Below are positions 1 through 64,000 of a stretch of DNA of 64,000 nucleotides, in pieces. Numbering within the stretch: the stretch's first letter is position 1; every line of letters starts with the position of its first letter. The translations under genes were made by a program, and so were the position numbers. The notes under the pieces were generated by a model. It did no database searches and was not told the DNA's origin. It worked only from the letters and a program-made list of their open reading frames with translations. This DNA is from Anoxybacillus amylolyticus (GTDB taxonomy: Bacteria > Bacillota > Bacilli > Bacillales > Anoxybacillaceae): NCBI RefSeq assembly GCF_001634285.1, contig NZ_CP015438.1:2616001-2680000 (forward strand), written 5' to 3'.

Positions 1-106
1 CAACAATCGCGACAACTAACATGATGAAGGGAGCAACTGTTTTTAAAAGAAACCCAAAAACGCCCCAAAAGAACGCCCAGTCAAAAACATTCCCAATACT
101 CGACAC
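1..106 (-). CDS. Small membrane protein, 3' end outside window
   Basis: Partial leftward gene starting at a GTG behind a strong AAGGAGGG site; the reading frame is open to the window edge. The visible 35 residues are very hydrophobic (FDWAFFWGVFGFLL, then APFIMLVVAIV) and would form one or two membrane segments. It is the last visible member of a run of four tiny membrane-protein genes. I do not recognise the family. Size and position recall coat or accessory membrane proteins of small phages or conjugative elements, but that is inference. Confidence 0.6.
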   Translation of the reverse strand, partial: MSSIGNVFDWAFFWGVFGFLLKTVAPFIMLVVAIV

Positions 107-118
107 GTTACTCCCTCC

Positions 119-259
119 TTACCTCGCCGATTTATAAATGGCAATTGCAATGAAACATAGCGTCAAGAAAATGGCCCATGCTCCGAGAGCTGTTACAATA
201 TCACCATTTCCGAATACAACTTTAAAGGCATATGCGACTAATGTTCCTGTTCTTACCAT
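119..259 (-). CDS. 46-aa single-pass membrane protein
   Basis: The start is the ATG at 259, preceded by GAAAGGGG; a longer in-frame version has no ribosome site. One clear membrane helix lies at residues 21-42 (ending IFLTLCFIAIAIY) with a basic tail (KSAR). Its start overlaps the stop of the gene upstream (ATGGTAA), which indicates translational coupling. Function unknown. The size, single helix and clustering with similar genes are compatible with a phage structural or plasmid accessory peptide. Confidence 0.6.
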   Translation of the reverse strand: MVRTGTLVAYAFKVVFGNGDIVTALGAWAIFLTLCFIAIAIYKSAR

Positions 260-390
260 CGCCGTTTTACCCCTTTCACCGTTTCGATCAGAAACATCGT
301 GACTGGGAAAGCGACGATGCACGAAGCCATCAATACGAGGTAGGTGGCTAATATATCTTTCGGTGTTGCCGAAAATAAAATGCTATACAT
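253..390 (-). CDS. 45-aa membrane protein
   Basis: Begins MYSILFSATPKD with a very good GAGGAGGT ribosome site five bases before the ATG, and ends KGVKRRW overlapping the next gene by seven bases. Residues 13-36 form a membrane helix. The protein is not recognised. It is translationally coupled to its neighbours, so the four small genes at 1-569 are probably one transcript. Confidence 0.6.
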   Translation of the reverse strand: MYSILFSATPKDILATYLVLMASCIVAFPVTMFLIETVKGVKRRW

Positions 391-392
391 GT

Positions 393-569
393 CTACCTCC
401 TCATAAATCGTTCCAGCACCATGAAAATCATCATGGCAGCAAGCAGAACGGAAATGATGACATCGCCTAAGGTGATCTCATGAATGACAACAATATTGCC
501 TTCTTTCGTTTCAATCAACGTATGTTCGCGCATTTCGACATAATTGATATTCGATGTCGGCTCATTCAT
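393..569 (-). CDS. 58-aa membrane-anchored small protein
   Basis: Start chosen at the ATG at 569 (GGGGGTGATAAGC before it) rather than the longer frame. Residues 1-35 are polar and charged (MNEPTSNINYVEMREH...), and residues 36-54 form a membrane helix (VIISVLLAAMMIFMV) with an RFMRR tail. First gene of the small membrane-protein cluster. Its leader contains three tandem 10-bp repeats and lies downstream of a terminator, so the cluster probably has its own promoter between 610 and 668. Function unknown. Confidence 0.6.
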   Translation of the reverse strand: MNEPTSNINYVEMREHTLIETKEGNIVVIHEITLGDVIISVLLAAMMIFMVLERFMRR

Positions 570-580
570 GCTTATCACCC

Positions 581-610
581 CCACAATTCCCCACAATTCC
601 CCACAATTCA
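581..610. repeat. Three tandem 10-bp repeats
   Basis: The unit CCACAATTCC occurs three times head to tail (last base varies) immediately upstream of the ribosome site of the 58-aa gene at 393-569. On the gene strand this reads GGAATTGTGG. It could be a regulator site or a slippage-prone leader. Confidence 0.8.
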
Positions 611-667
611 AATGTACAGAGAATTTTGTCGTTTTCATATCACCAAAAAATTTTGGTCATATGATGA

Positions 668-703
668 CAAAAAAATCGAGTGAAAGAAAGCTTCACTCGA
701 TTT
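668..703 (-). terminator. Intrinsic terminator of the leftward element operon
   Basis: The arms AAATCGAGTGAA and TTCACTCGATTT pair perfectly around a short loop and are followed on the minus strand by a run of T. It lies downstream of the gene at 798-1088 and separates the long replication operon from the small membrane-protein cluster. Confidence 0.85.
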
Positions 704-797
704 CGTTCGTCAAATGTCAATTTTCCCTTTATGCGAAAAAAATATCTTCAAAAATATAGAAAGGTGACGTGGATTTTTGTAGATGTTATATACATCT

Positions 798-1088
798 TTA
801 AGAAGTTGCACGTATTTTCGGGAATTTTCTGCCCGTTTTTGTAATTCCCGTTTCAAGCGTCTGAATCCATTCTTCAAGTTCTTTCATGCCGCAGCCGAGA
901 TCGAGAAGCTCTTGCGGAAATTCGGAAAACCTTCTTTTCCATCTTTTCATGCGTATTAATGCTTTTCGAGATTCTCCAAACGAATAGACGCGGCGCTCTT
1001 TTCGCGTGGAATATTGCTGCGTTCCGACATACATACACAAATAAATGTATTGTTTACCGTTCGATTTCACTTGCGAAAGGTACGCCAT
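798..1088 (-). CDS. 96-aa basic protein of unknown function
   Basis: Starts MAYLSQVKSNGKQYIYLC with a GGAGGGAA site before the ATG. Very basic (several KRR/RRF clusters) with an aromatic, strand-rich N-terminus and a helical middle. The pattern 'K.YIYL..YVG.Q.Y' resembles the short N-terminal module of some transposase-like and phage proteins, but I cannot name a family. Last gene before the terminator at 668-703; overlaps the next upstream gene by 35 bases. Confidence 0.6.
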   Translation of the reverse strand: MAYLSQVKSNGKQYIYLCMYVGTQQYSTRKERRVYSFGESRKALIRMKRWKRRFSEFPQELLDLGCGMKELEEWIQTLETGITKTGRKFPKIRATS

Positions 1089-1245
1089 ACGCTTCCCTCC
1101 ATTCCTGGATCATTTGTTTGCGTATTTTCGAAAGACTTGTTACTTTCATGTCGGTTTCATGCTGTATGTAGTACGGGGAAGGATTTTCGTCGTGATGAGA
1201 AAGAAACGCAATGATTAACGTGAGAATGAACGCAAGCCACTTCAT
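1054..1245 (-). CDS. 63-aa protein with N-terminal membrane or signal helix
   Basis: A strong AGGAGG site precedes the ATG at 1245. Residues 2-15 (KWLAFILTLIIAFL) form a hydrophobic helix followed by a polar region with many His, Lys and Arg residues. It may be secreted or anchored. Small phage-type gene in the leftward operon; function unknown. Confidence 0.6.
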   Translation of the reverse strand: MKWLAFILTLIIAFLSHHDENPSPYYIQHETDMKVTSLSKIRKQMIQEWREAYGVPFASEIER

Positions 1246-1256
1246 TTTTTCGCCTC

Positions 1257-1340
1257 CTAACTTGATAGATAATAAAGGAAAATGTACATCACAAAAGCAA
1301 ATACGAACGATAACAATGCCGACTTGAGAAAATCACGCAT
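1257..1340 (-). CDS. 27-aa hydrophobic peptide
   Basis: Begins MRDFLKSALLSFVFAFVM with GAGGTGA eight bases upstream and stops one base before the ribosome site of the next gene. It is almost entirely a single membrane helix. The good ribosome site and exact packing between neighbours support it as a real gene. Function unknown. Confidence 0.5.
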   Translation of the reverse strand: MRDFLKSALLSFVFAFVMYIFLYYLSS

Positions 1341-1344
1341 GTTT

Positions 1345-1719
1345 TCACCTCAACTCAAGTGAAAGTTGCTCATATGTTTCCATAAACTGTGGGTAAACTT
1401 TTTCAATTTGACTAACCCGAACATCCCAGCACCCACTTTCGTTGCAGACAAGCAATGTTGTTTCGTCAATATAAAAAAGCGCGTAATAATAATCGTATTT
1501 TGATTGATTCACGCTAAACAGTAAGATGTTGTTTATTTTCCCTTCGTATCTTAGAAGGAAGCCGTCTTGCATCACAAAACGGCTTCGCTTTTTTTCGCCT
1601 AGTTGTTTCACAAACTCTCCTGGGAAAAGCTGCGTTCCGGCAAGCTGGACAGGATCGCGTCTTATTTCCTCATCGTTTGGCTTGACATACATCGCACCGT
1701 TAAAATACCCGATTTGCAT
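1345..1719 (-). CDS. 124-aa hypothetical phage-type protein
   Basis: The start is the ATG at 1719 behind GGAGGAAGG. The protein is soluble and rich in strands (YFNGAMYVKPND, LLRYEGKINNILLF, ALFYIDETTLLV), suggesting a compact beta domain. I do not recognise it. It lies in the leftward operon, overlapped at its 5' end by the 53-aa gene upstream. Confidence 0.6.
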   Translation of the reverse strand: MQIGYFNGAMYVKPNDEEIRRDPVQLAGTQLFPGEFVKQLGEKKRSRFVMQDGFLLRYEGKINNILLFSVNQSKYDYYYALFYIDETTLLVCNESGCWDVRVSQIEKVYPQFMETYEQLSLELR

Positions 1720-1861
1720 TGTCCTTCCTCCATTCGTCAATCTTTTTGATAATGTCATTTGCATCGCAGCAATGATAATAATATGTTTCTCGCTCGTACC
1801 CGCAAGCTACAATCGACAGCAATTCCCTGATTATTTCAAGATCTTCTTCGTTAAAAATCAA
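1700..1861 (-). CDS. 53-aa hypothetical protein (TTG start)
   Basis: A TTG start preceded by GGGGTTAGGAAG opens a frame reading IFNEEDLEIIRELLSIV and ending WRKDNANRVF. It overlaps the downstream gene by 20 bases. It is acidic at the N-terminus, helical, and has a YYYHCC motif. Typical of the very small early genes of Bacillus phages; function unknown. Confidence 0.5.
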   Translation of the reverse strand: MIFNEEDLEIIRELLSIVACGYERETYYYHCCDANDIIKKIDEWRKDNANRVF

Positions 1862-1879
1862 CTTCCTAACCCCTTTACC

Positions 1880-2140
1880 TTATTTTCGCTGTATAAACCC
1901 TTCTTTTTCCGCAAAATCACGAATTTTCTTTACTGTTGCCTGCCCTATTCCATTTCCCGTTCCTGACATCATATCTAAACGTTGCAAAAACTCTTCAATC
2001 CGTTCCATTTTCGAGCCGATGATTGTATGAGAAAATTCAAAGCATTTAGATTCGCAAAAGGGACAAGCAATAGGCTGTTTGTCCTCTTCAACTGAAAAAC
2101 CTTCACCGCACGTTGAACAAGTGTATGTGTCCAGCCGCAT
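1880..2140 (-). CDS. 86-aa zinc-ribbon protein
   Basis: Residues 8-34 hold two CxxC knuckles (CSTC and CPFCESKC), a typical zinc ribbon, followed by a helical region with IGSKMERIEEFLQRL and a helix-hairpin-like GNGIGQATVKKI. The second half could bind DNA. AGGAGG precedes the ATG. Probably a small nucleic-acid-binding accessory protein of the element; the exact role is unknown. Confidence 0.7.
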   Translation of the reverse strand: MRLDTYTCSTCGEGFSVEEDKQPIACPFCESKCFEFSHTIIGSKMERIEEFLQRLDMMSGTGNGIGQATVKKIRDFAEKEGFIQRK

Positions 2141-2145
2141 TTTTT

Positions 2146-2259
2146 TCAGTCCTCCTTCTCCTCACAAAACGCATAGAAGCCGCAATAGCACTTTAATTTC
2201 GGAATGATTTTTACACTCCATACCTCGAATCCGCAATCATCACAAAAGAAACGATACAT
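2146..2259 (-). CDS. 37-aa cysteine-rich zinc-finger-like protein
   Basis: Reads MYRFFCDDCGFEVW, then KCYCGFYAFC, giving two CxxC/CxC pairs that could bind one zinc. GGGAGC lies ten bases before the ATG. The stop overlaps the ribosome site of the 86-aa zinc-ribbon gene, so the two are translationally linked. Confidence 0.6.
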   Translation of the reverse strand: MYRFFCDDCGFEVWSVKIIPKLKCYCGFYAFCEEKED

Positions 2260-2262
2260 CGC

Positions 2263-2436
2263 TTACAGCTCCCTCACGTAATCTAAATAAGCTTGATACC
2301 CTTCGCTAACAGCAGAAATCATTCGCGAATAGAAAATGTGTGTTTCTTGTGATACGAATCCCGTTTTATACAGAAACGCTAGCGCATGCTGCAAATACTG
2401 GTCAACGAACACAACTTCTTTTTCGTTTAAGAACAT
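2263..2436 (-). CDS. 57-aa helical hypothetical protein
   Basis: Good GAGGAG site nine bases before the ATG. Reads MFLNEKEVVFVDQYLQHAL and ends YLDYVREL; it appears all-helical and acidic. It overlaps the upstream gene by ten bases and is three bases from the downstream gene. No family recognised. Confidence 0.6.
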   Translation of the reverse strand: MFLNEKEVVFVDQYLQHALAFLYKTGFVSQETHIFYSRMISAVSEGYQAYLDYVREL

Positions 2437-2618
2437 CTAGAGCGCCTCCTCATTTCTTTCATGCATCGATATTCATGATCCAATTCTGAGAGCGTCAACT
2501 CGTAAAGCTGCCGTCCGTCCTCCATTTTCACTCGTCCTAGTTCAATGAGCTGTTCGATCCGTTTGTCTTTGACGCGCTCGATCGCTTCGCGTAAATACGA
2601 TTTAAACGACTTTGACAT
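2427..2618 (-). CDS. 63-aa basic helical protein
   Basis: The start is the ATG at 2618 preceded by GGGGTGATT. The protein (MSKSFKSYLREAIERVKDKR...) is strongly charged with alternating Lys/Arg and Glu, ending EMRRRSRCS, and has a Sporulation- or Fur-regulated-like small helical look but no named family. Part of the leftward element operon. Confidence 0.55.
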   Translation of the reverse strand: MSKSFKSYLREAIERVKDKRIEQLIELGRVKMEDGRQLYELTLSELDHEYRCMKEMRRRSRCS

Positions 2619-3036
2619 TCGAATCACCCCACTTCCGTTGCCGTTGCAGCCAGTCAATGAAACCGGCTGCCTCCTGGAACGCTTTTTCGAATGGAACACG
2701 TTCAGCAAGCATTTTTATCTTGTATGATTGCTTTTCCTTCGGCATGTAGTTCGCACGCCAGGCATAAGCAAGTTCCCCTTCGCGCTCGATGAATAAATAC
2801 GCGCCCAAGCCATAGCGATACTCGTACAGTTCGCCGTAGCGATAGATGAGAAACCCTTTGGCACGCGCCATTTCATTCTCTTCCAAGCGCTTTATGATCT
2901 GCTGTTTATGCTGCCTAATTTGCTTTTTTAAATCCAATGGCAATGTGCCTTCTTCATAAATTAAACTTAGTTTTTTGTTTTTTATTTTTATTTGAATATT
3001 TAGATTATCTATTTGATAAAAAATGTTATATAACAT
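2602..3036 (-). CDS. 144-aa protein with TubC-like N-terminal region
   Basis: GGGAGG precedes the ATG at 3036. Residues 1-55 (strand, strand, then KKQIRQHKQQIIKRLEEN) resemble the TubC N-terminal docking fold seen in plasmid and phage replication-associated proteins, where it precedes a longer C-terminal half. The C-terminal half here has RYGELYEYRYGLGAYLF and ends WLQRQRKWGDSN. It sits directly downstream of the primase-helicase across a dyad sequence, so a role in replication is plausible but inferred. Confidence 0.6.
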   Translation of the reverse strand: MLYNIFYQIDNLNIQIKIKNKKLSLIYEEGTLPLDLKKQIRQHKQQIIKRLEENEMARAKGFLIYRYGELYEYRYGLGAYLFIEREGELAYAWRANYMPKEKQSYKIKMLAERVPFEKAFQEAAGFIDWLQRQRKWGDSNVKVV

Positions 3037-3051
3037 ATAAAACCTCCCATA

Positions 3052-3155
3052 AGTTAATTAGTTAATACAAGTTAGCTATTTTTAGGTATTTCTCATATTA
3101 TCGATATATAGCGCGTTATACCTAAAAGTTATTAACTACTTTTAACTAATTAACT
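3052..3155. repeat. 104-bp nested dyad between primase and next gene
   Basis: Outer arms AGTTAATTAGTTAA (3052-3065) and TTAACTAATTAACT (3142-3155) are perfect inverted repeats. Inner arms TTTTAGGTAT (3080-3089) and ATACCTAAAA (3118-3127) share the same centre, about 3103.5. The whole stretch is AT-rich and full of AGTTA/TAACT words. It could be a replication origin, a protein-binding array or a strong transcript-end structure; it touches the stop codon of the primase gene. Confidence 0.75.
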
Positions 3156-5382
3156 AAAGTTCTTCTTCAACTATTTTTTTGTTTAAATCGGTCGGCGGTA
3201 ACTCTTTTCTTCCACTGGAAAGACCGATGCCGAAAAAGAACGTTTTGTTTCCGGTTGAATTTCTTTTATCGAATCCTCGCAGCACTAGGCGCGCGGAAAA
3301 CTTTTGTTTTTTCATTGCAAGTTCATTGTTGTCCTCGCACCAGTTCATATACTCTTGGTACAATTCATTCAATGGAACTTTCGCGCTTGGATGGATGACG
3401 CAGCAATCATTGATAAAATTGCTGAGAAGATCCATTTCCTCTTTATATTCACTCGTAGCGTTTTTGACTGCTTCAGGCTCTTGTAGCCCTTCTTTTTGCC
3501 ATTTCAAGCATCCCTCGACCGCCCAGCGTAAAATGCCAAGAAGCTCATTCATCAGCTTTTCAGGGAGATGCTTGTCCACTTTTTCTTTTGGAATGGTGTA
3601 CGTGAACGGAACAAGGCGAATACGCCGCCAAATTCCTTCATCATCGCCTTTAATGATCGGCTTGTGGTTCGTTGTAAAGAAAATCTTGAACTCTGGAACA
3701 AACTCGAAAAATTCCTTTCTCAAAAAACGAGCTGTAATCGGCTCACCGCCGGTTAATTGTTTAATTAGAGATTCGCTTAGACGTTGACCGTCCTCGCTTT
3801 CGACAGCTGACACAAAGCGTGAGCCATGCAAACGTGCAATATCGTTATTTATCCCCGAATCATTCATTTTCGCCGTAAATGTATTCGAGTTCGTTTGCTT
3901 TGCGTAATCGCCTAATAGCGCCTTCACAGTGTTTATGAACGTCGATTTTCCGTTTCTCCCTGTTCCCCAGAGGAAAAACACAACTTGTTCGCTTATGTCG
4001 CCTGTAAGTGCGTAGCCAATTGCTTTTTGCAAGAAGTTGATAATGTCATGCTTCACTTCGTCACCATCGCGAAAGATGGATTCAAGAAAGGCAATCCACG
4101 TCGGACATTTCGCGTTTGGATCGTATGAAATATGTGTGTTTTTCGTCATCATGTATTTGCGATCGTGTGGCAGCAGTTCTCCCGTTCTGAGATCGACCAC
4201 ACCATTTGCGCAATTCAACAAAAACTTATCTTTATTCAGCTCTTCTTGGCTGATCGGAATCATTGCTTCTGCCCGTGCAATCGAGTTAAGAAATACCGAG
4301 CTTTTTTCGCTCGCTTTTGCCCAGCGCAACAATTCATTGCGCGCGTCGTTATTTTCCTCTTGTGCTGCTTCTGCATACATTTCACGAAACGTCCGAATCG
4401 CGATGCGTTCAATTTGCTTCTTCTTGTCCTCTACCCATGTCTTTCCGTCCCATATAAGCCATTCTTCAAATTCGACACAATAGCGTAAGTTTTGACCGTT
4501 CCGCGCGACAAGCCGTTCGGCGTTGCCCATTTCGGTTAGATTGAACTTTTTCGGCTCTCCTTCTTTTCGTGCTGGAGAAGTCATCGGCGGCGAGGAATAA
4601 TTCGTTCCGCTCGGCTCATGTTTCAGCGCGCTATTCAATGTGTTTGCAAATTCACGCTGGTCTAACGGAGGAAGGAAAAAATAGCGATTTAGGAAACTAG
4701 CTATTTCGTGCACTTGCTCTTGTGTGTAGCCAAATTCAACGAGCCGACAGCAATGCGCGTACAGCGCGTTGTTTCGTCCTCCCTCGTGCATCGGAATCGG
4801 AAACGGACGCTGCGTTTTATCAATCTTTTTTAATCGCTCAAAATAGATCGGCATCGGCGAAAGTTCCCCGTCTGCAATATGTACCCATTCGCGTCCGCCG
4901 GTATTTTCGCTTGGAAGAACGACTTGACCGCGTCCGGAAAGTCGATAGTCACCGACAAACCCGCCAGCCATGAGCACTGTCGCGTCTTGTCCTCTGATAT
5001 TCCCTGTCGAGCGAAAGAAAAATTGAAAACCTCGTACCGTTCGAATTGCGTGAAATTTATATCCTTCGCGCAAAAGCGCTTTGAAAATCATCTCCCCTTC
5101 TTTCTGTTCGTCGATGTCAATGACGTCATAGCCGTCTGGAATGACAAGACCTGTCCATCCTTTTTGCCGCAGCCAGGAACGAATCTCACCTTCTGTCATG
5201 CCTGGACGATTTAGATCTTGCCAGCCTTTCATGCACGGTCGTTTTGCGACGCTATACGCTTTGTTCGGATCGTTTTCCGTGTTCATACGGGAATAGCCCA
5301 CTAGACGGATGATTTTCAACGGCTTTTTCGCGGAAGGAAAAAGCCGTTCAAGTCCTGATTGTAGGTCAATCGCTGCTTGCAT
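3154..5382 (-). CDS. PrimPol / superfamily-3 helicase replication protein
   Basis: A 742-residue two-part replication enzyme. The N-terminal 220 residues look like a bifunctional primase-polymerase domain, with the acidic metal motif VIDIDEQ near residue 90. The C-terminal part is a D5-type helicase: a D5_N region, then Walker A GTGRNGKST near residue 470 and an acidic B motif, followed by the arginine-rich IWRRIRLVPF stretch. Such proteins prime and unwind DNA for phage, plasmid and satellite replication. GTGAGG precedes the ATG. It is the core replication gene of the sigK-inserted element; no separate polymerase or terminase is visible. Confidence 0.92.
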   Translation of the reverse strand: MQAAIDLQSGLERLFPSAKKPLKIIRLVGYSRMNTENDPNKAYSVAKRPCMKGWQDLNRPGMTEGEIRSWLRQKGWTGLVIPDGYDVIDIDEQKEGEMIFKALLREGYKFHAIRTVRGFQFFFRSTGNIRGQDATVLMAGGFVGDYRLSGRGQVVLPSENTGGREWVHIADGELSPMPIYFERLKKIDKTQRPFPIPMHEGGRNNALYAHCCRLVEFGYTQEQVHEIASFLNRYFFLPPLDQREFANTLNSALKHEPSGTNYSSPPMTSPARKEGEPKKFNLTEMGNAERLVARNGQNLRYCVEFEEWLIWDGKTWVEDKKKQIERIAIRTFREMYAEAAQEENNDARNELLRWAKASEKSSVFLNSIARAEAMIPISQEELNKDKFLLNCANGVVDLRTGELLPHDRKYMMTKNTHISYDPNAKCPTWIAFLESIFRDGDEVKHDIINFLQKAIGYALTGDISEQVVFFLWGTGRNGKSTFINTVKALLGDYAKQTNSNTFTAKMNDSGINNDIARLHGSRFVSAVESEDGQRLSESLIKQLTGGEPITARFLRKEFFEFVPEFKIFFTTNHKPIIKGDDEGIWRRIRLVPFTYTIPKEKVDKHLPEKLMNELLGILRWAVEGCLKWQKEGLQEPEAVKNATSEYKEEMDLLSNFINDCCVIHPSAKVPLNELYQEYMNWCEDNNELAMKKQKFSARLVLRGFDKRNSTGNKTFFFGIGLSSGRKELPPTDLNKKIVEEEL

Positions 5383-5391
5383 TTTCGTTCC

Positions 5392-5610
5392 TCACTTTCC
5401 TGTCGGGAATGTGTATTTGACTTGCTCTGTCCAAATGTCATAGAAAACAACCATCGTGTGCCCGTTTTCGTCGCGAATGAGCTTTCCGGCTGGGAAAACA
5501 GAAAAGTCTTCGACTTGAATCGCGCTCATATCAAACGTATTTTCAATCCAACGCATGACCGCAGGAACGTATTTTTCCATCGGATTTTCTTTTGTCTTTG
5601 CTTTTTTCAT
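5392..5610 (-). CDS. 72-aa hypothetical protein
   Basis: The ATG at 5610 (GGTGTT upstream) gives MKKAKTKENPMEKYVPAVM and ends WTEQVKYTFPTGK. Small, soluble, alpha/beta. Nine bases upstream of the primase gene and probably cotranscribed with it. No family recognised. Confidence 0.6.
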   Translation of the reverse strand: MKKAKTKENPMEKYVPAVMRWIENTFDMSAIQVEDFSVFPAGKLIRDENGHTMVVFYDIWTEQVKYTFPTGK

Positions 5611-5685
5611 TGAAAACACCGCCTTTTTTTGAATTGCGCGGCTCTCTTTTGGAGAGCCGAATATGGAAAAATGCCGCGAAACGTG

Positions 5686-5769
5686 CTATATTTTCAGTAA
5701 GAATATTTTTTTCTGTGCCTTGCAGTAAGTGTTGCCGCACTTGCTGCTTTTTTTATGACGCTTTTTCAT
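5686..5769 (-). CDS. 27-aa basic Cys-containing peptide
   Basis: Reads MKKRHKKSSKCGNTYC and ends KIFLLKI, with AAGGAAAG eight bases before the ATG; it overlaps the end of the 42-aa gene upstream. It is very basic with two Cys residues. The ribosome site and coupling support it only modestly; it could be a leader peptide or non-coding. A hairpin, GGCTCTC/GAGAGCC (5640-5659), follows it. Confidence 0.35.
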   Translation of the reverse strand: MKKRHKKSSKCGNTYCKAQKKIFLLKI

Positions 5770-5881
5770 TGTCGCTTTCCTTCGCTTTTTGATATTGTTC
5801 CGGAAGGACTTTTGCTAAATAGGCATACACTTCTTTTTCAAGTTGGTTGAACAGTTGACCTTTTACAACGGTGATTTTCAC
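5753..5881 (-). CDS. 42-aa hypothetical protein (GTG start)
   Basis: A GTG start behind GGGGAGGGG gives VKITVVKGQLFNQLEKEVYA, ending SDNEKAS. Amphipathic and helical. Small early-type gene of the leftward operon; function unknown. Confidence 0.5.
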   Translation of the reverse strand: MKITVVKGQLFNQLEKEVYAYLAKVLPEQYQKAKESDNEKAS

Positions 5882-5897
5882 CCCGATCCCCTCCCCG

Positions 5898-6152
5898 TTA
5901 CGACGACAATTTTGCTGCAAAGTCGATTTTAATTCCGAGTTGCTGCATTTCTTTGATTATTTGTTCCAGCTCCGCGCGACGTGCTTTTTTGACCTCGATT
6001 GCTTGCAACTTTTCAACGATGAACAAAAACTCTTTCGCCTCAAGCGCAGCCGTTTCATAATCTTTTTGAAAAATCGCATCGAGCATGTAGTCAATGCACA
6101 TAATCGCTTTGTTTTTATGCTCAATCTCTTCAACAAGCGTTTTTTTGAGCAT
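5898..6152 (-). CDS. 84-aa coiled-coil protein
   Basis: Almost wholly helical with heptad-like spacing from residue 3 to 75 (MLKKTLVEEIEHKNKAIM, ELEQIIKEMQQLGI). A GAAGG site precedes the ATG. Probably a small oligomeric accessory protein of the element; no family recognised. Confidence 0.6.
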   Translation of the reverse strand: MLKKTLVEEIEHKNKAIMCIDYMLDAIFQKDYETAALEAKEFLFIVEKLQAIEVKKARRAELEQIIKEMQQLGIKIDFAAKLSS

Positions 6153-6173
6153 TTCGACACCTTCTTTCGATTT

Positions 6174-6404
6174 TTAGTTTGATTTACAATGATTACAAAG
6201 AAATGCAAGTTCTTGTTTAATCGATTCACACGCATCAACAACGTTTTTCGGAAGTTTTTCTTTTGTGCGCGTGTTATACGTCAACGATGTTTTCCGCCCT
6301 TTCACTTGAACGAAAATCGTTGCCGTTATCTCGTCGTGAAACTGTATCCCGACAACGCGATACTTTCCGTTTGGGCTGTGCCATACTCGTTTAACTTTTT
6401 GCAA
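6174..6404 (-). CDS. 76-aa hypothetical protein (TTG start)
   Basis: The best start is the TTG at 6404, eight bases after AGGAGG; a GTG nine bases upstream lies inside the ribosome site itself. The strand-rich first half (VWHSPNGKYRVVGIQF, ATIFVQVKG) suggests a small beta domain, with a helical tail ending FLCNHCKSN. Downstream of the leftward HTH gene. Function unknown. Confidence 0.6.
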   Translation of the reverse strand: MQKVKRVWHSPNGKYRVVGIQFHDEITATIFVQVKGRKTSLTYNTRTKEKLPKNVVDACESIKQELAFLCNHCKSN

Positions 6405-6425
6405 AAAAAACACCTCCTATCGTTA

Positions 6426-6650
6426 TTAGGCTGAGCAATTTTTAATACGCAAAACGTGACATTCATCATCAAAAAAAATTGTCCAATCAAATTTGAGAGC
6501 ATCGGCAATTCTCTTTGCTACTGAAACACTTGGATTTCTCTCGCCATTTTCAATCATTGCGTATGTGCTTCGAGAAATTCCAACTAATTTAGCAATTTCT
6601 TTTTGCGTTAACCCTGTGTTTAATCGTTTATTTTTGAGCCACTCTCTCAT
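6426..6650 (-). CDS. XRE-family HTH regulator (Cro-like position)
   Basis: 74 residues. A helix-turn-helix occupies residues 10-60 (LTQKEIAKLVGISRSTYAMIEN), and the remainder is a short tail. The start is the ATG at 6650 behind AAGGGGTGATAAA. It is the first gene of the leftward replication operon and diverges from the rightward repressor, so it sits where a Cro-like or operon-activating switch protein would be. Its own gene and the opposite promoter share the operator region at 6700-6772. Confidence 0.85.
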   Translation of the reverse strand: MREWLKNKRLNTGLTQKEIAKLVGISRSTYAMIENGERNPSVSVAKRIADALKFDWTIFFDDECHVLRIKNCSA

Positions 6651-6699
6651 TTTATCACCCCTTTCAATGTCACGTTTTGCGTATTGATAATTCAAGTAT

Positions 6700-6772
6700 A
6701 TGTCACATATAGTGTAATGTCAATATACAAATACACATTTTGTGTAAAATATTTTTTGTCACTGAATGTGAC
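6700..6772. promoter_or_regulatory. Divergent control region with repressor operators
   Basis: The perfect dyad GTCAC-TGAAT-GTGAC (6758-6772) and a near copy, GTCAC-ATATA-GTGTA (6702-6716), flank an AT-rich stretch that also holds ACACA-TTT-TGTGT. A TATAAT at 6775-6780 is the likely -10 of the rightward repressor gene. The spacing and repetition are what is expected of operators for the two HTH proteins on either side. Confidence 0.7.
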
Positions 6773-6806
6773 GTTATAATTAATCTTGAAAAGGAGGAAT
6801 CTCTTT

Positions 6807-7133
6807 ATGATTAGTTTCGGTGAGCGCTTGCAAGAACTAAGAAACAAAATGAAGTTGCGACAAGAAGATGTGGCAAAAAAAATAGGAGTTGGAAGAACTA
6901 CATATGCAATGTATGAACAAGGAAAGAGAGAGCCTGATTATGAAACACTTTTAAAAATTGCTAACTTTTTTGGGGTTTCAATTGATTATTTACTAACTGG
7001 TCAAGATAAAACAAACAATGAAAAAAACCTTTTCTTTTTTGACATGGAGGGACTGACAGAACAAGAGATCGAGGAAATAAAAAAGCATATTGAATTTATA
7101 AAGTGGAAAGCAAAACAGGAAAGGAGAAATTAA
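6807..7133 (+). CDS. XRE-family phage-type repressor
   Basis: 108 residues. The N-terminal HTH (residues 5-60, LRQEDVAKKIGVGRTTYAMYEQ) is followed by IDYLLTG and a short C-terminal oligomerisation region (GLTEQEIEEIKKHIEFIKW). This layout matches SinR/ImmR-type repressors of Bacillus prophages and ICEs. AAAGGAGG precedes the ATG at 6807. It is the first gene of a rightward unit with the Mrr-like gene, and its likely protease partner ImmA is encoded further right. It presumably represses the leftward replication operon. Confidence 0.85.
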   Translation: MISFGERLQELRNKMKLRQEDVAKKIGVGRTTYAMYEQGKREPDYETLLKIANFFGVSIDYLLTGQDKTNNEKNLFFFDMEGLTEQEIEEIKKHIEFIKWKAKQERRN

Positions 7134-7134
7134 A

Positions 7135-7893
7135 ATGGCTAAGAAAATGCCGTCGAGGAGGGAAAGACAAAATACCGTCATTTCTTTATTTACCTTCCCA
7201 GCTTTTATTATTTCGTTTTATTTAATGATGAAAGGTATTATCGGACTCGGAGGGGTAATAGTTACCTTATTTATTGCCCTTATTATAGGTTCTTGGACAG
7301 CAAGGTATGTGCCCGATATGCGTAAAAAAGAAAATAAAAATAAGAATCCATATACCGGACTCCCTCAAAAAACCGCAGAGAAGAAGCCTGCCAAAACCTC
7401 CACACCTAAGAAACGTACATCCCAAGCTTCTTCCAATCAAACAACCGGAAAATATAACGTTCGTCCTGATGACGTAATAATACAACTCCCATTAGAAGAA
7501 TTAGAAGGACTAGAATTTGAACAACTCGTATATTTATATTTGAAAGCCACTGGATGGAAACCGATAAAAACACCGGAATCAAAAGACGGCGGGGTTGATA
7601 TCATAGTCACAAACAAAATTGACGGTTTGAAAACTGCTGTACAAGTAAAGCATTATTATAAGTCAAAAACTCAAGTAACTGTCAAAAATATTCGTGAACT
7701 TGACAGCGCTAAAAAGAATCACAGCTGTATAGGAACATGGTTTATTACTTCTGGGACGTTTACAAACGCCGCGCTTGTAGAAGCTGATACACGTCGAATG
7801 AAAACGTCTGATGTCACATTTGTTGAAACAAAAATCATTCCTTGGAAAGAACGAGAAGCAGCTAAACGACAGGTGGCTGTTGCAAAAAAATGA
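7135..7893 (+). CDS. Membrane-anchored Mrr-type restriction endonuclease-like protein
   Basis: 252 residues in two parts. Residues 15-60 hold two hydrophobic helices (FPAFIISFYLMM; IVTLFIALIIGSW), then a Lys/Pro-rich linker. Residues 115-240 are an Mrr-cat nuclease fold: LEGLEFEQLVYLYL helix, GGVDIIV acidic strand and AVQVKHY, giving the E...D...QxK active site of the PD-(D/E)XK family. It is one base from the repressor stop and cotranscribed with it, hence expressed in the lysogenic state. A role in excluding or cutting incoming DNA at the membrane is inferred. Confidence 0.85.
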   Translation: MAKKMPSRRERQNTVISLFTFPAFIISFYLMMKGIIGLGGVIVTLFIALIIGSWTARYVPDMRKKENKNKNPYTGLPQKTAEKKPAKTSTPKKRTSQASSNQTTGKYNVRPDDVIIQLPLEELEGLEFEQLVYLYLKATGWKPIKTPESKDGGVDIIVTNKIDGLKTAVQVKHYYKSKTQVTVKNIRELDSAKKNHSCIGTWFITSGTFTNAALVEADTRRMKTSDVTFVETKIIPWKEREAAKRQVAVAKK

Positions 7894-7910
7894 ATAGTTC
7901 CTTTGAATAT

Positions 7911-7943
7911 ATCCCTTGGTCAAACTTAGGGATTTTTCTTTTT
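7911..7943 (+). terminator. Terminator after the repressor-Mrr unit
   Basis: Arms ATCCCT and AGGGAT followed by TTTTTCTTTTT. It ends the rightward repressor transcript before the separate ImmA promoter. Confidence 0.75.
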
Positions 7944-7944
7944 C

Positions 7945-7973
7945 TTGTAAATAAGAACATACGTTTGTATAAT
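7945..7973 (+). promoter_or_regulatory. Promoter of immA-like gene with SOS-box-like site
   Basis: TTGTAA (7945-7950), 17 bases, then TATAAT (7968-7973). The spacer contains AGAACATACGTTTG (7954-7967), matching 12 of 14 positions of the Bacillus LexA consensus CGAACRNRYGTTYC. If LexA binds there, the protease gene would be switched on by DNA damage. Confidence 0.6.
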
Positions 7974-8004
7974 AAAAGAAAAAACTTATGGGGGATGAGG
8001 TGGA

Positions 8005-8490
8005 ATGTACTTATATAAGCCTTGCGACTTAGAAAAGCGCATCTCGGAAGCATATCAGCAAAACGGGATCATCTATCCTTCCCAGCTCGATGAAGAGTAT
8101 ATCGCAAGGAAATTCGATATTTTGCTTGTCGAGTCAAAATTCGGATCGTTTGCTGAATACTGCGACGACTTGAAAATTGTAGCGCTTCATCGCGATTTGG
8201 ACTCGCTCAAGCGCCGTGAAGTATTTTTTCATGAAGTTGGACATTTGTTTTTACACGCTGGCGACCAATCGCAAATGACTGACTTATTTCGGTCTTTTCA
8301 AGAATCACAAGCAAAACGCTTTATGTTATTTTCAGCGATCCCTTACCATATGATTAGATATATCGATTTTTCGAAAAAACGCGACTTTATCATTTATGAA
8401 ATGCAAGAAACGTTCCGCGTACCGGCTGAAATATGCGAAAGCCGGCTGGATTACATTGAAAATAAAGTGCTAGAGGCTGCTTGTTTGTGA
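8005..8490 (+). CDS. ImmA/IrrE-family metallopeptidase
   Basis: 161 residues; the zinc motif HEVGHLFLH lies near residue 77 with a downstream Glu-rich helix typical of the family. In ICEBs1 of Bacillus subtilis, ImmA cleaves the ImmR repressor and triggers induction; here the matching repressor is the HTH gene at 6807. GATGAGGTGG precedes the ATG. Unlike the overlapping immR-immA arrangement, this gene is separated by a terminator and has its own promoter. It is the last gene before the element boundary. Confidence 0.88.
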
Positions 8491-8515
8491 ATGTTATTTA
8501 TTACCGCTTACTATT

Positions 8516-8545
8516 GTCATTAGAATTGAAATTTTAATGCATCTT
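8516..8545. other. Right junction of the sigK intervening element (attachment site)
   Basis: The sequence changes from element DNA into sigK exactly around GAAATTTTAATGCAT, which encodes EILMH of sigma-K. Codons upstream (before 8525) no longer match sigma-K. In Bacillus subtilis the skin element recombines at this same place. The exact crossover cannot be fixed without the left end. Confidence 0.75.
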
Positions 8546-8902
8546 CGTTCGCTGAAAAAAACGAAAAAAGACGTGTCGCTTCATGAGCCGATCGGGCAAG
8601 ACCGCGATGGAAATGAAATTAGCTTAATTGATGTGCTCAAATCAGAAGGAGAAGATGTGGCTGATGAAATTCATTTGAATATGGAAATCGAACAAGTACG
8701 AAAGTATATCGAAGTGCTCGACGAGCGGGAAAAGGAAGTGATCGTCAGCCGGTTCGGGCTAAATTTGCAAAAGGAAAAAACGCAGCGCGAAATCGCCAAA
8801 GAACTCGGCATCTCGAGAAGCTACGTCTCCCGCATCGAAAAACGCGCATTGATGAAAATTTTTCATGAGTTTTATCGGAATGAAAAAGAGAAGAAGCGGT
8901 AG
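8537..8902 (+). CDS. sigK: RNA polymerase sigma-K, C-terminal half (spoIIIC-like)
   Basis: 121 residues covering sigma regions 3-4, ending in the region-4 helix-turn-helix ([18 protein letters not shown]). The sequence [20 protein letters not shown] is close to the mother-cell sporulation factor SigK rather than SigE. Region 2 is absent, so this piece cannot work alone. In the reading frame, GAA ATT TTA precedes ATG, matching the ...EILM junction of intact SigK. The N-terminal half (spoIVCB-like) and the recombinase should be left of the window on the same strand. It would be rejoined by excision in the mother cell. Confidence 0.95.
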
Positions 8903-8920
8903 TTATGTCCACAAATTCCG

Positions 8921-8949
8921 TTGAATATGCACCTTGCTTTGTGTATAAT
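8921..8949 (+). promoter_or_regulatory. Promoter of antitoxin RNA
   Basis: TTGAAT, 17-base spacer, TATAAT. Transcription would start near 8956, running antisense into the toxin mRNA 3' region. No open reading frame follows. Confidence 0.75.
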
Positions 8950-8955
8950 GGTGCT

Positions 8956-9100
8956 AAGAAAAGCATAAAACAAAAAAGACCGGGTGTTACAAACACCCGG
9001 TCAGCGCAACTACATGCCACAAGAAGAGCGGCAAGCCTTTAAGTGCGATTGAAATAACCGTCACACCTTTGGCCTAGGGGGGGACGGTTATTTCTTTTTT
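8956..9100 (+). ncRNA. Antisense antitoxin RNA of a type I toxin-antitoxin pair
   Basis: An RNA of about 145 nt is bounded by the TTGAAT/TATAAT promoter and a perfect 12-bp terminator stem (GAAATAACCGTC, 9051-9062, with 9083-9094) followed by six T. It overlaps the last 13 bases of the toxin ORF and the whole toxin 3' UTR in the opposite direction. This is the convergent layout of txpA/RatA and bsrG/SR4. The ends are inferred from signals only. Confidence 0.7.
8972..9002 (-). terminator. Terminator of the toxin mRNA
   Basis: GACCGGGTG pairs with CACCCGGTC around a 7-nt loop, followed on the minus strand by six T. It lies inside the antitoxin RNA, so the two transcripts share more than 100 nt of complementarity. 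Confidence 0.85.
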
Positions 9101-9192
9101 ATATACACGACCATCGTGATAATCATTGTTAGCGTTCCTATTAGCACTAAACTAAATTGAGCAACTAAGCTTAATGCTTCATACGTCGTCAT
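9088..9192 (-). CDS. Holin-like type I toxin peptide (TxpA/BsrG-like)
   Basis: 34 residues beginning MTTYEALSLVAQFSL, with one membrane helix (LVLIGTLTMIITMVVYI) and a KKK tail. This is the pattern of the Bacillus 'putative holin-like toxin' family, which depolarises or disturbs the membrane when not silenced by its antisense RNA. GGAGGTGG precedes the ATG. Promoter, terminator and antitoxin signals are all present, so the locus looks functional. It lies just outside the sigK element, not inside it as in the Bacillus subtilis skin. Confidence 0.82.
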   Translation of the reverse strand: MTTYEALSLVAQFSLVLIGTLTMIITMVVYIKKK

Positions 9193-9258
9193 TTTTTCCA
9201 CCTCCCTCCATCGGGAAGTGGCCAACCGCCCACCCTGCTTATGTAGCTGCTTACCGTG

Positions 9259-9267
9259 ATTGTATCA
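9259..9267 (-). promoter_or_regulatory. Extended -10 of the toxin gene
   Basis: On the minus strand TGATACAAT is an extended -10 element 67 bases upstream of the toxin ATG; a GTTCGAAC palindrome lies just before it. No good -35 box is seen. Confidence 0.45.
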
Positions 9268-9431
9268 TGTTCGAACAAATATTTCTACGAAATGCAACAA
9301 CGAAAGCTGATCACTTCTTCCAGTGATTAGCTTTTATTGCATCAATCTTCGATAAAATTCGGGAAAGGACAGCACACATCCCAATCACGTTACCCATCAT
9401 CCGCTTCCTCTTATTGACAAAGCATAAAAGC

Positions 9432-9881
9432 CTATGCCTGCGTTTCTGATTTAGGCAGGATCGAGCGAAAGGTAACAGGAGAGGTTAAAACGACTGAAGT
9501 ATGTACATTGCCGTAAGGGATCAGTCGATCTACAAGCAAACGCAAACCATCTATTCCTTGTACAGCCGCCTTAATGAAATAGCTGATGTGGCCTGTAACA
9601 CGATGGCATTCAATAATATCCGAATCTTCGGCAATTATTTTTTCAAACTCGGATACAGGTACTTTAAGGTCGCTGATTTGGATAATTAAAAGCGTATCTC
9701 TTCCTACTGCCGCTGGTGATACTCGAGCAGTGAATCCTTCGATTACTCCTCTTTCTTGGAGTCGAAGCAGTCGTTCGGTAATGCTTGGTCGGCTCAACGA
9801 TAATTGTTTGGAAAGTTCACTAATAGTCACGCGGCCATTTTCCTGTAAAAGACGAAGCAAGCTAACATCGATTGGATCCAT
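9432..9881 (-). CDS. Lrp/AsnC-family transcriptional regulator
   Basis: 149 residues. The N-terminal winged helix (IDVSLLRLLQENGRVTISEL, SLSRPSITERLLRL) is followed by an effector-binding RAM domain (residues 65-145). The ATG at 9881 is preceded by GAGAGGTG. Such proteins sense amino acids and usually control a neighbouring transporter or enzyme. It diverges from the YitT-type membrane gene with a 164-bp AT-rich gap, so that gene is its most likely target, along with itself. Confidence 0.88.
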   Translation of the reverse strand: MDPIDVSLLRLLQENGRVTISELSKQLSLSRPSITERLLRLQERGVIEGFTARVSPAAVGRDTLLIIQISDLKVPVSEFEKIIAEDSDIIECHRVTGHISYFIKAAVQGIDGLRLLVDRLIPYGNVHTSVVLTSPVTFRSILPKSETQA

Positions 9882-10045
9882 TTTTACACACCTCTCATAA
9901 TGAAGGATATTTCCACAAAATATATTCAATATGTAAATATATATAGCGTAAAATATTTATTTTCGTATACCAAACTCACAATATAGATTGTATCATAATA
10001 TTCACAGATTAGCATATGTTGAAATGATTCGGTAGGGTGAGACGT

Positions 10046-10681
10046 ATGAAGAGATTATGTTATATCGGGTTAGGATGCTTTTTGACAAGTGTTGGAACGA
10101 GTATTCTGCATCATTCGCATGTTTTAACCGGAGGAACGGCTGGACTTTCTTTAATGATGAGCTATCTTTCTAACATCCCTTTTGGAGTCGTGTTTTTTCT
10201 CATTAACATTCCTTTTTATGTGCTGTCAGTTATGAACATGGGCTGGAACTTTACACTTTCTACGATTCTTTCTGTCACATTATTGTCTGTCATCACAGTA
10301 GGAATGGATTGGATTCTCCCTTCTTTTTCCATACCGATGTCTATAGGTGCTGTGACAGGTGGGGTTATTATCGGGTTTGGACTGTCGACATTATTTATGA
10401 ATCGCGCTTCGCTTGGGGGCTTTAATATTCTTGCCTTGATCCTTCAAAAAAGGCGGAATTGTAATCCTGGGACCATCAATTTCATCCTCGATTTTGTTGT
10501 CGTGTCCTTAGGGTTTTATTCCATAGGGTTTTGGCAAGGCTTGCTATCTATTTTGTCCATTGCTATTACGTCGAGTATCATTAGCTATTTTAAAAATAAG
10601 ATTGCCCTTAGCAACCAATCGACTACAAGCAATAGCCATGTCAACCGATATCCGGTCAAGACAACTGTCAGAATGAACTAA
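10046..10681 (+). CDS. YitT-family membrane protein
   Basis: 211 residues with five or six membrane helices. The early GGTAGLSLMMSYLSNIPFG and later ASLGGFNILALIL glycine-rich stretches are characteristic of YitT/YczE-type proteins. It lacks the C-terminal DUF2179 domain of the long YitT proteins and ends in a polar tail instead. The start is set at the ATG at 10046 behind AGGGTGA; a GTG nine bases earlier is possible. Substrate unknown. Probably controlled by the divergent Lrp-type regulator. Confidence 0.8.
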   Translation: MKRLCYIGLGCFLTSVGTSILHHSHVLTGGTAGLSLMMSYLSNIPFGVVFFLINIPFYVLSVMNMGWNFTLSTILSVTLLSVITVGMDWILPSFSIPMSIGAVTGGVIIGFGLSTLFMNRASLGGFNILALILQKRRNCNPGTINFILDFVVVSLGFYSIGFWQGLLSILSIAITSSIISYFKNKIALSNQSTTSNSHVNRYPVKTTVRMN

Positions 10682-10805
10682 CAATCTCCTGCAACAAGCA
10701 TTCTTATGCAGGCAGAGAACGACAACACTTAACAGAAATAACGTGCTCATTTGCCCTTGTACCACTCCACACATGGAAGCCATCTAATCGATGTGCACAA
10801 ACGAC

Positions 10806-10832
10806 AAAAGCGGCCCCTTTTTAGAGGCCGCT
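10806..10832 (-). terminator. Terminator after 26-aa gene (possibly bidirectional)
   Basis: GCGGCC and GGCCGC arms around an AT loop, followed on the minus strand by TTTTGTCGTTTG; the plus strand has a weaker T tract. Confidence 0.65.
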
Positions 10833-10836
10833 CTTA

Positions 10837-10917
10837 TTATGCTTCTACGCTTACTTCTGCGCTAATAATTAATGCAATTGATACTGTAATGACAATCCCC
10901 ATCACCATTGCGAACAT
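10837..10917 (-). CDS. 26-aa hydrophobic peptide
   Basis: MFAMVMGIVITVSIALIISA then EVSVEA, with a strong GAGGGAGG site six bases before the ATG and a terminator right after the stop. It is a single membrane helix with an acidic tail, unlike the basic tail of the holin-like toxin nearby. It could be another small toxin or a regulatory membrane peptide; unknown. Confidence 0.5.
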   Translation of the reverse strand: MFAMVMGIVITVSIALIISAEVSVEA

Positions 10918-11420
10918 CCCAAATTCCTCCCTCTCGCCGATTCTTTATTTTTATTTTACACGGAAAAAGGGGCAGCTCCGGCGGGAGGTTTTGAACAATT
11001 TGTGAATTTCAGTGAGACTTCCAGCCCCCTTCGTTAAGTAGAATCGTTCATCTCAGCAATCTAGGTCATCTTTCCAATCCCCCAAATCGATACACCCAAA
11101 GAACAAAATGTTTTTTCGAAGTTGACAGACGAAAACAAAAAAAATATAATTTTAAATAAATTATGTATTTACATAATTTTCTGATAAATATATAATCTAT
11201 TTGGGATAATTTTAATAACTATTAAGGTAGGTGATTATCAACTAGCGAGGCAGTTTCAGTTGTTAATGAAAGCGCTTTTGTTCATCTGGATGAGCCGGAA
11301 TAATCAAAAAAGTTTGTCAAATATTTTAACCCATTCCCTTTTTTTATGATGAAAACATGGTACGATGTGCTTAAGCAACAATTACACCAGTCATCTTAGC
11401 TAAAGTAGAAGGAGGAAACG
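10918..11420. other. Intergenic region upstream of the catabolic cluster
   Basis: No gene is supported here. The left part holds the promoter area of the 26-aa peptide. The middle (11130-11220) is extremely AT-rich. A catabolite-response-like site lies at 11267-11280, and the ribosome site of the GntR gene at 11409-11416. Confidence 0.6.
11267..11280. promoter_or_regulatory. CcpA cre-like site
   Basis: TGAAAGCGCTTTTG matches most positions of the Bacillus cre consensus and lies 140 bases before the GntR gene, suggesting glucose repression of the catabolic cluster. No binding has been shown. Confidence 0.5.
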
Positions 11421-12131
11421 TTGATTTACACGAACATGAGTAACACTTATACAAAAATGAGCGAAGAACAAATTTACCAAATTTTAAGAAATGCTATTTT
11501 TCATGCTGATTTGCCACCAGGAACACAACTAATTGAGAGCTCCCTTGCAGAAGCGTTTGGAGTGAGCAGAACACCAATCCGTGCTGTATTGCAACGTCTC
11601 AAATATGACTCTTTAGTAGAAATCGTTCCCCATCGCGGCGCGTTTGTGTATTGCCCTACTCCTGAAGAATCTGAACAGATATTCTTTGTCCGACAAATAC
11701 TCGAACCCGAAGCCGCCGCATTAGCAGCAACTCATGCTACTCCTGAACATCTAAGAATAATGGAAGAAATGCTAAAAAAAGAAAAAGAATGCTATGAGAA
11801 AAACGAACCTCATAAAGCACTTCCTTTTATTGAACAGTTTCACATGACAATTATCGAAGCATCAAGGAATCCATATTTAGTGGAATGTCTTCATAGAATC
11901 ATTTCGCTAACACACATTATTCTTACGTTTTATGATGTGTCTCATACCCACTCTTGCGACGTGTATGAAGAACATGAAGCGTTATATAAAGCAATTTGTG
12001 CACGCGATGCTGATCGAGCGAAGCAGCTTACTCATCTACATATCCCTTCCATCGTACGGGATATCGATTTCACGAAGAAGTTTAATCGCTCGCTTTCCAT
12101 TCATGAAATTATAAAAAAATACACCACTTAA
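11421..12131 (+). CDS. GntR-family (FCD) regulator of the catabolic cluster
   Basis: 236 residues. A winged helix at 15-80 (LIESSLAEAFGVSRTPIRAV is the recognition region) is followed by an all-helical FCD effector domain whose metal-type residues include His in EQFHMTIIE and HEALYKAI. A TTG start five bases after AGGAGG is better placed than the ATG at 11436. It is followed by a perfect TTGTATACA-type dyad and then the aminotransferase gene, so it very likely represses the downstream genes until an amino compound or its product binds. Confidence 0.88.
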   Translation: MIYTNMSNTYTKMSEEQIYQILRNAIFHADLPPGTQLIESSLAEAFGVSRTPIRAVLQRLKYDSLVEIVPHRGAFVYCPTPEESEQIFFVRQILEPEAAALAATHATPEHLRIMEEMLKKEKECYEKNEPHKALPFIEQFHMTIIEASRNPYLVECLHRIISLTHIILTFYDVSHTHSCDVYEEHEALYKAICARDADRAKQLTHLHIPSIVRDIDFTKKFNRSLSIHEIIKKYTT

Positions 12132-12148
12132 TTTTTTTTAAAACAAAA

Positions 12149-12169
12149 TGTATACAATCTTTGTATACA
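12149..12169. promoter_or_regulatory. Operator-like dyad for the GntR regulator
   Basis: TGTATACAA-TCT-TTGTATACA is a perfect 9-bp inverted repeat directly upstream of the ribosome site of the aminotransferase gene. Its form is typical of FCD-GntR operators. Confidence 0.75.
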
Positions 12170-12184
12170 AAAGGAGGATGCAAC

Positions 12185-13540
12185 ATGCCACACATTCAAA
12201 TGAAAACATCTATCCCCGGTCCGAAAGCCCAAGCACTATTAAGGCGTAAAGAACAATTTGTTGCACGCGGTCCGTTCAATACAGTCCTATCTTTCGCTGA
12301 ACATGGAGAAGGAGCGTTATTAACAGACATTGACGGCAACACTTTTCTTGATTTTGCTGGCGCAATCGGCACATTAAATGTTGGACACCGTCCTACTCGG
12401 GTCGTGCAAGCGGTAAAAAATCAACTCGACAAATACATTCATACGTGCTTTAACGTCATGATGTACGAGCCTTACGTGGCGCTTGCAGAAGAACTTGCCC
12501 GAATTACCCCCGGCAATCATGCTAAAAAAGCATTTTTCGCCAATAGCGGTGCAGAAGCAGTAGAAAACGCGATAAAAATCGCAAGAAAATATACGGGGCG
12601 AAAAGGAATCATTTCCTTTGAACGTGGCTACCACGGACGAACGTTATTAACGATGTCATTAACAAGCAAAGTCAAACCGTACAAATATCAGTTTGGACCG
12701 TTTGCTCCGGAAACGTTCCGTGTCGGCCATCCATATTACTATCGAAAACCGGAAGGAATGACGGACGAACAATTTGATCGCGAATTGCTACAGCAATTAG
12801 AAACGTTTTTCCTCTCAGAAGCACCAGCAGATGAAATTGCCGCCGTAATTATCGAACCCGTACAAGGAGAAGGTGGGTTTATCGTTCCATCCGTTACGTT
12901 TATGCAAGGGTTAAAAAGAATTTGTGAAAAATACGGTATTTTATTTATCGCAGATGAAATCCAAACAGGCTTTGCTCGAACAGGATCGATGTTCGCTATT
13001 GAACAATTTGGCGTAGTTCCAGATTTAATGACGTTATCTAAGTCGCTTGGCGCTGGATTGCCAATTGCTGCAGTTGTCGGCCGTTCCGAAATTATGGATG
13101 CCCCTGGTCCAGGAGAAATCGGTGGAACATACGGGGGAAGCCCACTCGGGTGTGTAGCAGCAATCGAAGTAATCAAAATGATTGAGGAAGAAGGACTTGT
13201 GGAACGTTCCCAACAAATCGGCCAAGTATTAACTACCCGTTTCCGTTCGTGGCAGCAGCGGTTTGAACAAATCGGAGACGTGCGCGGACTAGGCTCTATG
13301 GTTGCCTTGGAGTTTGTAAAAGATCGCATTTCAAAAGAACCGGATAAAGAGTTAACTGCAAAAATTATCGCTGCCGCACAACAAAAAGGACTTATCTTAT
13401 TAAACGCTGGATTATACGGAAACTGCATTCGCATACTTGTTCCACTTGTGATTACTGATGAACAACTAGAAGAAGGATTGGACGTTTTAGAATCCGTCTT
13501 AACGGAGCTTTTGAGCCAACCGGCTAAAATAGAAAACTAA
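12185..13540 (+). CDS. gabT: 4-aminobutyrate-type (class III) aminotransferase
   Basis: 451 residues. The fold-type I omega-aminotransferase signature is complete: AFFANSGAEAVENAIK binds the cofactor phosphate, FIADEIQTGFARTG carries the Asp that holds pyridoxal phosphate, and SKSLGAGLP contains the Schiff-base lysine. It moves the terminal amino group of GABA or a similar omega-amino acid to 2-oxoglutarate. The ATG at 12185 follows AAGGAGG. It heads an operon with a polar amino-acid ABC transporter and an aldehyde dehydrogenase that would oxidise the semialdehyde product. The exact substrate (GABA, 5-aminovalerate or beta-alanine) is not proven. Confidence 0.9.
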   Translation: MPHIQMKTSIPGPKAQALLRRKEQFVARGPFNTVLSFAEHGEGALLTDIDGNTFLDFAGAIGTLNVGHRPTRVVQAVKNQLDKYIHTCFNVMMYEPYVALAEELARITPGNHAKKAFFANSGAEAVENAIKIARKYTGRKGIISFERGYHGRTLLTMSLTSKVKPYKYQFGPFAPETFRVGHPYYYRKPEGMTDEQFDRELLQQLETFFLSEAPADEIAAVIIEPVQGEGGFIVPSVTFMQGLKRICEKYGILFIADEIQTGFARTGSMFAIEQFGVVPDLMTLSKSLGAGLPIAAVVGRSEIMDAPGPGEIGGTYGGSPLGCVAAIEVIKMIEEEGLVERSQQIGQVLTTRFRSWQQRFEQIGDVRGLGSMVALEFVKDRISKEPDKELTAKIIAAAQQKGLILLNAGLYGNCIRILVPLVITDEQLEEGLDVLESVLTELLSQPAKIEN

Positions 13541-13567
13541 AAATTTTTACCTAGGGGGAAATCAAAA

Positions 13568-14419
13568 ATGAAAAAATTCTTTTCTCTATGCTTAACTATG
13601 CTCTTTTTCGTCGCGTTGCTTGTCGGTTGTAATAGCCAAAAAACTTCTTCTTCAAATTCGAGCGAAAACAAGCAGAGTTCTAGCACACTGGATGAAATTA
13701 AAAAACGTGGCGTACTCATCGTCGGTTCGTCCAACGATGCTCCGTTTGCGTTTATCGACAAAGATACGAAGGAATTTAGTGGAATTGACGCAGAAATTAT
13801 TAAAGAAATCGCAAAACGACTTGGTATCCCAAAAGTAGAAATGAAAGAAGTCAAGTTTGAAAACTTATTGCTTGAGCTAAACAACAAAAACATTGATATC
13901 GTCACAGACGGAATGTATGTCAAACCAGAGCGTGAGAAAATCGCTAGCTTCACACATATTTGGTATAAAGAAGGCGAAGCACTTGTAGTCGCAAAAGATT
14001 CCCCGATCAAAGGAATCGAAGATTTAAAAGATAAAGTGGTTGGTGGGCAAAAAGGAACAGCATTTTTAGAATTTGCCCAAAAGCTTCAACAAGAAGGAAA
14101 AATTAAAGAAGTAAAAGTATTTGGTTCTCAAGCCGAATTATTGTTAGCTGTAAATACAAATAAAATCGACGCTTGCATCACTGACAGCGCCGTCGCAGGC
14201 TATAGCATTACAAAAGACCCTTCATTAAACTTAAAGCTCGTCTCTCCTTATGAAGCCCAAGCAGCTGGAAAGATTGCTGCTGCTGTGCGAAAAGAAGATA
14301 AAGACCTATTAGACGCTATTAACAAAGAGCTGGACAAATTGAAAGAAGAAGGTTTTGTATTAAATGTTTTGAAAAAATATGGCTTAAACGAAGACAACGT
14401 AGTTCCTGTTGATAAATAG
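13568..14419 (+). CDS. Amino-acid ABC transporter substrate-binding lipoprotein
   Basis: 283 residues with a lipoprotein signal peptide (MKKFFSLCLTML... LLVGC, lipidated Cys at 21), a Ser-rich linker and a type-2 periplasmic-binding fold (GVLIVGSSNDAPF, TDGMYVKPEREKIASF). It belongs to the polar amino-acid family (PF00497). It would deliver the substrate of the aminotransferase to the adjacent permease. A stem at 14426-14443 behind the gene may lower downstream expression, a common way to make excess binding protein. Confidence 0.9.
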   Translation: MKKFFSLCLTMLFFVALLVGCNSQKTSSSNSSENKQSSSTLDEIKKRGVLIVGSSNDAPFAFIDKDTKEFSGIDAEIIKEIAKRLGIPKVEMKEVKFENLLLELNNKNIDIVTDGMYVKPEREKIASFTHIWYKEGEALVVAKDSPIKGIEDLKDKVVGGQKGTAFLEFAQKLQQEGKIKEVKVFGSQAELLLAVNTNKIDACITDSAVAGYSITKDPSLNLKLVSPYEAQAAGKIAAAVRKEDKDLLDAINKELDKLKEEGFVLNVLKKYGLNEDNVVPVDK

Positions 14420-14425
14420 TAATCA

Positions 14426-14443
14426 GGGAGAGTTTTCTCTCCC
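14426..14443 (+). terminator. Intercistronic hairpin (attenuating)
   Basis: GGGAGAG-TTTT-CTCTCCC between the binding protein and permease genes, with no long T tract. Likely an mRNA stabilising or partial termination structure. Confidence 0.4.
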
Positions 14444-15095
14444 CTTCAATTGTGAGGTGACGGTATGAACTTACTCGAAAAATTAGACTTCTCCACTGCA
14501 TTCCGTGAGCTTAGCCCTATTTTAATGGAAGGACTTGGGATTGTCCTAGCAGCTACGTTATGCGGGTTTTCTTTGGCTCTTTTACTTGGGACACTAATTG
14601 CCTTAGGTCGAATCTCAAAATATGCTTGGTTAAATAAAATTTTAGTTGTTTTGCTTGAAATTGTTCGAGGAACTCCCCTTCTTGTTCAATTAGTATATAT
14701 GTATTATGTTGTGCCTCTTATTATCACATTAGTTGGTCAACTATGGGATCCAACTTATCGCTTCACATTAAGCCCATTTATGGCAGGAGTCATCGGACTC
14801 GGAATCAACTATGGGTGTTATTTATCAGAAGTGATCCGGTCTGCGATCATAAGCGTAGATAAAGGACAATTCGAAGCCGCCCTAGCACTTGGATATACAA
14901 ACAGACAAGCAATGTGGCTTATTATCATTCCGCAAGCAGTAAGAATTGCCTTACCTACCTTTGGAAACTACATCATTATGATGATTAAAGATACTTCCTT
15001 ATTAGCCTTTATTACTGTCAGCGAGCTGTTGCTTCGCACACAAGCTTACGCCTCGCAAACCTTTTTAACAATAGAGTCTTATACCATTTTAGCTT

Positions 15096-16729
15096 GTAAC
15101 TATTCAGCCGTTACATAGAAAAAGTTTACGAGATCGGGTTTATTTCTGCTCCCCTTGTCTATACTAGTACCATCCAAGACAAGGGAGGTGAACACGATGG
15201 CAAACGTTGTTTTTGATTTTCAACAAGCGGTCTTTACACTCGAAAGCATGGTCGCAAAAATCGAGCGCCAAGCGCAAACCATCGAAAAACTCATCAAAGA
15301 AAACGAGCAGCTAAGACAAGAAAACCAACAATTAAAAGCACGTATTGCAGAATTAGAAGCCCGTACGAAAAAAAACAGTACGAACAGCCACTTACCGCCG
15401 TCCTCTGACCGGTTTGTGGCGAAATCCCCTTCTCGCCAACCGTCGGAGAAACAGCCGGGAGGGCAACTAGGGCATCGAGGAACGACGCTCCGCCAAGTAC
15501 CGAATCCTGACCATCGAGTCCTTCACCGCGTGACCAAATGCAAAGGATGTGGTCACTCTTTAGAACATGTTGCTCCGCTTCAAGTAGACATTCGCCAAGT
15601 GTTCGACCTCCCAGTGGTTCGAATGGAAGTGACTCAACACGAACGGGAAGTGAAGGGGTGTCCGAAATGTCATCTCGTCCAGCAGGCAGAGTTCCCTTTT
15701 TATGTCACGAATCATGTCCAGTACGGACCAGCCATCACTTCCCTTGTTTTATACTGGAATCATGCGCAGTTGATCCCGTGCGAGCGTGTCACGGAGATGG
15801 TCAAAGCGTTAGTGGGCCATTCAATCAGTGCAGGCACAGTCGTGAACATGACGAGACGGTGGCTCCCTGTGTTAGAAGCAGCGCTCAAAGAGATCGAAAC
15901 GGCGTTGCTAACCTCCAGCACGTTGCACGTCGATGAAACGAGCCTGCGTGTGAACAGAAAGAACCAATGGGTGCATGTGGCTTCCACTGCCAAGGTCACA
16001 CGATACGGGCTTCATCGTTCCCGTGGAAAGCAAGCGACGGACGACATCGGGATCTTGCCACGGTACAAAGGAACGATGGTACACGATGCGTATTCGGTGT
16101 ACCCGATGTACACAGAGGCGAGCCATGCGCTTTGCCACGCCCATCATCTCCGGGAGCTTCGGGCATATACGGAACTTTACGGCCATTCATGGTCGAAAGA
16201 GATGACCGAAGCACTGTTGGAGATGAAACAGGCGGTGGAGAAAGCGGGCGGAGCTCTACCGGAAGAGGAAGTCCGGTATTGGGAAGCAGTGTACGACCAG
16301 CTTCTAGCGAATGGTCGACAAGAACTCGATGAACGTTGCCGACAAGGCAACCATGAAGGCGTCCGCAACGCGCAAAATTTCATCCAGCGCCTGGAAAAGC
16401 GCAAGCAAGAAGCGCTTCTCTTCCTGCGAAAGAAAGAAGTGCCGTTTGACAACAACCAAGCCGAGCGTGATTTGCGGATGGTGAAAGTCAAACAAAAAAT
16501 TTCCGGAACGTTTCGTCAGGAAGACGATGCCGAGGCTTTCTGCACCATTCGCAGCGTCATTTCTACCCTGCAAAAACACGGAAAGCCGGTTTGGGAATCG
16601 TTGCAAAGACTTCTAAGTGGGGAGTCTCTCCAAACGATTCTCCATTCCTCCTAGGGCATTTTCGATACTGGAAATGCCCTATTGGTGCTGGATTCTGAAA
16701 ATCTCACTAGTATTGGGCTGAATGGATAC
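15096..16729 (+). mobile_element. IS66-family element (ISBst12-like), complete
   Basis: 1634 bp. Terminal inverted repeats GTAACTATTCAGCC and GGCTGAATGGATAC (two mismatches) are flanked by 8-bp direct repeats TTTAGCTT (15088-15095 and 16730-16737), the duplication length of IS66. It carries one transposase gene and no tnpA/tnpB, as in the ISBst12 subgroup. The intact duplication indicates a recent insertion. Confidence 0.95.
15197..16654 (+). CDS. IS66-family transposase (ISBst12 group)
   Basis: 485 residues. N-terminal coiled coil (EKLIKENEQLRQENQQLKA), then a zinc-finger region (CKGCGHSLEH ... CPKCH), then a DDE domain with LHVDETSLRV and DNNQAERDLRM holding the first Asp and last Glu. GGGAGGTG precedes the ATG at 15197. 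Appears intact and may still be active. Confidence 0.93.
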   Translation: MANVVFDFQQAVFTLESMVAKIERQAQTIEKLIKENEQLRQENQQLKARIAELEARTKKNSTNSHLPPSSDRFVAKSPSRQPSEKQPGGQLGHRGTTLRQVPNPDHRVLHRVTKCKGCGHSLEHVAPLQVDIRQVFDLPVVRMEVTQHEREVKGCPKCHLVQQAEFPFYVTNHVQYGPAITSLVLYWNHAQLIPCERVTEMVKALVGHSISAGTVVNMTRRWLPVLEAALKEIETALLTSSTLHVDETSLRVNRKNQWVHVASTAKVTRYGLHRSRGKQATDDIGILPRYKGTMVHDAYSVYPMYTEASHALCHAHHLRELRAYTELYGHSWSKEMTEALLEMKQAVEKAGGALPEEEVRYWEAVYDQLLANGRQELDERCRQGNHEGVRNAQNFIQRLEKRKQEALLFLRKKEVPFDNNQAERDLRMVKVKQKISGTFRQEDDAEAFCTIRSVISTLQKHGKPVWESLQRLLSGESLQTILHSS

Positions 16730-16806
16730 TTTAGCTTTAGCATATCTCGTGTTAAGTCTACCTTTAGCACAAATCGTACGAATCATGGAAAAGAGGTTGA
16801 AGCGAC

Positions 16807-17559
16807 ATGTGTGAAACGATGATTGAAGTTTGTAATCTTAGAAAATCATTCGGAGCTAATGAAATTTTAAAAGGAATTAATTTAACCGTGAAAAAAGGGG
16901 AAAAAGTTGTCATTATCGGTCCTTCTGGTTCAGGAAAATCGACCTTTCTCAGATGTCTTAACTTTTTGGAAGTTCCTACATCAGGAACTGTTAAAATTGA
17001 TGGTCACTATTTTGTAAAACCGAACGAAAAGTTGAACGAAAAACACATCGCCGCTCTTCGAACGGAAATCGGCATGGTTTTTCAACGGTTTAATTTATTT
17101 CCGACCATGACCGCAATAGAGAACGTCATGGCTGCACAAATCAAAATTCGTAAAAAATCAAAAGAAGCAGCGCGGAAAACAGCAGAAAAATATTTAAAAA
17201 AAGTAGGGTTGTCTGAAAGAATGCATTATTATCCAAGTCAATTGTCTGGAGGGCAACAACAACGTGTTGCGATTGCGCGAGCGCTTGCGATGGAACCGAA
17301 AGCGATGCTATTTGATGAAGCAACATCCGCTCTTGATCCGGAGTTAGTTGGTGAAGTATTAAATGTTATCCGTGAACTAGCAGATGAAGGAATGACGATG
17401 GTGTTAGTAACTCACGAAATGAAGTTTGCTAAAGAAGTAGCCGATCGAATTATTTTCATGGATGGCGGGGTCATTGTAGAAGAAGGTCATCCACAAGAAT
17501 TTTTCAGCAGCCCAAAAGAAGAACGGACGAAAGCATTTATTAAGAAGGTAGAGCATTAG
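16807..17559 (+). CDS. Amino-acid ABC transporter ATP-binding protein
   Basis: 250 residues with Walker [10 protein letters not shown], the signature LSGGQQQR, Walker [13 protein letters not shown] and a switch His in VTHEM; GlnQ/ArtM-type. Its ATG overlaps the permease stop by eight bases. Because the permease upstream is broken by the IS and the IS lies in the operon, expression and use of this subunit are doubtful, though it could serve another permease. An internal ATG at 16819 is an alternative start. Confidence 0.92.
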
Positions 17560-17570
17560 GGGGACGTGTT

Positions 17571-19004
17571 ATGATTCATATCGGCTCGTTTATTAATGGG
17601 AAAGAACGAAAAGGAGACGGACGTGTTCAACAAGAAGTACGCAATCCGTATAACGGCACACTTGTCGGCGTCGTCGATTTTTCCACGATAGAAGATTTAG
17701 AAATGGCGATTCAAAACGCCTATGATACATTTGAGCATGTCATGAGAAAAATGCCGGCACATCAACGTTCCACCATTTTGCGAAAATCGGCAGACTTATT
17801 GGAGGAGCAAAGCGAAGATTTTGCCCAACTGCTATGTCAGGAAGCAGGAAAACCCATTCGCGATGCGCGCGGGGAAGTAAGTCGCGCAATCCAGGTGCTT
17901 CGTTTTGCATCAGAAGAAGCGAAGCGGAACGATGGAGAACTGATGAAGATGGATGCAGCCATCGGTGGTGAAGAGCGGATTGGCTTAGTAAAAAGAAAAC
18001 CGATTGGTGTCATTGCTGCCATTACACCTTTCAATTTCCCGCTAAACCTTGTGCTACACAAATTAGCTCCGGCCGTTGCCGCAGGGTGTACAGTAGTATT
18101 AAAACCTGCTGAAAAAACACCTCTTTCAGCGATGAAGCTTGTTCAATTGATGACAGAAGCCGGCGTGCCTAGCGGAGCAATCAATGTGGTGAACGGATTA
18201 GGAGCAGACCTTGTTCCACCGTTAGTCACACACCCATATATTAAGAAAGTAACATTTACAGGAAGCGGCGCTGTCGGATTTAAAATTCAAGAAATGGCTC
18301 GCCATAAAAAAATCACACTAGAACTTGGCGCCAATTCCCCTAATATCGTATTTCCAGATGCTAATTTAGAAATAGCCGTTGCGGGATTAGTCAAAGGTGG
18401 ATTTGTTTTTGCTGGACAAGCGTGCATTTCCGTGCAAAGAATTTACGTTCATCGTGATATATATTCCTCTTTTGTTGATGCATTTGTATCTGCGGTACAA
18501 AGTCTAAATGCAGGCGATCCTGCGCTCGAAACGACGGATGTAGGTCCGATGATTACACTAGAAGCAGCATGCCGGGCGGAAGCATGGATACAAGAAGCCG
18601 TTTCCCAAGGGGCTCGCTTACTCACAGGCGGACAGCGACAAGGAACTTTGCTTCAACCGACGGTATTAACGAACGTAACCCCGCAAATGAAGGTTGTATG
18701 TGAAGAAGTGTTCGCCCCGATCGTGACGATTCTTCCGTTTGAAACAGAAGAAGAAGTCATCGCAGCCGTCAACGATTCTCCTTACGGCTTGCAAGCTGGT
18801 GTGTTTACATCTGACATTAATCGTGCCTTCCGTTTGTTTGAGGCATTAGAAATGGGTGGTGTATGGATTAACGAAACCTCCACCGTCCGCCACGACCATT
18901 ATCCATATGGCGGTGTAAAACAGAGCGGGGTCGGGCTTGAAGGCGTCGCCTACGCGATCAAAGAAATGACAGAGCCTAAGTTTTTGGGGATTAGGTTGGT
19001 GTAG
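17571..19004 (+). CDS. NAD(P)-dependent aldehyde dehydrogenase
   Basis: 477 residues of the ALDH superfamily. FTGSGAVGFKI is the cofactor-binding turn, LELGAN holds the general-base Glu and GQACISVQR the catalytic Cys. In this operon it should oxidise the semialdehyde made by the aminotransferase (succinate semialdehyde if the substrate is GABA), but the sequence alone does not fix the aldehyde. AGGGGGAC precedes the ATG. Last gene of the cluster, followed by a terminator. Confidence 0.88.
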   Translation: MIHIGSFINGKERKGDGRVQQEVRNPYNGTLVGVVDFSTIEDLEMAIQNAYDTFEHVMRKMPAHQRSTILRKSADLLEEQSEDFAQLLCQEAGKPIRDARGEVSRAIQVLRFASEEAKRNDGELMKMDAAIGGEERIGLVKRKPIGVIAAITPFNFPLNLVLHKLAPAVAAGCTVVLKPAEKTPLSAMKLVQLMTEAGVPSGAINVVNGLGADLVPPLVTHPYIKKVTFTGSGAVGFKIQEMARHKKITLELGANSPNIVFPDANLEIAVAGLVKGGFVFAGQACISVQRIYVHRDIYSSFVDAFVSAVQSLNAGDPALETTDVGPMITLEAACRAEAWIQEAVSQGARLLTGGQRQGTLLQPTVLTNVTPQMKVVCEEVFAPIVTILPFETEEEVIAAVNDSPYGLQAGVFTSDINRAFRLFEALEMGGVWINETSTVRHDHYPYGGVKQSGVGLEGVAYAIKEMTEPKFLGIRLV

Positions 19005-19005
19005 G

Positions 19006-19042
19006 AAAAACCTCGGGACAGGTGTGCTGTTCCGAGGTTTTT
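19006..19042 (+). terminator. Terminator of the catabolic operon
   Basis: AAAAACCTCGG and CCGAGGTTTTT form a strong stem with a T run. It may also work for the opposite strand, whose helicase gene ends at 19098. Confidence 0.85.
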
Positions 19043-19097
19043 AGGAAATGCTTTTTTATAGACAGGTAAGTTGTGTTTGGAGTTTGCTAATAAATAA

Positions 19098-21794
19098 TTA
19101 CCATCCGCTCATAAGATACTTTGTCGCTTCAATAGTATCTAAAACTGTTGTACAGCTCTCCCAATCGACTTTTACAATTCCTTTTTCATAACGCAATTCA
19201 AACGGGTGATGTTTAGGCATCTCATCGATGATGCGTGTTGCTTTCTCTATATCATCGAGCGCAACTTGAATCCATACATCTTCCAAAACATCCGGTATTT
19301 GCCCGAATAGCGTATGAATGTTTTCTAATCGCTCAGAAAGAATGGCATGAACTTTGTCCTCGACGGAATTTTTATATCGCATATTGTAAATATATACCTT
19401 GTCATTTATTTGACCGATCCGTTGTATTCTTCCTTTTCTTTGTTCAAGCCTTGTTGGATTCCAAGGTAAGTCAAGGTTGATTAATGTACCGAGTGTTTGC
19501 AAGTTTAAACCTTCCGAGGCGGCATCTGTTCCAACTAAAACCTTCAGTTCCCTATTTTTGACCATTCGTTTTAATTGTTCTTTTGTTTTTTTGTAAAAAA
19601 TACCATCTAATAAAATACCTGATCTATCTCCACCAGCGTATATTCCAACTATTGTATTTCTCAAATCTTTTGACAACTTCTCTGCTACCCAGAATGCAGA
19701 ATCGTAGTACTGTGAAAAAATGATACACCCTTTTTCCAACCAGTTTTTCTCAACCAACAAATCATACGTCAATTGATATTTCGGGTCATCTTCCTTATTT
19801 GATTGAATAGTTTGTAAAAATTTGTGTAAACATTGTCTTTCTTCATCTGTTAAGTTTTTAATACTACTTTCGTCTAACTCCTCTGCTAATTCATCTTCTG
19901 CAAAATCCTCTGCAATGTTGCCCCAATTTAACATTTTTATTGCCGTTTGTTCTCCTGCGTAAATTGTACTACCAACACGTTTTAGTAGTAATGTTTTAAT
20001 GAATCCGCCACCTTTAATACGTTTCCCCAGCAACTTAGAAAACTCTTCTGCGTAGTTATATGCTTCTTGTAAGTAAGGGGGCAATACTAATGCTTCGTCA
20101 TCTTTTTCCCCGAGCAACTTAACTTCTACTTTTTTTAAATAAGGCTCTCCAGTGTCGGGGTTGATTGTGTTCTCTAAAAAATCCCTTGTTCTACGAATGA
20201 TATGACGAATAAATGGGTTGTGGTTTTGCATAAAGCCGTCTTCTATAATTCTTCCTATTCTTCTTTGATCCGGACGGCTTAATTCATCATATGCTTCCGA
20301 CTTAATAACAAATTCATCATCTTTCAAACCTAAACGCTTTCTAATCGAGCCAAAAAATCTCTCATCTTCCCTAGCTGGTGGGAAAGGATTGCGAATCCAA
20401 TCCCAATTTTCAAAAGTCATGCCTAACGTTTCTTTTCCCATAATCAAATCTAATGCACGTTTAGGATATTTTCGCCACATACTAAATTCGTTGCCTAATA
20501 CGCTGTCATTTTTCTGTGATAAAATGTAAAGAAGATCCCACGCTTCTATAGGATATAGTTGTACTGGAGTTGCAGTAGCTAACAACATACTTTTTGTCTT
20601 TTTGGAAATTTTTAATAAAAAATCCATCAAATTATTTGGTTGTGGCTTATCATTTTCTTTTCCTTCCCCTAAGTTCTTTCTTCTTGCTCTATGCGCTTCA
20701 TCCACAATCACACATTCAAATTCCATACTTAGCAAATGCTCCAACACATCGGAGTTAGCTGTTATTAGTCCTTGCGAAATAATACCGACTCTACGTGGAC
20801 ATTTTTTTATCCCTTTGCTTCCAGTAGAGGGATGTCTAACCCCATGTTCATCCACCCATTCTCTTCCTGTCCAAACAGCCGATGGCACATCTAGTAAAGA
20901 GTAAATCTCCTCTTGCCATTGCCAAAGTAGCGTTTTAGGTGCGATGACTAATATTGGTTTATCCCCATACAGTGCCATTAATTTCGCAGAAAGAGCCAAC
21001 TGTACAATTTTTCCTAAACCAACCATATCGGCTAAAACATATCGAGCCCCGTGTGATTTTTTATGATCGTTAAACACTAAATGGACAAAATACTTTTGAT
21101 GTTCCCAAAGCCCATACTCTTTGCGATATACAGGTGATTCAATCACAGTTGCTGCCGGCTCGGGGTTCTCTCTCCATTCATTAACATCCCGAATGACTTT
21201 CCGATTAGCAATCCGTTGAATATCTTCAATCACAAAGTCAGACAGTGGGACAGCATAGGGACTATTCCAAAAGTAATCAAATTCCTCTTGTACCCAGCGA
21301 ACAGCTTCTTCAGAATCGTCTTCCCAAAGGATTTCATAGTTTAACTTCCACGCAGAATATGTTTCATTCACGCTACCAATAAATGAAGTTTTGCTTCCAT
21401 CTGCTAAAGTAATAACTCCCGCTTTACCATGAATTAACCCAAACACATCATTCGGTACGACTTTAATTTGCATTTTTCCGCTCTTCAACAAATAATACAG
21501 CTTCTTTAATCGTTCAGAAGCCGACTGAAATAGTTCCTCGGGTTGCGCATTACACCATTCTTTTCGTTGAGCATTCTTAGCAGCGGTAGCCGTTAGTACA
21601 TCTTCCTTCTGCATTTCTGAATTACAAATAATTCTAATGTTTCCCTCAACCGTTTCAATTGCTTCGCCACCAATTTCAAGAATAGAGGAGCTAAAATAGC
21701 CCGCTATTCGATCATAGGCTTTAGCTCCCACTAGTTTTTTGTTTAAAAAAGCCTCATCTAACTTTTTTCTTCTCGAGGAATATCGATAAATCAT
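19098..21794 (-). CDS. PLD-domain SNF2/superfamily-2 helicase of a defence island
   Basis: 898 residues. Residues 1-190 have a phospholipase-D-like nuclease region (IHGKAGVI for the HxK motif). The SNF2 motor follows: motif I at about 245 reads DMVGLGKIVQ, motif II is VDEAHR, LLATATP is motif III, and GTDAASEGLNLQ with QRKGRIQRIGQ gives motifs V and VI. The residue after the Walker A Lys is Ile instead of Thr/Ser, which should weaken magnesium and ATP binding. Such PLD helicases occur beside DUF1156 methylases in anti-phage islands. The ATG at 21794 follows GAGGTGC. Confidence 0.85.
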   Translation of the reverse strand: MIYRYSSRRKKLDEAFLNKKLVGAKAYDRIAGYFSSSILEIGGEAIETVEGNIRIICNSEMQKEDVLTATAAKNAQRKEWCNAQPEELFQSASERLKKLYYLLKSGKMQIKVVPNDVFGLIHGKAGVITLADGSKTSFIGSVNETYSAWKLNYEILWEDDSEEAVRWVQEEFDYFWNSPYAVPLSDFVIEDIQRIANRKVIRDVNEWRENPEPAATVIESPVYRKEYGLWEHQKYFVHLVFNDHKKSHGARYVLADMVGLGKIVQLALSAKLMALYGDKPILVIAPKTLLWQWQEEIYSLLDVPSAVWTGREWVDEHGVRHPSTGSKGIKKCPRRVGIISQGLITANSDVLEHLLSMEFECVIVDEAHRARRKNLGEGKENDKPQPNNLMDFLLKISKKTKSMLLATATPVQLYPIEAWDLLYILSQKNDSVLGNEFSMWRKYPKRALDLIMGKETLGMTFENWDWIRNPFPPAREDERFFGSIRKRLGLKDDEFVIKSEAYDELSRPDQRRIGRIIEDGFMQNHNPFIRHIIRRTRDFLENTINPDTGEPYLKKVEVKLLGEKDDEALVLPPYLQEAYNYAEEFSKLLGKRIKGGGFIKTLLLKRVGSTIYAGEQTAIKMLNWGNIAEDFAEDELAEELDESSIKNLTDEERQCLHKFLQTIQSNKEDDPKYQLTYDLLVEKNWLEKGCIIFSQYYDSAFWVAEKLSKDLRNTIVGIYAGGDRSGILLDGIFYKKTKEQLKRMVKNRELKVLVGTDAASEGLNLQTLGTLINLDLPWNPTRLEQRKGRIQRIGQINDKVYIYNMRYKNSVEDKVHAILSERLENIHTLFGQIPDVLEDVWIQVALDDIEKATRIIDEMPKHHPFELRYEKGIVKVDWESCTTVLDTIEATKYLMSGW

Positions 21795-21812
21795 AGTATG
21801 CACCTCAACCCA

Positions 21813-22491
21813 TTAAATACCGTCGTTGCTAATGAGCTCTTTTAATATTGAAGCCACGTAAGCATCTTTTTTCCAGTGCTCCATATTCTCAATATATTGT
21901 AGTGATGAAATATAAGATAATATTTCAACAATCGTTGTACGCACACCCCAATAGTCGACCAGCTCTGTTTTTAACCAATTCCGTCCTTTCATCGTATCTT
22001 CTTCTTTCACAGCCAAATAAATAGCAACCAACACATTACGTAAAAGAGAAGAACCGAATTTCGAATGATCATTTAGTCCGCTCATCGCAAATTCACTAGC
22101 TGTTTTTAATCTAGCGTTGTTTGCTCGTGTACTTCCCAGTAAATCTCGATATTCCCGCACGCCAAATCCTCTAGCTAATTCTTGATATCCAGATAATTGA
22201 TAGACATTTTGTTTTTCTAATTCCAATCCTTTAATATAGAAACGTTCTTCCGGGGTAAGCATTTTCCAAATATAATGATCAAATCCTGCTGGGATTAAAT
22301 AATCGTAAGCAATCTTCACCGCATTTTGAATAATTTTTTCAATTGGTGATTCCTCGTTAGACGTTCTTAGTTTAGCTAATTCATATTTCACATCAATATC
22401 TTCAATTTTTTTGTAGGACGTTAGCACCTTCAACGAAGCTGCATAAGCGGCTAGTAAATAATCTGGGTCACTAAAGTTCGGGTCTTCCTTA
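21813..22491 (-). pseudogene. C-terminal remnant of a DUF1156-like DNA methylase
   Basis: The frame is open from the IS junction at 22491 to the stop at 21813 without a convincing start. It opens with DPDYLLAAYAASLKVLTSY and continues through GSTRANNARLKTASEF, features I associate with the C-terminal part of large DUF1156-type adenine methylases found next to PLD helicases. The catalytic N-terminal part is gone, replaced by IS66 ends. The family match is from memory and moderate; the truncation is clear. Confidence 0.65.
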
Positions 22492-22545
22492 GTAACTATT
22501 CAGCCGTTACATAGAAAAAGTTTACGAGATCGGGTTTATTTCTGC
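22492..22545 (+). mobile_element. 54-bp left-end fragment of an ISBst12-like element
   Basis: Identical to the first 54 bases of the complete element at 15096, then interrupted by the left end of a second related copy at 22546. It shows that one element was inserted or recombined into another. Confidence 0.85.
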
Positions 22546-23224
22546 GTAACTATTCAGCCGTTACATAGAAAAAGTTTATGAGCGAGGTTTTGTTTCTTTC
22601 CTCCCTGTCTATACTAGTACCATTAAAGACATGGGAGGTGAACGCAATGGCAAAAGGTGTTTTTGATTTCCAACAAGCGGTCTTTACACTCGAAAGCATG
22701 TTCGCAAAAATCGAACACCAAGCGCAAACGATTGAAAAACTCATCAAAGAAAACGAACAACTGCGTCAAGAAAACCAACGGCTTCGACAAGAAAACCAAC
22801 AATTAAAAACACGTATGGCAGAATTAGAAGCCCGTACAAAAAAAACAGTACCAATAGCCATTTCCCGCCGTCCTCTGACCGATTTGTGGCGAAATCTCCT
22901 TCTCGCCAACCGTCGGAGAAACAGCCGGGAGGGCAACCGGGGCACCGAGGAACGACGCTCCGTCAAGTACCTAATCCTGACCAACGAGTCCTTCACCGCG
23001 TGACCCAATGCAAAGGGTGTGGTCACTCTTTAGAACATGTCGCTCCACTTCAGGTAGACATTCGCCAAGTGTTCGACCTCCCAATGGTTCGAATGGAAGT
23101 GACTCAACACGAACGGGAAGTGAAGGGTTGTCCGGAATGCCATCTTGTCCAGCAGGCAGAGTTCCCTTTTTATGTCACGAATCATGTCCAGTACGGACCA
23201 GCCATCACTTCCCTTGTTTTATAC
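22546..23224 (+). mobile_element. Truncated, frameshifted ISBst12-like element
   Basis: Starts with the same terminal repeat GTAACTATTCAGCC and encodes the first 190 or so residues of a diverged transposase (ATG at 22647, MAKGVFDFQQAVFTL). One A is missing in the run after codon RT (near 22840), shifting the frame; the zinc-finger part continues in the next frame from about 22886. The element stops at 23224 where another IS66-type end begins. Inactive. Confidence 0.88.
22647..23224 (+). pseudogene. IS66 transposase, frameshifted and 3'-truncated
   Basis: The coiled-coil N-terminus is intact (KLIKENEQLRQENQRLRQEN, seven residues longer than the complete copy). The -1 frameshift in the A tract separates it from PSRQPSEKQPGGQPGHRG onward, and the DDE domain is absent. 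Confidence 0.85.
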
Positions 23225-24223
23225 GTAAGCGTCAAATTCTCCCCACCTAGTTTTGCCCCTACATCGATGCCATAATTTCTTTAGAAATCTTTATTAAAGG
23301 AGTTTTGGTATGGACAAAAACGAATGAAGACAGGAATGGGAACAGCGTATTGCTGATTACAGGGCGAGTGGTCTCACCCAAGCAAAATGGTGTGAAAGGA
23401 ATAGGTTAAAGGTTCACCAGTTGAAGTACTGGCTCAAACGGCTCGAAGGTTCCAACGCTACACCAAATCCCTCTACAAAATGGGCATCTGTTGTGATGGC
23501 AGATCCATCGATCCATGAAGAGGATTCCATCTAAGTGAAAATCGGCGAATGTTCGATTGAGGTAAAGCAAAGATTTCCTCCTTCGCTTTTGGCCGATGTA
23601 GTGAAGGTGTTGAAAACGTTATGTTGAAGAATGCGGCAACAGTGACCACAACGGAAGGTCTGAATTTCTGTAACCAACTGTTTGCGGTGGAACGTAAATT
23701 AAAAAAATTAGATCCTAACGATCGGTAGGAAGAACGTCTAAAGCAAAGCAAACCCATCATAGACGCTTTTTTGTCATGGCTTCGAAAGCAAGAACAGCAC
23801 GTGTTGCCAAAGAGCGCATTAGGAAAAGCCATTGCGTATTGTCTGAACCAATGGGATAAATTAGTGGCCTTTTTAGAGGATGGGCGACTGGAGATCGATC
23901 ATAATCGCAGCGAACGCTCGATCAAATCGGTGGTCATCGGAAGGAAAAATTGGCTTTTCGCCAATACACCACAAGGTGCACAGGCAAGTGCCATCATCTA
24001 CAGCATAGTGGAGACAGCGAAAGCGAATCATTTACATCCATATTATTACCTTCGCTATCTTTTTGAGAAGCTTCCCAATATGGATTTGTCAGACAAGAAC
24101 GCATTAGATCAAATGCTTCCTTGGTCAACCACACTCCCTGTTTCATGTATTGCTTTTCAGCAGCTAACTAAATAATACCCCAAGCCCCGGCCTTCAAAAA
24201 GGTGGGGGCTATTTGACGTTTAC
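23225..24223 (+). mobile_element. Internally deleted IS66 derivative, copy A
   Basis: 999 bp between GTAAGCGTCAAATTC and the inverted end TATTTGACGTTTAC. Contains a tnpA relic (23310-23520, stop after five codons and another TAA) and, fused after a large deletion, the last 150 codons of tnpC (23771-24175, with NRSERSIKSVVIG around the last catalytic Glu). tnpB is missing. No matching target duplication is visible (left TTTTATAC, right TTTTCTTT), so the flanks have been rearranged. Nearly identical to copy B. Confidence 0.88.
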
Positions 24224-24409
24224 TTTTCTTTCAGGGCAACCTCTTATTTTATGAAAAAATAGTAGAAAATATACCAAAATTTTTATTTACAGAATTGATA
24301 TTTTTTTTTATTATTCAATCACGTGGGAAAGGAGTGGTATTTTCATCGATCATGGCTTAGCAACGAACGTTGTTCAAACAAAAGGGCAAGGATCAAAGGA
24401 GCGGGGGAG

Positions 24410-25849
24410 ATGTCTTTTTGGGGTTCATTAAGCAAACTAGGGCATTTGGTCGAGAAAAAGGTAGAGCAGACGGTCAAGCATGTCGCCAATGACGTCAAAA
24501 AAGTAGAGAAGACCATTCAACAAGCTGTTCAGCAAGTAGAAAAGAAAGTCGAGCCAGTGGGGAAACAAGTCGTAAAGGATACGGTGCACATTAGCCAAAA
24601 GGCAAAGGAAGCTTTTCATCAAGCGGAAAAGAAAGCGGAACAAATGGGAAAGCACGTTGCCCATGAGGTGAAACAAGCGGAGAAAGCGATTCAAAACGTT
24701 GAAAAGAAAGTGGAACATGCCGCGAAACAAGCAGTGAGAGATACGGTACAGATTAGCCAGAAAGCAAGGGAAGCGTTTCACGAGGCGGAAAAGAAGACGG
24801 AGCAAGCGGTAAAGCGCGTCGTTCACGATGGGCAAAAAGTTGCATCCGAAGCGGTTCACTCGATTGTGCATAAGATAAAGCAAGAAATCAAAGAGACGGA
24901 GAAAACGATCGAACGCGGTACCCGTCAACTAGAAAAGAAAGCAGAGCATGCCGCTAAGCAGGCGGTTCATGATATAATCAATGCAGGACAAAAAATCGAA
25001 CAAGCCGCTCGACAAGTAGCGAAGAACGCAGAAAAATCATGGCACGGATTGGCGAAACACCCAATGGAAAGCACAGTGGAGTTTGTGAGAGGAGCGGGAG
25101 ATGCAATTGTACAAGATATCACACTGGATAACATTCACCGATCCTATCACAGTCCTCACCCTGTCGCTTATGAATCAGGAAAAATGGCGGGGCATGCGGT
25201 ATCAACGGTGGCGGGGATGATCGAAACAAGCGGGTCTGAAGCCCTCGAAGTCGGTGGTGCATCATTGACAGCGACTGGAGAAGGAGCGTTTGTGGGGGTT
25301 CCCGCCATGGCGATGACCGGAGAGGGAATGGCCTACGGTCAAGCGGAAACATCGTTAAGCTTCAACCGTTTGGTCAAAAGCGCCGAAGAGCTGTACCAGC
25401 GAATGAGCCGGAGCGAAGGGGCGGTTAAGGGGGCAGAACAAGCTAGGAAGTTTACCAAGGGAGAGTTAGCAACTAAACCAAAAAATTCACCTGACCCTGA
25501 TAAATGGCAGAAAAAAGGTGGAAAGATTACAATTGATGAGAATGGTACATGGACCTATCATGATTGGGAAGGAAACTCTGTGACATATCCATGGGGGTAT
25601 CCAGATTTCAAAGGAGCTGGAATGGTAAAACAGGAAGTTCAAATTGGAAAGTTTGAAAGCTATGACAAAGACTTTGCTAAGGCGGATAAACTGGCTCCTA
25701 ACGGTCCTATAGAACGTGATGTTAGTACATGGCATCACCACCAGGATGAAACGACCATGCAAGAAATGGATAGGATATTGCACAGCAGATTTACGCATAG
25801 AGGTGGAATGTCCAAAACTAAAAAAAGAAACAAACAAGGAGATGATTAA
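24410..25849 (+). CDS. Polymorphic toxin with C-terminal WHH nuclease domain
   Basis: 479 residues. Residues 1-230 are unusual repeated amphipathic helices rich in Ala, Lys, Glu and Val (repeats built on AAKQAVRDTVQISQKA and EKKVEHAAK), like LEA/apolipoprotein repeats. Residues 250-330 are a glycine-rich middle. The last 110 hold an HNH/Endo VII-type toxin domain with the motif TWHHHQD and a final RFTHRGGMSK, as in WHH nucleases. AAAGGAG precedes the ATG. There is no signal peptide or LXG domain, so the export route is unclear. The stop lies one base before the immunity gene. Confidence 0.85.
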   Translation: MSFWGSLSKLGHLVEKKVEQTVKHVANDVKKVEKTIQQAVQQVEKKVEPVGKQVVKDTVHISQKAKEAFHQAEKKAEQMGKHVAHEVKQAEKAIQNVEKKVEHAAKQAVRDTVQISQKAREAFHEAEKKTEQAVKRVVHDGQKVASEAVHSIVHKIKQEIKETEKTIERGTRQLEKKAEHAAKQAVHDIINAGQKIEQAARQVAKNAEKSWHGLAKHPMESTVEFVRGAGDAIVQDITLDNIHRSYHSPHPVAYESGKMAGHAVSTVAGMIETSGSEALEVGGASLTATGEGAFVGVPAMAMTGEGMAYGQAETSLSFNRLVKSAEELYQRMSRSEGAVKGAEQARKFTKGELATKPKNSPDPDKWQKKGGKITIDENGTWTYHDWEGNSVTYPWGYPDFKGAGMVKQEVQIGKFESYDKDFAKADKLAPNGPIERDVSTWHHHQDETTMQEMDRILHSRFTHRGGMSKTKKRNKQGDD

Positions 25850-25850
25850 T

Positions 25851-26294
25851 ATGGATTTTATCGGCTATGGGAAAGCAACAGTACAAATGATAGATGAATT
25901 TGAACAATATATTGGTTTTTCATTACCTGAGGACTATAGGCACTTTCTATTGCAATATAACGGGGGAAAACCTCGAGAAAGATACTATTCTTTTTTTGTT
26001 GAGGAGTTAAACGAAAGTATTCCGTTAAATGTATTATACGGATTAGATACAGATATAGAACAAGTAAATTTGAAGGTGTGGCACGATGAATACCGTGATG
26101 ATTTAATTGAAAATTGTATAATAATCGGAAGTGATCCTGGGTCAGGAATGATTGTTTTGGTAAATGATAATGAAGAGAGAGGGGTTTATTATTGGGATCA
26201 CTCATGGCATTTTGACCAATCAAATGAAGAAAATAATTTATATAAAATTTCGGATAGTTTTCAAAATTTTTTTGATGGATTAAAAAAGCTGTAA
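25851..26294 (+). CDS. SUKH (SMI1/KNR4) family immunity protein
   Basis: 147 residues; EQYIGFSLPEDYRHFLLQYN and the downstream GSDPGSGMIVL and YYWDHSW motifs are typical of SMI1/KNR4 immunity proteins. AAGGAGATGATTAAT, its ribosome site, overlaps the end of the toxin gene, giving tight coupling so that toxin is never made without antidote. It should bind and block the adjacent WHH nuclease in the cytoplasm. Confidence 0.9.
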   Translation: MDFIGYGKATVQMIDEFEQYIGFSLPEDYRHFLLQYNGGKPRERYYSFFVEELNESIPLNVLYGLDTDIEQVNLKVWHDEYRDDLIENCIIIGSDPGSGMIVLVNDNEERGVYYWDHSWHFDQSNEENNLYKISDSFQNFFDGLKKL

Positions 26295-26613
26295 ATACGC
26301 GTTTACTTATCATAAGCAGGATCGTACAATACGACCAATAAACCAAACAATAAAAACTTGACAAACACGCTTAGCCCAACTTTTAAAGGTTTGTTCCAAC
26401 TTGAACCATAAGTAGGAACGAGCCTTTTTGGCATACCTAAAATCAAAAGGTGAAAAGGAGAATGGTAAAACAAGCACAGGGAACGTTAGAAGTAAGGAGA
26501 CTACTCAAACAAGCTAAATACTTTAAGCAGTTGGCTGACCAAATGGACGGACATCCAAGACTGGAAGTCATTCGCCGTTTGGAAGAATGACAATGTGAAG
26601 TATCTGTACATCA
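26295..26613. other. Region between the immunity gene and IS66 derivative B
   Basis: No intact gene. It holds a TTGACA box (about 26357), a short frame from 26462 with AAAAGGAG upstream (MVKQAQGTLEVRRLL..., 41 codons) and, in the next frame, the left part of a coding relic that continues beyond the element at 27612. Confidence 0.5.
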
Positions 26614-27705
26614 GTAAGCGTCAAATTCTCCCCACCTAGTTTTGCCCCTACATCGATGCCATAATTTCTTTAGAAATCTTTATTAAAGGAGTTTTGGTAT
26701 GGACAAAAACGAATGAAGACAGGAATGGGAACAGCGCATTGCTGATTACAGGGCGAGTGGTCTCACCCAAGCAAAATGGTGTGAAAGGAATAGGTTAAAG
26801 GTTCACCAGCTGAAGTACTGGCTCAAACGGCTCGAAGGTTCCAACGCTACACCAAATCCCTCTACAAAATGGGCATCTGTTGTGATGGCAGATTCATCGT
26901 TTCGTGAAGAGGATTCCATCCAAGTAAAAATCGGCGAATGTTCGATTGAGGTAAAGCAAGGATTTCCTCCTTCGCTTTTTGCCGATGTGGTGAAGGTGTT
27001 GAAAACGTTATGTTGAAGAATGCGGCAACAGTGACCGCAACGGAAGGTCTGAATTTCTGTAACCAACTGTTTGCGGTGGAACGTAAATGAAAAAAATTAG
27101 ACCTAAAGATCGGTAGGAAGAACGCCTAAAGCAAAGCAAACCCATCATAGACGCTTTTTTGTCATGGCTTCAAAAGCAAAAACAGCACGTGTTGCCAAAG
27201 AGCGCATTAGGAAAAGCCATTGCGTATTGTCTGAACCAATGGGATAAATTAGTGGCCTTTTTAGAGGATGGGCGACTGGAGATCGATCATAATCGCAGCG
27301 AACGCTCGATCAAATCGGTGGTCATCGGAAGGAAAAATTGGCTTTTCGCCAATACACCACAAGGTGCACAGGCAAGTGCCATCATCTACAGCATGGTGGA
27401 GACAGCGAAAGCGAATCATTTACATCCATATTATTACCTTCGCTATCTTTTTGAGAAGCTTCCCAATATGGATTTGTCAGACAAGAACGCATTAGATCAA
27501 ATGCTTCCTTGGTCAACCACACTCCCTGTTTCATGTATTGCTTTTCAGCAGCTAACTAAATAATACCCCAAGCCCCGGCCTTCAAAAAGGTGGGGGCTAT
27601 TTGACGTTTACATTAGAAAAATGAATGAAAAAGGAATGAGCGTTGCGGAGATTGCGAATATCCTCGATATGACGGAAAAAGAAGTACATGAACACTTGAA
27701 AGGTT
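26496..27705 (+). pseudogene. Relic of an Rpn/PD-(D/E)XK transposase-like gene split by IS66 derivative B
   Basis: The left part (26496-26613) reads ...WTDIQDWKSFAVWKNDNVKY. The right part (27612-27705) reads RKMNEKGMSVAEIANILDMT and ends HEHLKG, the helix-turn-helix-like tail seen at the C-terminus of Rpn-family proteins. The two parts are separated by a 998-bp element and the 5' end is missing. Family assignment is tentative. Confidence 0.45.
26614..27611 (+). mobile_element. Internally deleted IS66 derivative, copy B
   Basis: 998 bp, same ends, same deletion point and the same early tnpA stop as copy A, differing at only a few scattered bases (one less base near 27100). The tnpC tail lies at 27159-27563. 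No clear 8-bp duplication (left GTACATCA, right ATTAGAAA). Because both copies share the internal deletion, the deleted form itself was copied or mobilised. Confidence 0.88.
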
Positions 27706-27719
27706 AAGCCATACGAAAA

Positions 27720-27748
27720 AAGTCAGCGTGCTAGACGCTGGCTTTTTT
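27720..27748 (+). terminator. Terminator of the island on its right side
   Basis: CAGCGT-GCTAG-ACGCTG followed by GGCTTTTTTG. It faces the leftward yrhC operon; a second stem at 27770-27803 can terminate that operon. Confidence 0.7.
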
Positions 27749-27890
27749 GTTCACAAATTAAACACCTATAAAAAACAGCCTCCTGTTCAGAGACTGTTTT
27801 ATACTTATTCCCTTCTGCGATAGTAAGCCGATAACCGCTTTGATGACTCATCGACGCCACTTTTTCCGTTCGAAAACGGAGCAAAGCAAA

Positions 27891-28121
27891 TTATACGTCA
27901 TCTTCTAATTTCCGTACGTATACATTTGAGCGATGTGAGAAAAAAATGGAGGCGAGCATGAGAACGAACACCACTCCAAGCACAAGCGGGCGCTTTGTTC
28001 CATCAATGGCATTTGGGATTAATGTGCCGATATATAAAAACGCACTAAGGGCAAATAATACGAGACTGTATGCTTTATAGTCACGTGCTTTTCCTAACCA
28101 ATTTTGCTTTTGTTCATCCAC
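27891..28121 (-). CDS. yrhC: YrhC-like small membrane protein
   Basis: 76 residues with two membrane helices (LVLFALSAFLYIGTLI and LVLGVVFVLMLASIFF). Recognised as YrhC by sequence and by its place after mccB, the same as in Bacillus subtilis. Function unknown; probably expressed with the cysteine-synthesis operon when sulfur is scarce. Confidence 0.85.
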   Translation of the reverse strand: MDEQKQNWLGKARDYKAYSLVLFALSAFLYIGTLIPNAIDGTKRPLVLGVVFVLMLASIFFSHRSNVYVRKLEDDV

Positions 28122-28184
28122 AACAGCCGTCCCCCTTTCCTTCTTTCAATGTATCATAGAAAAGAAAAAAGAGGGCGATGTAAT

Positions 28185-30243
<2,059 letters not shown>

Positions 30244-30282
30244 GGTGTCACCTCACAAAGAAAATAAGGAGAGAACCTCTCC

Positions 30283-30984
30283 TTATAGCTGCTTTAATTC
30301 GTTCACCATCGCCTGCACAAGTTCAGACGAGTGAAGCGCTGCTTTATGCAAAAACTGTTCAAACGAAACGTTCGATTCTTTGCCAGCAATGTCAGAAAGC
30401 GCGCGAATGACGACAAACGGCACGCCAAATTGGTGGCACACTTGCGCAATCGCCGCTGCTTCCATTTCTACTGCGCACAATTCTGGAAATTGCGTGCGTA
30501 CAAATTCCACGCGCGCTGGGTCGTGCATAAACGAATCGCCCGTCGCAATCAGTCCTTTCGCGACTTGTACACCGCGAATGTTAGCGGCGCTTTTTTCGGC
30601 AATGGCGACGAGCTTCTCGTCTGAGACGTAGCGCGCCGGCAATCCCGGCACTTGACCGTACGCATAACCAAACGCCGTTACATCCACGTCATGGTGCGCT
30701 GCTTCTGTTGAAATGACGATATCGCCGACATTTAACGAAGCGAGAAAGCCGCCAGCAGACCCTGTGTTAATGACGACATCCGGCTGAAACCGTTCCAATA
30801 AAATCGTTGTCGACATCGCCGCATTCACTTTGCCGATGCCAGATTTTAATAAAACGACGTCCACTCCATGCAATGTGCCGGTGTAAAATTCACAGTTGGC
30901 AATTGTTGTATCGTTTCTGTTTTCGATTTTTTCACGCAAAATGGCGACTTCTTCTTCCATCGCCCCAATAATGGCTACTTTCAT
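30283..30984 (-). CDS. mtnN: 5'-methylthioadenosine/S-adenosylhomocysteine nucleosidase
   Basis: 233 residues; [10 protein letters not shown] start, TGSAGG purine site, [10 protein letters not shown] base-binding Glu and RALSDIAG with the catalytic Asp are all present. It removes adenine from SAH and MTA, feeding homocysteine to the next two enzymes of the operon. Confidence 0.95.
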
Positions 30985-31002
30985 CGTTTCAACCTCTTTC
31001 CC

Positions 31003-31641
31003 TTATTGTTTGACAGCCTCCATCAACCAAACGAACCGGTTTAATGGTGTAAATGCCACTGTAAAGCCATGCGTAGTAAATATACGTTCTAGCACCGGAA
31101 GCGTCGTATAGTATTCGCGTGCTAAATCGTCCGCTAACGCGTGAAATCCTTTCGCTTTCGCTTCCTGTACCATTTGTTCGTGCGCTTTTTTGTCAACAAA
31201 GGCTGTATCCGCAAACACTATTTTACCACCTTTCGTCAACAGCTCGCCATACTTACTAATCGCTTGCTCTTTTTCTTCATCAGTTAAATGGTGAAAGGCG
31301 TATGTGCTGACGATCGTGTCAATTGCTTCATTTGGAACGGGAAACTGTAAAAAGTCGCCGTCTTGTATCGATACCCCTTCTAGTTTTTCCATTGCCAGTT
31401 CCCGCATTGGCGCCGACGGTTCAACGCCGTATACGGTTTTTCCTGCTTCAAGTAATTTTTTTGTTAAATTCCCTGTGCCAACGCCAAACTCTAAAACAAC
31501 GTTGCCGCTTTTTTCGACTACTGTATTTAAAATCGCTTCATATCCGTCAAATACGTCACGATACTGTTCATCGTGTCCATATACAGACGAATCGTACGAC
31601 TGTGCCCACGTTTCAAAGATGTCTAAAAATTCTCTGCCCAT
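31003..31641 (-). CDS. yrrT: YrrT class I SAM-dependent methyltransferase
   Basis: 212 residues; [15 protein letters not shown] is the SAM-binding motif. The start is at MGREFLDIF (31641), behind GGAG, as in the Bacillus subtilis homologue; an upstream ATG at 31656 has no site. First gene of the methionine-to-cysteine operon. The methyl acceptor is not known. Confidence 0.88.
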
Positions 31642-31660
31642 GATGTCACGCTCCATAATT

Positions 31661-31679
31661 CTTATAATTCCTATTTATA
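31661..31679 (-). promoter_or_regulatory. Possible CymR site upstream of yrrT
   Basis: AATAGGAATTATAAG lies about 20 bases before the yrrT start and resembles the NGGAATT core of CymR operators as I recall them. cymR itself is in the same window at 59586. Inference only. Confidence 0.35.
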
Positions 31680-31776
31680 TACTATGAATTAATTTATGTC
31701 CTGTTCTTAATCTAACATAATTTTTTCATTTGTTCAACGGAAATATGCTAAACTACAGATGGAAAGGAGGAGAACG

Positions 31777-31980
31777 ATGCTTACGTTTGATTTCATTCAA
31801 GACAAAGTGGAGTTTTTTGAAGCAGCGGATTTAAAGACATTAGAGAAAAAAATAAACGAACAAATTGAACAAAATAAAGCACTTATGCTCGAAGTGTATC
31901 ACGTCTCGCACCAAATGCACGTCTCGGAAAACGGACAACGATTTTATAGCGCCGTCGTTCATTTTAAAGCAAAAAAATGA
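31777..31980 (+). CDS. yrzA: YrzA-like small protein (DUF2536)
   Basis: 67 residues, MLTFDFIQDKVEFFEAADLK, acidic, all in one small alpha/beta fold; GAAAGGAGGAG precedes the ATG at 31777. It is transcribed against its neighbours, between yrrT and yrrS, the Bacillus subtilis order. Function unknown. Confidence 0.8.
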   Translation: MLTFDFIQDKVEFFEAADLKTLEKKINEQIEQNKALMLEVYHVSHQMHVSENGQRFYSAVVHFKAKK

Positions 31981-32001
31981 GCGGATGTCCCAATGCATCC
32001 G

Positions 32002-32601
32002 CTACTTTGTTAACTGCTCAATTTTTTCTGGCTTCCAGCCCTGATGTTCCACCCAAGCGATATATACTTTATATTTCACACTTTTATCTTTCGGTGATAC
32101 AGTTGCGACCGCTTTATTCGGGCCATTGTTGCCGATAAACCAGACGATTATATTGTCGTGCGCTAAACCAGTTGCGTAGCTTACCGCATCGATCATTTCT
32201 TTCCAATCGACAGAGTTTTCGTCAAACGTCGTCACGTGCGGCTCGGATTGCGTTGTGCCAATCGGTTGCCATGACGGGTCGACGATTTCTTTTTCCACTC
32301 CTGATGCCGGGTCACCTGCTGTTTCGATGACTTCTGCTTTCTCGGTTGATTCCGTTGTTGCTGTTTCCTCTTTACTTGTTTTTTCCGTTTCTCCGATTTC
32401 CACTTCCACTTTATCGCTATCCGTTTTTTTCGTTTCGTTTATGTTTGTTTTTCCCGTTTGTTTCGATTTGTCGCCGGTGAAAAAAAGCTGCCAGCTAAAA
32501 AAGACAATTAATAAAAACACAAACGCAAGGGCAATGTTTAATATCCGATTCACTTTCCGCCGCTTGGCGCGCTGTTCAAAACGGGAATTTGTTTCCTTCA
32601 C
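32002..32601 (-). CDS. yrrS: YrrS membrane-anchored protein (DUF1510)
   Basis: 199 residues: a short basic N-terminus (QRAKRRKVNR), one membrane helix (ILNIALAFVFLLIVFF), a long Thr/Glu/Lys-rich extracellular linker, and a C-terminal domain with WKEMIDAVSYATGL. Encoded just after the penicillin-binding protein, as in Bacillus subtilis, where the pair is linked to spore or cell-wall work. Exact role unknown. Confidence 0.88.
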   Translation of the reverse strand: MKETNSRFEQRAKRRKVNRILNIALAFVFLLIVFFSWQLFFTGDKSKQTGKTNINETKKTDSDKVEVEIGETEKTSKEETATTESTEKAEVIETAGDPASGVEKEIVDPSWQPIGTTQSEPHVTTFDENSVDWKEMIDAVSYATGLAHDNIIVWFIGNNGPNKAVATVSPKDKSVKYKVYIAWVEHQGWKPEKIEQLTK

Positions 32602-32649
32602 ACCTGCTCCTCCTCTCCCTCTTTATTGTAGTACACAAATGCTTTGTTG

Positions 32650-34431
32650 TCATTTCGGACTTACGTCTTTCGCTTGTTGCGCCGCATCCCACTCATAAAG
32701 TCTCTTGACAAGTTCATAAAATACGTCGTTTGTCACTGCACGTTCGCTCGTGCTGTCGAGGGCAACGACAACGAGCACGTACTTTGGCGAATCGGCTGGA
32801 AAATAGCCGGCAAACCATTTATTGATAAGCGGTTCGCCTGATGCATTCGTTTTCCCGGTTTGCGCCGTTCCTGATTTTCCCGCCACTGCATACGGAAGCG
32901 TTTGAAACCTTCTCCCTGTACCGCGCGCATCGGTTACAACTCCCCGTAACAATTCCTGCATCTTTCGCACCGTTGCATGAGAAAGTGGGTCTTGAGCAAG
33001 CGGCTGTTCGGGAAATGTAAAAAAAGTAGTGCCGTTTTTGTACACCATTTTGCTTACCACCCGCACTTGTTTCGCTTCCCCACCGCGGGCAATCGTCGCC
33101 ATCATATTCGCCACCGCCAACGGGGAAACGCGAACGTTCTTTTGTCCAATTGCCGTTTGGGCAACCGCGAGCGGAACATATTTATCGCTTTTGTCGTGCC
33201 AAATTGCCCCGCTTTTTTCTTCCGGCAACTGTCGAAAATTGGTGAGATGGTAGACGTCACCTTGCCAGCCGACAAGCGGGTACAAGCCAAGCTTTTCGGC
33301 GTATTGTTCGATAATGTCTTTGTTTTGGCTGACGAGCTGTTTTCCTAACGTTCCAAACGCGTTATTACAGCTCACGGCAAAGCTTTCGGCAAACGAAAGC
33401 TGTCCATACGAATGCTCCGTATCAGGCGTGCCGTCAATTTTACGGCTGCACTCAAACATTTGCTTGGCGATGCCCTTTTCAATCGCAGCAGCGGCAATGA
33501 CCGTCTTAAACACCGATCCTGGGATTTGCGGCAAAACCATTTGATTTTCTGCTCCATTATTTTTATACGGGTCGTGCGGATCCATTGCCGGACGGCTTGC
33601 TATCGCTAGCACACTATTTGTAGCAACGTCTAACAGCACCGCTCCTCCTTTTTCTAGCCCTTTTTCATCGAGGACCTTTTCGGTCATTTCTTGCAAATCC
33701 CGGTCCAACGTCGTTTGCACCGTAATTGGATAAAAGGGATTACCAGGGGCACTATATTTTACATCCAATCCAAATAAAGGTCCCCCTTCCGCATCCACGT
33801 GGTATAGAAGCCGTGTTTCTCCCTCTGGAAGCAAAAATTCATCGAACGCTTTTTGCAATCCGTGAATGCCGACTTTTGTTTGCGCAGAAATCGGCCGCTC
33901 ACCATAACGAACGCGCAACAATTGTGGATCTTCTCGTGTAAATCCAATCAATTGTGCGGCGTACGAATGCTCGATCGGATATTGTTTTTTCACTGCAACT
34001 ACCCCCGCAAGATGAAGGCGGTTGATTTTATTCATTTGCGCTTCTGTCAATGGAAACGGCTCGTCCCCGCTTGAAAAGACGATTGGCTCCTTAGCTTTCA
34101 TGAGCTGCAGCCGAAGCGCACTCGCGGAAACATGAAGAATGTTCGCCACCTTCTCAATCGGCCAATCCATCGATTTTAAAAATGGAAATAACACAAGCAC
34201 TGGAATTTCTTGTTCCGTGAGCGGCTTACCATTTTTATCGACAAATGTGCCGCGTCCGTCGCTCACGACCATTGCTTGCGTCCGTTGGGCAACGCTTGCT
34301 TCGATTAAGTTAATATGCTGGTTGGAAAACGATTCTGTGCTTACTAATTGAAGCTGTGCTAATCGACCGATTAAGCCCAAAAGACAAAGTTGAATCACCA
34401 GTAAAATGACCATCGTTCGTTTCGTTCGCAT
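32650..34431 (-). CDS. pbpI: Class B penicillin-binding protein (PbpI/YrrR)
   Basis: 593 residues. N-terminal membrane helix (MVILLVIQLCLLGLIG), dimerisation domain, then a transpeptidase with the SxxK motif in GSVFKTV, SCN and KSGTAQTG. It cross-links peptidoglycan outside the membrane. The start is the ATG at 34431; its GAGGTG site is buried in the 3' arm of a terminator-like hairpin (34432-34464), so its translation and read-through from greA are probably limited. Confidence 0.92.
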   Translation of the reverse strand: MRTKRTMVILLVIQLCLLGLIGRLAQLQLVSTESFSNQHINLIEASVAQRTQAMVVSDGRGTFVDKNGKPLTEQEIPVLVLFPFLKSMDWPIEKVANILHVSASALRLQLMKAKEPIVFSSGDEPFPLTEAQMNKINRLHLAGVVAVKKQYPIEHSYAAQLIGFTREDPQLLRVRYGERPISAQTKVGIHGLQKAFDEFLLPEGETRLLYHVDAEGGPLFGLDVKYSAPGNPFYPITVQTTLDRDLQEMTEKVLDEKGLEKGGAVLLDVATNSVLAIASRPAMDPHDPYKNNGAENQMVLPQIPGSVFKTVIAAAAIEKGIAKQMFECSRKIDGTPDTEHSYGQLSFAESFAVSCNNAFGTLGKQLVSQNKDIIEQYAEKLGLYPLVGWQGDVYHLTNFRQLPEEKSGAIWHDKSDKYVPLAVAQTAIGQKNVRVSPLAVANMMATIARGGEAKQVRVVSKMVYKNGTTFFTFPEQPLAQDPLSHATVRKMQELLRGVVTDARGTGRRFQTLPYAVAGKSGTAQTGKTNASGEPLINKWFAGYFPADSPKYVLVVVALDSTSERAVTNDVFYELVKRLYEWDAAQQAKDVSPK

Positions 34432-34464
34432 AAAAAACACCTCGTCTCCATTGTTGACGAGGTG
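34432..34464 (-). terminator. greA terminator overlapping the pbpI ribosome site
   Basis: CACCTCGTC and GACGAGGTG pair perfectly around nine bases, followed by six T and directly by the pbpI ATG. The 3' arm contains the GAGGTG ribosome site. It can act as a terminator and as a translational lock. Confidence 0.85.
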
Positions 34465-34478
34465 TGTATGTTTCAAAC

Positions 34479-34955
34479 CTATTTCACCGCAACGATTTTC
34501 ACAAGCATTTCGCCGCCTGGCGTCTGTACGCTCACTTCATCGCCTACTTTTTTGCCCATGAGCGATTTTGCAATCGGTGAGTCGTTCGAAATTTTTCCTT
34601 CGAACGGATCAGCTTCAGCACTCCCGACAATCGTGTACGTTTCTTCTTCCCCATCTGGAAGTTCAATGAAGGTGACCGATTTTCCAAGCGACACAACGCC
34701 TGGATTCGTCGTATCTTCTTCAATAATTTGTGCGTTGCGAATCATGTTTTCAAGCGTTTGGATGCGCGCTTCCACAAACGCTTGCTCGTCTTTCGCTGCA
34801 TCGTACTCCGAGTTTTCGGAAAGATCGCCAAATCCGCGGGCAATTTTAATACGCTCGACGACTTCTTTTCGTTTAACGGTTTTTAAATATTCGAGCTCTT
34901 GCTCTAATTTCTCCTTCCCTTCTTTTGTCATCGGGTATTGCTTTTCGTTCGCCAT
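34479..34955 (-). CDS. greA: Transcription elongation factor GreA
   Basis: 158 residues, the family length. N-terminal coiled coil with the tip residues in [16 protein letters not shown], then the FKBP-like C-terminal domain. It enters the RNA polymerase secondary channel and rescues backtracked complexes. AGGAGG precedes the ATG. Confidence 0.96.
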
Positions 34956-34987
34956 TTGTATTCCTCCTTTTAGTTTGTATGTATAAA

Positions 34988-35016
34988 GTGTACGAACGTT
35001 TCATACGTTCGTACAC
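34988..35016. terminator. Perfect 11-bp hairpin between udk and greA
   Basis: GTGTACGAACG and CGTTCGTACAC around seven bases. Only a weak T run follows on the minus strand, so it may be a partial terminator or a protein site. Confidence 0.55.
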
Positions 35017-35068
35017 ACAAATCGTTCATGACAATGTATACACTTCATTTGGCATCTATGTTATAGTA

Positions 35069-35704
35069 TTACAAAAAAGACTTTTGTTCAAGAATTGTTC
35101 GAATTTTTGTAACCATCAAATCAATCGCGACATAATTATGACCGCCTTCCGGAATAATAATGTCAGCATACCGCTTCGTCGGCTCAATAAATTGGTTATG
35201 CATCGGCCGGACGACGTTGACGTATTGATCAATTACCGATTCTAACGTCCGACCGCGTTCGTTAATATCGCGGATTAATCGGCGGATAATACGGATGTCA
35301 GCATCTGTGTCAACATATACTTTAATATCCATTAAGTTGCGCAATCTTTCATCTTCTAATACAAGAATGCCTTCTAAAATAATCACATCTTTCGGCTCGA
35401 CATAAATGACTTCGTTTGCTCTCGTATGAAGGGTATAGTCGTACACCGGCTTTTCAATCGGTTCGTAATTCAACAGCTTATGGAGATGTTCAATTAATAA
35501 ATCATTATCAAATGCCAATGGATGGTCATAGTTCGTCTTCAGCCGCTCTTCCAACGGAAGGTGGCTTTGGTCTTTATAATAATAGTCTTGCTCGAGCATT
35601 AAAATCGAATGCCCTTGAAAATGCTCATAAATTGCTTTCACCACGCTTGTTTTCCCCGAACCGGAGCCGCCTGCGACCCCGATGACAACCGGTTTCTTCC
35701 CCAT
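35069..35704 (-). CDS. udk: Uridine kinase
   Basis: 211 residues; Walker [10 protein letters not shown] and the nucleoside-binding YDHP and RFIRRDI-like regions ([16 protein letters not shown]) identify uridine/cytidine kinase of the pyrimidine salvage pathway. AAAGGAGC precedes the ATG, one base after the stop of the U32 gene. Confidence 0.95.
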
Positions 35705-35705
35705 G

Positions 35706-36971
35706 TTATTGCTCCTTTCTCATCATGTTGTACGGGAAGACTTCTTTCTCTACTTTAAATTTGACAATTTGGAGCGGATGACGCGCCGCATCGAGCTCAT
35801 TTCCGTCTTCGTCCCAAATCGTTCCGACCGTTTGCGTAAAGTTTTCGATTTCTGGTCCGAAAAATTCGACCGTATCGCCTGGTTTAAAGAAGTTGCGTTG
35901 CTGCAAGGTGACGATTTTCGTATCGCGGTCATAATCCAGTACAAAACCGGCAAAATCGTACGTCGTTTTTTTGCTATGGACGCCGAACATTTGCTCTTTA
36001 TAGCCAGGCACCCCTTCAAAAAAGGCTGGTGCTGTGTCACGGTTGGCACATTTGTCTAGTTCATCAAGCCATTCTTTCCGAATGACAAAATTGTCTGGGT
36101 CGGCACAGTAAGCGTCAATGACTTTTCGATACACGCTCACGACTGTCGCGACGTAATGAATGGATTTCATCCGCCCTTCGATTTTCAAGCTGTCAATACC
36201 TAATTCAATCATTTTCGGAATCGATTGAATCAAGTTTAAGTCTTTCGGACTCATCGCAAACGGGTCATCCGTTTCGTCAAACAATGCCATCGCTTCGTCG
36301 CCTTCTAGCTTGTACAAATCATAGTCCCAACGACACGATTGACAGCACCCGCCGCGATTCGAGTCACGCGCTGTCATATGATTGCTCAATACGCACCGCC
36401 CCGAATAAGCAATGCACATCGCCCCATGAATAAATGTTTCGATTTCAATATCGACCTTCTCTTTTATTTGACGAATTTCTTCCGCACTTGTTTCCCTTGC
36501 CAGCACGACTCGCTCTAATCCTTCTTCTTTCCAAAATTGGACCGCTTTCCAGTTGGTGAGCGATTGTTGCGTGCTTAAATGCACTTCTAGTTTTGGCGCG
36601 ACGCGGCGCGCCGTTTCAATAATGAGCGGATCGGCAACGATAATGCCATGCACCCCCGCCTCTTGAAGACCTTGTAAATATTCTTCTAATCCCGGCATAT
36701 TTTCGTTATGGGCGTAAATGTTCGTCGTCACATAAATTTTTGCGCCGTACTGGCTCGCAAAGCGGACGCCTTCCGCCATTTCCTCGAGCGTAAAATTGTC
36801 GGCGTTCGAACGAAGCCCGTACTCTTGCCCGCCAATAAAGACGGCATCTGCGCCGTAATGGACGGCGACTTTGAGCTTTTCGAGGTTTCCGGCCGGCGCC
36901 AATAGTTCCGGTTTTTTCACAATGACGCGCTTTCCGTCAATGATTTTCGAAATTTGCTCGTTTCTCCACAT
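35706..36971 (-). CDS. trhP2: U32 peptidase-like tRNA hydroxylation protein
   Basis: 421 residues (YrrO). [20 protein letters not shown] start, the U32 signature [16 protein letters not shown] with nearby cysteines (GGCCQSCRW) that would hold an iron-sulfur cluster. In Bacillus subtilis YrrN and YrrO are needed for 5-hydroxyuridine at tRNA position 34. The ATG at 36971 fits AGGAGG better than the GTG six bases earlier. Operon with trhP1 and trmR. Confidence 0.9.
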
Positions 36972-36990
36972 ATGCACCCCTCCTTTTCGT

Positions 36991-37920
36991 TTAGTACACC
37001 GTTTCTTTAAAGAAAAAGCCTGTATCTAACGGACGATGTTTCGGTTGAATCGCTTCGATTTGCGCAAGCAATTCGTCTTTTTCTGCTTCATATCGTTCGC
37101 GTTGTTCGGCGCATAAATCGATCGCACGGCGATACAGTTCTGTCACTTTTGTGATATATTCCGGTTCGTGAAGTACGCCGTCAATTTTAAAGCTGTCAAT
37201 ACCCGCGTCGACCATGTCTTCGAGCTCGTCAATAATGCAAATATCGTTCGGGCTCATAATGTGCGTGCCGTTTTCGTCTTCAAAAATCGGGTATTTGTTG
37301 TCGCGTTCTTTGTCGTATAAAAACATGCCTTTTTCATACTTTTTCTTTTCGATTTCGAGCCATTTCCCTTGGTATTCAAAATAGTTGCCAATCAATGACC
37401 GCTTGGATTGGAACATGCACGTCATGCCGTGCACCTGCACTTCAATTTCCACTTCGGCATGTTGTTTAATTTCAATAATAGCGTCCATGCTTAGTTCACG
37501 TGCTAATATGGCGCGTTTTGCTCCTTTTCGCCCCCAATAGTTGCACGCATACCAGTTCGTTGCTGTTGTTTCCGTATTCCAATGAAGCTTCATCTGTGGA
37601 GCGACTTCTCGAACTGTCATTAATACGGCAGGGTCGCCAAAGATGATGGCATCTACTCCCGTGTCTGCCAAAAAGCGGACGTAATCGCTAAGTTCCTCGA
37701 CTTTATCGTTATGAAAAAGGGCGTTCATCGCTACATATACGCGAATCCCGTACTGGCGTGCCACATCCACCGCTTCGCGAACGTCTTTTCTGGTAAACTC
37801 TCCAGCAAGCCGCAACCCGTAGCGCTGCTCACCAATCACTACCGCATCCGCCCCTGCTTTTGCAAGGTCATGAATATGCGCAACGCTTGTTGGGGTGACT
37901 AACAATTCCGGTTTTTTCAC
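36991..37920 (-). CDS. trhP1: U32 peptidase-like tRNA hydroxylation protein
   Basis: 309 residues (YrrN), shorter paralogue of the gene that follows. ELLVTPTSVAHIHDLAKAGA start and the motif EVQVHGMTCMFQSKRSL in place of the longer signature. It starts inside the trmR stop (ATGA overlap), so the two are coupled. Works with TrhP2 in forming 5-hydroxyuridine of tRNA. Confidence 0.9.
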   Translation of the reverse strand: MKKPELLVTPTSVAHIHDLAKAGADAVVIGEQRYGLRLAGEFTRKDVREAVDVARQYGIRVYVAMNALFHNDKVEELSDYVRFLADTGVDAIIFGDPAVLMTVREVAPQMKLHWNTETTATNWYACNYWGRKGAKRAILARELSMDAIIEIKQHAEVEIEVQVHGMTCMFQSKRSLIGNYFEYQGKWLEIEKKKYEKGMFLYDKERDNKYPIFEDENGTHIMSPNDICIIDELEDMVDAGIDSFKIDGVLHEPEYITKVTELYRRAIDLCAEQRERYEAEKDELLAQIEAIQPKHRPLDTGFFFKETVY

Positions 37921-38570
37921 TTCGTTTCACCTCGTTTTCTCGATATGGCAATGCCGTCGCCAATTGGTAAAATGACCGTATCGTAATCTGGACGGCGCAT
38001 TAACCATTCGTTATACTCACGAATTTTTTTCACTAATTGCCGCCAACGTTTATTTTCGATTGGTTCGTTTGCCGCTACCAATCCTTTAAATAAAACGTTA
38101 TCGGTAATGACAACGCCCCCATCCGCTAACAGCGGTTCATATAAGCGAAAAAACCGCTCATATTGCCCTTTTGCCGCGTCGATAAACATGACGTCAAACG
38201 GCGCTCGTTTTTTTACTTCCTCATATAAGTCAAACGCATCCCCTAATAATGCGTCAATACGCTCGTTCGTTTCCGACCGTTCGATATAAAAAAGCGCTCG
38301 CTCATGCCGCGCTTGATCACGCTCAATGGTTACGATGCGCGCTGTTGGCAACTTGAGCGCCATCCGAATTGCAGAATAGCCAATCGCTGTGCCGATTTCT
38401 AAAATTGTTTTCGGCTCGATATATTGCAATACGTGCAGCATCGCTTCGATGCCGACAATGTCCATAATCGGCACGCGATGCTCTTTCGCATATACTTCTA
38501 TTTCTTGAACGACAGCCTCACGGGGAGGGATAAGCGTTTCAATATATTGCGTAAGTGCTTCTTGTAACAA
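37917..38570 (-). CDS. trmR: tRNA 5-hydroxyuridine methyltransferase
   Basis: 217 residues (YrrM), class I O-methyltransferase of the catechol type; ILEIGTAIGYSAIRMAL is the SAM site and VMFIDAAKGQY and TDNVLFKG the metal-binding residues. It methylates 5-hydroxyuridine-34 to 5-methoxyuridine, the step after the TrhP proteins. A TTG start seven bases after GGAGGA. Confidence 0.9.
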   Translation of the reverse strand: MLQEALTQYIETLIPPREAVVQEIEVYAKEHRVPIMDIVGIEAMLHVLQYIEPKTILEIGTAIGYSAIRMALKLPTARIVTIERDQARHERALFYIERSETNERIDALLGDAFDLYEEVKKRAPFDVMFIDAAKGQYERFFRLYEPLLADGGVVITDNVLFKGLVAANEPIENKRWRQLVKKIREYNEWLMRRPDYDTVILPIGDGIAISRKRGETK

Positions 38571-38681
38571 ACGAATTCCTCCTCGTAAAAATAAGAGTCC
38601 AAAACAGACTCTTAAGAAGGGAATGTATCAACCGATAACTTTATATATACTACCATAAAACGAAACGAAATGCGAACGTTT

Positions 38682-39776
38682 TTACTGCTTTCCAATATAT
38701 TTCGCTTTTTCGCGGTTATGTTCTTCCAGCGTGTTCGTAAAAATCACATCACCTTCTGGTGTGGCCAGGAAATAAAGGTATTTTGTTTGATCCGGCTCAA
38801 GCGCGGCTTGAATCGACATTTCTCCTGGGCTAGCGATTGGTCCTGGTGGCAATCCTTTATGAATATACGTGTTGTACGGGGAGTTAACTTTTAAGTCTTC
38901 GTAATAGACCCGCTCTTTATGGGTCCCGAGCGCATAAAGGATTGTCGGGTCGGTTTGTAGCGGCATGCCGATGTGTAGCCGGTTATAAAAAACGCTCGCA
39001 ATTTTTTTACGATCTGCTTTTTCTGTTGCTTCCGCTTCGATAAGGGACGCAATCGTTAACAGACGATGAGGGGTGAAATTTTTCTCCTCCATCTCTTGTT
39101 CGTATTTCCCGACAACTTCTACTGTTTTTTCGACCATCGCTTCAATGATGGAAGAAAGCGGTGGTTTTTCTTCGGCGAAGGAGTACGTTGCTGGGAATAA
39201 ATAGCCTTCGAGCGGATAACGAATGTTTTTATTCAATACGTCATTGGATAGCACCATTGGGTATTTTTTGATTAACGTTTGAATGTAGGCACGGTCGTTT
39301 AGTTGGTGCATCACTTCTTCTTTCGTATAGCCGGTCTTTTGGGAAATAATTGTCGCAATATCTTCAAGATTTTTTCCTTCTGGAATCGTAATTTTCACTT
39401 TTATTTCTTCCATTACTTTTCCTTTTTTTAAGGAATCAATGATTTGTGGAAGCGTCATCGCTTTTGTTAGTTTATAATTTCCTGCTTGAAAATTGGCATG
39501 ATTTTTAAACTTGACGTAATAGCGAAACACGGCGGCGCTTTTAATAATTCCCTTTTTTTCTAACGTCGTCGCAATGTCGCTTACCGTTGAACCAATCGGA
39601 ATGGAAATCGCCACCGGGCGTTTGTCCGTTGGGTCGACTGGTTTTAACGCCGATTCAATATATACATAGCTTCCAATCGCCGTCGCAACGACAAGGAAAA
39701 TGATGACGGCGCTAACGATAAAGACGGTCTTTCGTACAAGCTGTATATCTTTTGGAAAAAGTCCGTTCTGTTCCAT
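38682..39776 (-). CDS. mltG: Endolytic murein transglycosylase MltG
   Basis: 364 residues (YrrL). One N-terminal membrane helix (TVFIVSAVIIFLVVATAIG), a LysM-like region, then the YceG domain with the catalytic Glu in ASLIEAEATEKAD and ALGTHKERV. It cuts nascent glycan strands at the membrane. GGAGGG precedes the ATG at 39776; a longer frame upstream has no ribosome site. Confidence 0.93.
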   Translation of the reverse strand: MEQNGLFPKDIQLVRKTVFIVSAVIIFLVVATAIGSYVYIESALKPVDPTDKRPVAISIPIGSTVSDIATTLEKKGIIKSAAVFRYYVKFKNHANFQAGNYKLTKAMTLPQIIDSLKKGKVMEEIKVKITIPEGKNLEDIATIISQKTGYTKEEVMHQLNDRAYIQTLIKKYPMVLSNDVLNKNIRYPLEGYLFPATYSFAEEKPPLSSIIEAMVEKTVEVVGKYEQEMEEKNFTPHRLLTIASLIEAEATEKADRKKIASVFYNRLHIGMPLQTDPTILYALGTHKERVYYEDLKVNSPYNTYIHKGLPPGPIASPGEMSIQAALEPDQTKYLYFLATPEGDVIFTNTLEEHNREKAKYIGKQ

Positions 39777-39921
39777 TGAATCCCTCCATTCTCGACATAT
39801 TATACTACAAATTTTTGCATTTTTCGCTAATGTTTTTTTCAAAAAAGACCGTTGACTCGCCACTTGAGGATAAATTTAGTTATTTTCACACAAAAAAGAT
39901 GGCCTCATCGGCCATCGTGCA

Positions 39922-40221
39922 TTATTCTTCGTCTTCTTCTTGTTCCGCGCAGAATGTGTTCCACACTTCTTCGATCATGTCCCACTCTTCTTCTGTTTCA
40001 ATCGGCTGAAGTTCACCCTCCTGGTCACCTTCGCCAGGAACGAACGCAGAAACGTGAATTTCTGTTTCTTCCTCGTCATCGTATTCTGCACCAATTGGAT
40101 AGTAGAAAACGTACGATTTTCCAAAGTCTTCAGATTCAAACGTAAATAATACTTCGCATAGCTGCTCATTGCCATGCTCGTCTACCACGGTAATATGTTT
40201 TTCGCCATGTTCCATGTTCAT
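39922..40221 (-). CDS. yrzB: YrzB-like DUF1292 protein
   Basis: 99 residues, very acidic (many Glu/Asp), beginning [20 protein letters not shown]. Sits between ruvX and mltG, the same as in Bacillus subtilis. Function unknown. Confidence 0.88.
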
Positions 40222-40228
40222 GCCTCCA

Positions 40229-40645
40229 TTATTGTTTACTGTCGAGGTAAGATTGCAAAATCATCACTGCCGCCATTTTATCGATGACTTTTTTTCGCTT
40301 TTGTCGGCTGACATCGGCAGCAATGAGCATGCGCTCCGCTGCCATCGTCGAAAGACGCTCATCCCATAAAATGACCGGTAAGGAAAACTCTTTCTTTAGT
40401 AGATCCGCAAACCGCTCGCTCGCTTCGCCGCGCGGACCGACAGTTCCGTTCATGTTTTTCGGAAACCCGAGCACAATTGTATCGACGTTGTACTCGGAAA
40501 TAATTTCCCGAAGCCTTTTGAAGCCAAATTGATTTTTTTCCTCATCAATCGGAATCGTTTCAATGCCTTGTGCCGTCCAGCCAAGTTCGTCGCTGACCGC
40601 TACCCCGAGCGTTTTTGTCCCTAAATCTAAGCCTAGTACGCGCAT
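40229..40645 (-). CDS. ruvX: RuvX/YqgF family nuclease (YrrK)
   Basis: 138 residues, the usual length. RNase-H fold with [29 protein letters not shown] and [11 protein letters not shown]. Proposed to resolve Holliday junctions or process pre-16S rRNA. Between yrzL and yrzB in the alaS operon. Confidence 0.92.
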
Positions 40646-40662
40646 ACGTCAATCCTTTCTCG

Positions 40663-40932
40663 TTAACGACGCACCGTCGTTAAATAGAATTTCACCAATT
40701 CCTCGATTAATTCATCCCGTTCAATTTTGCGAATAAGCGCGCGTGCGTCTTTATGGCGCGGGATGTAAGCGGGGTCGCCAGATAATAAATAACCGACGAT
40801 TTGATTGATTGGGTTGTACCCTTTTTCTTGAAGAGCCTCATACACGGTTAATAGCACGTCGCGGACGTTCGTTTCTGCAGGCTCTTCGGAAAAGTTAAAT
40901 TGCATCGTTTGGTCAAATGAGCTCACCGTCAT
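40663..40932 (-). CDS. yrzL: IreB-family regulatory protein (YrzL)
   Basis: 89 residues from the ATG at 40932 behind [21 protein letters not shown] start and [20 protein letters not shown] motif match the DUF965/IreB family; in enterococci IreB is a substrate of the Ser/Thr kinase controlling cephalosporin resistance. Lies directly after alaS, the conserved order. Confidence 0.92.
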
Positions 40933-41002
40933 GCACCTCGCTCTCCATTCAAGAGATCTGGCATCTCCACCTCTTACATCCATTGTACACTATATTCCCT
41001 AA

Positions 41003-43639
41003 TTATAAAACGGATTTTACCCATTCTTCAACAAATTGTAGCGCTTCGCCGACTTTGTTTGCGTCTTTTCCGCCCGCTTGCGCCATGTCGGCACGTCCGC
41101 CCCCGCTACCGCCGCATCGCGTCGCGACTTCTTTAATTAATTTTCCGGCATGGAAGCCTTTGTCGATTAAGTCATTCGTGACGCCCGCAATCAAGTTCAC
41201 TTTGTCGTCTTGAACCGATGCAAGCACGATGACGCCAGAGCCAAGTTTTTGTTTTAATTCGTCCATCATCGTCCGTAAGCTGTTCATGTCTGGAGCGTTT
41301 ACTTTACTTGCAAGCACGCGGATGCCACTTACTTGTTTCGCCTTGTTCACAAGGTTCGCTGCTTCTAGATTGCTAAGTCGCGCTGCAAGCGATTCGTTTT
41401 CACGCTGCAACTGACGAATTTCGTTCATTAACCCATCAATCCGTCCGACGATTTCTTTCGGATTCGTTTTTAGTTTTTGCGCGACTTCTTGCAATAACGA
41501 AAGCTGATCATTCATAAAGCGGTACGCTGCTTCGCCTGTCACTGCTTCGATGCGGCGTGTACCGGCGCCGATGCCGGATTCGGATACGATTTTGAACAAG
41601 CCGATTTCCGCCGTGTTCGTGACATGGCAGCCGCCGCAAAGCTCTAAGCTATAGTTGCCGACTTGTACGACGCGGACGATGTCGCCGTATTTTTCGCCGA
41701 AGAGCGCCATCGCTCCCATTGCTTTCGCTTCATCGAGCGGTTTGTACTCAATTTGCACCGGGAGGCTTTGCCAAATTTTTTCGTTGACAATCGCTTCGAT
41801 TTGCTCTAATTCTTCCGGTTTGACTTGTCCAAAATGCGAGAAGTCAAAGCGCAAGCGGTCTGGTGCGACTAAAGACCCTGCTTGGTTGACATGCACGCCA
41901 AGCACATCTTTTAACGCTTGGTGCAATAAGTGGGTTGCGGTATGGTTTTTCACGATTTGCGCCCGCTTATTTTCTAAAAGAGATGCTGTATACGTTTCGC
42001 CTTTTTTCAATGTTCCTTTTTCGACGATGACGTGGTGTAAATGTTGCCCGTTTGGCGCTTTTTGCACGTCTTTCACGTACGCTTTGACCGCATCGTTTTC
42101 GATGAAACCTTGGTCGGCGATTTGACCGCCGCTTTCCGCATAAAACGGCGTGACGTCTAACATAATTTGCGCTTCTTCTCCTTCGCGCACTTCTTCCGCA
42201 AGCTCGCCGTTTTTGACGATGACCGTAACGGCAGATTGTGTACGAAGCTGATGGTAGCCAACGAATTCGCTTTCTACTTTAATATCGCCGAGCACACCGC
42301 CTTGCACTTGCATCGAATCGACTTCTTGGCGTGCCGCGCGCGCACGTTCGCGCTGCCGTTCCATTTCCCGTTCAAACCCGTCGTGGTCGACTTTCATTCC
42401 TTCTTCGGCTGCATACTCTTCCGTTAATTCAACCGGGAAGCCGTACGTATCGTACAAACGGAATACATCTTCACCGTTAATCGTGTCGCTGCCACGTTGT
42501 TTTTCTTTTTCGATGACGCTCGCTAAAATCGCAAGGCCTTCGTTTAACGTTTCATGGAAGCGCTCTTCTTCGTTTTTAATGACTTTTTGAATAAATTGTG
42601 CTTTTTCTTTCACTTCAGGATAATAGTCGACCATAATTTCGCCGACAACCGGCACTAATTCGTACATAAACGGACGGTTAATGTTCAACTTTTTCGCATA
42701 GCGGACAGCACGGCGCAATAAGCGGCGCAAGACGTAGCCGCGTCCTTCATTCGACGGAAGGGCGCCATCTCCAATTGCAAACGTGACAGTGCGAATGTGG
42801 TCGGCAATCACTTTAAATGCTACGTCTTTTTCGGTATCCGTACGGTATTGCTCGCCAGAAATTTGCTCGGTTGCACGAATGATCGGCATAAATAAATCCG
42901 TATCGAAGTTTGTCGGCACGTCTTGTAAAATCGAGCACATCCGCTCTAACCCCATGCCTGTATCAATGTTTTTCTTAGGAAGCGGCGTATACGTGCCGTC
43001 AGGGTTATGGTTAAATTGAGAAAAGACGAGGTTCCATACTTCTAAATAACGTTCGTTTTCTCCGCCAGGATATAATTCAGGATCGTTCGGATCGTTGCCG
43101 AATTGTTCCCCGCGATCGTAGAAAATTTCTGTATTTGGACCGCTTGGGCCTTCTCCAATATCCCAGAAATTTCCTTCTAAACGAATAATTCGTTCTTCTG
43201 GCAAACGAATTTCGTTATGCCAAATGTCAAACGCTTCTTCATCTTCTGGATGAATCGTAACAGAAAGACGGTTCGGATCAAAGCCGATCCATTTTTCGCT
43301 CGTTAAAAACTCCCATGCCCAATGAATGGCTTCGCGCTTAAAATAGTCACCGATTGAAAAGTTTCCGAGCATTTCAAAAAACGTGTGATGGCGCGCCGTT
43401 TTTCCAACGTTTTCAATATCGTTTGTGCGAATCGATTTTTGCGCATTACAAATGCGCGGGTTGTCCGGAATGACACGGCCATCAAAATATTTTTTTAACG
43501 TTGCGACACCGCTGTTAATCCATAACAACGATGGGTCGTCAATTGGAATAAGCGACGCGCTCGGCTCAACTGCGTGACCTTTTTCTTTAAAAAAGTCTAA
43601 AAACATTTGACGTACTTGAGCAGATGTTAGCTTTTTCAC
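41003..43639 (-). CDS. alaS: Alanyl-tRNA synthetase
   Basis: 878 residues, full length. Class II catalytic core at the N-terminus ([32 protein letters not shown]), editing domain with the zinc-type [11 protein letters not shown] and CGGCHVTNT, and the C-Ala domain ending [11 protein letters not shown]. Expression is controlled by a T-box leader. AGGGAGG precedes the ATG. Confidence 0.97.
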
Positions 43640-43667
43640 GTTTCCTTCCTCCCTTAAAAATATAAAA

Positions 43668-43918
43668 AAACTCCCATCCCTGCTCAGGGACGAGAGCTTG
43701 CTCGCGGTACCACCCTGTTTATGGACAAAACGTCCATCACCTCAACCGCCGTAACGTGGCTTCGTCGGCAGGGTTTGCCTGCACTCCGGATTAGCGTTCT
43801 GTTACCCTTCATCTGGAATTTCTTTCAGCCGCGGAAATTCCTCTCTGTGCGCCGAAAGCGCTTTAAGATGGACTGTAACATACTCGATCCGTCATTGCGT
43901 TGATGTATAAACCTTTTC
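43668..43918 (-). promoter_or_regulatory. T-box riboswitch leader of alaS
   Basis: The conserved T-box AGGGTGGTACCGCG is at 43703-43716 and is followed by a terminator (GTCCCTGAGCAGGGAT... then seven T). The preceding 200 bases can form the specifier stem. Uncharged tRNA-Ala should favour the antiterminator and let alaS be read. Confidence 0.9.
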
Positions 43919-43924
43919 ACACAG

Positions 43925-43953
43925 ATTATAGACAAGCTCCCTTTGATTGTCAA
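43925..43953 (-). promoter_or_regulatory. Consensus promoter of alaS
   Basis: On the minus strand TTGACA, 17 bases, TATAAT: a perfect sigma-A promoter. It overlaps the last four bases of the upstream yrrI gene. Confidence 0.9.
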
Positions 43954-45017
43954 TGTGTACGGAAGCGTTCTTTTCCGTGCAAAAAGGCAACTTTGACAAT
44001 GGCAACGAGCGGGACAGCGATCATCATCCCGACAACTCCAGCAATTTCCCCGCCAAGAAAAAGGGAAAACATAATGACAAGCGGATGCATATGCAAACTT
44101 TTGCCGACGATGAGCGGAGAAAGGACGTTTCCTTCGATAAATTGCAAAACAAAAATAATCGCAAGGACAATGAGCACCATTTTTAACGAGACGGTAGCGG
44201 CTAACAAAGCGGCAGGAATAGCGCCAATAATCGGTCCGAAATACGGGATAACATTCGTCGCCCCGACGATAATCCCTAATAGTAGCGCGTACTTCATGCC
44301 AGCTATCCAAAACGAAAGGGCGGCGACGCTTCCGACCAAAACGCAGACGAGAAGCTGACCGCGAACGTAGCTGCCAAGCGACTTATCGACATCTTTTAAA
44401 AACGCAATCCCCTCATTTCGCCATTTTTTTGGCGTCCATTCCCAGGCCGCTTTTTTGATGCGTTCGATATCTTTTAACAAATAAAAAGCGATAAATGGGA
44501 CGAGTAAAAACACGAGAACGGAATTTAACACATGTTTGACGCTTGTAACCGCTTTGGCTATCCATAGTCCTAATAGCGCCTCGATTTCGAGAATTGTCGT
44601 TTCGACGCGTTGGTGGATCTGTTTCGGCCAAGCGGCAGTGCCGTCATGAATTTTGTCTGTCCATCCTTTATATGTATCGACAAGCAGCGGCAAACTTTCT
44701 GTCATGTCTTGCAGCTGTTTGAGAAAAATCGGGATGCCTTTGTACGCTCCATAGCCGATTCCGCCGAAAAAAAGAACGTAAATAAGTAAAATTGCCAGCG
44801 CCCGCGGCCATCCTTTGGCGTGGAGATATTCCACGACTGGATGCAACAAATACGCGATAAACGCCCCAAGCACAAACGGGGTTAACACGGTGCCTAGCAC
44901 GCGTAACGCCGGCAGCCAAAACTCTTTCACCCTCATAATGAAATAAACTAACACAACGACAAGCAACACTTTCGTCACGCGAATAAAAAAGCGCCATTGC
45001 TCATTTTGCACAGACAC
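43950..45017 (-). CDS. yrrI: AI-2E family transporter (YrrI)
   Basis: 355 residues with about eight membrane helices and the family motif GxxxNxxPYxGPxxG (GATNVIPYFGPIIGA). This is a large family of exporters, some moving autoinducer-2 or Na+/H+; substrate not known here. Upstream of alaS as in Bacillus subtilis. Confidence 0.9.
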   Translation of the reverse strand: MSVQNEQWRFFIRVTKVLLVVVLVYFIMRVKEFWLPALRVLGTVLTPFVLGAFIAYLLHPVVEYLHAKGWPRALAILLIYVLFFGGIGYGAYKGIPIFLKQLQDMTESLPLLVDTYKGWTDKIHDGTAAWPKQIHQRVETTILEIEALLGLWIAKAVTSVKHVLNSVLVFLLVPFIAFYLLKDIERIKKAAWEWTPKKWRNEGIAFLKDVDKSLGSYVRGQLLVCVLVGSVAALSFWIAGMKYALLLGIIVGATNVIPYFGPIIGAIPAALLAATVSLKMVLIVLAIIFVLQFIEGNVLSPLIVGKSLHMHPLVIMFSLFLGGEIAGVVGMMIAVPLVAIVKVAFLHGKERFRTH

Positions 45018-45058
45018 CCCTCCTACACATTAGTGTGGAGGATTGGCGGATAATTATG

Positions 45059-45092
45059 CAAAAAACAGCACCCCTCTAGGTGCTGTTTTTTA
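45059..45092. terminator. Bidirectional terminator
   Basis: AAAAAACAGCACC-N6-GGTGCTGTTTTTT. Its core is the same sequence as the terminator that IS1182 has split at 49400/50966. Confidence 0.9.
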
Positions 45093-45164
45093 ATGTGAAT
45101 GGTTCGATAGGTGACAGGCACAACAACAATGGCTTTATCTTTTTTGGACAGTCCCTTGTCGAAA

Positions 45165-45416
45165 TTAAAGTTGCAAGCGCAATATCCTTTCTTCTTCGTC
45201 GATAAAACCTTTGAATAAAACTTTTTCAATTTGGTCTTTATTAAAAAAAACGTTATAGTTTGAAGAAATGTTTCCTTGAGGATAATGGCATGCGACATAA
45301 TCGAATTTTTCCAAACCATTTCTCATTTGATTTCTTCCGTAAATCATTAGTTTAGACTCGTATCCTTTCAACATGACAACAGAGCCAATAGGTAGCCAAT
45401 CACGATGACTCCTCAT
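45165..45416 (-). CDS. DUF4176 protein (type VII/LXG toxin associated)
   Basis: 83 residues, MRSHRDWLPIGSVVMLKGYE with KLMIYGRNQM, the DUF4176 pattern found in loci for LXG and WXG100 toxins of type VII secretion. No secretion genes are in the window, so it is an orphan beside a disrupted gene. Its exact function is unknown. Confidence 0.7.
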   Translation of the reverse strand: MRSHRDWLPIGSVVMLKGYESKLMIYGRNQMRNGLEKFDYVACHYPQGNISSNYNVFFNKDQIEKVLFKGFIDEEERILRLQL

Positions 45417-45443
45417 ATGTTCACCTTCTATTACAAAATTTAG

Positions 45444-45797
45444 TTATTTAGAAATATCAAAGGTAACACCTAAACCTACTCCGTTACCATATTTTACACC
45501 GAATCTTGCCTTTTTTACATCAAATTCTACCTCTGCACTGAATCCGATAGAAGCCTCTCCACTTATTGTGATTTTTTTATTGGTAAACGGTATTTTTATT
45601 GTTGTACTTGCTTCATATTTAGCCAAATAAGCTTCTCCTCCTGTTTTAACTCCAACAGAAGCTGATGCTCCCATAACTTTAACACTTGCGCTTGTTTTTC
45701 CTTTACTATATCCTGCCTCGACCACATGTCCCGAAACTTCTGTTTTAGGGCTACTGGTTTGTTTTGACCAAGTATTACTATAGGAACTAACTATATA
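45444..45797 (-). pseudogene. C-terminal remnant of a hypothetical protein cut by IS630
   Basis: Open frame from the insertion point to the stop at 45444: ...SNTWSKQTSSPKTEVSGHVV, then strand-rich repeats (ASVKVMGASASVGVKTGGEA; ISGEASIGFSAEVEFDVKKA). The 5' part may be the short piece at 48339-48396 (MGAIIYDSAKNGAYVKSIY) on the far side of IS630; they fuse in frame only if one TA repeat is lost. Probably linked to the DUF4176 gene. No family recognised. Confidence 0.5.
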
Positions 45798-46412
45798 AAT
45801 TCAGTTTGAAATTCCGACACGTTTAATCAACCTGTATTCTTGTCTATACTGCTCCTAAACGAGTCAATCAAAGGAGCGGATGAAGAATGAAGAAAAAAGG
45901 ATTACAAATTACGAACGATCATGGTTGGACCATCGAACGTCTTCAAGAACAGGAACGCCGAATGAAAAATGCCAACATGGCGAAACGAATGGCAGTGATT
46001 CGTCTCATTATGCAAGGCTACTTAGGAATCCAAGTCGCTGAGCTTTTGAACCTCCATCGCGAAACCGTTTCGATTTACGTTCAAAAGTTTAATCAAGGTG
46101 GCATGGATGCGCTATTAGAACGCCATTACGCCCCGGGTAGAAAGCCGTACCTGTCTCCAGACGAAGAACGCGAATTAAGAAAGATGTTGGAAGAAAGCAC
46201 CCCTGCCGATGAAGGATACGGCATCGAGACCAGCTGGAATACACGAATCATTCAACATGTGTTAGAAGAGAAATTTTCTGTCACCATGTCTCGCGGTGGG
46301 ATTTGCGATATGCTCCACCGATGGGGATTTCGCTATACACGCCCTACGTATACTCTCAAACGGGCGAATCCTCAAAAACAAAAAGAGTTTCAACAAGAAA
46401 TAGAACTCATAA

Positions 46413-47777
46413 ACTGTAGTTGAGCAATTTCAATTACAATAATTACCATGTAAAAGAGACAAACAGGGTACCCCTTATGCCACGTGGAGCTGTTTTTTCA
46501 CGGTATCAATGGGAATATTTTGTTTCGCTGCATGGTAAATGAACTCCACGAGGCTATGTCCTTTTCTCTTGCGCAGGAGATCGAGCCCATCCGAAAAATC
46601 GCTGTTAGACTCGAATAGGCTGTACACGTAAGCAAGCTGCACCAAGATCCAGTAACGTTTCACCGCTCGATGATGACGAACGCGGTACCCATCGAGTTTC
46701 AGCTGGTCTTTCGCTTGACGGAAAAAACATTCGATCGACCAACGCTCGGCATAGTAGCGCAAGATGTCTTCGTCGCTTAGCTCCCAATCGGTGCTCAAGA
46801 CGCAATGAAGATGTTCCGGTGTCATCGGTTGATCGGCTTTCCAAACAAGTAGCACCACCGCATCATCGAGACCGTTGAGCGCTCCTTCGTAACGATAGAC
46901 GCGATAGCGCTCTTCTCCCACCGTGACGAGGCGGGTGTCATTCGGTTCGAGATAGCGGGCAAACTGCTTCGCTTGGATGGCGATGCCTTTCGGATAGAGA
47001 ATCCGGTTCGTCTTAAGCATCGCGATGACGTGGAACCCTTTTTTCAAGCAGGCTTCCACGAGTGCTTTCGATGGATACCAAGAGTCCATCAGTACATAAA
47101 CAGGACGACTCACATCCAAAGAAGAAAGCATCTCAATCGCGAGTTTTCCTTTGCTTTTTCCAGCCTCCTTGTCGTAGGGGCGAAAAGCAAACGGAAACGC
47201 TTGAGTCATCGTATGAACCATGAGCCAAACGAGAGAATGCCCCCAAATCGATTTTTTCTCTGTGTGAGAATAATGCCAATCACACCCTTGAATAGCGCAT
47301 GTTGCCCGTGACGAAGGCTTCGTTTTTTGGCAAATCGTATCATCGATGGAAACAAAAATGGGTTGATTCTTCTGTTTGGCGATGCGTTCGACACGATGAA
47401 GCATCCACTGCTGGAGTTTGCGGAGCAATGTCTCTTCATCCCACGGACTTTTCGTGAAAAAATGGCTCAGTGTCGTGCGATGGTTCGGATGAAAACTCCC
47501 ATGATGTAGATCGGTCAACGTTCCCGAAAAACCTTTCGTCACCATCGCATCCACGATATGAACGAGATGCTTCATCACAGGTTTCGAGAAATAAAGCGCC
47601 AACCCCAACGTCGTGAAAAACTTGTGGATTCCTTGATGATGTGCTAATCTATTCATGAGACATGAACCTCCTTGTGTGAATGGTTGGTAGCACATCTATT
47701 CTAACCAAGGAATCGGGTTCATGTCTTCTTTTTTGTCTCAATGTAAATTTATGTTATCGATTTTGCTCATCTACAGT
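46413..47777 (-). mobile_element. IS701/IS4-like element nested in IS630
   Basis: About 1365 bp with ends ACTGTAGTTGAGCAA and TTGCTCATCTACAGT. The host sequence CATAA is repeated on both sides (46408-46412 and 47778-47782), a short target duplication. Younger than the IS630 copy. Confidence 0.85.
46475..47656 (-). CDS. DDE transposase, IS701/IS4-like
   Basis: 393 residues from the ATG at 47656 with AAGGAGG upstream. FVSIDDTICQKTKPS, VLMDSWYPSKALV and the YAERWSIECFFRQAKDQL box give an Asp-Asp-Glu triad. The family label (IS701 versus IS4) is not certain. It looks intact. Confidence 0.82.
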   Translation of the reverse strand: MNRLAHHQGIHKFFTTLGLALYFSKPVMKHLVHIVDAMVTKGFSGTLTDLHHGSFHPNHRTTLSHFFTKSPWDEETLLRKLQQWMLHRVERIAKQKNQPIFVSIDDTICQKTKPSSRATCAIQGCDWHYSHTEKKSIWGHSLVWLMVHTMTQAFPFAFRPYDKEAGKSKGKLAIEMLSSLDVSRPVYVLMDSWYPSKALVEACLKKGFHVIAMLKTNRILYPKGIAIQAKQFARYLEPNDTRLVTVGEERYRVYRYEGALNGLDDAVVLLVWKADQPMTPEHLHCVLSTDWELSDEDILRYYAERWSIECFFRQAKDQLKLDGYRVRHHRAVKRYWILVQLAYVYSLFESNSDFSDGLDLLRKRKGHSLVEFIYHAAKQNIPIDTVKKQLHVA

Positions 47778-48408
47778 CATAAAAAAAAACTTGCCCGACA
47801 ACACAGTCATCATCTATGAAGATGAAAGTCATATTCGGGACTATCAAGCTCTTCGGGCCACATGGAGTGTCAAAGGGCGCCAAAAACAAATTCCTACGTA
47901 CGGACACCACGCAACAGTCAGCTTATTAGGCGGTGTGAATATCGAAACGGGTGAATTTCTCTGTATGGAAACGGACCAATGTAATGCACAGGCTTTTCTG
48001 CAGTTTCTCCAATACACATTGAACCAATATCCAGATAAACATGTGGTGATGGTCTTGGATAACGCAAAAATTCATCATGCCAAAGTCCTTCAGCCTTTTT
48101 TACAGGAGCACGAAGAACAGTTAACTTTTGTATTCTTACCCCCTTATTCGCCGAATTTAAATTTAGTTGAACGAATTTGGGGCTGGCTGAAAGAGAGTGT
48201 CATTGCCAATCGGTTTCATCCTAGTCGAAAAGAGTTACGAGAATCGATTGTTTCGTTCTTAGAGTACCTTTCTGAGTTTCCAGAAAAAGTGCTCCAACGC
48301 ATCGGACAGGTTGCTATGTCGGAAAATTAATCTGAACCTATATATACTCTTTACGTATGCTCCGTTTTTTGCAGAGTCATAGATTATTGCTCCCATAACA
48401 TGAAAATC

Positions 48409-49127
48409 CCCCTTCAGAAAAATTTTTGTTTTTTTTACAATAATCTCTTGATAGTTATTATACAATAAAATGGCTTTTCATCAAAATTTGTGCTTAATTT
48501 TTTAACATGCTCTACTAATGCTTGTGAGGAAGAATCAGCAAATCAATGATTTTTTCACATCCTTGTTCAGGAAAAAGTATCATTCGTCAAGTATATGTTA
48601 TGTTGATGACTCTTTTTTACTTTGTATAATGGAAAATATCGATGGATATAGAACAACAAAAGAAGGATGTGAAGGGAGCGCAGGAAGAGAACCATCGAGT
48701 GGTACGCTATCCTTTGAAAAAATGTCGACATCGCAAAAAGTACAACAAAACTCTTGACGTTATCTTTGTTTTTTAACATTATTTAATTGGGAATACGAAA
48801 ACTAACTATCCACTATTTTTCGGTGAAAGTAACGGATTCACAATTGGTTATTTCCACGCTTGGTTGACAAGAAATGCTGGTTCATGGGCGTTTTATTTAG
48901 ATAATTAGAATTAGCATATCATGAGTGTTTATTATCCATTATTTTACCAAAAAACAGAATCATACGGCAGAAAATCTAGGAATAGAGCGATGTCAACTGG
49001 TTTTTAATGGTTAATCAACACGCCTGTTAGCATATCTTAAAATTTAAAAATTTGAAAGTGTCTATATTTGTTGAAGTTTTTGTTTAAAATTAAACACACA
49101 CATAGTACCTAAGGGAGGAATTCCAAT
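48409..49127. other. Non-coding stretch with coding relics
   Basis: No intact gene. At 48777-48908 a start-less frame reads NYPLFFGESNGFTIGYFHAW and ends YLDN; a diverged copy is at 51535-51623. At 48965-49029 is a 65-bp sequence repeated between iscS and cymR. The promoter and AGGGAGG site of the next gene are at its right end. Confidence 0.5.
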
Positions 49128-49343
49128 TTGTTTAAATCCAAAGAAAAAAATAAACCTGCTACTAAGGGATTTATATGGCTCGTTATTGCGACTGTAATAA
49201 GTTTTCTAAATGAGGAGGTTCAATTAAGATTCGATGAAAGTGCACTAATAGGTAATATTTTTAATTTTATAACTTTTGTAATATGGATTGTTTTTGCTTT
49301 TTATGCGATACTCTTTATGAAAAGTTCCCTAATTAGAAAATGA
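49128..49343 (+). CDS. 71-aa membrane protein (TTG start)
   Basis: TTG start after AAGGGAGGAATTCCAA. Basic N-terminus (FKSKEKNKPATK), membrane helix GFIWLVIATVISFL, acidic loop, second helix FNFITFVIWIVFAFYAIL. Size and neighbourhood (toxin relics) suggest an immunity-type membrane protein, but this is inference. Confidence 0.6.
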   Translation: MFKSKEKNKPATKGFIWLVIATVISFLNEEVQLRFDESALIGNIFNFITFVIWIVFAFYAILFMKSSLIRK

Positions 49344-49406
49344 CTGTTGGTGAGCTTTGATGTTGTGACTATCACTTATACAACCATTCACATTATAAAG
49401 CGGCAC

Positions 49407-50888
49407 CTAGAAGGCCGGTGAATTAATGGGGCATAGACTTCCCTCATGTCGAATTTTGGAGACCATTCTCCCCGCCATTTGGCGCCAAAGGACGGGAGGA
49501 CGAGCAGGACTTCCTGCTCCAAATTCCGTTTTTGCGCACGCCAAAGAGCCGGTCCCCCCTCGTTTTTTTCGAAACCGGCACAATCGCTTCAGATTTTGCA
49601 CGACGGCGGTCAACAGCGCCTGTTCTTCCATGGCGTCCAGGCCCCGGCTTCGGGCCCGGTCCAGCCCATGACATTCCTTCCCTTCGGCGAACACATGCTC
49701 ACAACGCGTGCGAAGGGCTTGAATAGATCGATAACCGCCCTGTTGCTGAATGAGCCTCGCTTGGTTGCGAATCTGAACTTCTCGGACTTTCGCCTGGCGT
49801 TGTGCTTCCTGAGCGGGATCCTTCGCCCGGCGCTTCCAGGTTGGAATCTCCTCCATCTCCTTGCGGCGCAGCGACACGAGCGGCGTAATGCCTTGGGCGA
49901 AGAGCGCTTCCAAATACTCCGTGGTGCCATATGCTTTGTCCGCGGACAAGGTCCGGATCGTGATCGACGGGTGGCGGAATCGAATCGAAGCCAGCTGCTC
50001 CAAACTCGTCTCCCGTTCCGCCGTTCCGGTGGCCACGCTCGCTTTTCGAGATAAAATGACGCGTGACCGGACATCGATGACATCGTGCACCAAATACCGA
50101 GGATACGCTTCCTGCCCTTTGCCTTTCTTGTACAACCGAGCATCCGGATCCGTCACGCTTCGATGGGTTTGATTGGAAAACGTGGTTCCACGGAAGTTTC
50201 CTCGTTCTTCGGCATGGGCGCGCTCTCCTGATTGGGGAGACGGAGAAGGCGGATCGTCATCGGGATCCCGGTCAGCCTCCGGGGACTCGGTCTGTTCATC
50301 TTCCCGAGCGGTGCGGGCCAGGTAGTCTTCCAACGTTTCCACCGGAGCGAGCTTGATCTCCCGCAAGCTGTGGATCGAAGCATTCGCCCGCACTTGGGTG
50401 CCATCAGCCGCCGCATGGACATCCGGAGAGACCAGCCCCGCCGCGATGCACTGGTCCACCACGTAGGTCATCAGCCGATCAAAGATTCCGTGTTGACGCC
50501 AGCGTTTCCGTGTTTTCACGAGCGTCGTTCGATCCGGAAGCGTGGGATGATGCGGGTCGGGATGGAGCACGGATTCAAAGTCAAGACCGCAAAACCACAG
50601 GTATCCGGCATGCATCGGGAGGATCTCATACAACTCCCGCTCGGAGTGATCAAACAAATACGAGAGCAGCATCAGGCGAAGCAGCCGTTCCGGATCCGCC
50701 GCCGGGCGACCCGTTTTTTCCGTGTACAGGGGAGCCACCCAATCGTGAATGACGGAAAAGTCAACCGCTTCGTTGATTTGGCGCAGGATATGATGTGGGG
50801 GAACCAGGTCCTCCATGTCGATGACTTGAAACAACCGAGGCTGGGTCGAAGGGTTTTTGGGGGCTTTCATGATCCATTCACGCTCCAT
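49407..50888 (-). CDS. IS1182-family transposase
   Basis: 493 residues. N-terminal DUF772-type domain (GRPAADPERLLRLMLLSYL), DDE domain with AAADGTQVRANAS and TLSADKAYGT, C-terminal RCEHVFAEGKECHGL. The stop codon TAG lies in the flanking CTAG, so it is supplied by the target site. Probably intact. Confidence 0.9.
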   Translation of the reverse strand: MEREWIMKAPKNPSTQPRLFQVIDMEDLVPPHHILRQINEAVDFSVIHDWVAPLYTEKTGRPAADPERLLRLMLLSYLFDHSERELYEILPMHAGYLWFCGLDFESVLHPDPHHPTLPDRTTLVKTRKRWRQHGIFDRLMTYVVDQCIAAGLVSPDVHAAADGTQVRANASIHSLREIKLAPVETLEDYLARTAREDEQTESPEADRDPDDDPPSPSPQSGERAHAEERGNFRGTTFSNQTHRSVTDPDARLYKKGKGQEAYPRYLVHDVIDVRSRVILSRKASVATGTAERETSLEQLASIRFRHPSITIRTLSADKAYGTTEYLEALFAQGITPLVSLRRKEMEEIPTWKRRAKDPAQEAQRQAKVREVQIRNQARLIQQQGGYRSIQALRTRCEHVFAEGKECHGLDRARSRGLDAMEEQALLTAVVQNLKRLCRFRKKRGGTGSLACAKTEFGAGSPARPPVLWRQMAGRMVSKIRHEGSLCPINSPAF

Positions 50889-50963
50889 TCCAACGATTTT
50901 TCCTCCTTTTTCGACATAAGCCCCGTAAATCCCTGCTTTAGAGTGTACTTTTTCACCGGCCTT
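49411..50963 (-). mobile_element. IS1182-family element inserted in a terminator loop
   Basis: 1553 bp with inverted ends AAGGCCGGTGAA and TTCACCGGCCTT, flanked by CTAG on both sides (49407-49410, 50964-50967). Deleting the element and one CTAG restores CGGCACCTAGAGGGGTGCTG, a terminator stem nearly identical to the intact one at 45059. GC content is clearly higher than in the neighbouring DNA. Confidence 0.9.
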
Positions 50964-50981
50964 CTAGAGGGGTGCTGTTTT

Positions 50982-51016
50982 CTACGTGAATGAGCGCATG
51001 TTCATGCCGCCATTCG
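50982..51016 (-). pseudogene. Remnant of a second yrzQ-like gene end
   Basis: The codons NGGMNMRSFT-stop match the end of yrzQ at 53579-53713 except that 33 bases between two GCGCATG words are missing, as if deleted by slippage. The upstream part of the gene is replaced by unrelated sequence. Confidence 0.6.
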
Positions 51017-51075
51017 ACACGTGCTTGATCAAAGTGCCGCTGTTCACGAAAATATTCAAGTTCATTAGCGACCGT

Positions 51076-51483
51076 CTAATGAGCAATGAGTTTCTGTATA
51101 GCCGCTTTTATCACTCTAATTCTAGCCGCTGACAATGTCAGAACGATAACAGTCAGGAAGATTTTCAAAACGAATTGCATTTGATCATCGTAAATCCAAA
51201 CAAGAAATAGTAACAGTTTTTGATACAGGGCTAAACTTATTGGGAGTACAAGAAAAAGGATCGTTGACCAAGCAGGAGACCGGAAAACGATAAGCATGGA
51301 AATGATAATAAGAACACCTACTACAACAGAGGAATTATGATACCAAAAAAGAACGAATGGGTTGACGTCATCCCATGTTGGCGCTTGACTGAGAACGTTA
51401 TAAACATTATGCTGGCTTTTGAGTTGACAAAAGAGAATTATTGAACAAATAAGCGGCAGAATCCAAAAGTATTTGCTTTTCAT
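51076..51483 (-). CDS. 135-aa integral membrane protein
   Basis: From the ATG at 51483 (GGAGGAC upstream): KSKYFWILPLICSIILF, then three more hydrophobic helices (VVVGVLIIISMLIVF, TILFLVLPISLALY, IFLTVIVLTLSAARI). Four membrane segments, no recognised family. In the IS-rich scar beside toxin-like relics; could be an immunity protein, unproven. Confidence 0.6.
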   Translation of the reverse strand: MKSKYFWILPLICSIILFCQLKSQHNVYNVLSQAPTWDDVNPFVLFWYHNSSVVVGVLIIISMLIVFRSPAWSTILFLVLPISLALYQKLLLFLVWIYDDQMQFVLKIFLTVIVLTLSAARIRVIKAAIQKLIAH

Positions 51484-51616
51484 TTTTTTGTCCTCCATCA
51501 AAAGGGTGAACCCGCAAGCTGATCTAGGCAACCCTTCGATTTTTCTATGAAACTAACGGATTCACGAGCGGTTGTTTTCATACTTGGGTGGTGTGCAAAA
51601 CTTGCTCATGGATGTT

Positions 51617-52849
51617 TTATTGAAAAGTACCATATACAGAAGAGAGAGTTGTCAATTGTCTAGTGCCTCGCCAAAGAGCCGAATATAATGAGTCTTTTGT
51701 AGCAGCATCATCGCTTTCTCTATAGGGAGCCCAATTGAGATAATCGGCATTCCAAACATAAGTGTATGAGTTATTGGTATCTTTAAATCCAGGGATAAAT
51801 GGACTGCTTTCGGTATCTTTAGTTAGATTACCACTTGAGCAAGTTGTTCCGATCACATCTACATTGAAAAATGCATCCTTAAATAAGTACTGTAAATTTG
51901 CAAATTATTTGTTTTGCACATTAGCTAATTATTTCAGATTGGAATATACTTACAAAATCAGAAGCACGGGCTTTACATGGAGTGGCGGACATGTTAGGCT
52001 AGTTGCCTAGCGAAACAAGGGCTCCTGCTCGCCCCTTTCGCTAGAAAACATGTCCACAGAGGCTCCATGTCAAGCCACCAAAATGTTTTTCTGTAAACAG
52101 AAGGGAGGAAATTTGCACAATACTCCAGATTTTTGCTGGATTAACGCGCAAAAACCCGTTTGAATTTGCAAAAAAATGGCCATTTTGTTCCGGAATAACG
52201 TGCTAATTTACATAAGTACTGCCCATCAATTCTCCACCAGGTACCTTCTATTGATACAGGATGTTTAAAGTAGGACAATCCCGAGTTCTTATATTCGTCT
52301 AGGATGACACGTAATTTTTGTGTTGCCTCTGTTATACCGCCTACCACGTAATAATCAGTTCTTGTTTGATCGATTCTACCAACAGTTGTACACCCCGCTG
52401 CACACGCTTTTAGGGGCTATAAAGTTTTTGAGCTTATCCGTAAAGGATAGTTCCAAGCCTTGATTGGTAGGCATTTTATAGTACTTAAATTCAACTTTTG
52501 TAATGATTTTAATATTATCGTTAATCTGTTGTTCTTTTGTTAAATCTTCTCCGAATTCCTGAATTAGTTTCTTACCGTAATCAGTAGTGTATAATGCATC
52601 CTTTACAAGAAATGCGCCCTCTGGGAGTTCAAGATTTCTATCTTTACTCTCTACAACTTGGATTGGCTCGTTCGGTAACTTATTTTTCATCTTTAACTCT
52701 TCATACTCTTGTTTTGTCAACAAAATCTTCACTTGATTGTCGGGAGATAGGTTATCAGTAGTTGGATGACTTTGGTTAGCTAAAGCACTCCATGGTAATA
52801 CTGTAGTTAATAAAAAACTTACAAGAATGAAAGACATCTTTTTGAACAT
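51617..52849 (-). pseudogene. Secreted protein of about 300 aa, frameshifted and split by a MITE-like element
   Basis: Begins with a signal peptide (MFKKMSFILVSFLLTTVLPW, cut after SALA). A one-base excess in the A run at 52408-52411 breaks the frame after NFIAPK; the right frame continues with ACAAGCTTVGRIDQTRTDYY to RIDGQYL, where a 320-bp insertion follows; it resumes at FKDAFFNVDVIGTTC and ends VYGTFQ. Restoring both lesions gives one continuous protein with paired cysteines. I do not recognise the family. Confidence 0.8.
51892..52211. mobile_element. 320-bp MITE-like element with nested hairpins
   Basis: Ends GTAAATTTGC and inverted GTAAATTAGC; flanked by the 9-bp direct repeat ATAAGTACT (51883-51891, 52212-52220). 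Deleting it restores the reading frame ...DGQYL/FKDAF of the secreted-protein gene. It has no coding capacity. Its centre holds stacked inverted repeats: CATGGAG/CTCCATG, GGACATGTT/AACATGTCC and CTAGCGAAA/TTTCGCTAG. Confidence 0.8.
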
Positions 52850-53108
52850 TTTTAATCCCTCCCTCTATAAATGTTCCTTAAATTAAGTGTTTTAATTAAA
52901 ATTGGATCTTCACCACAAAGTGTACTTGAAAAAGAAAGACTATCATGATAAAGAAAACTAAAACAGCGCTTTTTCCTTTGTATACCACACATCTCTTTGA
53001 GCAACATTGCTATCATGTTTGTCTTTAAAAAATCAAGCACAACTTTTGGTGAAGAGCCTTTTATTTATAAATAAATATTTTACCTGAACTCGTGGTGCTA
53101 GTTGCCCC

Positions 53109-53390
53109 CTAACGCTCAACTAGCCCAAGTGTCACAAGCGAATACGCCAACAATATGTCATCTAGTGCCGCCTCAAACCCTACAATCGAATTGGCACGAA
53201 TTTCTGTGATCCGATACTGGTCGACGAAGACAGAGAACACTATGGCTTTACGTTTTTGTTTGAGCTATCTCCCATGATGCCGATGGGCGGTGTTTCTGGT
53301 TTTTGCGAGATGGAGTCCAGAAGGCAATTTGGTACTCTTCATACAATTTTTTGGCAATTCGCTGCTGATGAATCCCTTGTCACCCAAGTT
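53109..53390 (-). pseudogene. IS982-family transposase relic
   Basis: The C-terminal part of an IS982 transposase in broken frames: LGDKGFISSELPKN near 53380, then after a stop VFSVFVDQYRITEIRANSIV and the end AYSLVTLGLVER. No 5' half and no clear ends. Confidence 0.8.
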
Positions 53391-53541
53391 ATAGGGGGAA
53401 GGAAGTTGAATCATGACAGCTGCGGTTCAATCGTGACAGGACGCTCCCTTAATGATTTACAATCTATGGTATTATATAAATGATTCCCTAACTCCCATAG
53501 CGGACTTTCACTGCCAAGTTGATAGACATGCCTAGCACACA

Positions 53542-53572
53542 CAAAAACGGCACCCTATGATTAGGATGCCGT
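53542..53572 (-). terminator. Terminator after yrzQ
   Basis: ACGGCATCCT and AGGGTGCCGT (one mismatch) followed on the minus strand by TTTTTG; ends the recD2-yrzQ transcript. Confidence 0.8.
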
Positions 53573-53578
53573 GTTTTG

Positions 53579-53713
53579 TTACGTAAATGAGCGCATGAGC
53601 TGGCGGCCCATTTTTCGTATGTTGCGCATGTTCATTCCGCCATTGCGGCGAGCCATTTGGTAGGCGGCAACGCCTAAACCGATGGCGACGAGCGATGTCA
53701 TCGTGCGGTTCAT
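53579..53713 (-). CDS. yrzQ: YrzQ-like DUF3918 small protein
   Basis: 44 residues, MNRTMTSLVAIGLGVAAYQM then basic RRNGGMNMRNIRKMGRQLMR. One N-terminal membrane helix and a basic tail. GAGGGGGA precedes the ATG at 53713. Function unknown; conserved neighbour in Bacillaceae. Confidence 0.8.
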   Translation of the reverse strand: MNRTMTSLVAIGLGVAAYQMARRNGGMNMRNIRKMGRQLMRSFT

Positions 53714-53730
53714 CGTCAATCCCCCTCTTG

Positions 53731-53922
53731 TTATGACGAAAGCGTCCGTTCTTGCTCGCTAAATAAATCATCTAACGAACTAAGCGTTCCGTCTTCTTCG
53801 ACTTGATGTGTGTAAATCATTCCTTTATGAACCGAAAGTTCGATAAAGCAATTCCAGCAATAATATTGATTGACCCCAATTTTCCCTAAATCTTTGCTTT
53901 GGCAATTAGGACATTTCAGCAC
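53731..53922 (-). CDS. 63-aa zinc-ribbon protein (GTG start)
   Basis: CPNCQSKDLG and CWNC give a four-cysteine zinc ribbon in residues 4-25; an acidic C-terminus follows (EEDGTLSSLDDLFSEQE). The GTG at 53922 lies 11 bases after GAGGAG. Between recD2 and yrzQ; probably a small regulatory or nucleic-acid-binding protein. Confidence 0.75.
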   Translation of the reverse strand: MLKCPNCQSKDLGKIGVNQYYCWNCFIELSVHKGMIYTHQVEEDGTLSSLDDLFSEQERTLSS

Positions 53923-54022
53923 AAAAAGGCACGCTCCTCTTTCCGTTTTACCATTATTTTTGGCAAACTTTTCAATATCTATACATATGGTGAGGAACGT
54001 GACCAATCATGTGCGACTATCA

Positions 54023-56380
54023 TTATCCTATCCCTTCGCTCATAAAGTCATACGGTGAAACGTTTTCCATTCCGATGTTCGCATCATCAAGCGGAAGCTC
54101 GCCTTCTTCAAACGGCTGAACGGCTTGTATCAGCTTTTCCGCGAGCGTCGTTTGCCGCACACTGTCATCGTAGCGGGCAACTCCCATCTTAAACGCCTCT
54201 TCCTCACCGCATAAAACTAAAAATTTTTTACTTCGCGTCACCGCGGTATATAATAAATTCCGCCTTAACATTCGATAGTAGCTTTTGACGACAGGTAAAA
54301 TGACGATTGGAAATTCGCTTCCTTGCGACTTATGAACAGAGCAGCAATACGCATGCGTAATTTGCGTTAAATCTTGCCTCGTATATGTCACTTCATTCCC
54401 ATCAAACGACACGACGACTAAATCTTGTTCTTCGACATTTTCCTTCGCATAAAAGATGGCGACGACTTCACCAATATCCCCGTTAAACACGTTTTGCTCC
54501 GGCTGATTCACAAGCTGCAACACTTTATCGCCAATCCGGTACACGGTGTCGCCTACCGACAGTTCGCGTTTTTTCTCTGTTTTCGGATTGAACAGTTCTT
54601 GCAGCGCCTCATTTAACCGGTCGATGCCGGCAGGTCCGCGGTACATCGGCGCCAATACTTGAATATCTTTGACGGAATAGCCCTTTTTCCACGCGTTATC
54701 GGCAATTTGCCTTACGACATCGACGACTTGCCCTGCATGGCAGCGAATAAACGAACGATCCGCTTTCGGCGCAGCCCAATCTGGCGGAAGTTGTCCGTTT
54801 TTCATATGGTGGGCGAGTTCAATAATCGACGATCCTTCCGCCTGCCGATACACATCCGTCAAGCGAACGGTCGGGATGACATTTGTCTTTAGCAAATCTT
54901 TCAGCACTTGTCCCGGTCCAACCGACGGCAATTGATCTTCATCGCCGACAAAAATGACTTGCATCCCGTCAGGAAGTGATTTTAACAGTTGATTTAACAG
55001 CCACGTATCGACCATCGACATTTCATCGACGATGAGCAACTTCCCTTGAATCGGTGCGTCTTCATCGTGCGTAAACCCTTCTGCCGCGTTATATCCAAGC
55101 AAGCGATGAATCGTCACCGCCGGTAACCCGGTCGCCTCGCCCATTCGTTTTGCCGCTCTTCCAGTGGGGGCAACCAATATAATCGGAAACGGATTGTCTT
55201 TATTGTAGCGATTGACATCAAGCGAAAGGCCGTGCAGCTCGGCAAAAATTTCGACGATTCCTTTAATGACCGTCGTTTTCCCTGTTCCAGGTCCGCCTGT
55301 TAAAATAAAGAGCGGGGAAGAAAGTGCTTGTTGGATTGCTTCTTTTTGCCGCGGGGCGTATTGAACGGACAAGCGCTCCTCGAGTTCCCCAAGCGCCAAT
55401 AAAAATTCCGACTCTGGAAACGATGTTACCGTTTGCTGCAACAGTCGTTTCACGTTCGTGACAATTCCTTTTTCGGCAAAATAAAGCGACGGAATATAAT
55501 ATTTATCATCTTCGTTCATTAGCTTGCCTTCTTCGGTCAACATCAACAACACATGGACGATATTTTCTTCCGGCACGGCTTCGTCGCGCTTTGCTTCTAA
55601 TAGCTCTTTTACCTTTACTAATAGCTGTGCTTTTGTTAAATAAACGTGCCCTTCCTGCAAGCAATCGTTTTCTAATACGTACAAACAAGCAGCGCGAATG
55701 CGGTCTGGATGGCGGCCGGAAATGCCAAGCTGATGCCCTAGCTCGTCCGCACGGACAAATCCGATGCCTTCGACGTCTTCGACAAGCTGGTACGGATTTT
55801 TTTGAATAACATCAAGCGTCATGTCTTGGTATACTTGATAAATTTTCATCGATAGCTGCGGACCAAAGCCAAGCCTTGAGAGCGCGATCATAATTTGCTC
55901 AAGCCCTTGGTGCGCTTTTAATGTTTCGTACAGTTCTTTCGCTTTTGCTTTCGATAGCTTTGGCACTTTCGAAAGCGCGTCCGGGTCGGCTAAAATAACG
56001 GAAATCGCCTGCTCGCCGAGCGCCTCGACGATCGCTTCCGCTGTCTTTTTGCCAATTCCTTTAAACAAATCGCTCGACAAATAATGAATGACGCCTTCTT
56101 TCGTATGTGGAACGTCTTTGCGGAAATAATCGGCGACATATTGCCGCCCAAAGCGCGGATGTTCCTTAAACGAACCGTAAAACACATATGTCTCTTGTTC
56201 GTGCATGCGCGGAAAATAACCAGTAACAACGACTTCTTCCTCGTTGTATGCCTCGTTCGTTTCTTCGACACGAATGCGCACGACCGAATACAAATTGCTT
56301 TCGTTATGAAAAATCGTGACGATATGTGTTCCTTTAATAAACGATTTTTCGTCTAAGGCAAACGATCCTTGTTGTTGCAA
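54023..56380 (-). CDS. recD2: ATP-dependent DNA helicase RecD2
   Basis: 785 residues, superfamily 1B. N-terminal OB-like and helix-hairpin-helix region (YLSSDLFKGIGKKTAEAIVE), then motor domains with Walker A GGPGTGKTT, VDEMSMVD (motif II) and the C-terminal HAYCCSVHKSQGSEFP and LYTAVTRSK. A 5'-3' helicase acting in replication-fork repair without RecBC. YrrC in Bacillus subtilis. Confidence 0.95.
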   Translation of the reverse strand: MQQQGSFALDEKSFIKGTHIVTIFHNESNLYSVVRIRVEETNEAYNEEEVVVTGYFPRMHEQETYVFYGSFKEHPRFGRQYVADYFRKDVPHTKEGVIHYLSSDLFKGIGKKTAEAIVEALGEQAISVILADPDALSKVPKLSKAKAKELYETLKAHQGLEQIMIALSRLGFGPQLSMKIYQVYQDMTLDVIQKNPYQLVEDVEGIGFVRADELGHQLGISGRHPDRIRAACLYVLENDCLQEGHVYLTKAQLLVKVKELLEAKRDEAVPEENIVHVLLMLTEEGKLMNEDDKYYIPSLYFAEKGIVTNVKRLLQQTVTSFPESEFLLALGELEERLSVQYAPRQKEAIQQALSSPLFILTGGPGTGKTTVIKGIVEIFAELHGLSLDVNRYNKDNPFPIILVAPTGRAAKRMGEATGLPAVTIHRLLGYNAAEGFTHDEDAPIQGKLLIVDEMSMVDTWLLNQLLKSLPDGMQVIFVGDEDQLPSVGPGQVLKDLLKTNVIPTVRLTDVYRQAEGSSIIELAHHMKNGQLPPDWAAPKADRSFIRCHAGQVVDVVRQIADNAWKKGYSVKDIQVLAPMYRGPAGIDRLNEALQELFNPKTEKKRELSVGDTVYRIGDKVLQLVNQPEQNVFNGDIGEVVAIFYAKENVEEQDLVVVSFDGNEVTYTRQDLTQITHAYCCSVHKSQGSEFPIVILPVVKSYYRMLRRNLLYTAVTRSKKFLVLCGEEEAFKMGVARYDDSVRQTTLAEKLIQAVQPFEEGELPLDDANIGMENVSPYDFMSEGIG

Positions 56381-56396
56381 TGGGAATCCCTACCTT

Positions 56397-57062
56397 TTAT
56401 CGTTGTCCGAGCACTTTTTCTATCAGCTTTTTTCCATGTCCTGCTAATAAATGATCCGGCTGAATCGAAAGCGCTTTTGTAAACCATTCAAGCGCGGTTT
56501 GCACCTCATCTTTATATGCATACGCCACCCCTAAGTTATAGCAGGCGTCTGCATGCTGTTCATCTAACGCAATCGTCCGTTCAAAATAGCCTATCGCTTC
56601 GTCGACAAACTCGAGTTGTGCCAAACAAAGCCCCAATTGAAACAGCGCCTCGACATCGCGTGTATTCAACTCTACCGTGCGCTGCAAATACGGCAAAGCA
56701 AGCCGCGGCTGTTCTAAAAACATAAGCGACATGCCGAGCATAAAAAAGACGTCGCTGTCGTTCAGCCCTTTTTGCACCGCCTGTTCAAACATGTCTTTTG
56801 CTTTCGCAAACTGCTGTCGGTTGTAATAAATCGAACCGAGCCCGTAATACGCCGTCGCTGCCTGCTCATCAAGCGCAAGCGCCTTTTCAAAAAAGCGAAT
56901 CGCTTTTTCTTCCTCGCCAACCGCCGCTAACACGTTCCCGAAATTAATGTAGCCGACGGGGTCGTTAGGATTTTCTTCAATCGCCTCATGAAAACATTTT
57001 ACCGCTTCTTCATAGTTTCCGTCCCGCATATATTGAATTCCAAGCGTATTTTTGTTTTCCAT
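56397..57062 (-). CDS. yrrB: TPR-repeat protein YrrB
   Basis: 221 residues made of six tetratricopeptide repeats (e.g. PVGYINFGNVLAAVGEEEKA, AATAYYGLGSIYYNRQQFAK). A protein-interaction scaffold, perhaps in tRNA thiolation together with MnmA. The ATG at 57062 follows GAGGAG by eight bases. Confidence 0.92.
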   Translation of the reverse strand: MENKNTLGIQYMRDGNYEEAVKCFHEAIEENPNDPVGYINFGNVLAAVGEEEKAIRFFEKALALDEQAATAYYGLGSIYYNRQQFAKAKDMFEQAVQKGLNDSDVFFMLGMSLMFLEQPRLALPYLQRTVELNTRDVEALFQLGLCLAQLEFVDEAIGYFERTIALDEQHADACYNLGVAYAYKDEVQTALEWFTKALSIQPDHLLAGHGKKLIEKVLGQR

Positions 57063-57090
57063 TTTCTTCACTCCTCATTATATCATATAC

Positions 57091-57122
57091 AAAACCCCAA
57101 CTCTGCCAAGAGTTGAGGTTTT
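57091..57122 (-). terminator. Terminator after mnmA
   Basis: AACTCTTGGCAGAGTT-type stem with AAAACC/GGTTTT extension and a T run, in the gap between mnmA and yrrB. yrrB must therefore have its own promoter or rely on read-through. Confidence 0.75.
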
Positions 57123-57131
57123 ATGATTCAT

Positions 57132-59401
<2,270 letters not shown>

Positions 59402-59516
59402 CGCCATTCTCCTTTCTTCAATCACGTTTTCCGAAAAACCACAGAATCCTACCACGCCGTTCCTGCGAACAAAAACGCCGGCGGGAAAATTTGCCCGCAA
59501 AGCGTTCCTTGTTCGC

Positions 59517-59582
59517 GGCAGAAAAGTTCGAACTAGAGCGATATCAACTCGATTTTAATCGTTAATCAACACGCTTGTTCTT
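59517..59582. repeat. 65-bp repeat shared with 48965-49029
   Basis: About 80% identical to the copy in the IS-rich scar; the shared core is TTAATCAACACGC preceded by TAGAGCGAT and CAACT. Lies between cymR and iscS. Origin unknown. Confidence 0.7.
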
Positions 59583-59585
59583 AGA

Positions 59586-60002
59586 TCAAATATAAAACAT
59601 ATACGATTCACTATCACTGTCGCTATATTTCGCTAAGTCTTCCAATGTAGTGCTATCAAGTACTTCTTGCACCGCATCGCGAATGCGAATCCATAGCTCC
59701 CGCTTTGCCGGTTCTTCTTCCTCTAGTCCTTCGACTGGACTAATCGGTCCTTCCAATACGCGAATGACATCACCAGCCGTTATTTTTGCTGGATGGTTCG
59801 TTAATACATATCCGCCGTACGCTCCGCGAATGCTTTTAACAAGCCCAGCATTGCGAAGCGGCGATACGAGCTGTTCTAAGTAATGTTCGGACAAGTTATG
59901 TGCATTCGCAATCGATTTTAATGAAATCGGGCGATCCCCGTATTTTTTCGCTAATTCAATCATAATCGTTAGCCCATACCGGCCTTTTGTTGAAATCTTC
60001 AT
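59586..60002 (-). CDS. cymR: Rrf2-family cysteine metabolism repressor CymR
   Basis: 138 residues, the length of Bacillus subtilis CymR. Winged helix MKISTKGRYGLTIMIELAKK with LKSIANAHNLSEHYLEQL. It lacks the three cysteines that would bind an iron-sulfur cluster, fitting CymR rather than IscR. It represses cysteine uptake and the yrrT-mccB operon, also in this window, with CysK as partner. GGGGG precedes the ATG. Confidence 0.93.
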   Translation of the reverse strand: MKISTKGRYGLTIMIELAKKYGDRPISLKSIANAHNLSEHYLEQLVSPLRNAGLVKSIRGAYGGYVLTNHPAKITAGDVIRVLEGPISPVEGLEEEEPAKRELWIRIRDAVQEVLDSTTLEDLAKYSDSDSESYMFYI

Positions 60003-60069
60003 CGTATTCCCCCTACCGCATCGTCTAGGAAACAATCGCAAACCATTATACCATACTTTTTTGCTTCCT

Positions 60070-61356
60070 TCATTGCTTGTGCCTTAACTCACGTAGCCGG
60101 CTGTACACTTTTGCATAATGCCTTTCCTCACCGTTTTCTTTCGGGGAGTAATATTGTACTCCTTCCAATTCATTTGGTAAATATTGTTGTGAAACCCAAC
60201 TATTTGGATAGTCATGCGGATAGACATACCCTTTGCCGTACCCGAGCACTTTTGCCCCGTCATAGTGCGCATCTTTTAAGTGTATCGGAATGTCGCCAAT
60301 TTTCCCTGCTTGTACATCCGCAATCGCTTTGTCGAGCGCCTTGTAAGCGGAGTTCGATTTTGCGGAAAGACATAGCTCCACCGTGACGACGGAAAGCGGA
60401 ATACGCCCTTCCGGAAGCCCGAGCCGCTCGACCGCTTGAATGGCAGCATTCACTTTCACACCGATGAGCGGATTTGCCAAACCAATATCTTCGTATGCAA
60501 TGACAAGCAGCCGGCGGCAAATCGCCGCGACGTCCCCTCCTTCTAATAGCCTTGCCAAATAGTGAAGCGCCGCATCGACGTCGCTGCCGCGAATGCTTTT
60601 TTGAAAGGCGGACAATAGCGAATAATACGTATCGCCTTTTTTATCGTGGGAAAACCCTTTCTTTTCGATGCAATCTAGCACTAGCTGTTCATCGACGACA
60701 ATCCGTTCGTCATTTTGCCGCGCAGCATACACGACCGCCTCTAACGCTTGAAGGGCAGAACGGGCATCGCCATTTGTTCCATCGGCAATCATCTGCAAAA
60801 ATCGTTCGTCCATGTCCAGCGAAAGCGCCCCAAACCCGCGCGTTTTGTCTTGTAGCGCTCGCTTTAAGAGCACGACGATTTCCTCTGATGTTAGCCGCTT
60901 CAGCTGTTTAATTTGCCCACAACGGCTACGAATGGCTGGATTGACTTCATGAAACGGATTTTCTGTCGTCGCGCCAATCAGCGTAATAAGCCCGCTTTCG
61001 ACGTTCGGCAACAAATAGTCTTGCTGCGCCTTATTAAAACGATGAATTTCATCAATAAACAAAATGACGTTACCGACCATTTTGGCGGTGGCGACAATTT
61101 CCTCCATTTCTTTTTTCCCCGATGTCGTTGCATTTAACGCAAAAAATTCGCGGTTTACCGTTCCAGCAATCGCATAGGCCAGCGACGTTTTCCCAACCCC
61201 CGGCTCTCCATATAACAACATTGATGGAACATAGCCGTTATGAATCATTTTGTATAATGCCGTATGCGGTCCAATGATATGTGTTTGTCCCACGATTTCA
61301 TCAATTGTACGCGGGCGCATGCGGACAGCTAACGGTTCTTGCAAAAAAAGCGCCAT
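60070..61356 (-). CDS. rarA: Replication-associated recombination protein RarA
   Basis: 428 residues, AAA+ ATPase of the MgsA/Mgs1 family: GEPGVGKTSLA (Walker A), LFIDEIHRFN (B), TTENPFHEVN sensor 1, then the C-terminal tetramerisation domain (DIPIHLKDAHYDG). Works at stalled forks. GGAGGTG precedes the ATG. Confidence 0.95.
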   Translation of the reverse strand: MALFLQEPLAVRMRPRTIDEIVGQTHIIGPHTALYKMIHNGYVPSMLLYGEPGVGKTSLAYAIAGTVNREFFALNATTSGKKEMEEIVATAKMVGNVILFIDEIHRFNKAQQDYLLPNVESGLITLIGATTENPFHEVNPAIRSRCGQIKQLKRLTSEEIVVLLKRALQDKTRGFGALSLDMDERFLQMIADGTNGDARSALQALEAVVYAARQNDERIVVDEQLVLDCIEKKGFSHDKKGDTYYSLLSAFQKSIRGSDVDAALHYLARLLEGGDVAAICRRLLVIAYEDIGLANPLIGVKVNAAIQAVERLGLPEGRIPLSVVTVELCLSAKSNSAYKALDKAIADVQAGKIGDIPIHLKDAHYDGAKVLGYGKGYVYPHDYPNSWVSQQYLPNELEGVQYYSPKENGEERHYAKVYSRLRELRHKQ

Positions 61357-61401
61357 TTTCTCACCTCCAAATAGAAAGCTCTCTGCCTTTGCAGAGAACT
61401 A

Positions 61402-62272
61402 TTATGCAAAATAGCGACGAATAGCAGCGGCTACTTCTTGCCAATGCGGGAGGCGTTGCTTTTCTAAATACATTAATAGCGCTTCCGCCATAAACTCTCT
61501 TGCGTTGTCAGGGCGCAAAAACTCTTCTTTTAACGTCTTGATCGAATGAACGACGTCACGTTTTACCGATTCGTTGTTTAGCTCTTGTAACATGTTCTCG
61601 AGATACGCGACAATTTGCTTTCGTTCGTTTTCTTTTTCATGTTGTTCGACGTTTAAGTAGTCTTGCATTAATTCATCGGTTAAAAGCGGAGCATCGTTTG
61701 TAGTAAAACTTTCCACAATCGCATCGAGCCGCCGCAACATAAACGGTACGAGCGCAGCGTAAGGCAATTCTTTTTTTTTCGATTGCCATGTAAAACATAT
61801 ACTCTTTCATCATCCCATTCACCATCGTCGCGCAATCAAGCGCAAATGGACGCACGTTCTCCCCGTATATATCAATAATCGCTTTTCTGTACCAATTAAT
61901 CGTTTGCGCGCGAATGCGAAACACAAGTTGGTGTACTTCCTCGTTAATTTTCGCTGCTTGCTCCCCCATATGCATGCCGACGAGCTCCTTTCGCCGCACA
62001 AACTCTTCAATTTGCAGCATCAGTTGTTTTTCAAATTTTTCCCGCGCAGACAACGTGTCGTCGGTTGTTACTTGTTCTAACTTTTGAAACAACATTTCGT
62101 AATGATAACGAAAAATAGAAAGGGCAATTTCCTCTTTTGATTTAAAATAGTTGTAAATCGAACCTTTTGCCATTCCGCTTTGCTCGGCAATTTCTTGCAT
62201 CGATGTGGCATGGTATCCTTTTTGGGCAAACAATTTCATGGCTGCTTGAATGATCGTTTCTTTTTTGCTCAA
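61402..62272 (-). pseudogene. TetR-family regulator (YerO-like), frameshifted in an A9 run
   Basis: N-terminal TetR HTH (AEQSGMAKGSIYNYFKSKEE) in the first frame; the C-terminal ligand domain follows in the next frame from ELPYAALVPFMLRRLDAIVE. One extra base in the nine-A run (61771-61779) causes the shift; with eight A the protein would be 289 residues, YerO size. It adjoins an RND exporter, as yerO adjoins swrC. Could be a real mutation, a phase switch or a sequence error. Confidence 0.82.
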
Positions 62273-62319
62273 CGTTGTCCCTTCCTTACCTCTAGTTTCT
62301 TCGTTTATTATAGCATAAG

Positions 62320-62344
62320 AGGCTGACTCGATTTGAGCCAGCCT
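62320..62344. terminator. Hairpin between the exporter and its regulator
   Basis: AGGCTGACTC and GAGCCAGCCT pair with one mismatch. There is no long T run; it lies just after the exporter stop on the minus strand. Confidence 0.45.
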
Positions 62345-62349
62345 ATCAT

Positions 62350-64000
62350 TTATGCACTTCGTTCTTTTTTCACTTGGCGGAAGAAAAATAGTTCGTACAT
62401 TACCGGAATAATAACAAGCGTTAACAATGTCGATGACGTTAGTCCACCGATGACCGTAATGGCTAGACCTTTCGAAATCAACGTTCCCGACGCTTTCGTG
62501 AGCGCCAATGGAATAAGCGATGTAATCGTCGCAAACGCCGTCATTAAAATCGGACGCAATCTCGTTTTTCCAGCTTCAATTAGGGCATCCCGTACTGTCA
62601 TTCCTTTTTGCTCACGATTTTGTCCGATCCGATCAACAAGTACAATCGCATTTGTCGTCACAATTCCAATCAGCATTAATAGCCCTATCATCACGCTCAC
62701 TGACATCGGTTCATGAGCGACATACAAGCCGAGTAACGAACCAATTGGCACAAAAATTAAAGCGGACAAAATAATGAACGGAATTCTCGCCTTGCCGAAC
62801 GTAATCAACATCGTAATATACACTAAACCAATCGCTACGATCATTGCTAAACCAAGCTGGCGGAACGTTTCCACTGTGTCATCGCTGCCACCGCCTCCTT
62901 CAAACGAAACATCTTTCGGCAGCTTCACCTCTTTTTTCACATGGTCGATAACATCTTGTGTGACTTTTTGAATATTATCGCCAACAATTTGCGCGGATAC
63001 ACGAGCAAATACTTTTCCATCTAATTTTTGAATCGACGTATACGTATCCACTTCTTTCACGTCTGCAATCGCCGAAACTGGAACAAGACCGCGCTTTGTG
63101 AAAATAAGCGTATTTTTTAACGCATCAATAGAATCAATTCCTTTGTCGTACGACAACTGCACCGTCCGATCAATTCCATCAAGTTTGAGCGTTCCCACTT
63201 GAACTGGTCTCGTTGCATCGGCAATCGTCCCTAACACTTGGAAGCCAGACACGCCGTACTCCGCTGCTTTCGCTGGATCAATTTGGACAACGACTTGCTT
63301 TTGGTGATCGGCAAAGTTGTTTGTTACATATTTTAAATCTTTCCGCTTATTCATATAGTTTTCTACATCTTTTGCTGCTTTTTGCAATGATGCGAGATCG
63401 TTTGAATACAAGTCGATATTGACATCGTTGTTAGAAGGCGGTCCACCAGAGCTAAGCTCCTGCACACCGACTTTTGTTCCTTTTGCTTCTTCGTCCACAA
63501 TCGATTGCATGTTTTTCTCAAGCGTTTTAATAAATCGTGTGACGTTGACACCTTCTTTTAAGCGAATGAAATAGTTCGCTTGGTTCGACCGTTTCAGTCC
63601 TGTGCGGAAATCGCGGCTTCCAACACCTGCTGTCACATCTTTAATTTCTTTTTGATTAGCAAACATTTTTTCTATTTTCAACGACACGTCGTTCGTTTTT
63701 TCAAGCGACGTAGAGGACGGCAGTTCAATGCTAGCAACAAGCGTCTTTTGCTCTTCGTTCGGCAAGAATGTGAACCCTAGCTTCGGAACGAGGGCAAACG
63801 AACCGACAAGAAGAACGACAGATAATGCTAAAACAATGACTTTATGATTTAGCGACCAAGCAATGACGCGCCCGTAAAACCGTTGCAATGCGCCTTCTTT
63901 TTCTTCTGGAGGCACTTTTTTAAACGAAAATTTCGCTAAAACTGGAACAATTGTAACAGCGACGATAAGGGATAAAAAGAGCGAAAAAACAATCGTTAAA
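62350..64000 (-). CDS. RND-family efflux pump (SwrC/AcrB-like), 5' end outside window
   Basis: 550 residues of the C-terminal part are visible and the frame stays open to the edge (VFSLFLSLIVAVTIVPVLAK). Periplasmic-loop repeats and helices of the second half are present (GLLMLIGIVTTNAIVLVDRI, MTAFATITSLIPLAL), the family core. In Bacillus subtilis SwrC exports surfactin and other amphiphiles. Its neighbour is the probable regulator. Confidence 0.92.
   Translation of the reverse strand, partial: LTIVFSLFLSLIVAVTIVPVLAKFSFKKVPPEEKEGALQRFYGRVIAWSLNHKVIVLALSVVLLVGSFALVPKLGFTFLPNEEQKTLVASIELPSSTSLEKTNDVSLKIEKMFANQKEIKDVTAGVGSRDFRTGLKRSNQANYFIRLKEGVNVTRFIKTLEKNMQSIVDEEAKGTKVGVQELSSGGPPSNNDVNIDLYSNDLASLQKAAKDVENYMNKRKDLKYVTNNFADHQKQVVVQIDPAKAAEYGVSGFQVLGTIADATRPVQVGTLKLDGIDRTVQLSYDKGIDSIDALKNTLIFTKRGLVPVSAIADVKEVDTYTSIQKLDGKVFARVSAQIVGDNIQKVTQDVIDHVKKEVKLPKDVSFEGGGGSDDTVETFRQLGLAMIVAIGLVYITMLITFGKARIPFIILSALIFVPIGSLLGLYVAHEPMSVSVMIGLLMLIGIVTTNAIVLVDRIGQNREQKGMTVRDALIEAGKTRLRPILMTAFATITSLIPLALTKASGTLISKGLAITVIGGLTSSTLLTLVIIPVMYELFFFRQVKKERSA

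What the first reader, a model, noticed from the sequence alone, without database searches (positions are those of the whole stretch)
51892..52211. A 320-bp MITE-like element with stacked hairpins and a 9-bp duplication
Short terminal repeats GTAAATTWGC, the 9-bp direct repeat ATAAGTACT, precise restoration of an open frame on removal, and three concentric inverted repeats in the centre (including CTAGCGAAA/TTTCGCTAG) point to a mobile element without genes. The strong internal folding is unusual for simple deleted IS and could encode a structured RNA.
Basis: seen in the sequence. Interest (0 to 1): 0.62.

Follow-up and report, generated by a model that had tools for sequence, protein, structure and literature searches.

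The report
Mobile element carrying a likely replication-start hairpin
A 322-base gene-less jumping element carries a hairpin shared by many unrelated bacterial jumping genes; it probably lets the cell start copying single-stranded transposon DNA, a job so far known from plasmids and viruses.

Summary
Window 51891-52212 is a 322-bp MITE (ends TG..CA) with a 7-bp target duplication, TAAGTAC; the reported 9-bp repeat is those 7 plus two end bases. Five of 8 full-length copies in the genus have perfect 7-bp duplications. Its likely parent is a 3.1-kb DUF6431/rve/AAA transposon.

The 108-nt hairpin core (51969-52076) is a separate module. A covariance model finds it in 149 of 397 sampled genomes of the order, in elements with unrelated ends and beside IS3, IS256, IS110, ISL3 and ISLre2 transposases. 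It has no Rfam match and its stems covary strongly. One strand reads TTKACA-17-TGNTAGSCT, a promoter layout with the -10 box where the stem opens (91 of 94 distinct cores; other strand 7 of 94).

In IS3 elements the core fills an optional slot between transposase stop and right end. Some relatives hold there instead a hairpin sharing a 21-nt motif with the sso916 region, the single-strand origin of Tn916.

Best reading: an RNA-polymerase-type single-strand origin used by insertion sequences (confidence 0.6). No experiment shows activity; a structured RNA is not excluded.

The parts
51891..52212 (+). MITE, 322 bp, ends TGTAAATT / AATTTACA
   Evidence: inverted arms; copies of similar length with own duplications
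51884..51890 (.). left 7-bp target duplication TAAGTAC
52213..52219 (.). right 7-bp target duplication TAAGTAC
51891..51909 (+). left terminal inverted repeat
   Evidence: I1
52194..52212 (-). right terminal inverted repeat; read inward it is 45 of 51 identical to the left end of the 3.1-kb transposon in L230
51969..52076 (+). 108-nt hairpin core: proposed single-strand origin; outer stem, asymmetric bulge (G / AGAG), covarying inner stem, three-way junction with two small hairpins
51972..51977 (+). -35-like box TTTACA in the outer stem
51992..52000 (+). extended -10-like box TGTTAGGCT at the end of the inner stem; 17-nt spacing from -35
   Evidence: not called by the standard promoter scan
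52058..52076 (+). 3' arm with conserved unpaired AGAG and CTCCATGTCAAG

Best explanation
The window holds a non-autonomous transposon (MITE) whose ends derive from a DUF6431/rve/AAA transposon and whose centre is a captured accessory module found in many insertion sequences. The module most likely works as a single-strand origin: when the transposon strand is exposed as single-stranded DNA, for instance as the displaced or circularised strand of copy-out transposition, it folds so that -35 is double-stranded and the -10 box lies at a ready-opened junction. Host RNA polymerase binds, makes a short primer, and DNA polymerase converts the strand to double-stranded DNA. SHOWN: the MITE, the covarying fold, the promoter geometry on one strand, the slot in IS3, and the presence in that slot, in other relatives, of a motif that lies in the sso916 region. 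INFERRED: that polymerase binds it, that it primes synthesis, and that this helps transposition.
For: (1) Covariation: 91.2% of cells paired, 62 double-change cells against 19.3 in shuffles (0 of 500 reach it), slid controls 30.7-43.3% paired. (2) TTKACA followed at 15-18 nt by TAnnnT in 91 of 94 distinct cores, 78 of them at exactly 17, TG before it in 80; minus strand 7 of 94 (TG in 0), shuffled interiors 5.3% (0.3% with TGN). The search pattern fixed the outer arms, hence -35, but neither -10 nor spacing. (3) IS3 slot: of 30 loci around matches to one IS3 transposase, the script finds the core in 8, the sso916-type motif within 2 mismatches in 5, neither in 17; of these 17, by my reading, 5 have a hairpin with a looser CAAGCG..GCGCGG-like version, 2 another long hairpin, 7 reach the right end within 9-75 nt, 1 is unclear, 2 truncated or off target. 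(4) The motif site in the two plasmid records opened (L298, L299) lies between an orf19-like gene and ardA, where sso916 maps: PMC9632896 and PMC9154091, passages seen. (5) All 22 sites of the 19-nt motif (up to 1 mismatch) in 150 genomes (10 genomes; reversed-pattern control 0) are followed by an IS3-type right-end sequence, by my reading; 17 follow a transposase-like ORF at 62-164 nt in sense. (6) IS2: IRR is the exclusive donor (PMC3299598 abstract), so the tnp-sense strand is circularised (my inference); cores are sense in 18 of 19 IS3-type neighbours (families by my reading of protein tails; several are close copies). IS256, where either end can be donor (PMC7780238 passage), shows both orientations (8 antisense, 1 sense). 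(7) sso of many rolling-circle plasmids fold into a structure recognised as a promoter by RNA polymerase (PMC4595007 passage).
Against: No expression, binding or priming data. As a double-stranded promoter it is weak: TAGGCT matches TATAAT at only 3 of 6 and the standard scan does not call it. Conserved TGGAG/CTCCA and the AGAG bulge are not explained by promoter rules. Neither plasmid sso tested (pTA1060, pTA1040) is homologous (best 6.2 bits). The MITE's own parent type (rve + AAA) is not an established copy-out family, and two parent-type loci (L228, L230) and six others with similar ends lack the core. Some plasmid-borne cores have no annotated transposase nearby: L004, and L323, where a recombinase gene lies about 250 nt away. 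One IS3 neighbour (L273) is antisense. The stems show some G.T excess, as an RNA would. The 21-nt match alone has E 0.6 in the plasmid search; its weight rests on position.
Confidence: 0.6

Rival explanations
1. Structured RNA at the 3' end of transposase messages (stabiliser, regulator or guide), carried along in MITEs.
For: In the main IS3 cluster, 18 of 20 upstream sense genes end 2-33 nt before the core (the other two 105 and 248 nt). Strong covariation. G.T exceeds A.C in stems: 53 v 30 and 107 v 41 in a cruder set of 140 cores.
Against: Antisense to the transposase in 8 of 9 IS256-type cases (my reading) and in the two IS110 loci opened. Without one conserved T.G pair the asymmetry is 37 v 29, low for an RNA (my expectation, not calibrated here). 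It does not predict a promoter layout, nor sharing the slot with an sso-type motif. No Rfam match at gathering score for the core in the window or in 10 loci, and only weak chance-level ones at relaxed threshold.
Confidence: 0.22
2. Hyperparasitic hairpin: a mobile sequence with a recombination function (folded site for an unknown enzyme) that inserts into insertion sequences.
For: Same core in unrelated elements with different flanks; optional in close IS3 relatives.
Against: In IS3 the extra segment is about 160-180 nt and includes flanks beyond the stem, so there is no clean insertion of the hairpin. Among the 25 neighbour families displayed of 103, no recombinase family recurs apart from the transposases.
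Confidence: 0.1
3. Ordinary double-stranded promoter or insulator near the IS end, for example reading across the circle junction into the transposase.
For: Promoter-like boxes; sense orientation at the right end of IS3.
Against: Does not need covarying stems; weak consensus; opposite direction in most IS256-type cases and in IS110.
Confidence: 0.05
4. Plain deletion derivative of an IS with fortuitous folding.
For: Ends match a larger transposon.
Against: Covariation and spread across element types.
Confidence: 0.02

Closest known systems
sso916 of Tn916 and sso1 of ICEBs1 (single-strand origins of ICEs)
   Same: Non-coding hairpin in a mobile element of Bacillota; a motif from the sso916 region sits in the same IS3 slot that the core fills in relatives.
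   Different: I saw no shared sequence between the core and the sso916 region, and the pTA1060-type sso (to which ICEBs1 sso1 is similar, PMC4595007 passage) is not homologous; carriers are insertion sequences and MITEs; activity untested.
RNA-polymerase-type sso (ssoA, ssoU) and Frpo/ssi single-stranded promoters
   Same: Folded strand with -35 and -10 boxes placed as in a promoter (Frpo: PMC11541004 passages; ssoA/ssoU, RNA-polymerase dependence: PMC5703833 passages).
   Different: No functional data here; the sequences of ssoA, ssoU and Frpo were not compared with the core.
MITEs with TG..CA ends (Mu/Tn7-like or IS21-like DDE elements; class from memory)
   Same: No genes, terminal inverted repeats, target duplication, several copies, larger element with matching ends.
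   Different: The centre was not found in the parent-type loci searched but is shared with unrelated elements.
bridge/seekRNA of IS110/IS1111
   Same: Structured non-coding part of an IS.
   Different: The core is also in DDE elements; in G205 it lies next to an IS110 transposase as an extra.

Membership tests
MITE | no coding capacity, terminal inverted repeats | tested here: met
   (no ORF of 60 aa or more lies wholly inside the element)
MITE | target-site duplication at independent insertions | tested here: met
   perfect 7-bp duplication in 5 of 8 full copies
MITE | autonomous element with the same ends | tested here: met
   L230 2656-5756 with rve/Mu-transpos_C and AAA_22 frames; DUF6431 identified in the related L228; the L230 copy has broken frames and no duplication, so an intact one was not seen
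RNA-polymerase-type single-strand origin | conserved folded single strand | tested here: met
RNA-polymerase-type single-strand origin | promoter boxes positioned in the fold on one strand only | tested here: met
   91 of 94 plus, 7 of 94 minus; but weak -10 consensus
RNA-polymerase-type single-strand origin | carried by an element with a single-stranded replication or transfer stage | tested here: inconclusive
   carriers include IS3 and IS256, which are copy-out (papers); the MITE's own parent type is not established as such
RNA-polymerase-type single-strand origin | reduces ssDNA or primes synthesis, orientation-dependent | not testable with these tools
   needs experiment
known sso classes (pTA1060 type) | sequence homology | tested here: not met
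   best 6.2 bits, E 0.57 in 1200 bases of L238 and L239
known sso classes (ssoA, ssoU, ssoW) | sequence homology | not tested
   sequences not fetched
known Rfam RNA family | covariance-model match at gathering score | tested here: not met

The most novel reading that the evidence does not exclude
Insertion sequences of several families carry interchangeable single-strand-origin cassettes, one a new RNA-polymerase-type hairpin (this core), another related to sso916, that convert the single-stranded product of transposition into double-stranded DNA. MITEs keep the cassette because it helps them be copied, which would make a neglected step of copy-out transposition a selected, swappable function.
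Probability: 0.5. Interest if true: 0.87.

Novelty: new variant of a known kind. Interest (0 to 1): 0.76.

Why it matters
Copy-out transposition is used by a majority of bacterial IS families (PMC7780238 passage), and host replication turns its figure-eight into a double-stranded circle; the cis-acting start of that synthesis is, to my knowledge, not defined. An origin carried within IS elements would supply a missing part, explain conserved hairpins beside transposase genes, link IS biology to rolling-circle plasmids and ICEs, and give a simple orientation-dependent test. My ten paper searches listed no paper that I recognised as describing such origins on insertion sequences; the library holds open-licence papers only, and for most papers I saw only the listing.

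Tried and rejected
Rfam gave nothing at gathering score, and only chance-level matches at a relaxed threshold, for the core. Phage collection: no hit. Plasmids: 2 records at E 1e-5, 12 at E 10. The first idea that only copy-out families carry the core was dropped after finding the MITE's parent type to be an rve+AAA element and a core in an IS110 context. Homology to the pTA1060-type sso was tested and rejected. A group II intron link (2 of 73 neighbours match RVT_1) was judged incidental, not tested further. A terminator reading was rejected: no terminator-like site in 51850-52250. My first reading of IS3 relatives looked at the wrong end of the 11 minus-strand loci; it was redone for all 30.

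Full report
OBSERVATION. The reported element is present. Copies in the genus fix its limits: 51891-52212, 322 bp, ends TG..CA, with 7-bp duplications (TAAGTAC here; CGAGAAG, ACATTTT, GAACTGT and TTAATGG in L005, L006, L007 and L011). Three of 8 full-length copies (L012, L017, L022) lack a matching duplication. The apparent 9-bp repeat is the 7-bp duplication plus the first and last element bases.

PARENT. A degenerate pattern for the terminal repeat (up to 2 mismatches) finds matches in 31 of 41 genomes of the family, against 4 control sites with the reversed pattern. L230 2656-5756 (3101 bp) has such ends, TG..CA, and holds an rve/Mu-transpos_C frame and an AAA_22 frame; a DUF6431 frame was identified in the related locus L228. 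The MITE's right end, read inward, is 45 of 51 identical to the left end of L230. Frames of the L230 copy are broken and no duplication flanks it. The covariance model finds no core in L223, L225-L230 or L237, eight loci with such ends, so the MITE's centre was probably acquired separately.

THE CORE. The 108-nt centre matches, at 71-100% identity and in part over short stretches only, sites in 26 of 41 genomes of the family (BLAST). It lies in elements with different ends: IS21-like TG..CA types (L024, L042, L010, L057; label mine, by ends), others (L003, L026), and directly after IS3-type transposase genes (L046, L054). Twenty-four sequences give 29 pairs with 91.2% of cells paired, 14 pairs with double changes (shuffles 8.5; 4 of 500 reach it), 62 double-change cells against 19.3, and covariation score 0.324 against 0.160 (0 of 500 each); slid controls are at 30.7-43.3% paired. 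A covariance model finds it in 149 of 397 sampled genomes of the order, 81 of 135 genera, and in 27 of 398 genomes drawn from the phylum.

CARRIERS. Among 138 distinct cores, 73 different ORFs of at least 130 aa have their 3' end facing a core within 300 nt. In this set rve matches 15 members (rve_2 12, HTH_21 9; mostly IS3-type, IS21 IstA pieces possible), Transposase_mut 2, ISL3 2, UPF0236 1 (taken as ISLre2, from recall), IstB 1, reverse transcriptase 2. Only 25 of 103 families are displayed; many of these are ordinary host proteins, and single members of other transposase families cannot be excluded. L234, an IS110 element in the same set, is Pfam-confirmed. Among the loci, IS3-type neighbours within 120 nt are sense in 18 and antisense in 1 (L273), by my reading of protein tails (the script's own label caught 13); several are close copies. 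IS256-type are antisense in 8 and sense in 1 (L097), again by my reading; L003, where the neighbouring IS256-type gene looks interrupted by the element, was not counted.

PROMOTER GEOMETRY. Columns invariant or nearly so in the 5' arm read TTKACA and TGNTA[GA][GC]CT. In 94 distinct cores from L091-L210, whose outer arms (with -35) were fixed by the search pattern but not the -10 box or the spacing, the spacing is 17 in 78, 16 in 5, 15 in 5, 18 in 3, and the -10 form is absent in 3; TG precedes in 80. The minus strand gives 7 of 94 (TG in 0) and shuffled interiors 5.3%. The -10 box begins at the last pair of the inner stem. Against this, TAGGCT is a poor consensus and the standard scan does not report it.

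RNA OR DNA. In A2 the stems hold 53 G.T and 30 A.C cells; without the one conserved T.G pair, 37 and 29. The cruder set of 140 gives 107 and 41 in the inner stem. This is an excess of G.T on the plus strand, modest in the cleaner set, as a folded DNA strand would allow; I would expect a larger one for RNA, but did not calibrate this.

THE IS3 SLOT. Thirty loci around matches to one IS3 transposase were read at the 3' side: 8 have the core 9-223 nt past the matched protein end, 5 have the motif CCAAACGAAGTGCGGTAG within 2 mismatches, 17 neither. Of the 17, by my reading, 5 have a hairpin followed by a looser version of that motif (L248, L254, L255, L262, L267), 2 another long hairpin (L249, L250), 7 reach the right end within 9-75 nt (L243, L244, L246, L247, L259, L263, L265), L268 is unclear, and L266 and L269 are truncated or off target. 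Compared with the close relatives that lack it, the core-bearing version is longer by about 160-180 nt.

LINK TO A KNOWN ORIGIN. A 21-nt stretch of the other hairpin (L257) occurs without annotation in 141 plasmid records (E 0.6 for so short a match). In the two I opened (L298, L299) it lies in the gap between an orf19-like gene after mobT and ardA. PMC9632896 (passage) states that sso916 is between orf19 and ardA; PMC9154091 (passage) says that it is used for priming second-strand synthesis. In 150 genomes the 19-nt motif with up to 1 mismatch gives 22 sites in 10 genomes and none for the reversed control. By my reading all 22 are followed by an IS3-type right-end sequence (in L320 cut short); 17 have a transposase-like ORF 62-164 nt upstream in sense; of the other five, three are cut by contig ends (L305, L313, L321) and two show no such ORF (L311, L320). 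So a motif of a known single-strand origin and the core occupy the same slot in different relatives.

MECHANISM. IS3 and IS256 elements make a figure-eight that host replication turns into a double-stranded circle (PMC7780238, PMC3299598, passages). In IS2 the right end is the only donor, so the transposase-sense strand is the one circularised (my inference), which is the strand on which both modules lie in nearly all IS3 cases read. For IS256 either end can be donor, and both orientations occur. I therefore propose that the core is a folded single-strand promoter that primes the complementary strand. Binding, priming and benefit are inferred. The MITE's parent type is not known to me to use copy-out, so in the window the module may act at another single-stranded stage (replication gap, conjugative entry or transformation), or be carried as a passenger.

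NOVELTY. Single-strand origins are known from rolling-circle plasmids, phages and ICEs (PMC4595007 passages). I found no report of them on insertion sequences in my searches (listings seen, passages of a few papers). I file this as a new variant of a known kind, pending function.

Noticed in passing
window 8979-9249 (-): Rfam match to BsrG (RF01412), a type I toxin-antitoxin RNA.
   Followed up: no
window 52348-52376: The host gene interrupted by the MITE is also broken by a separate stop or frame change; it begins with a signal-peptide-like stretch at 52849 (-). Its left piece has no Pfam match.
   Followed up: partly
window 49407-50888 (-): 493-aa ORF that looks like an IS1182/IS5-type transposase (from memory, not scanned) about 1 kb from the MITE.
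   Followed up: no
G000 C3:41746, C1:2433382, C1:2201691, C2:39171: Four further core matches in the window's own genome, the last weak (29 bits); one (C3, L236) is in an element of a different type.
   Followed up: partly
L300-L321; L248, L254, L255, L262, L267: A family of sso916-like hairpins (CCAAACGAAGTGCGGTAG and looser CAAGCG..GCGCGG forms) between IS3-type transposase stop and right end; it deserves its own model.
   Followed up: partly
L249, L250: A third kind of long hairpin in the same IS3 slot, with neither the core nor the sso916-like motif.
   Followed up: no
L234, L235 (G205): IS110-type element with the core about 25 nt from its transposase stop in L234, antisense; 9 core matches scored in that genome, two opened.
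   Followed up: partly
L004, L323: Cores on mobilizable or conjugative plasmids without an annotated transposase nearby; possibly plasmid single-strand origins.
   Followed up: no
L002 780-1110: A segment of about 160 bp is repeated in tandem next to IS remnants (by eye).
   Followed up: no
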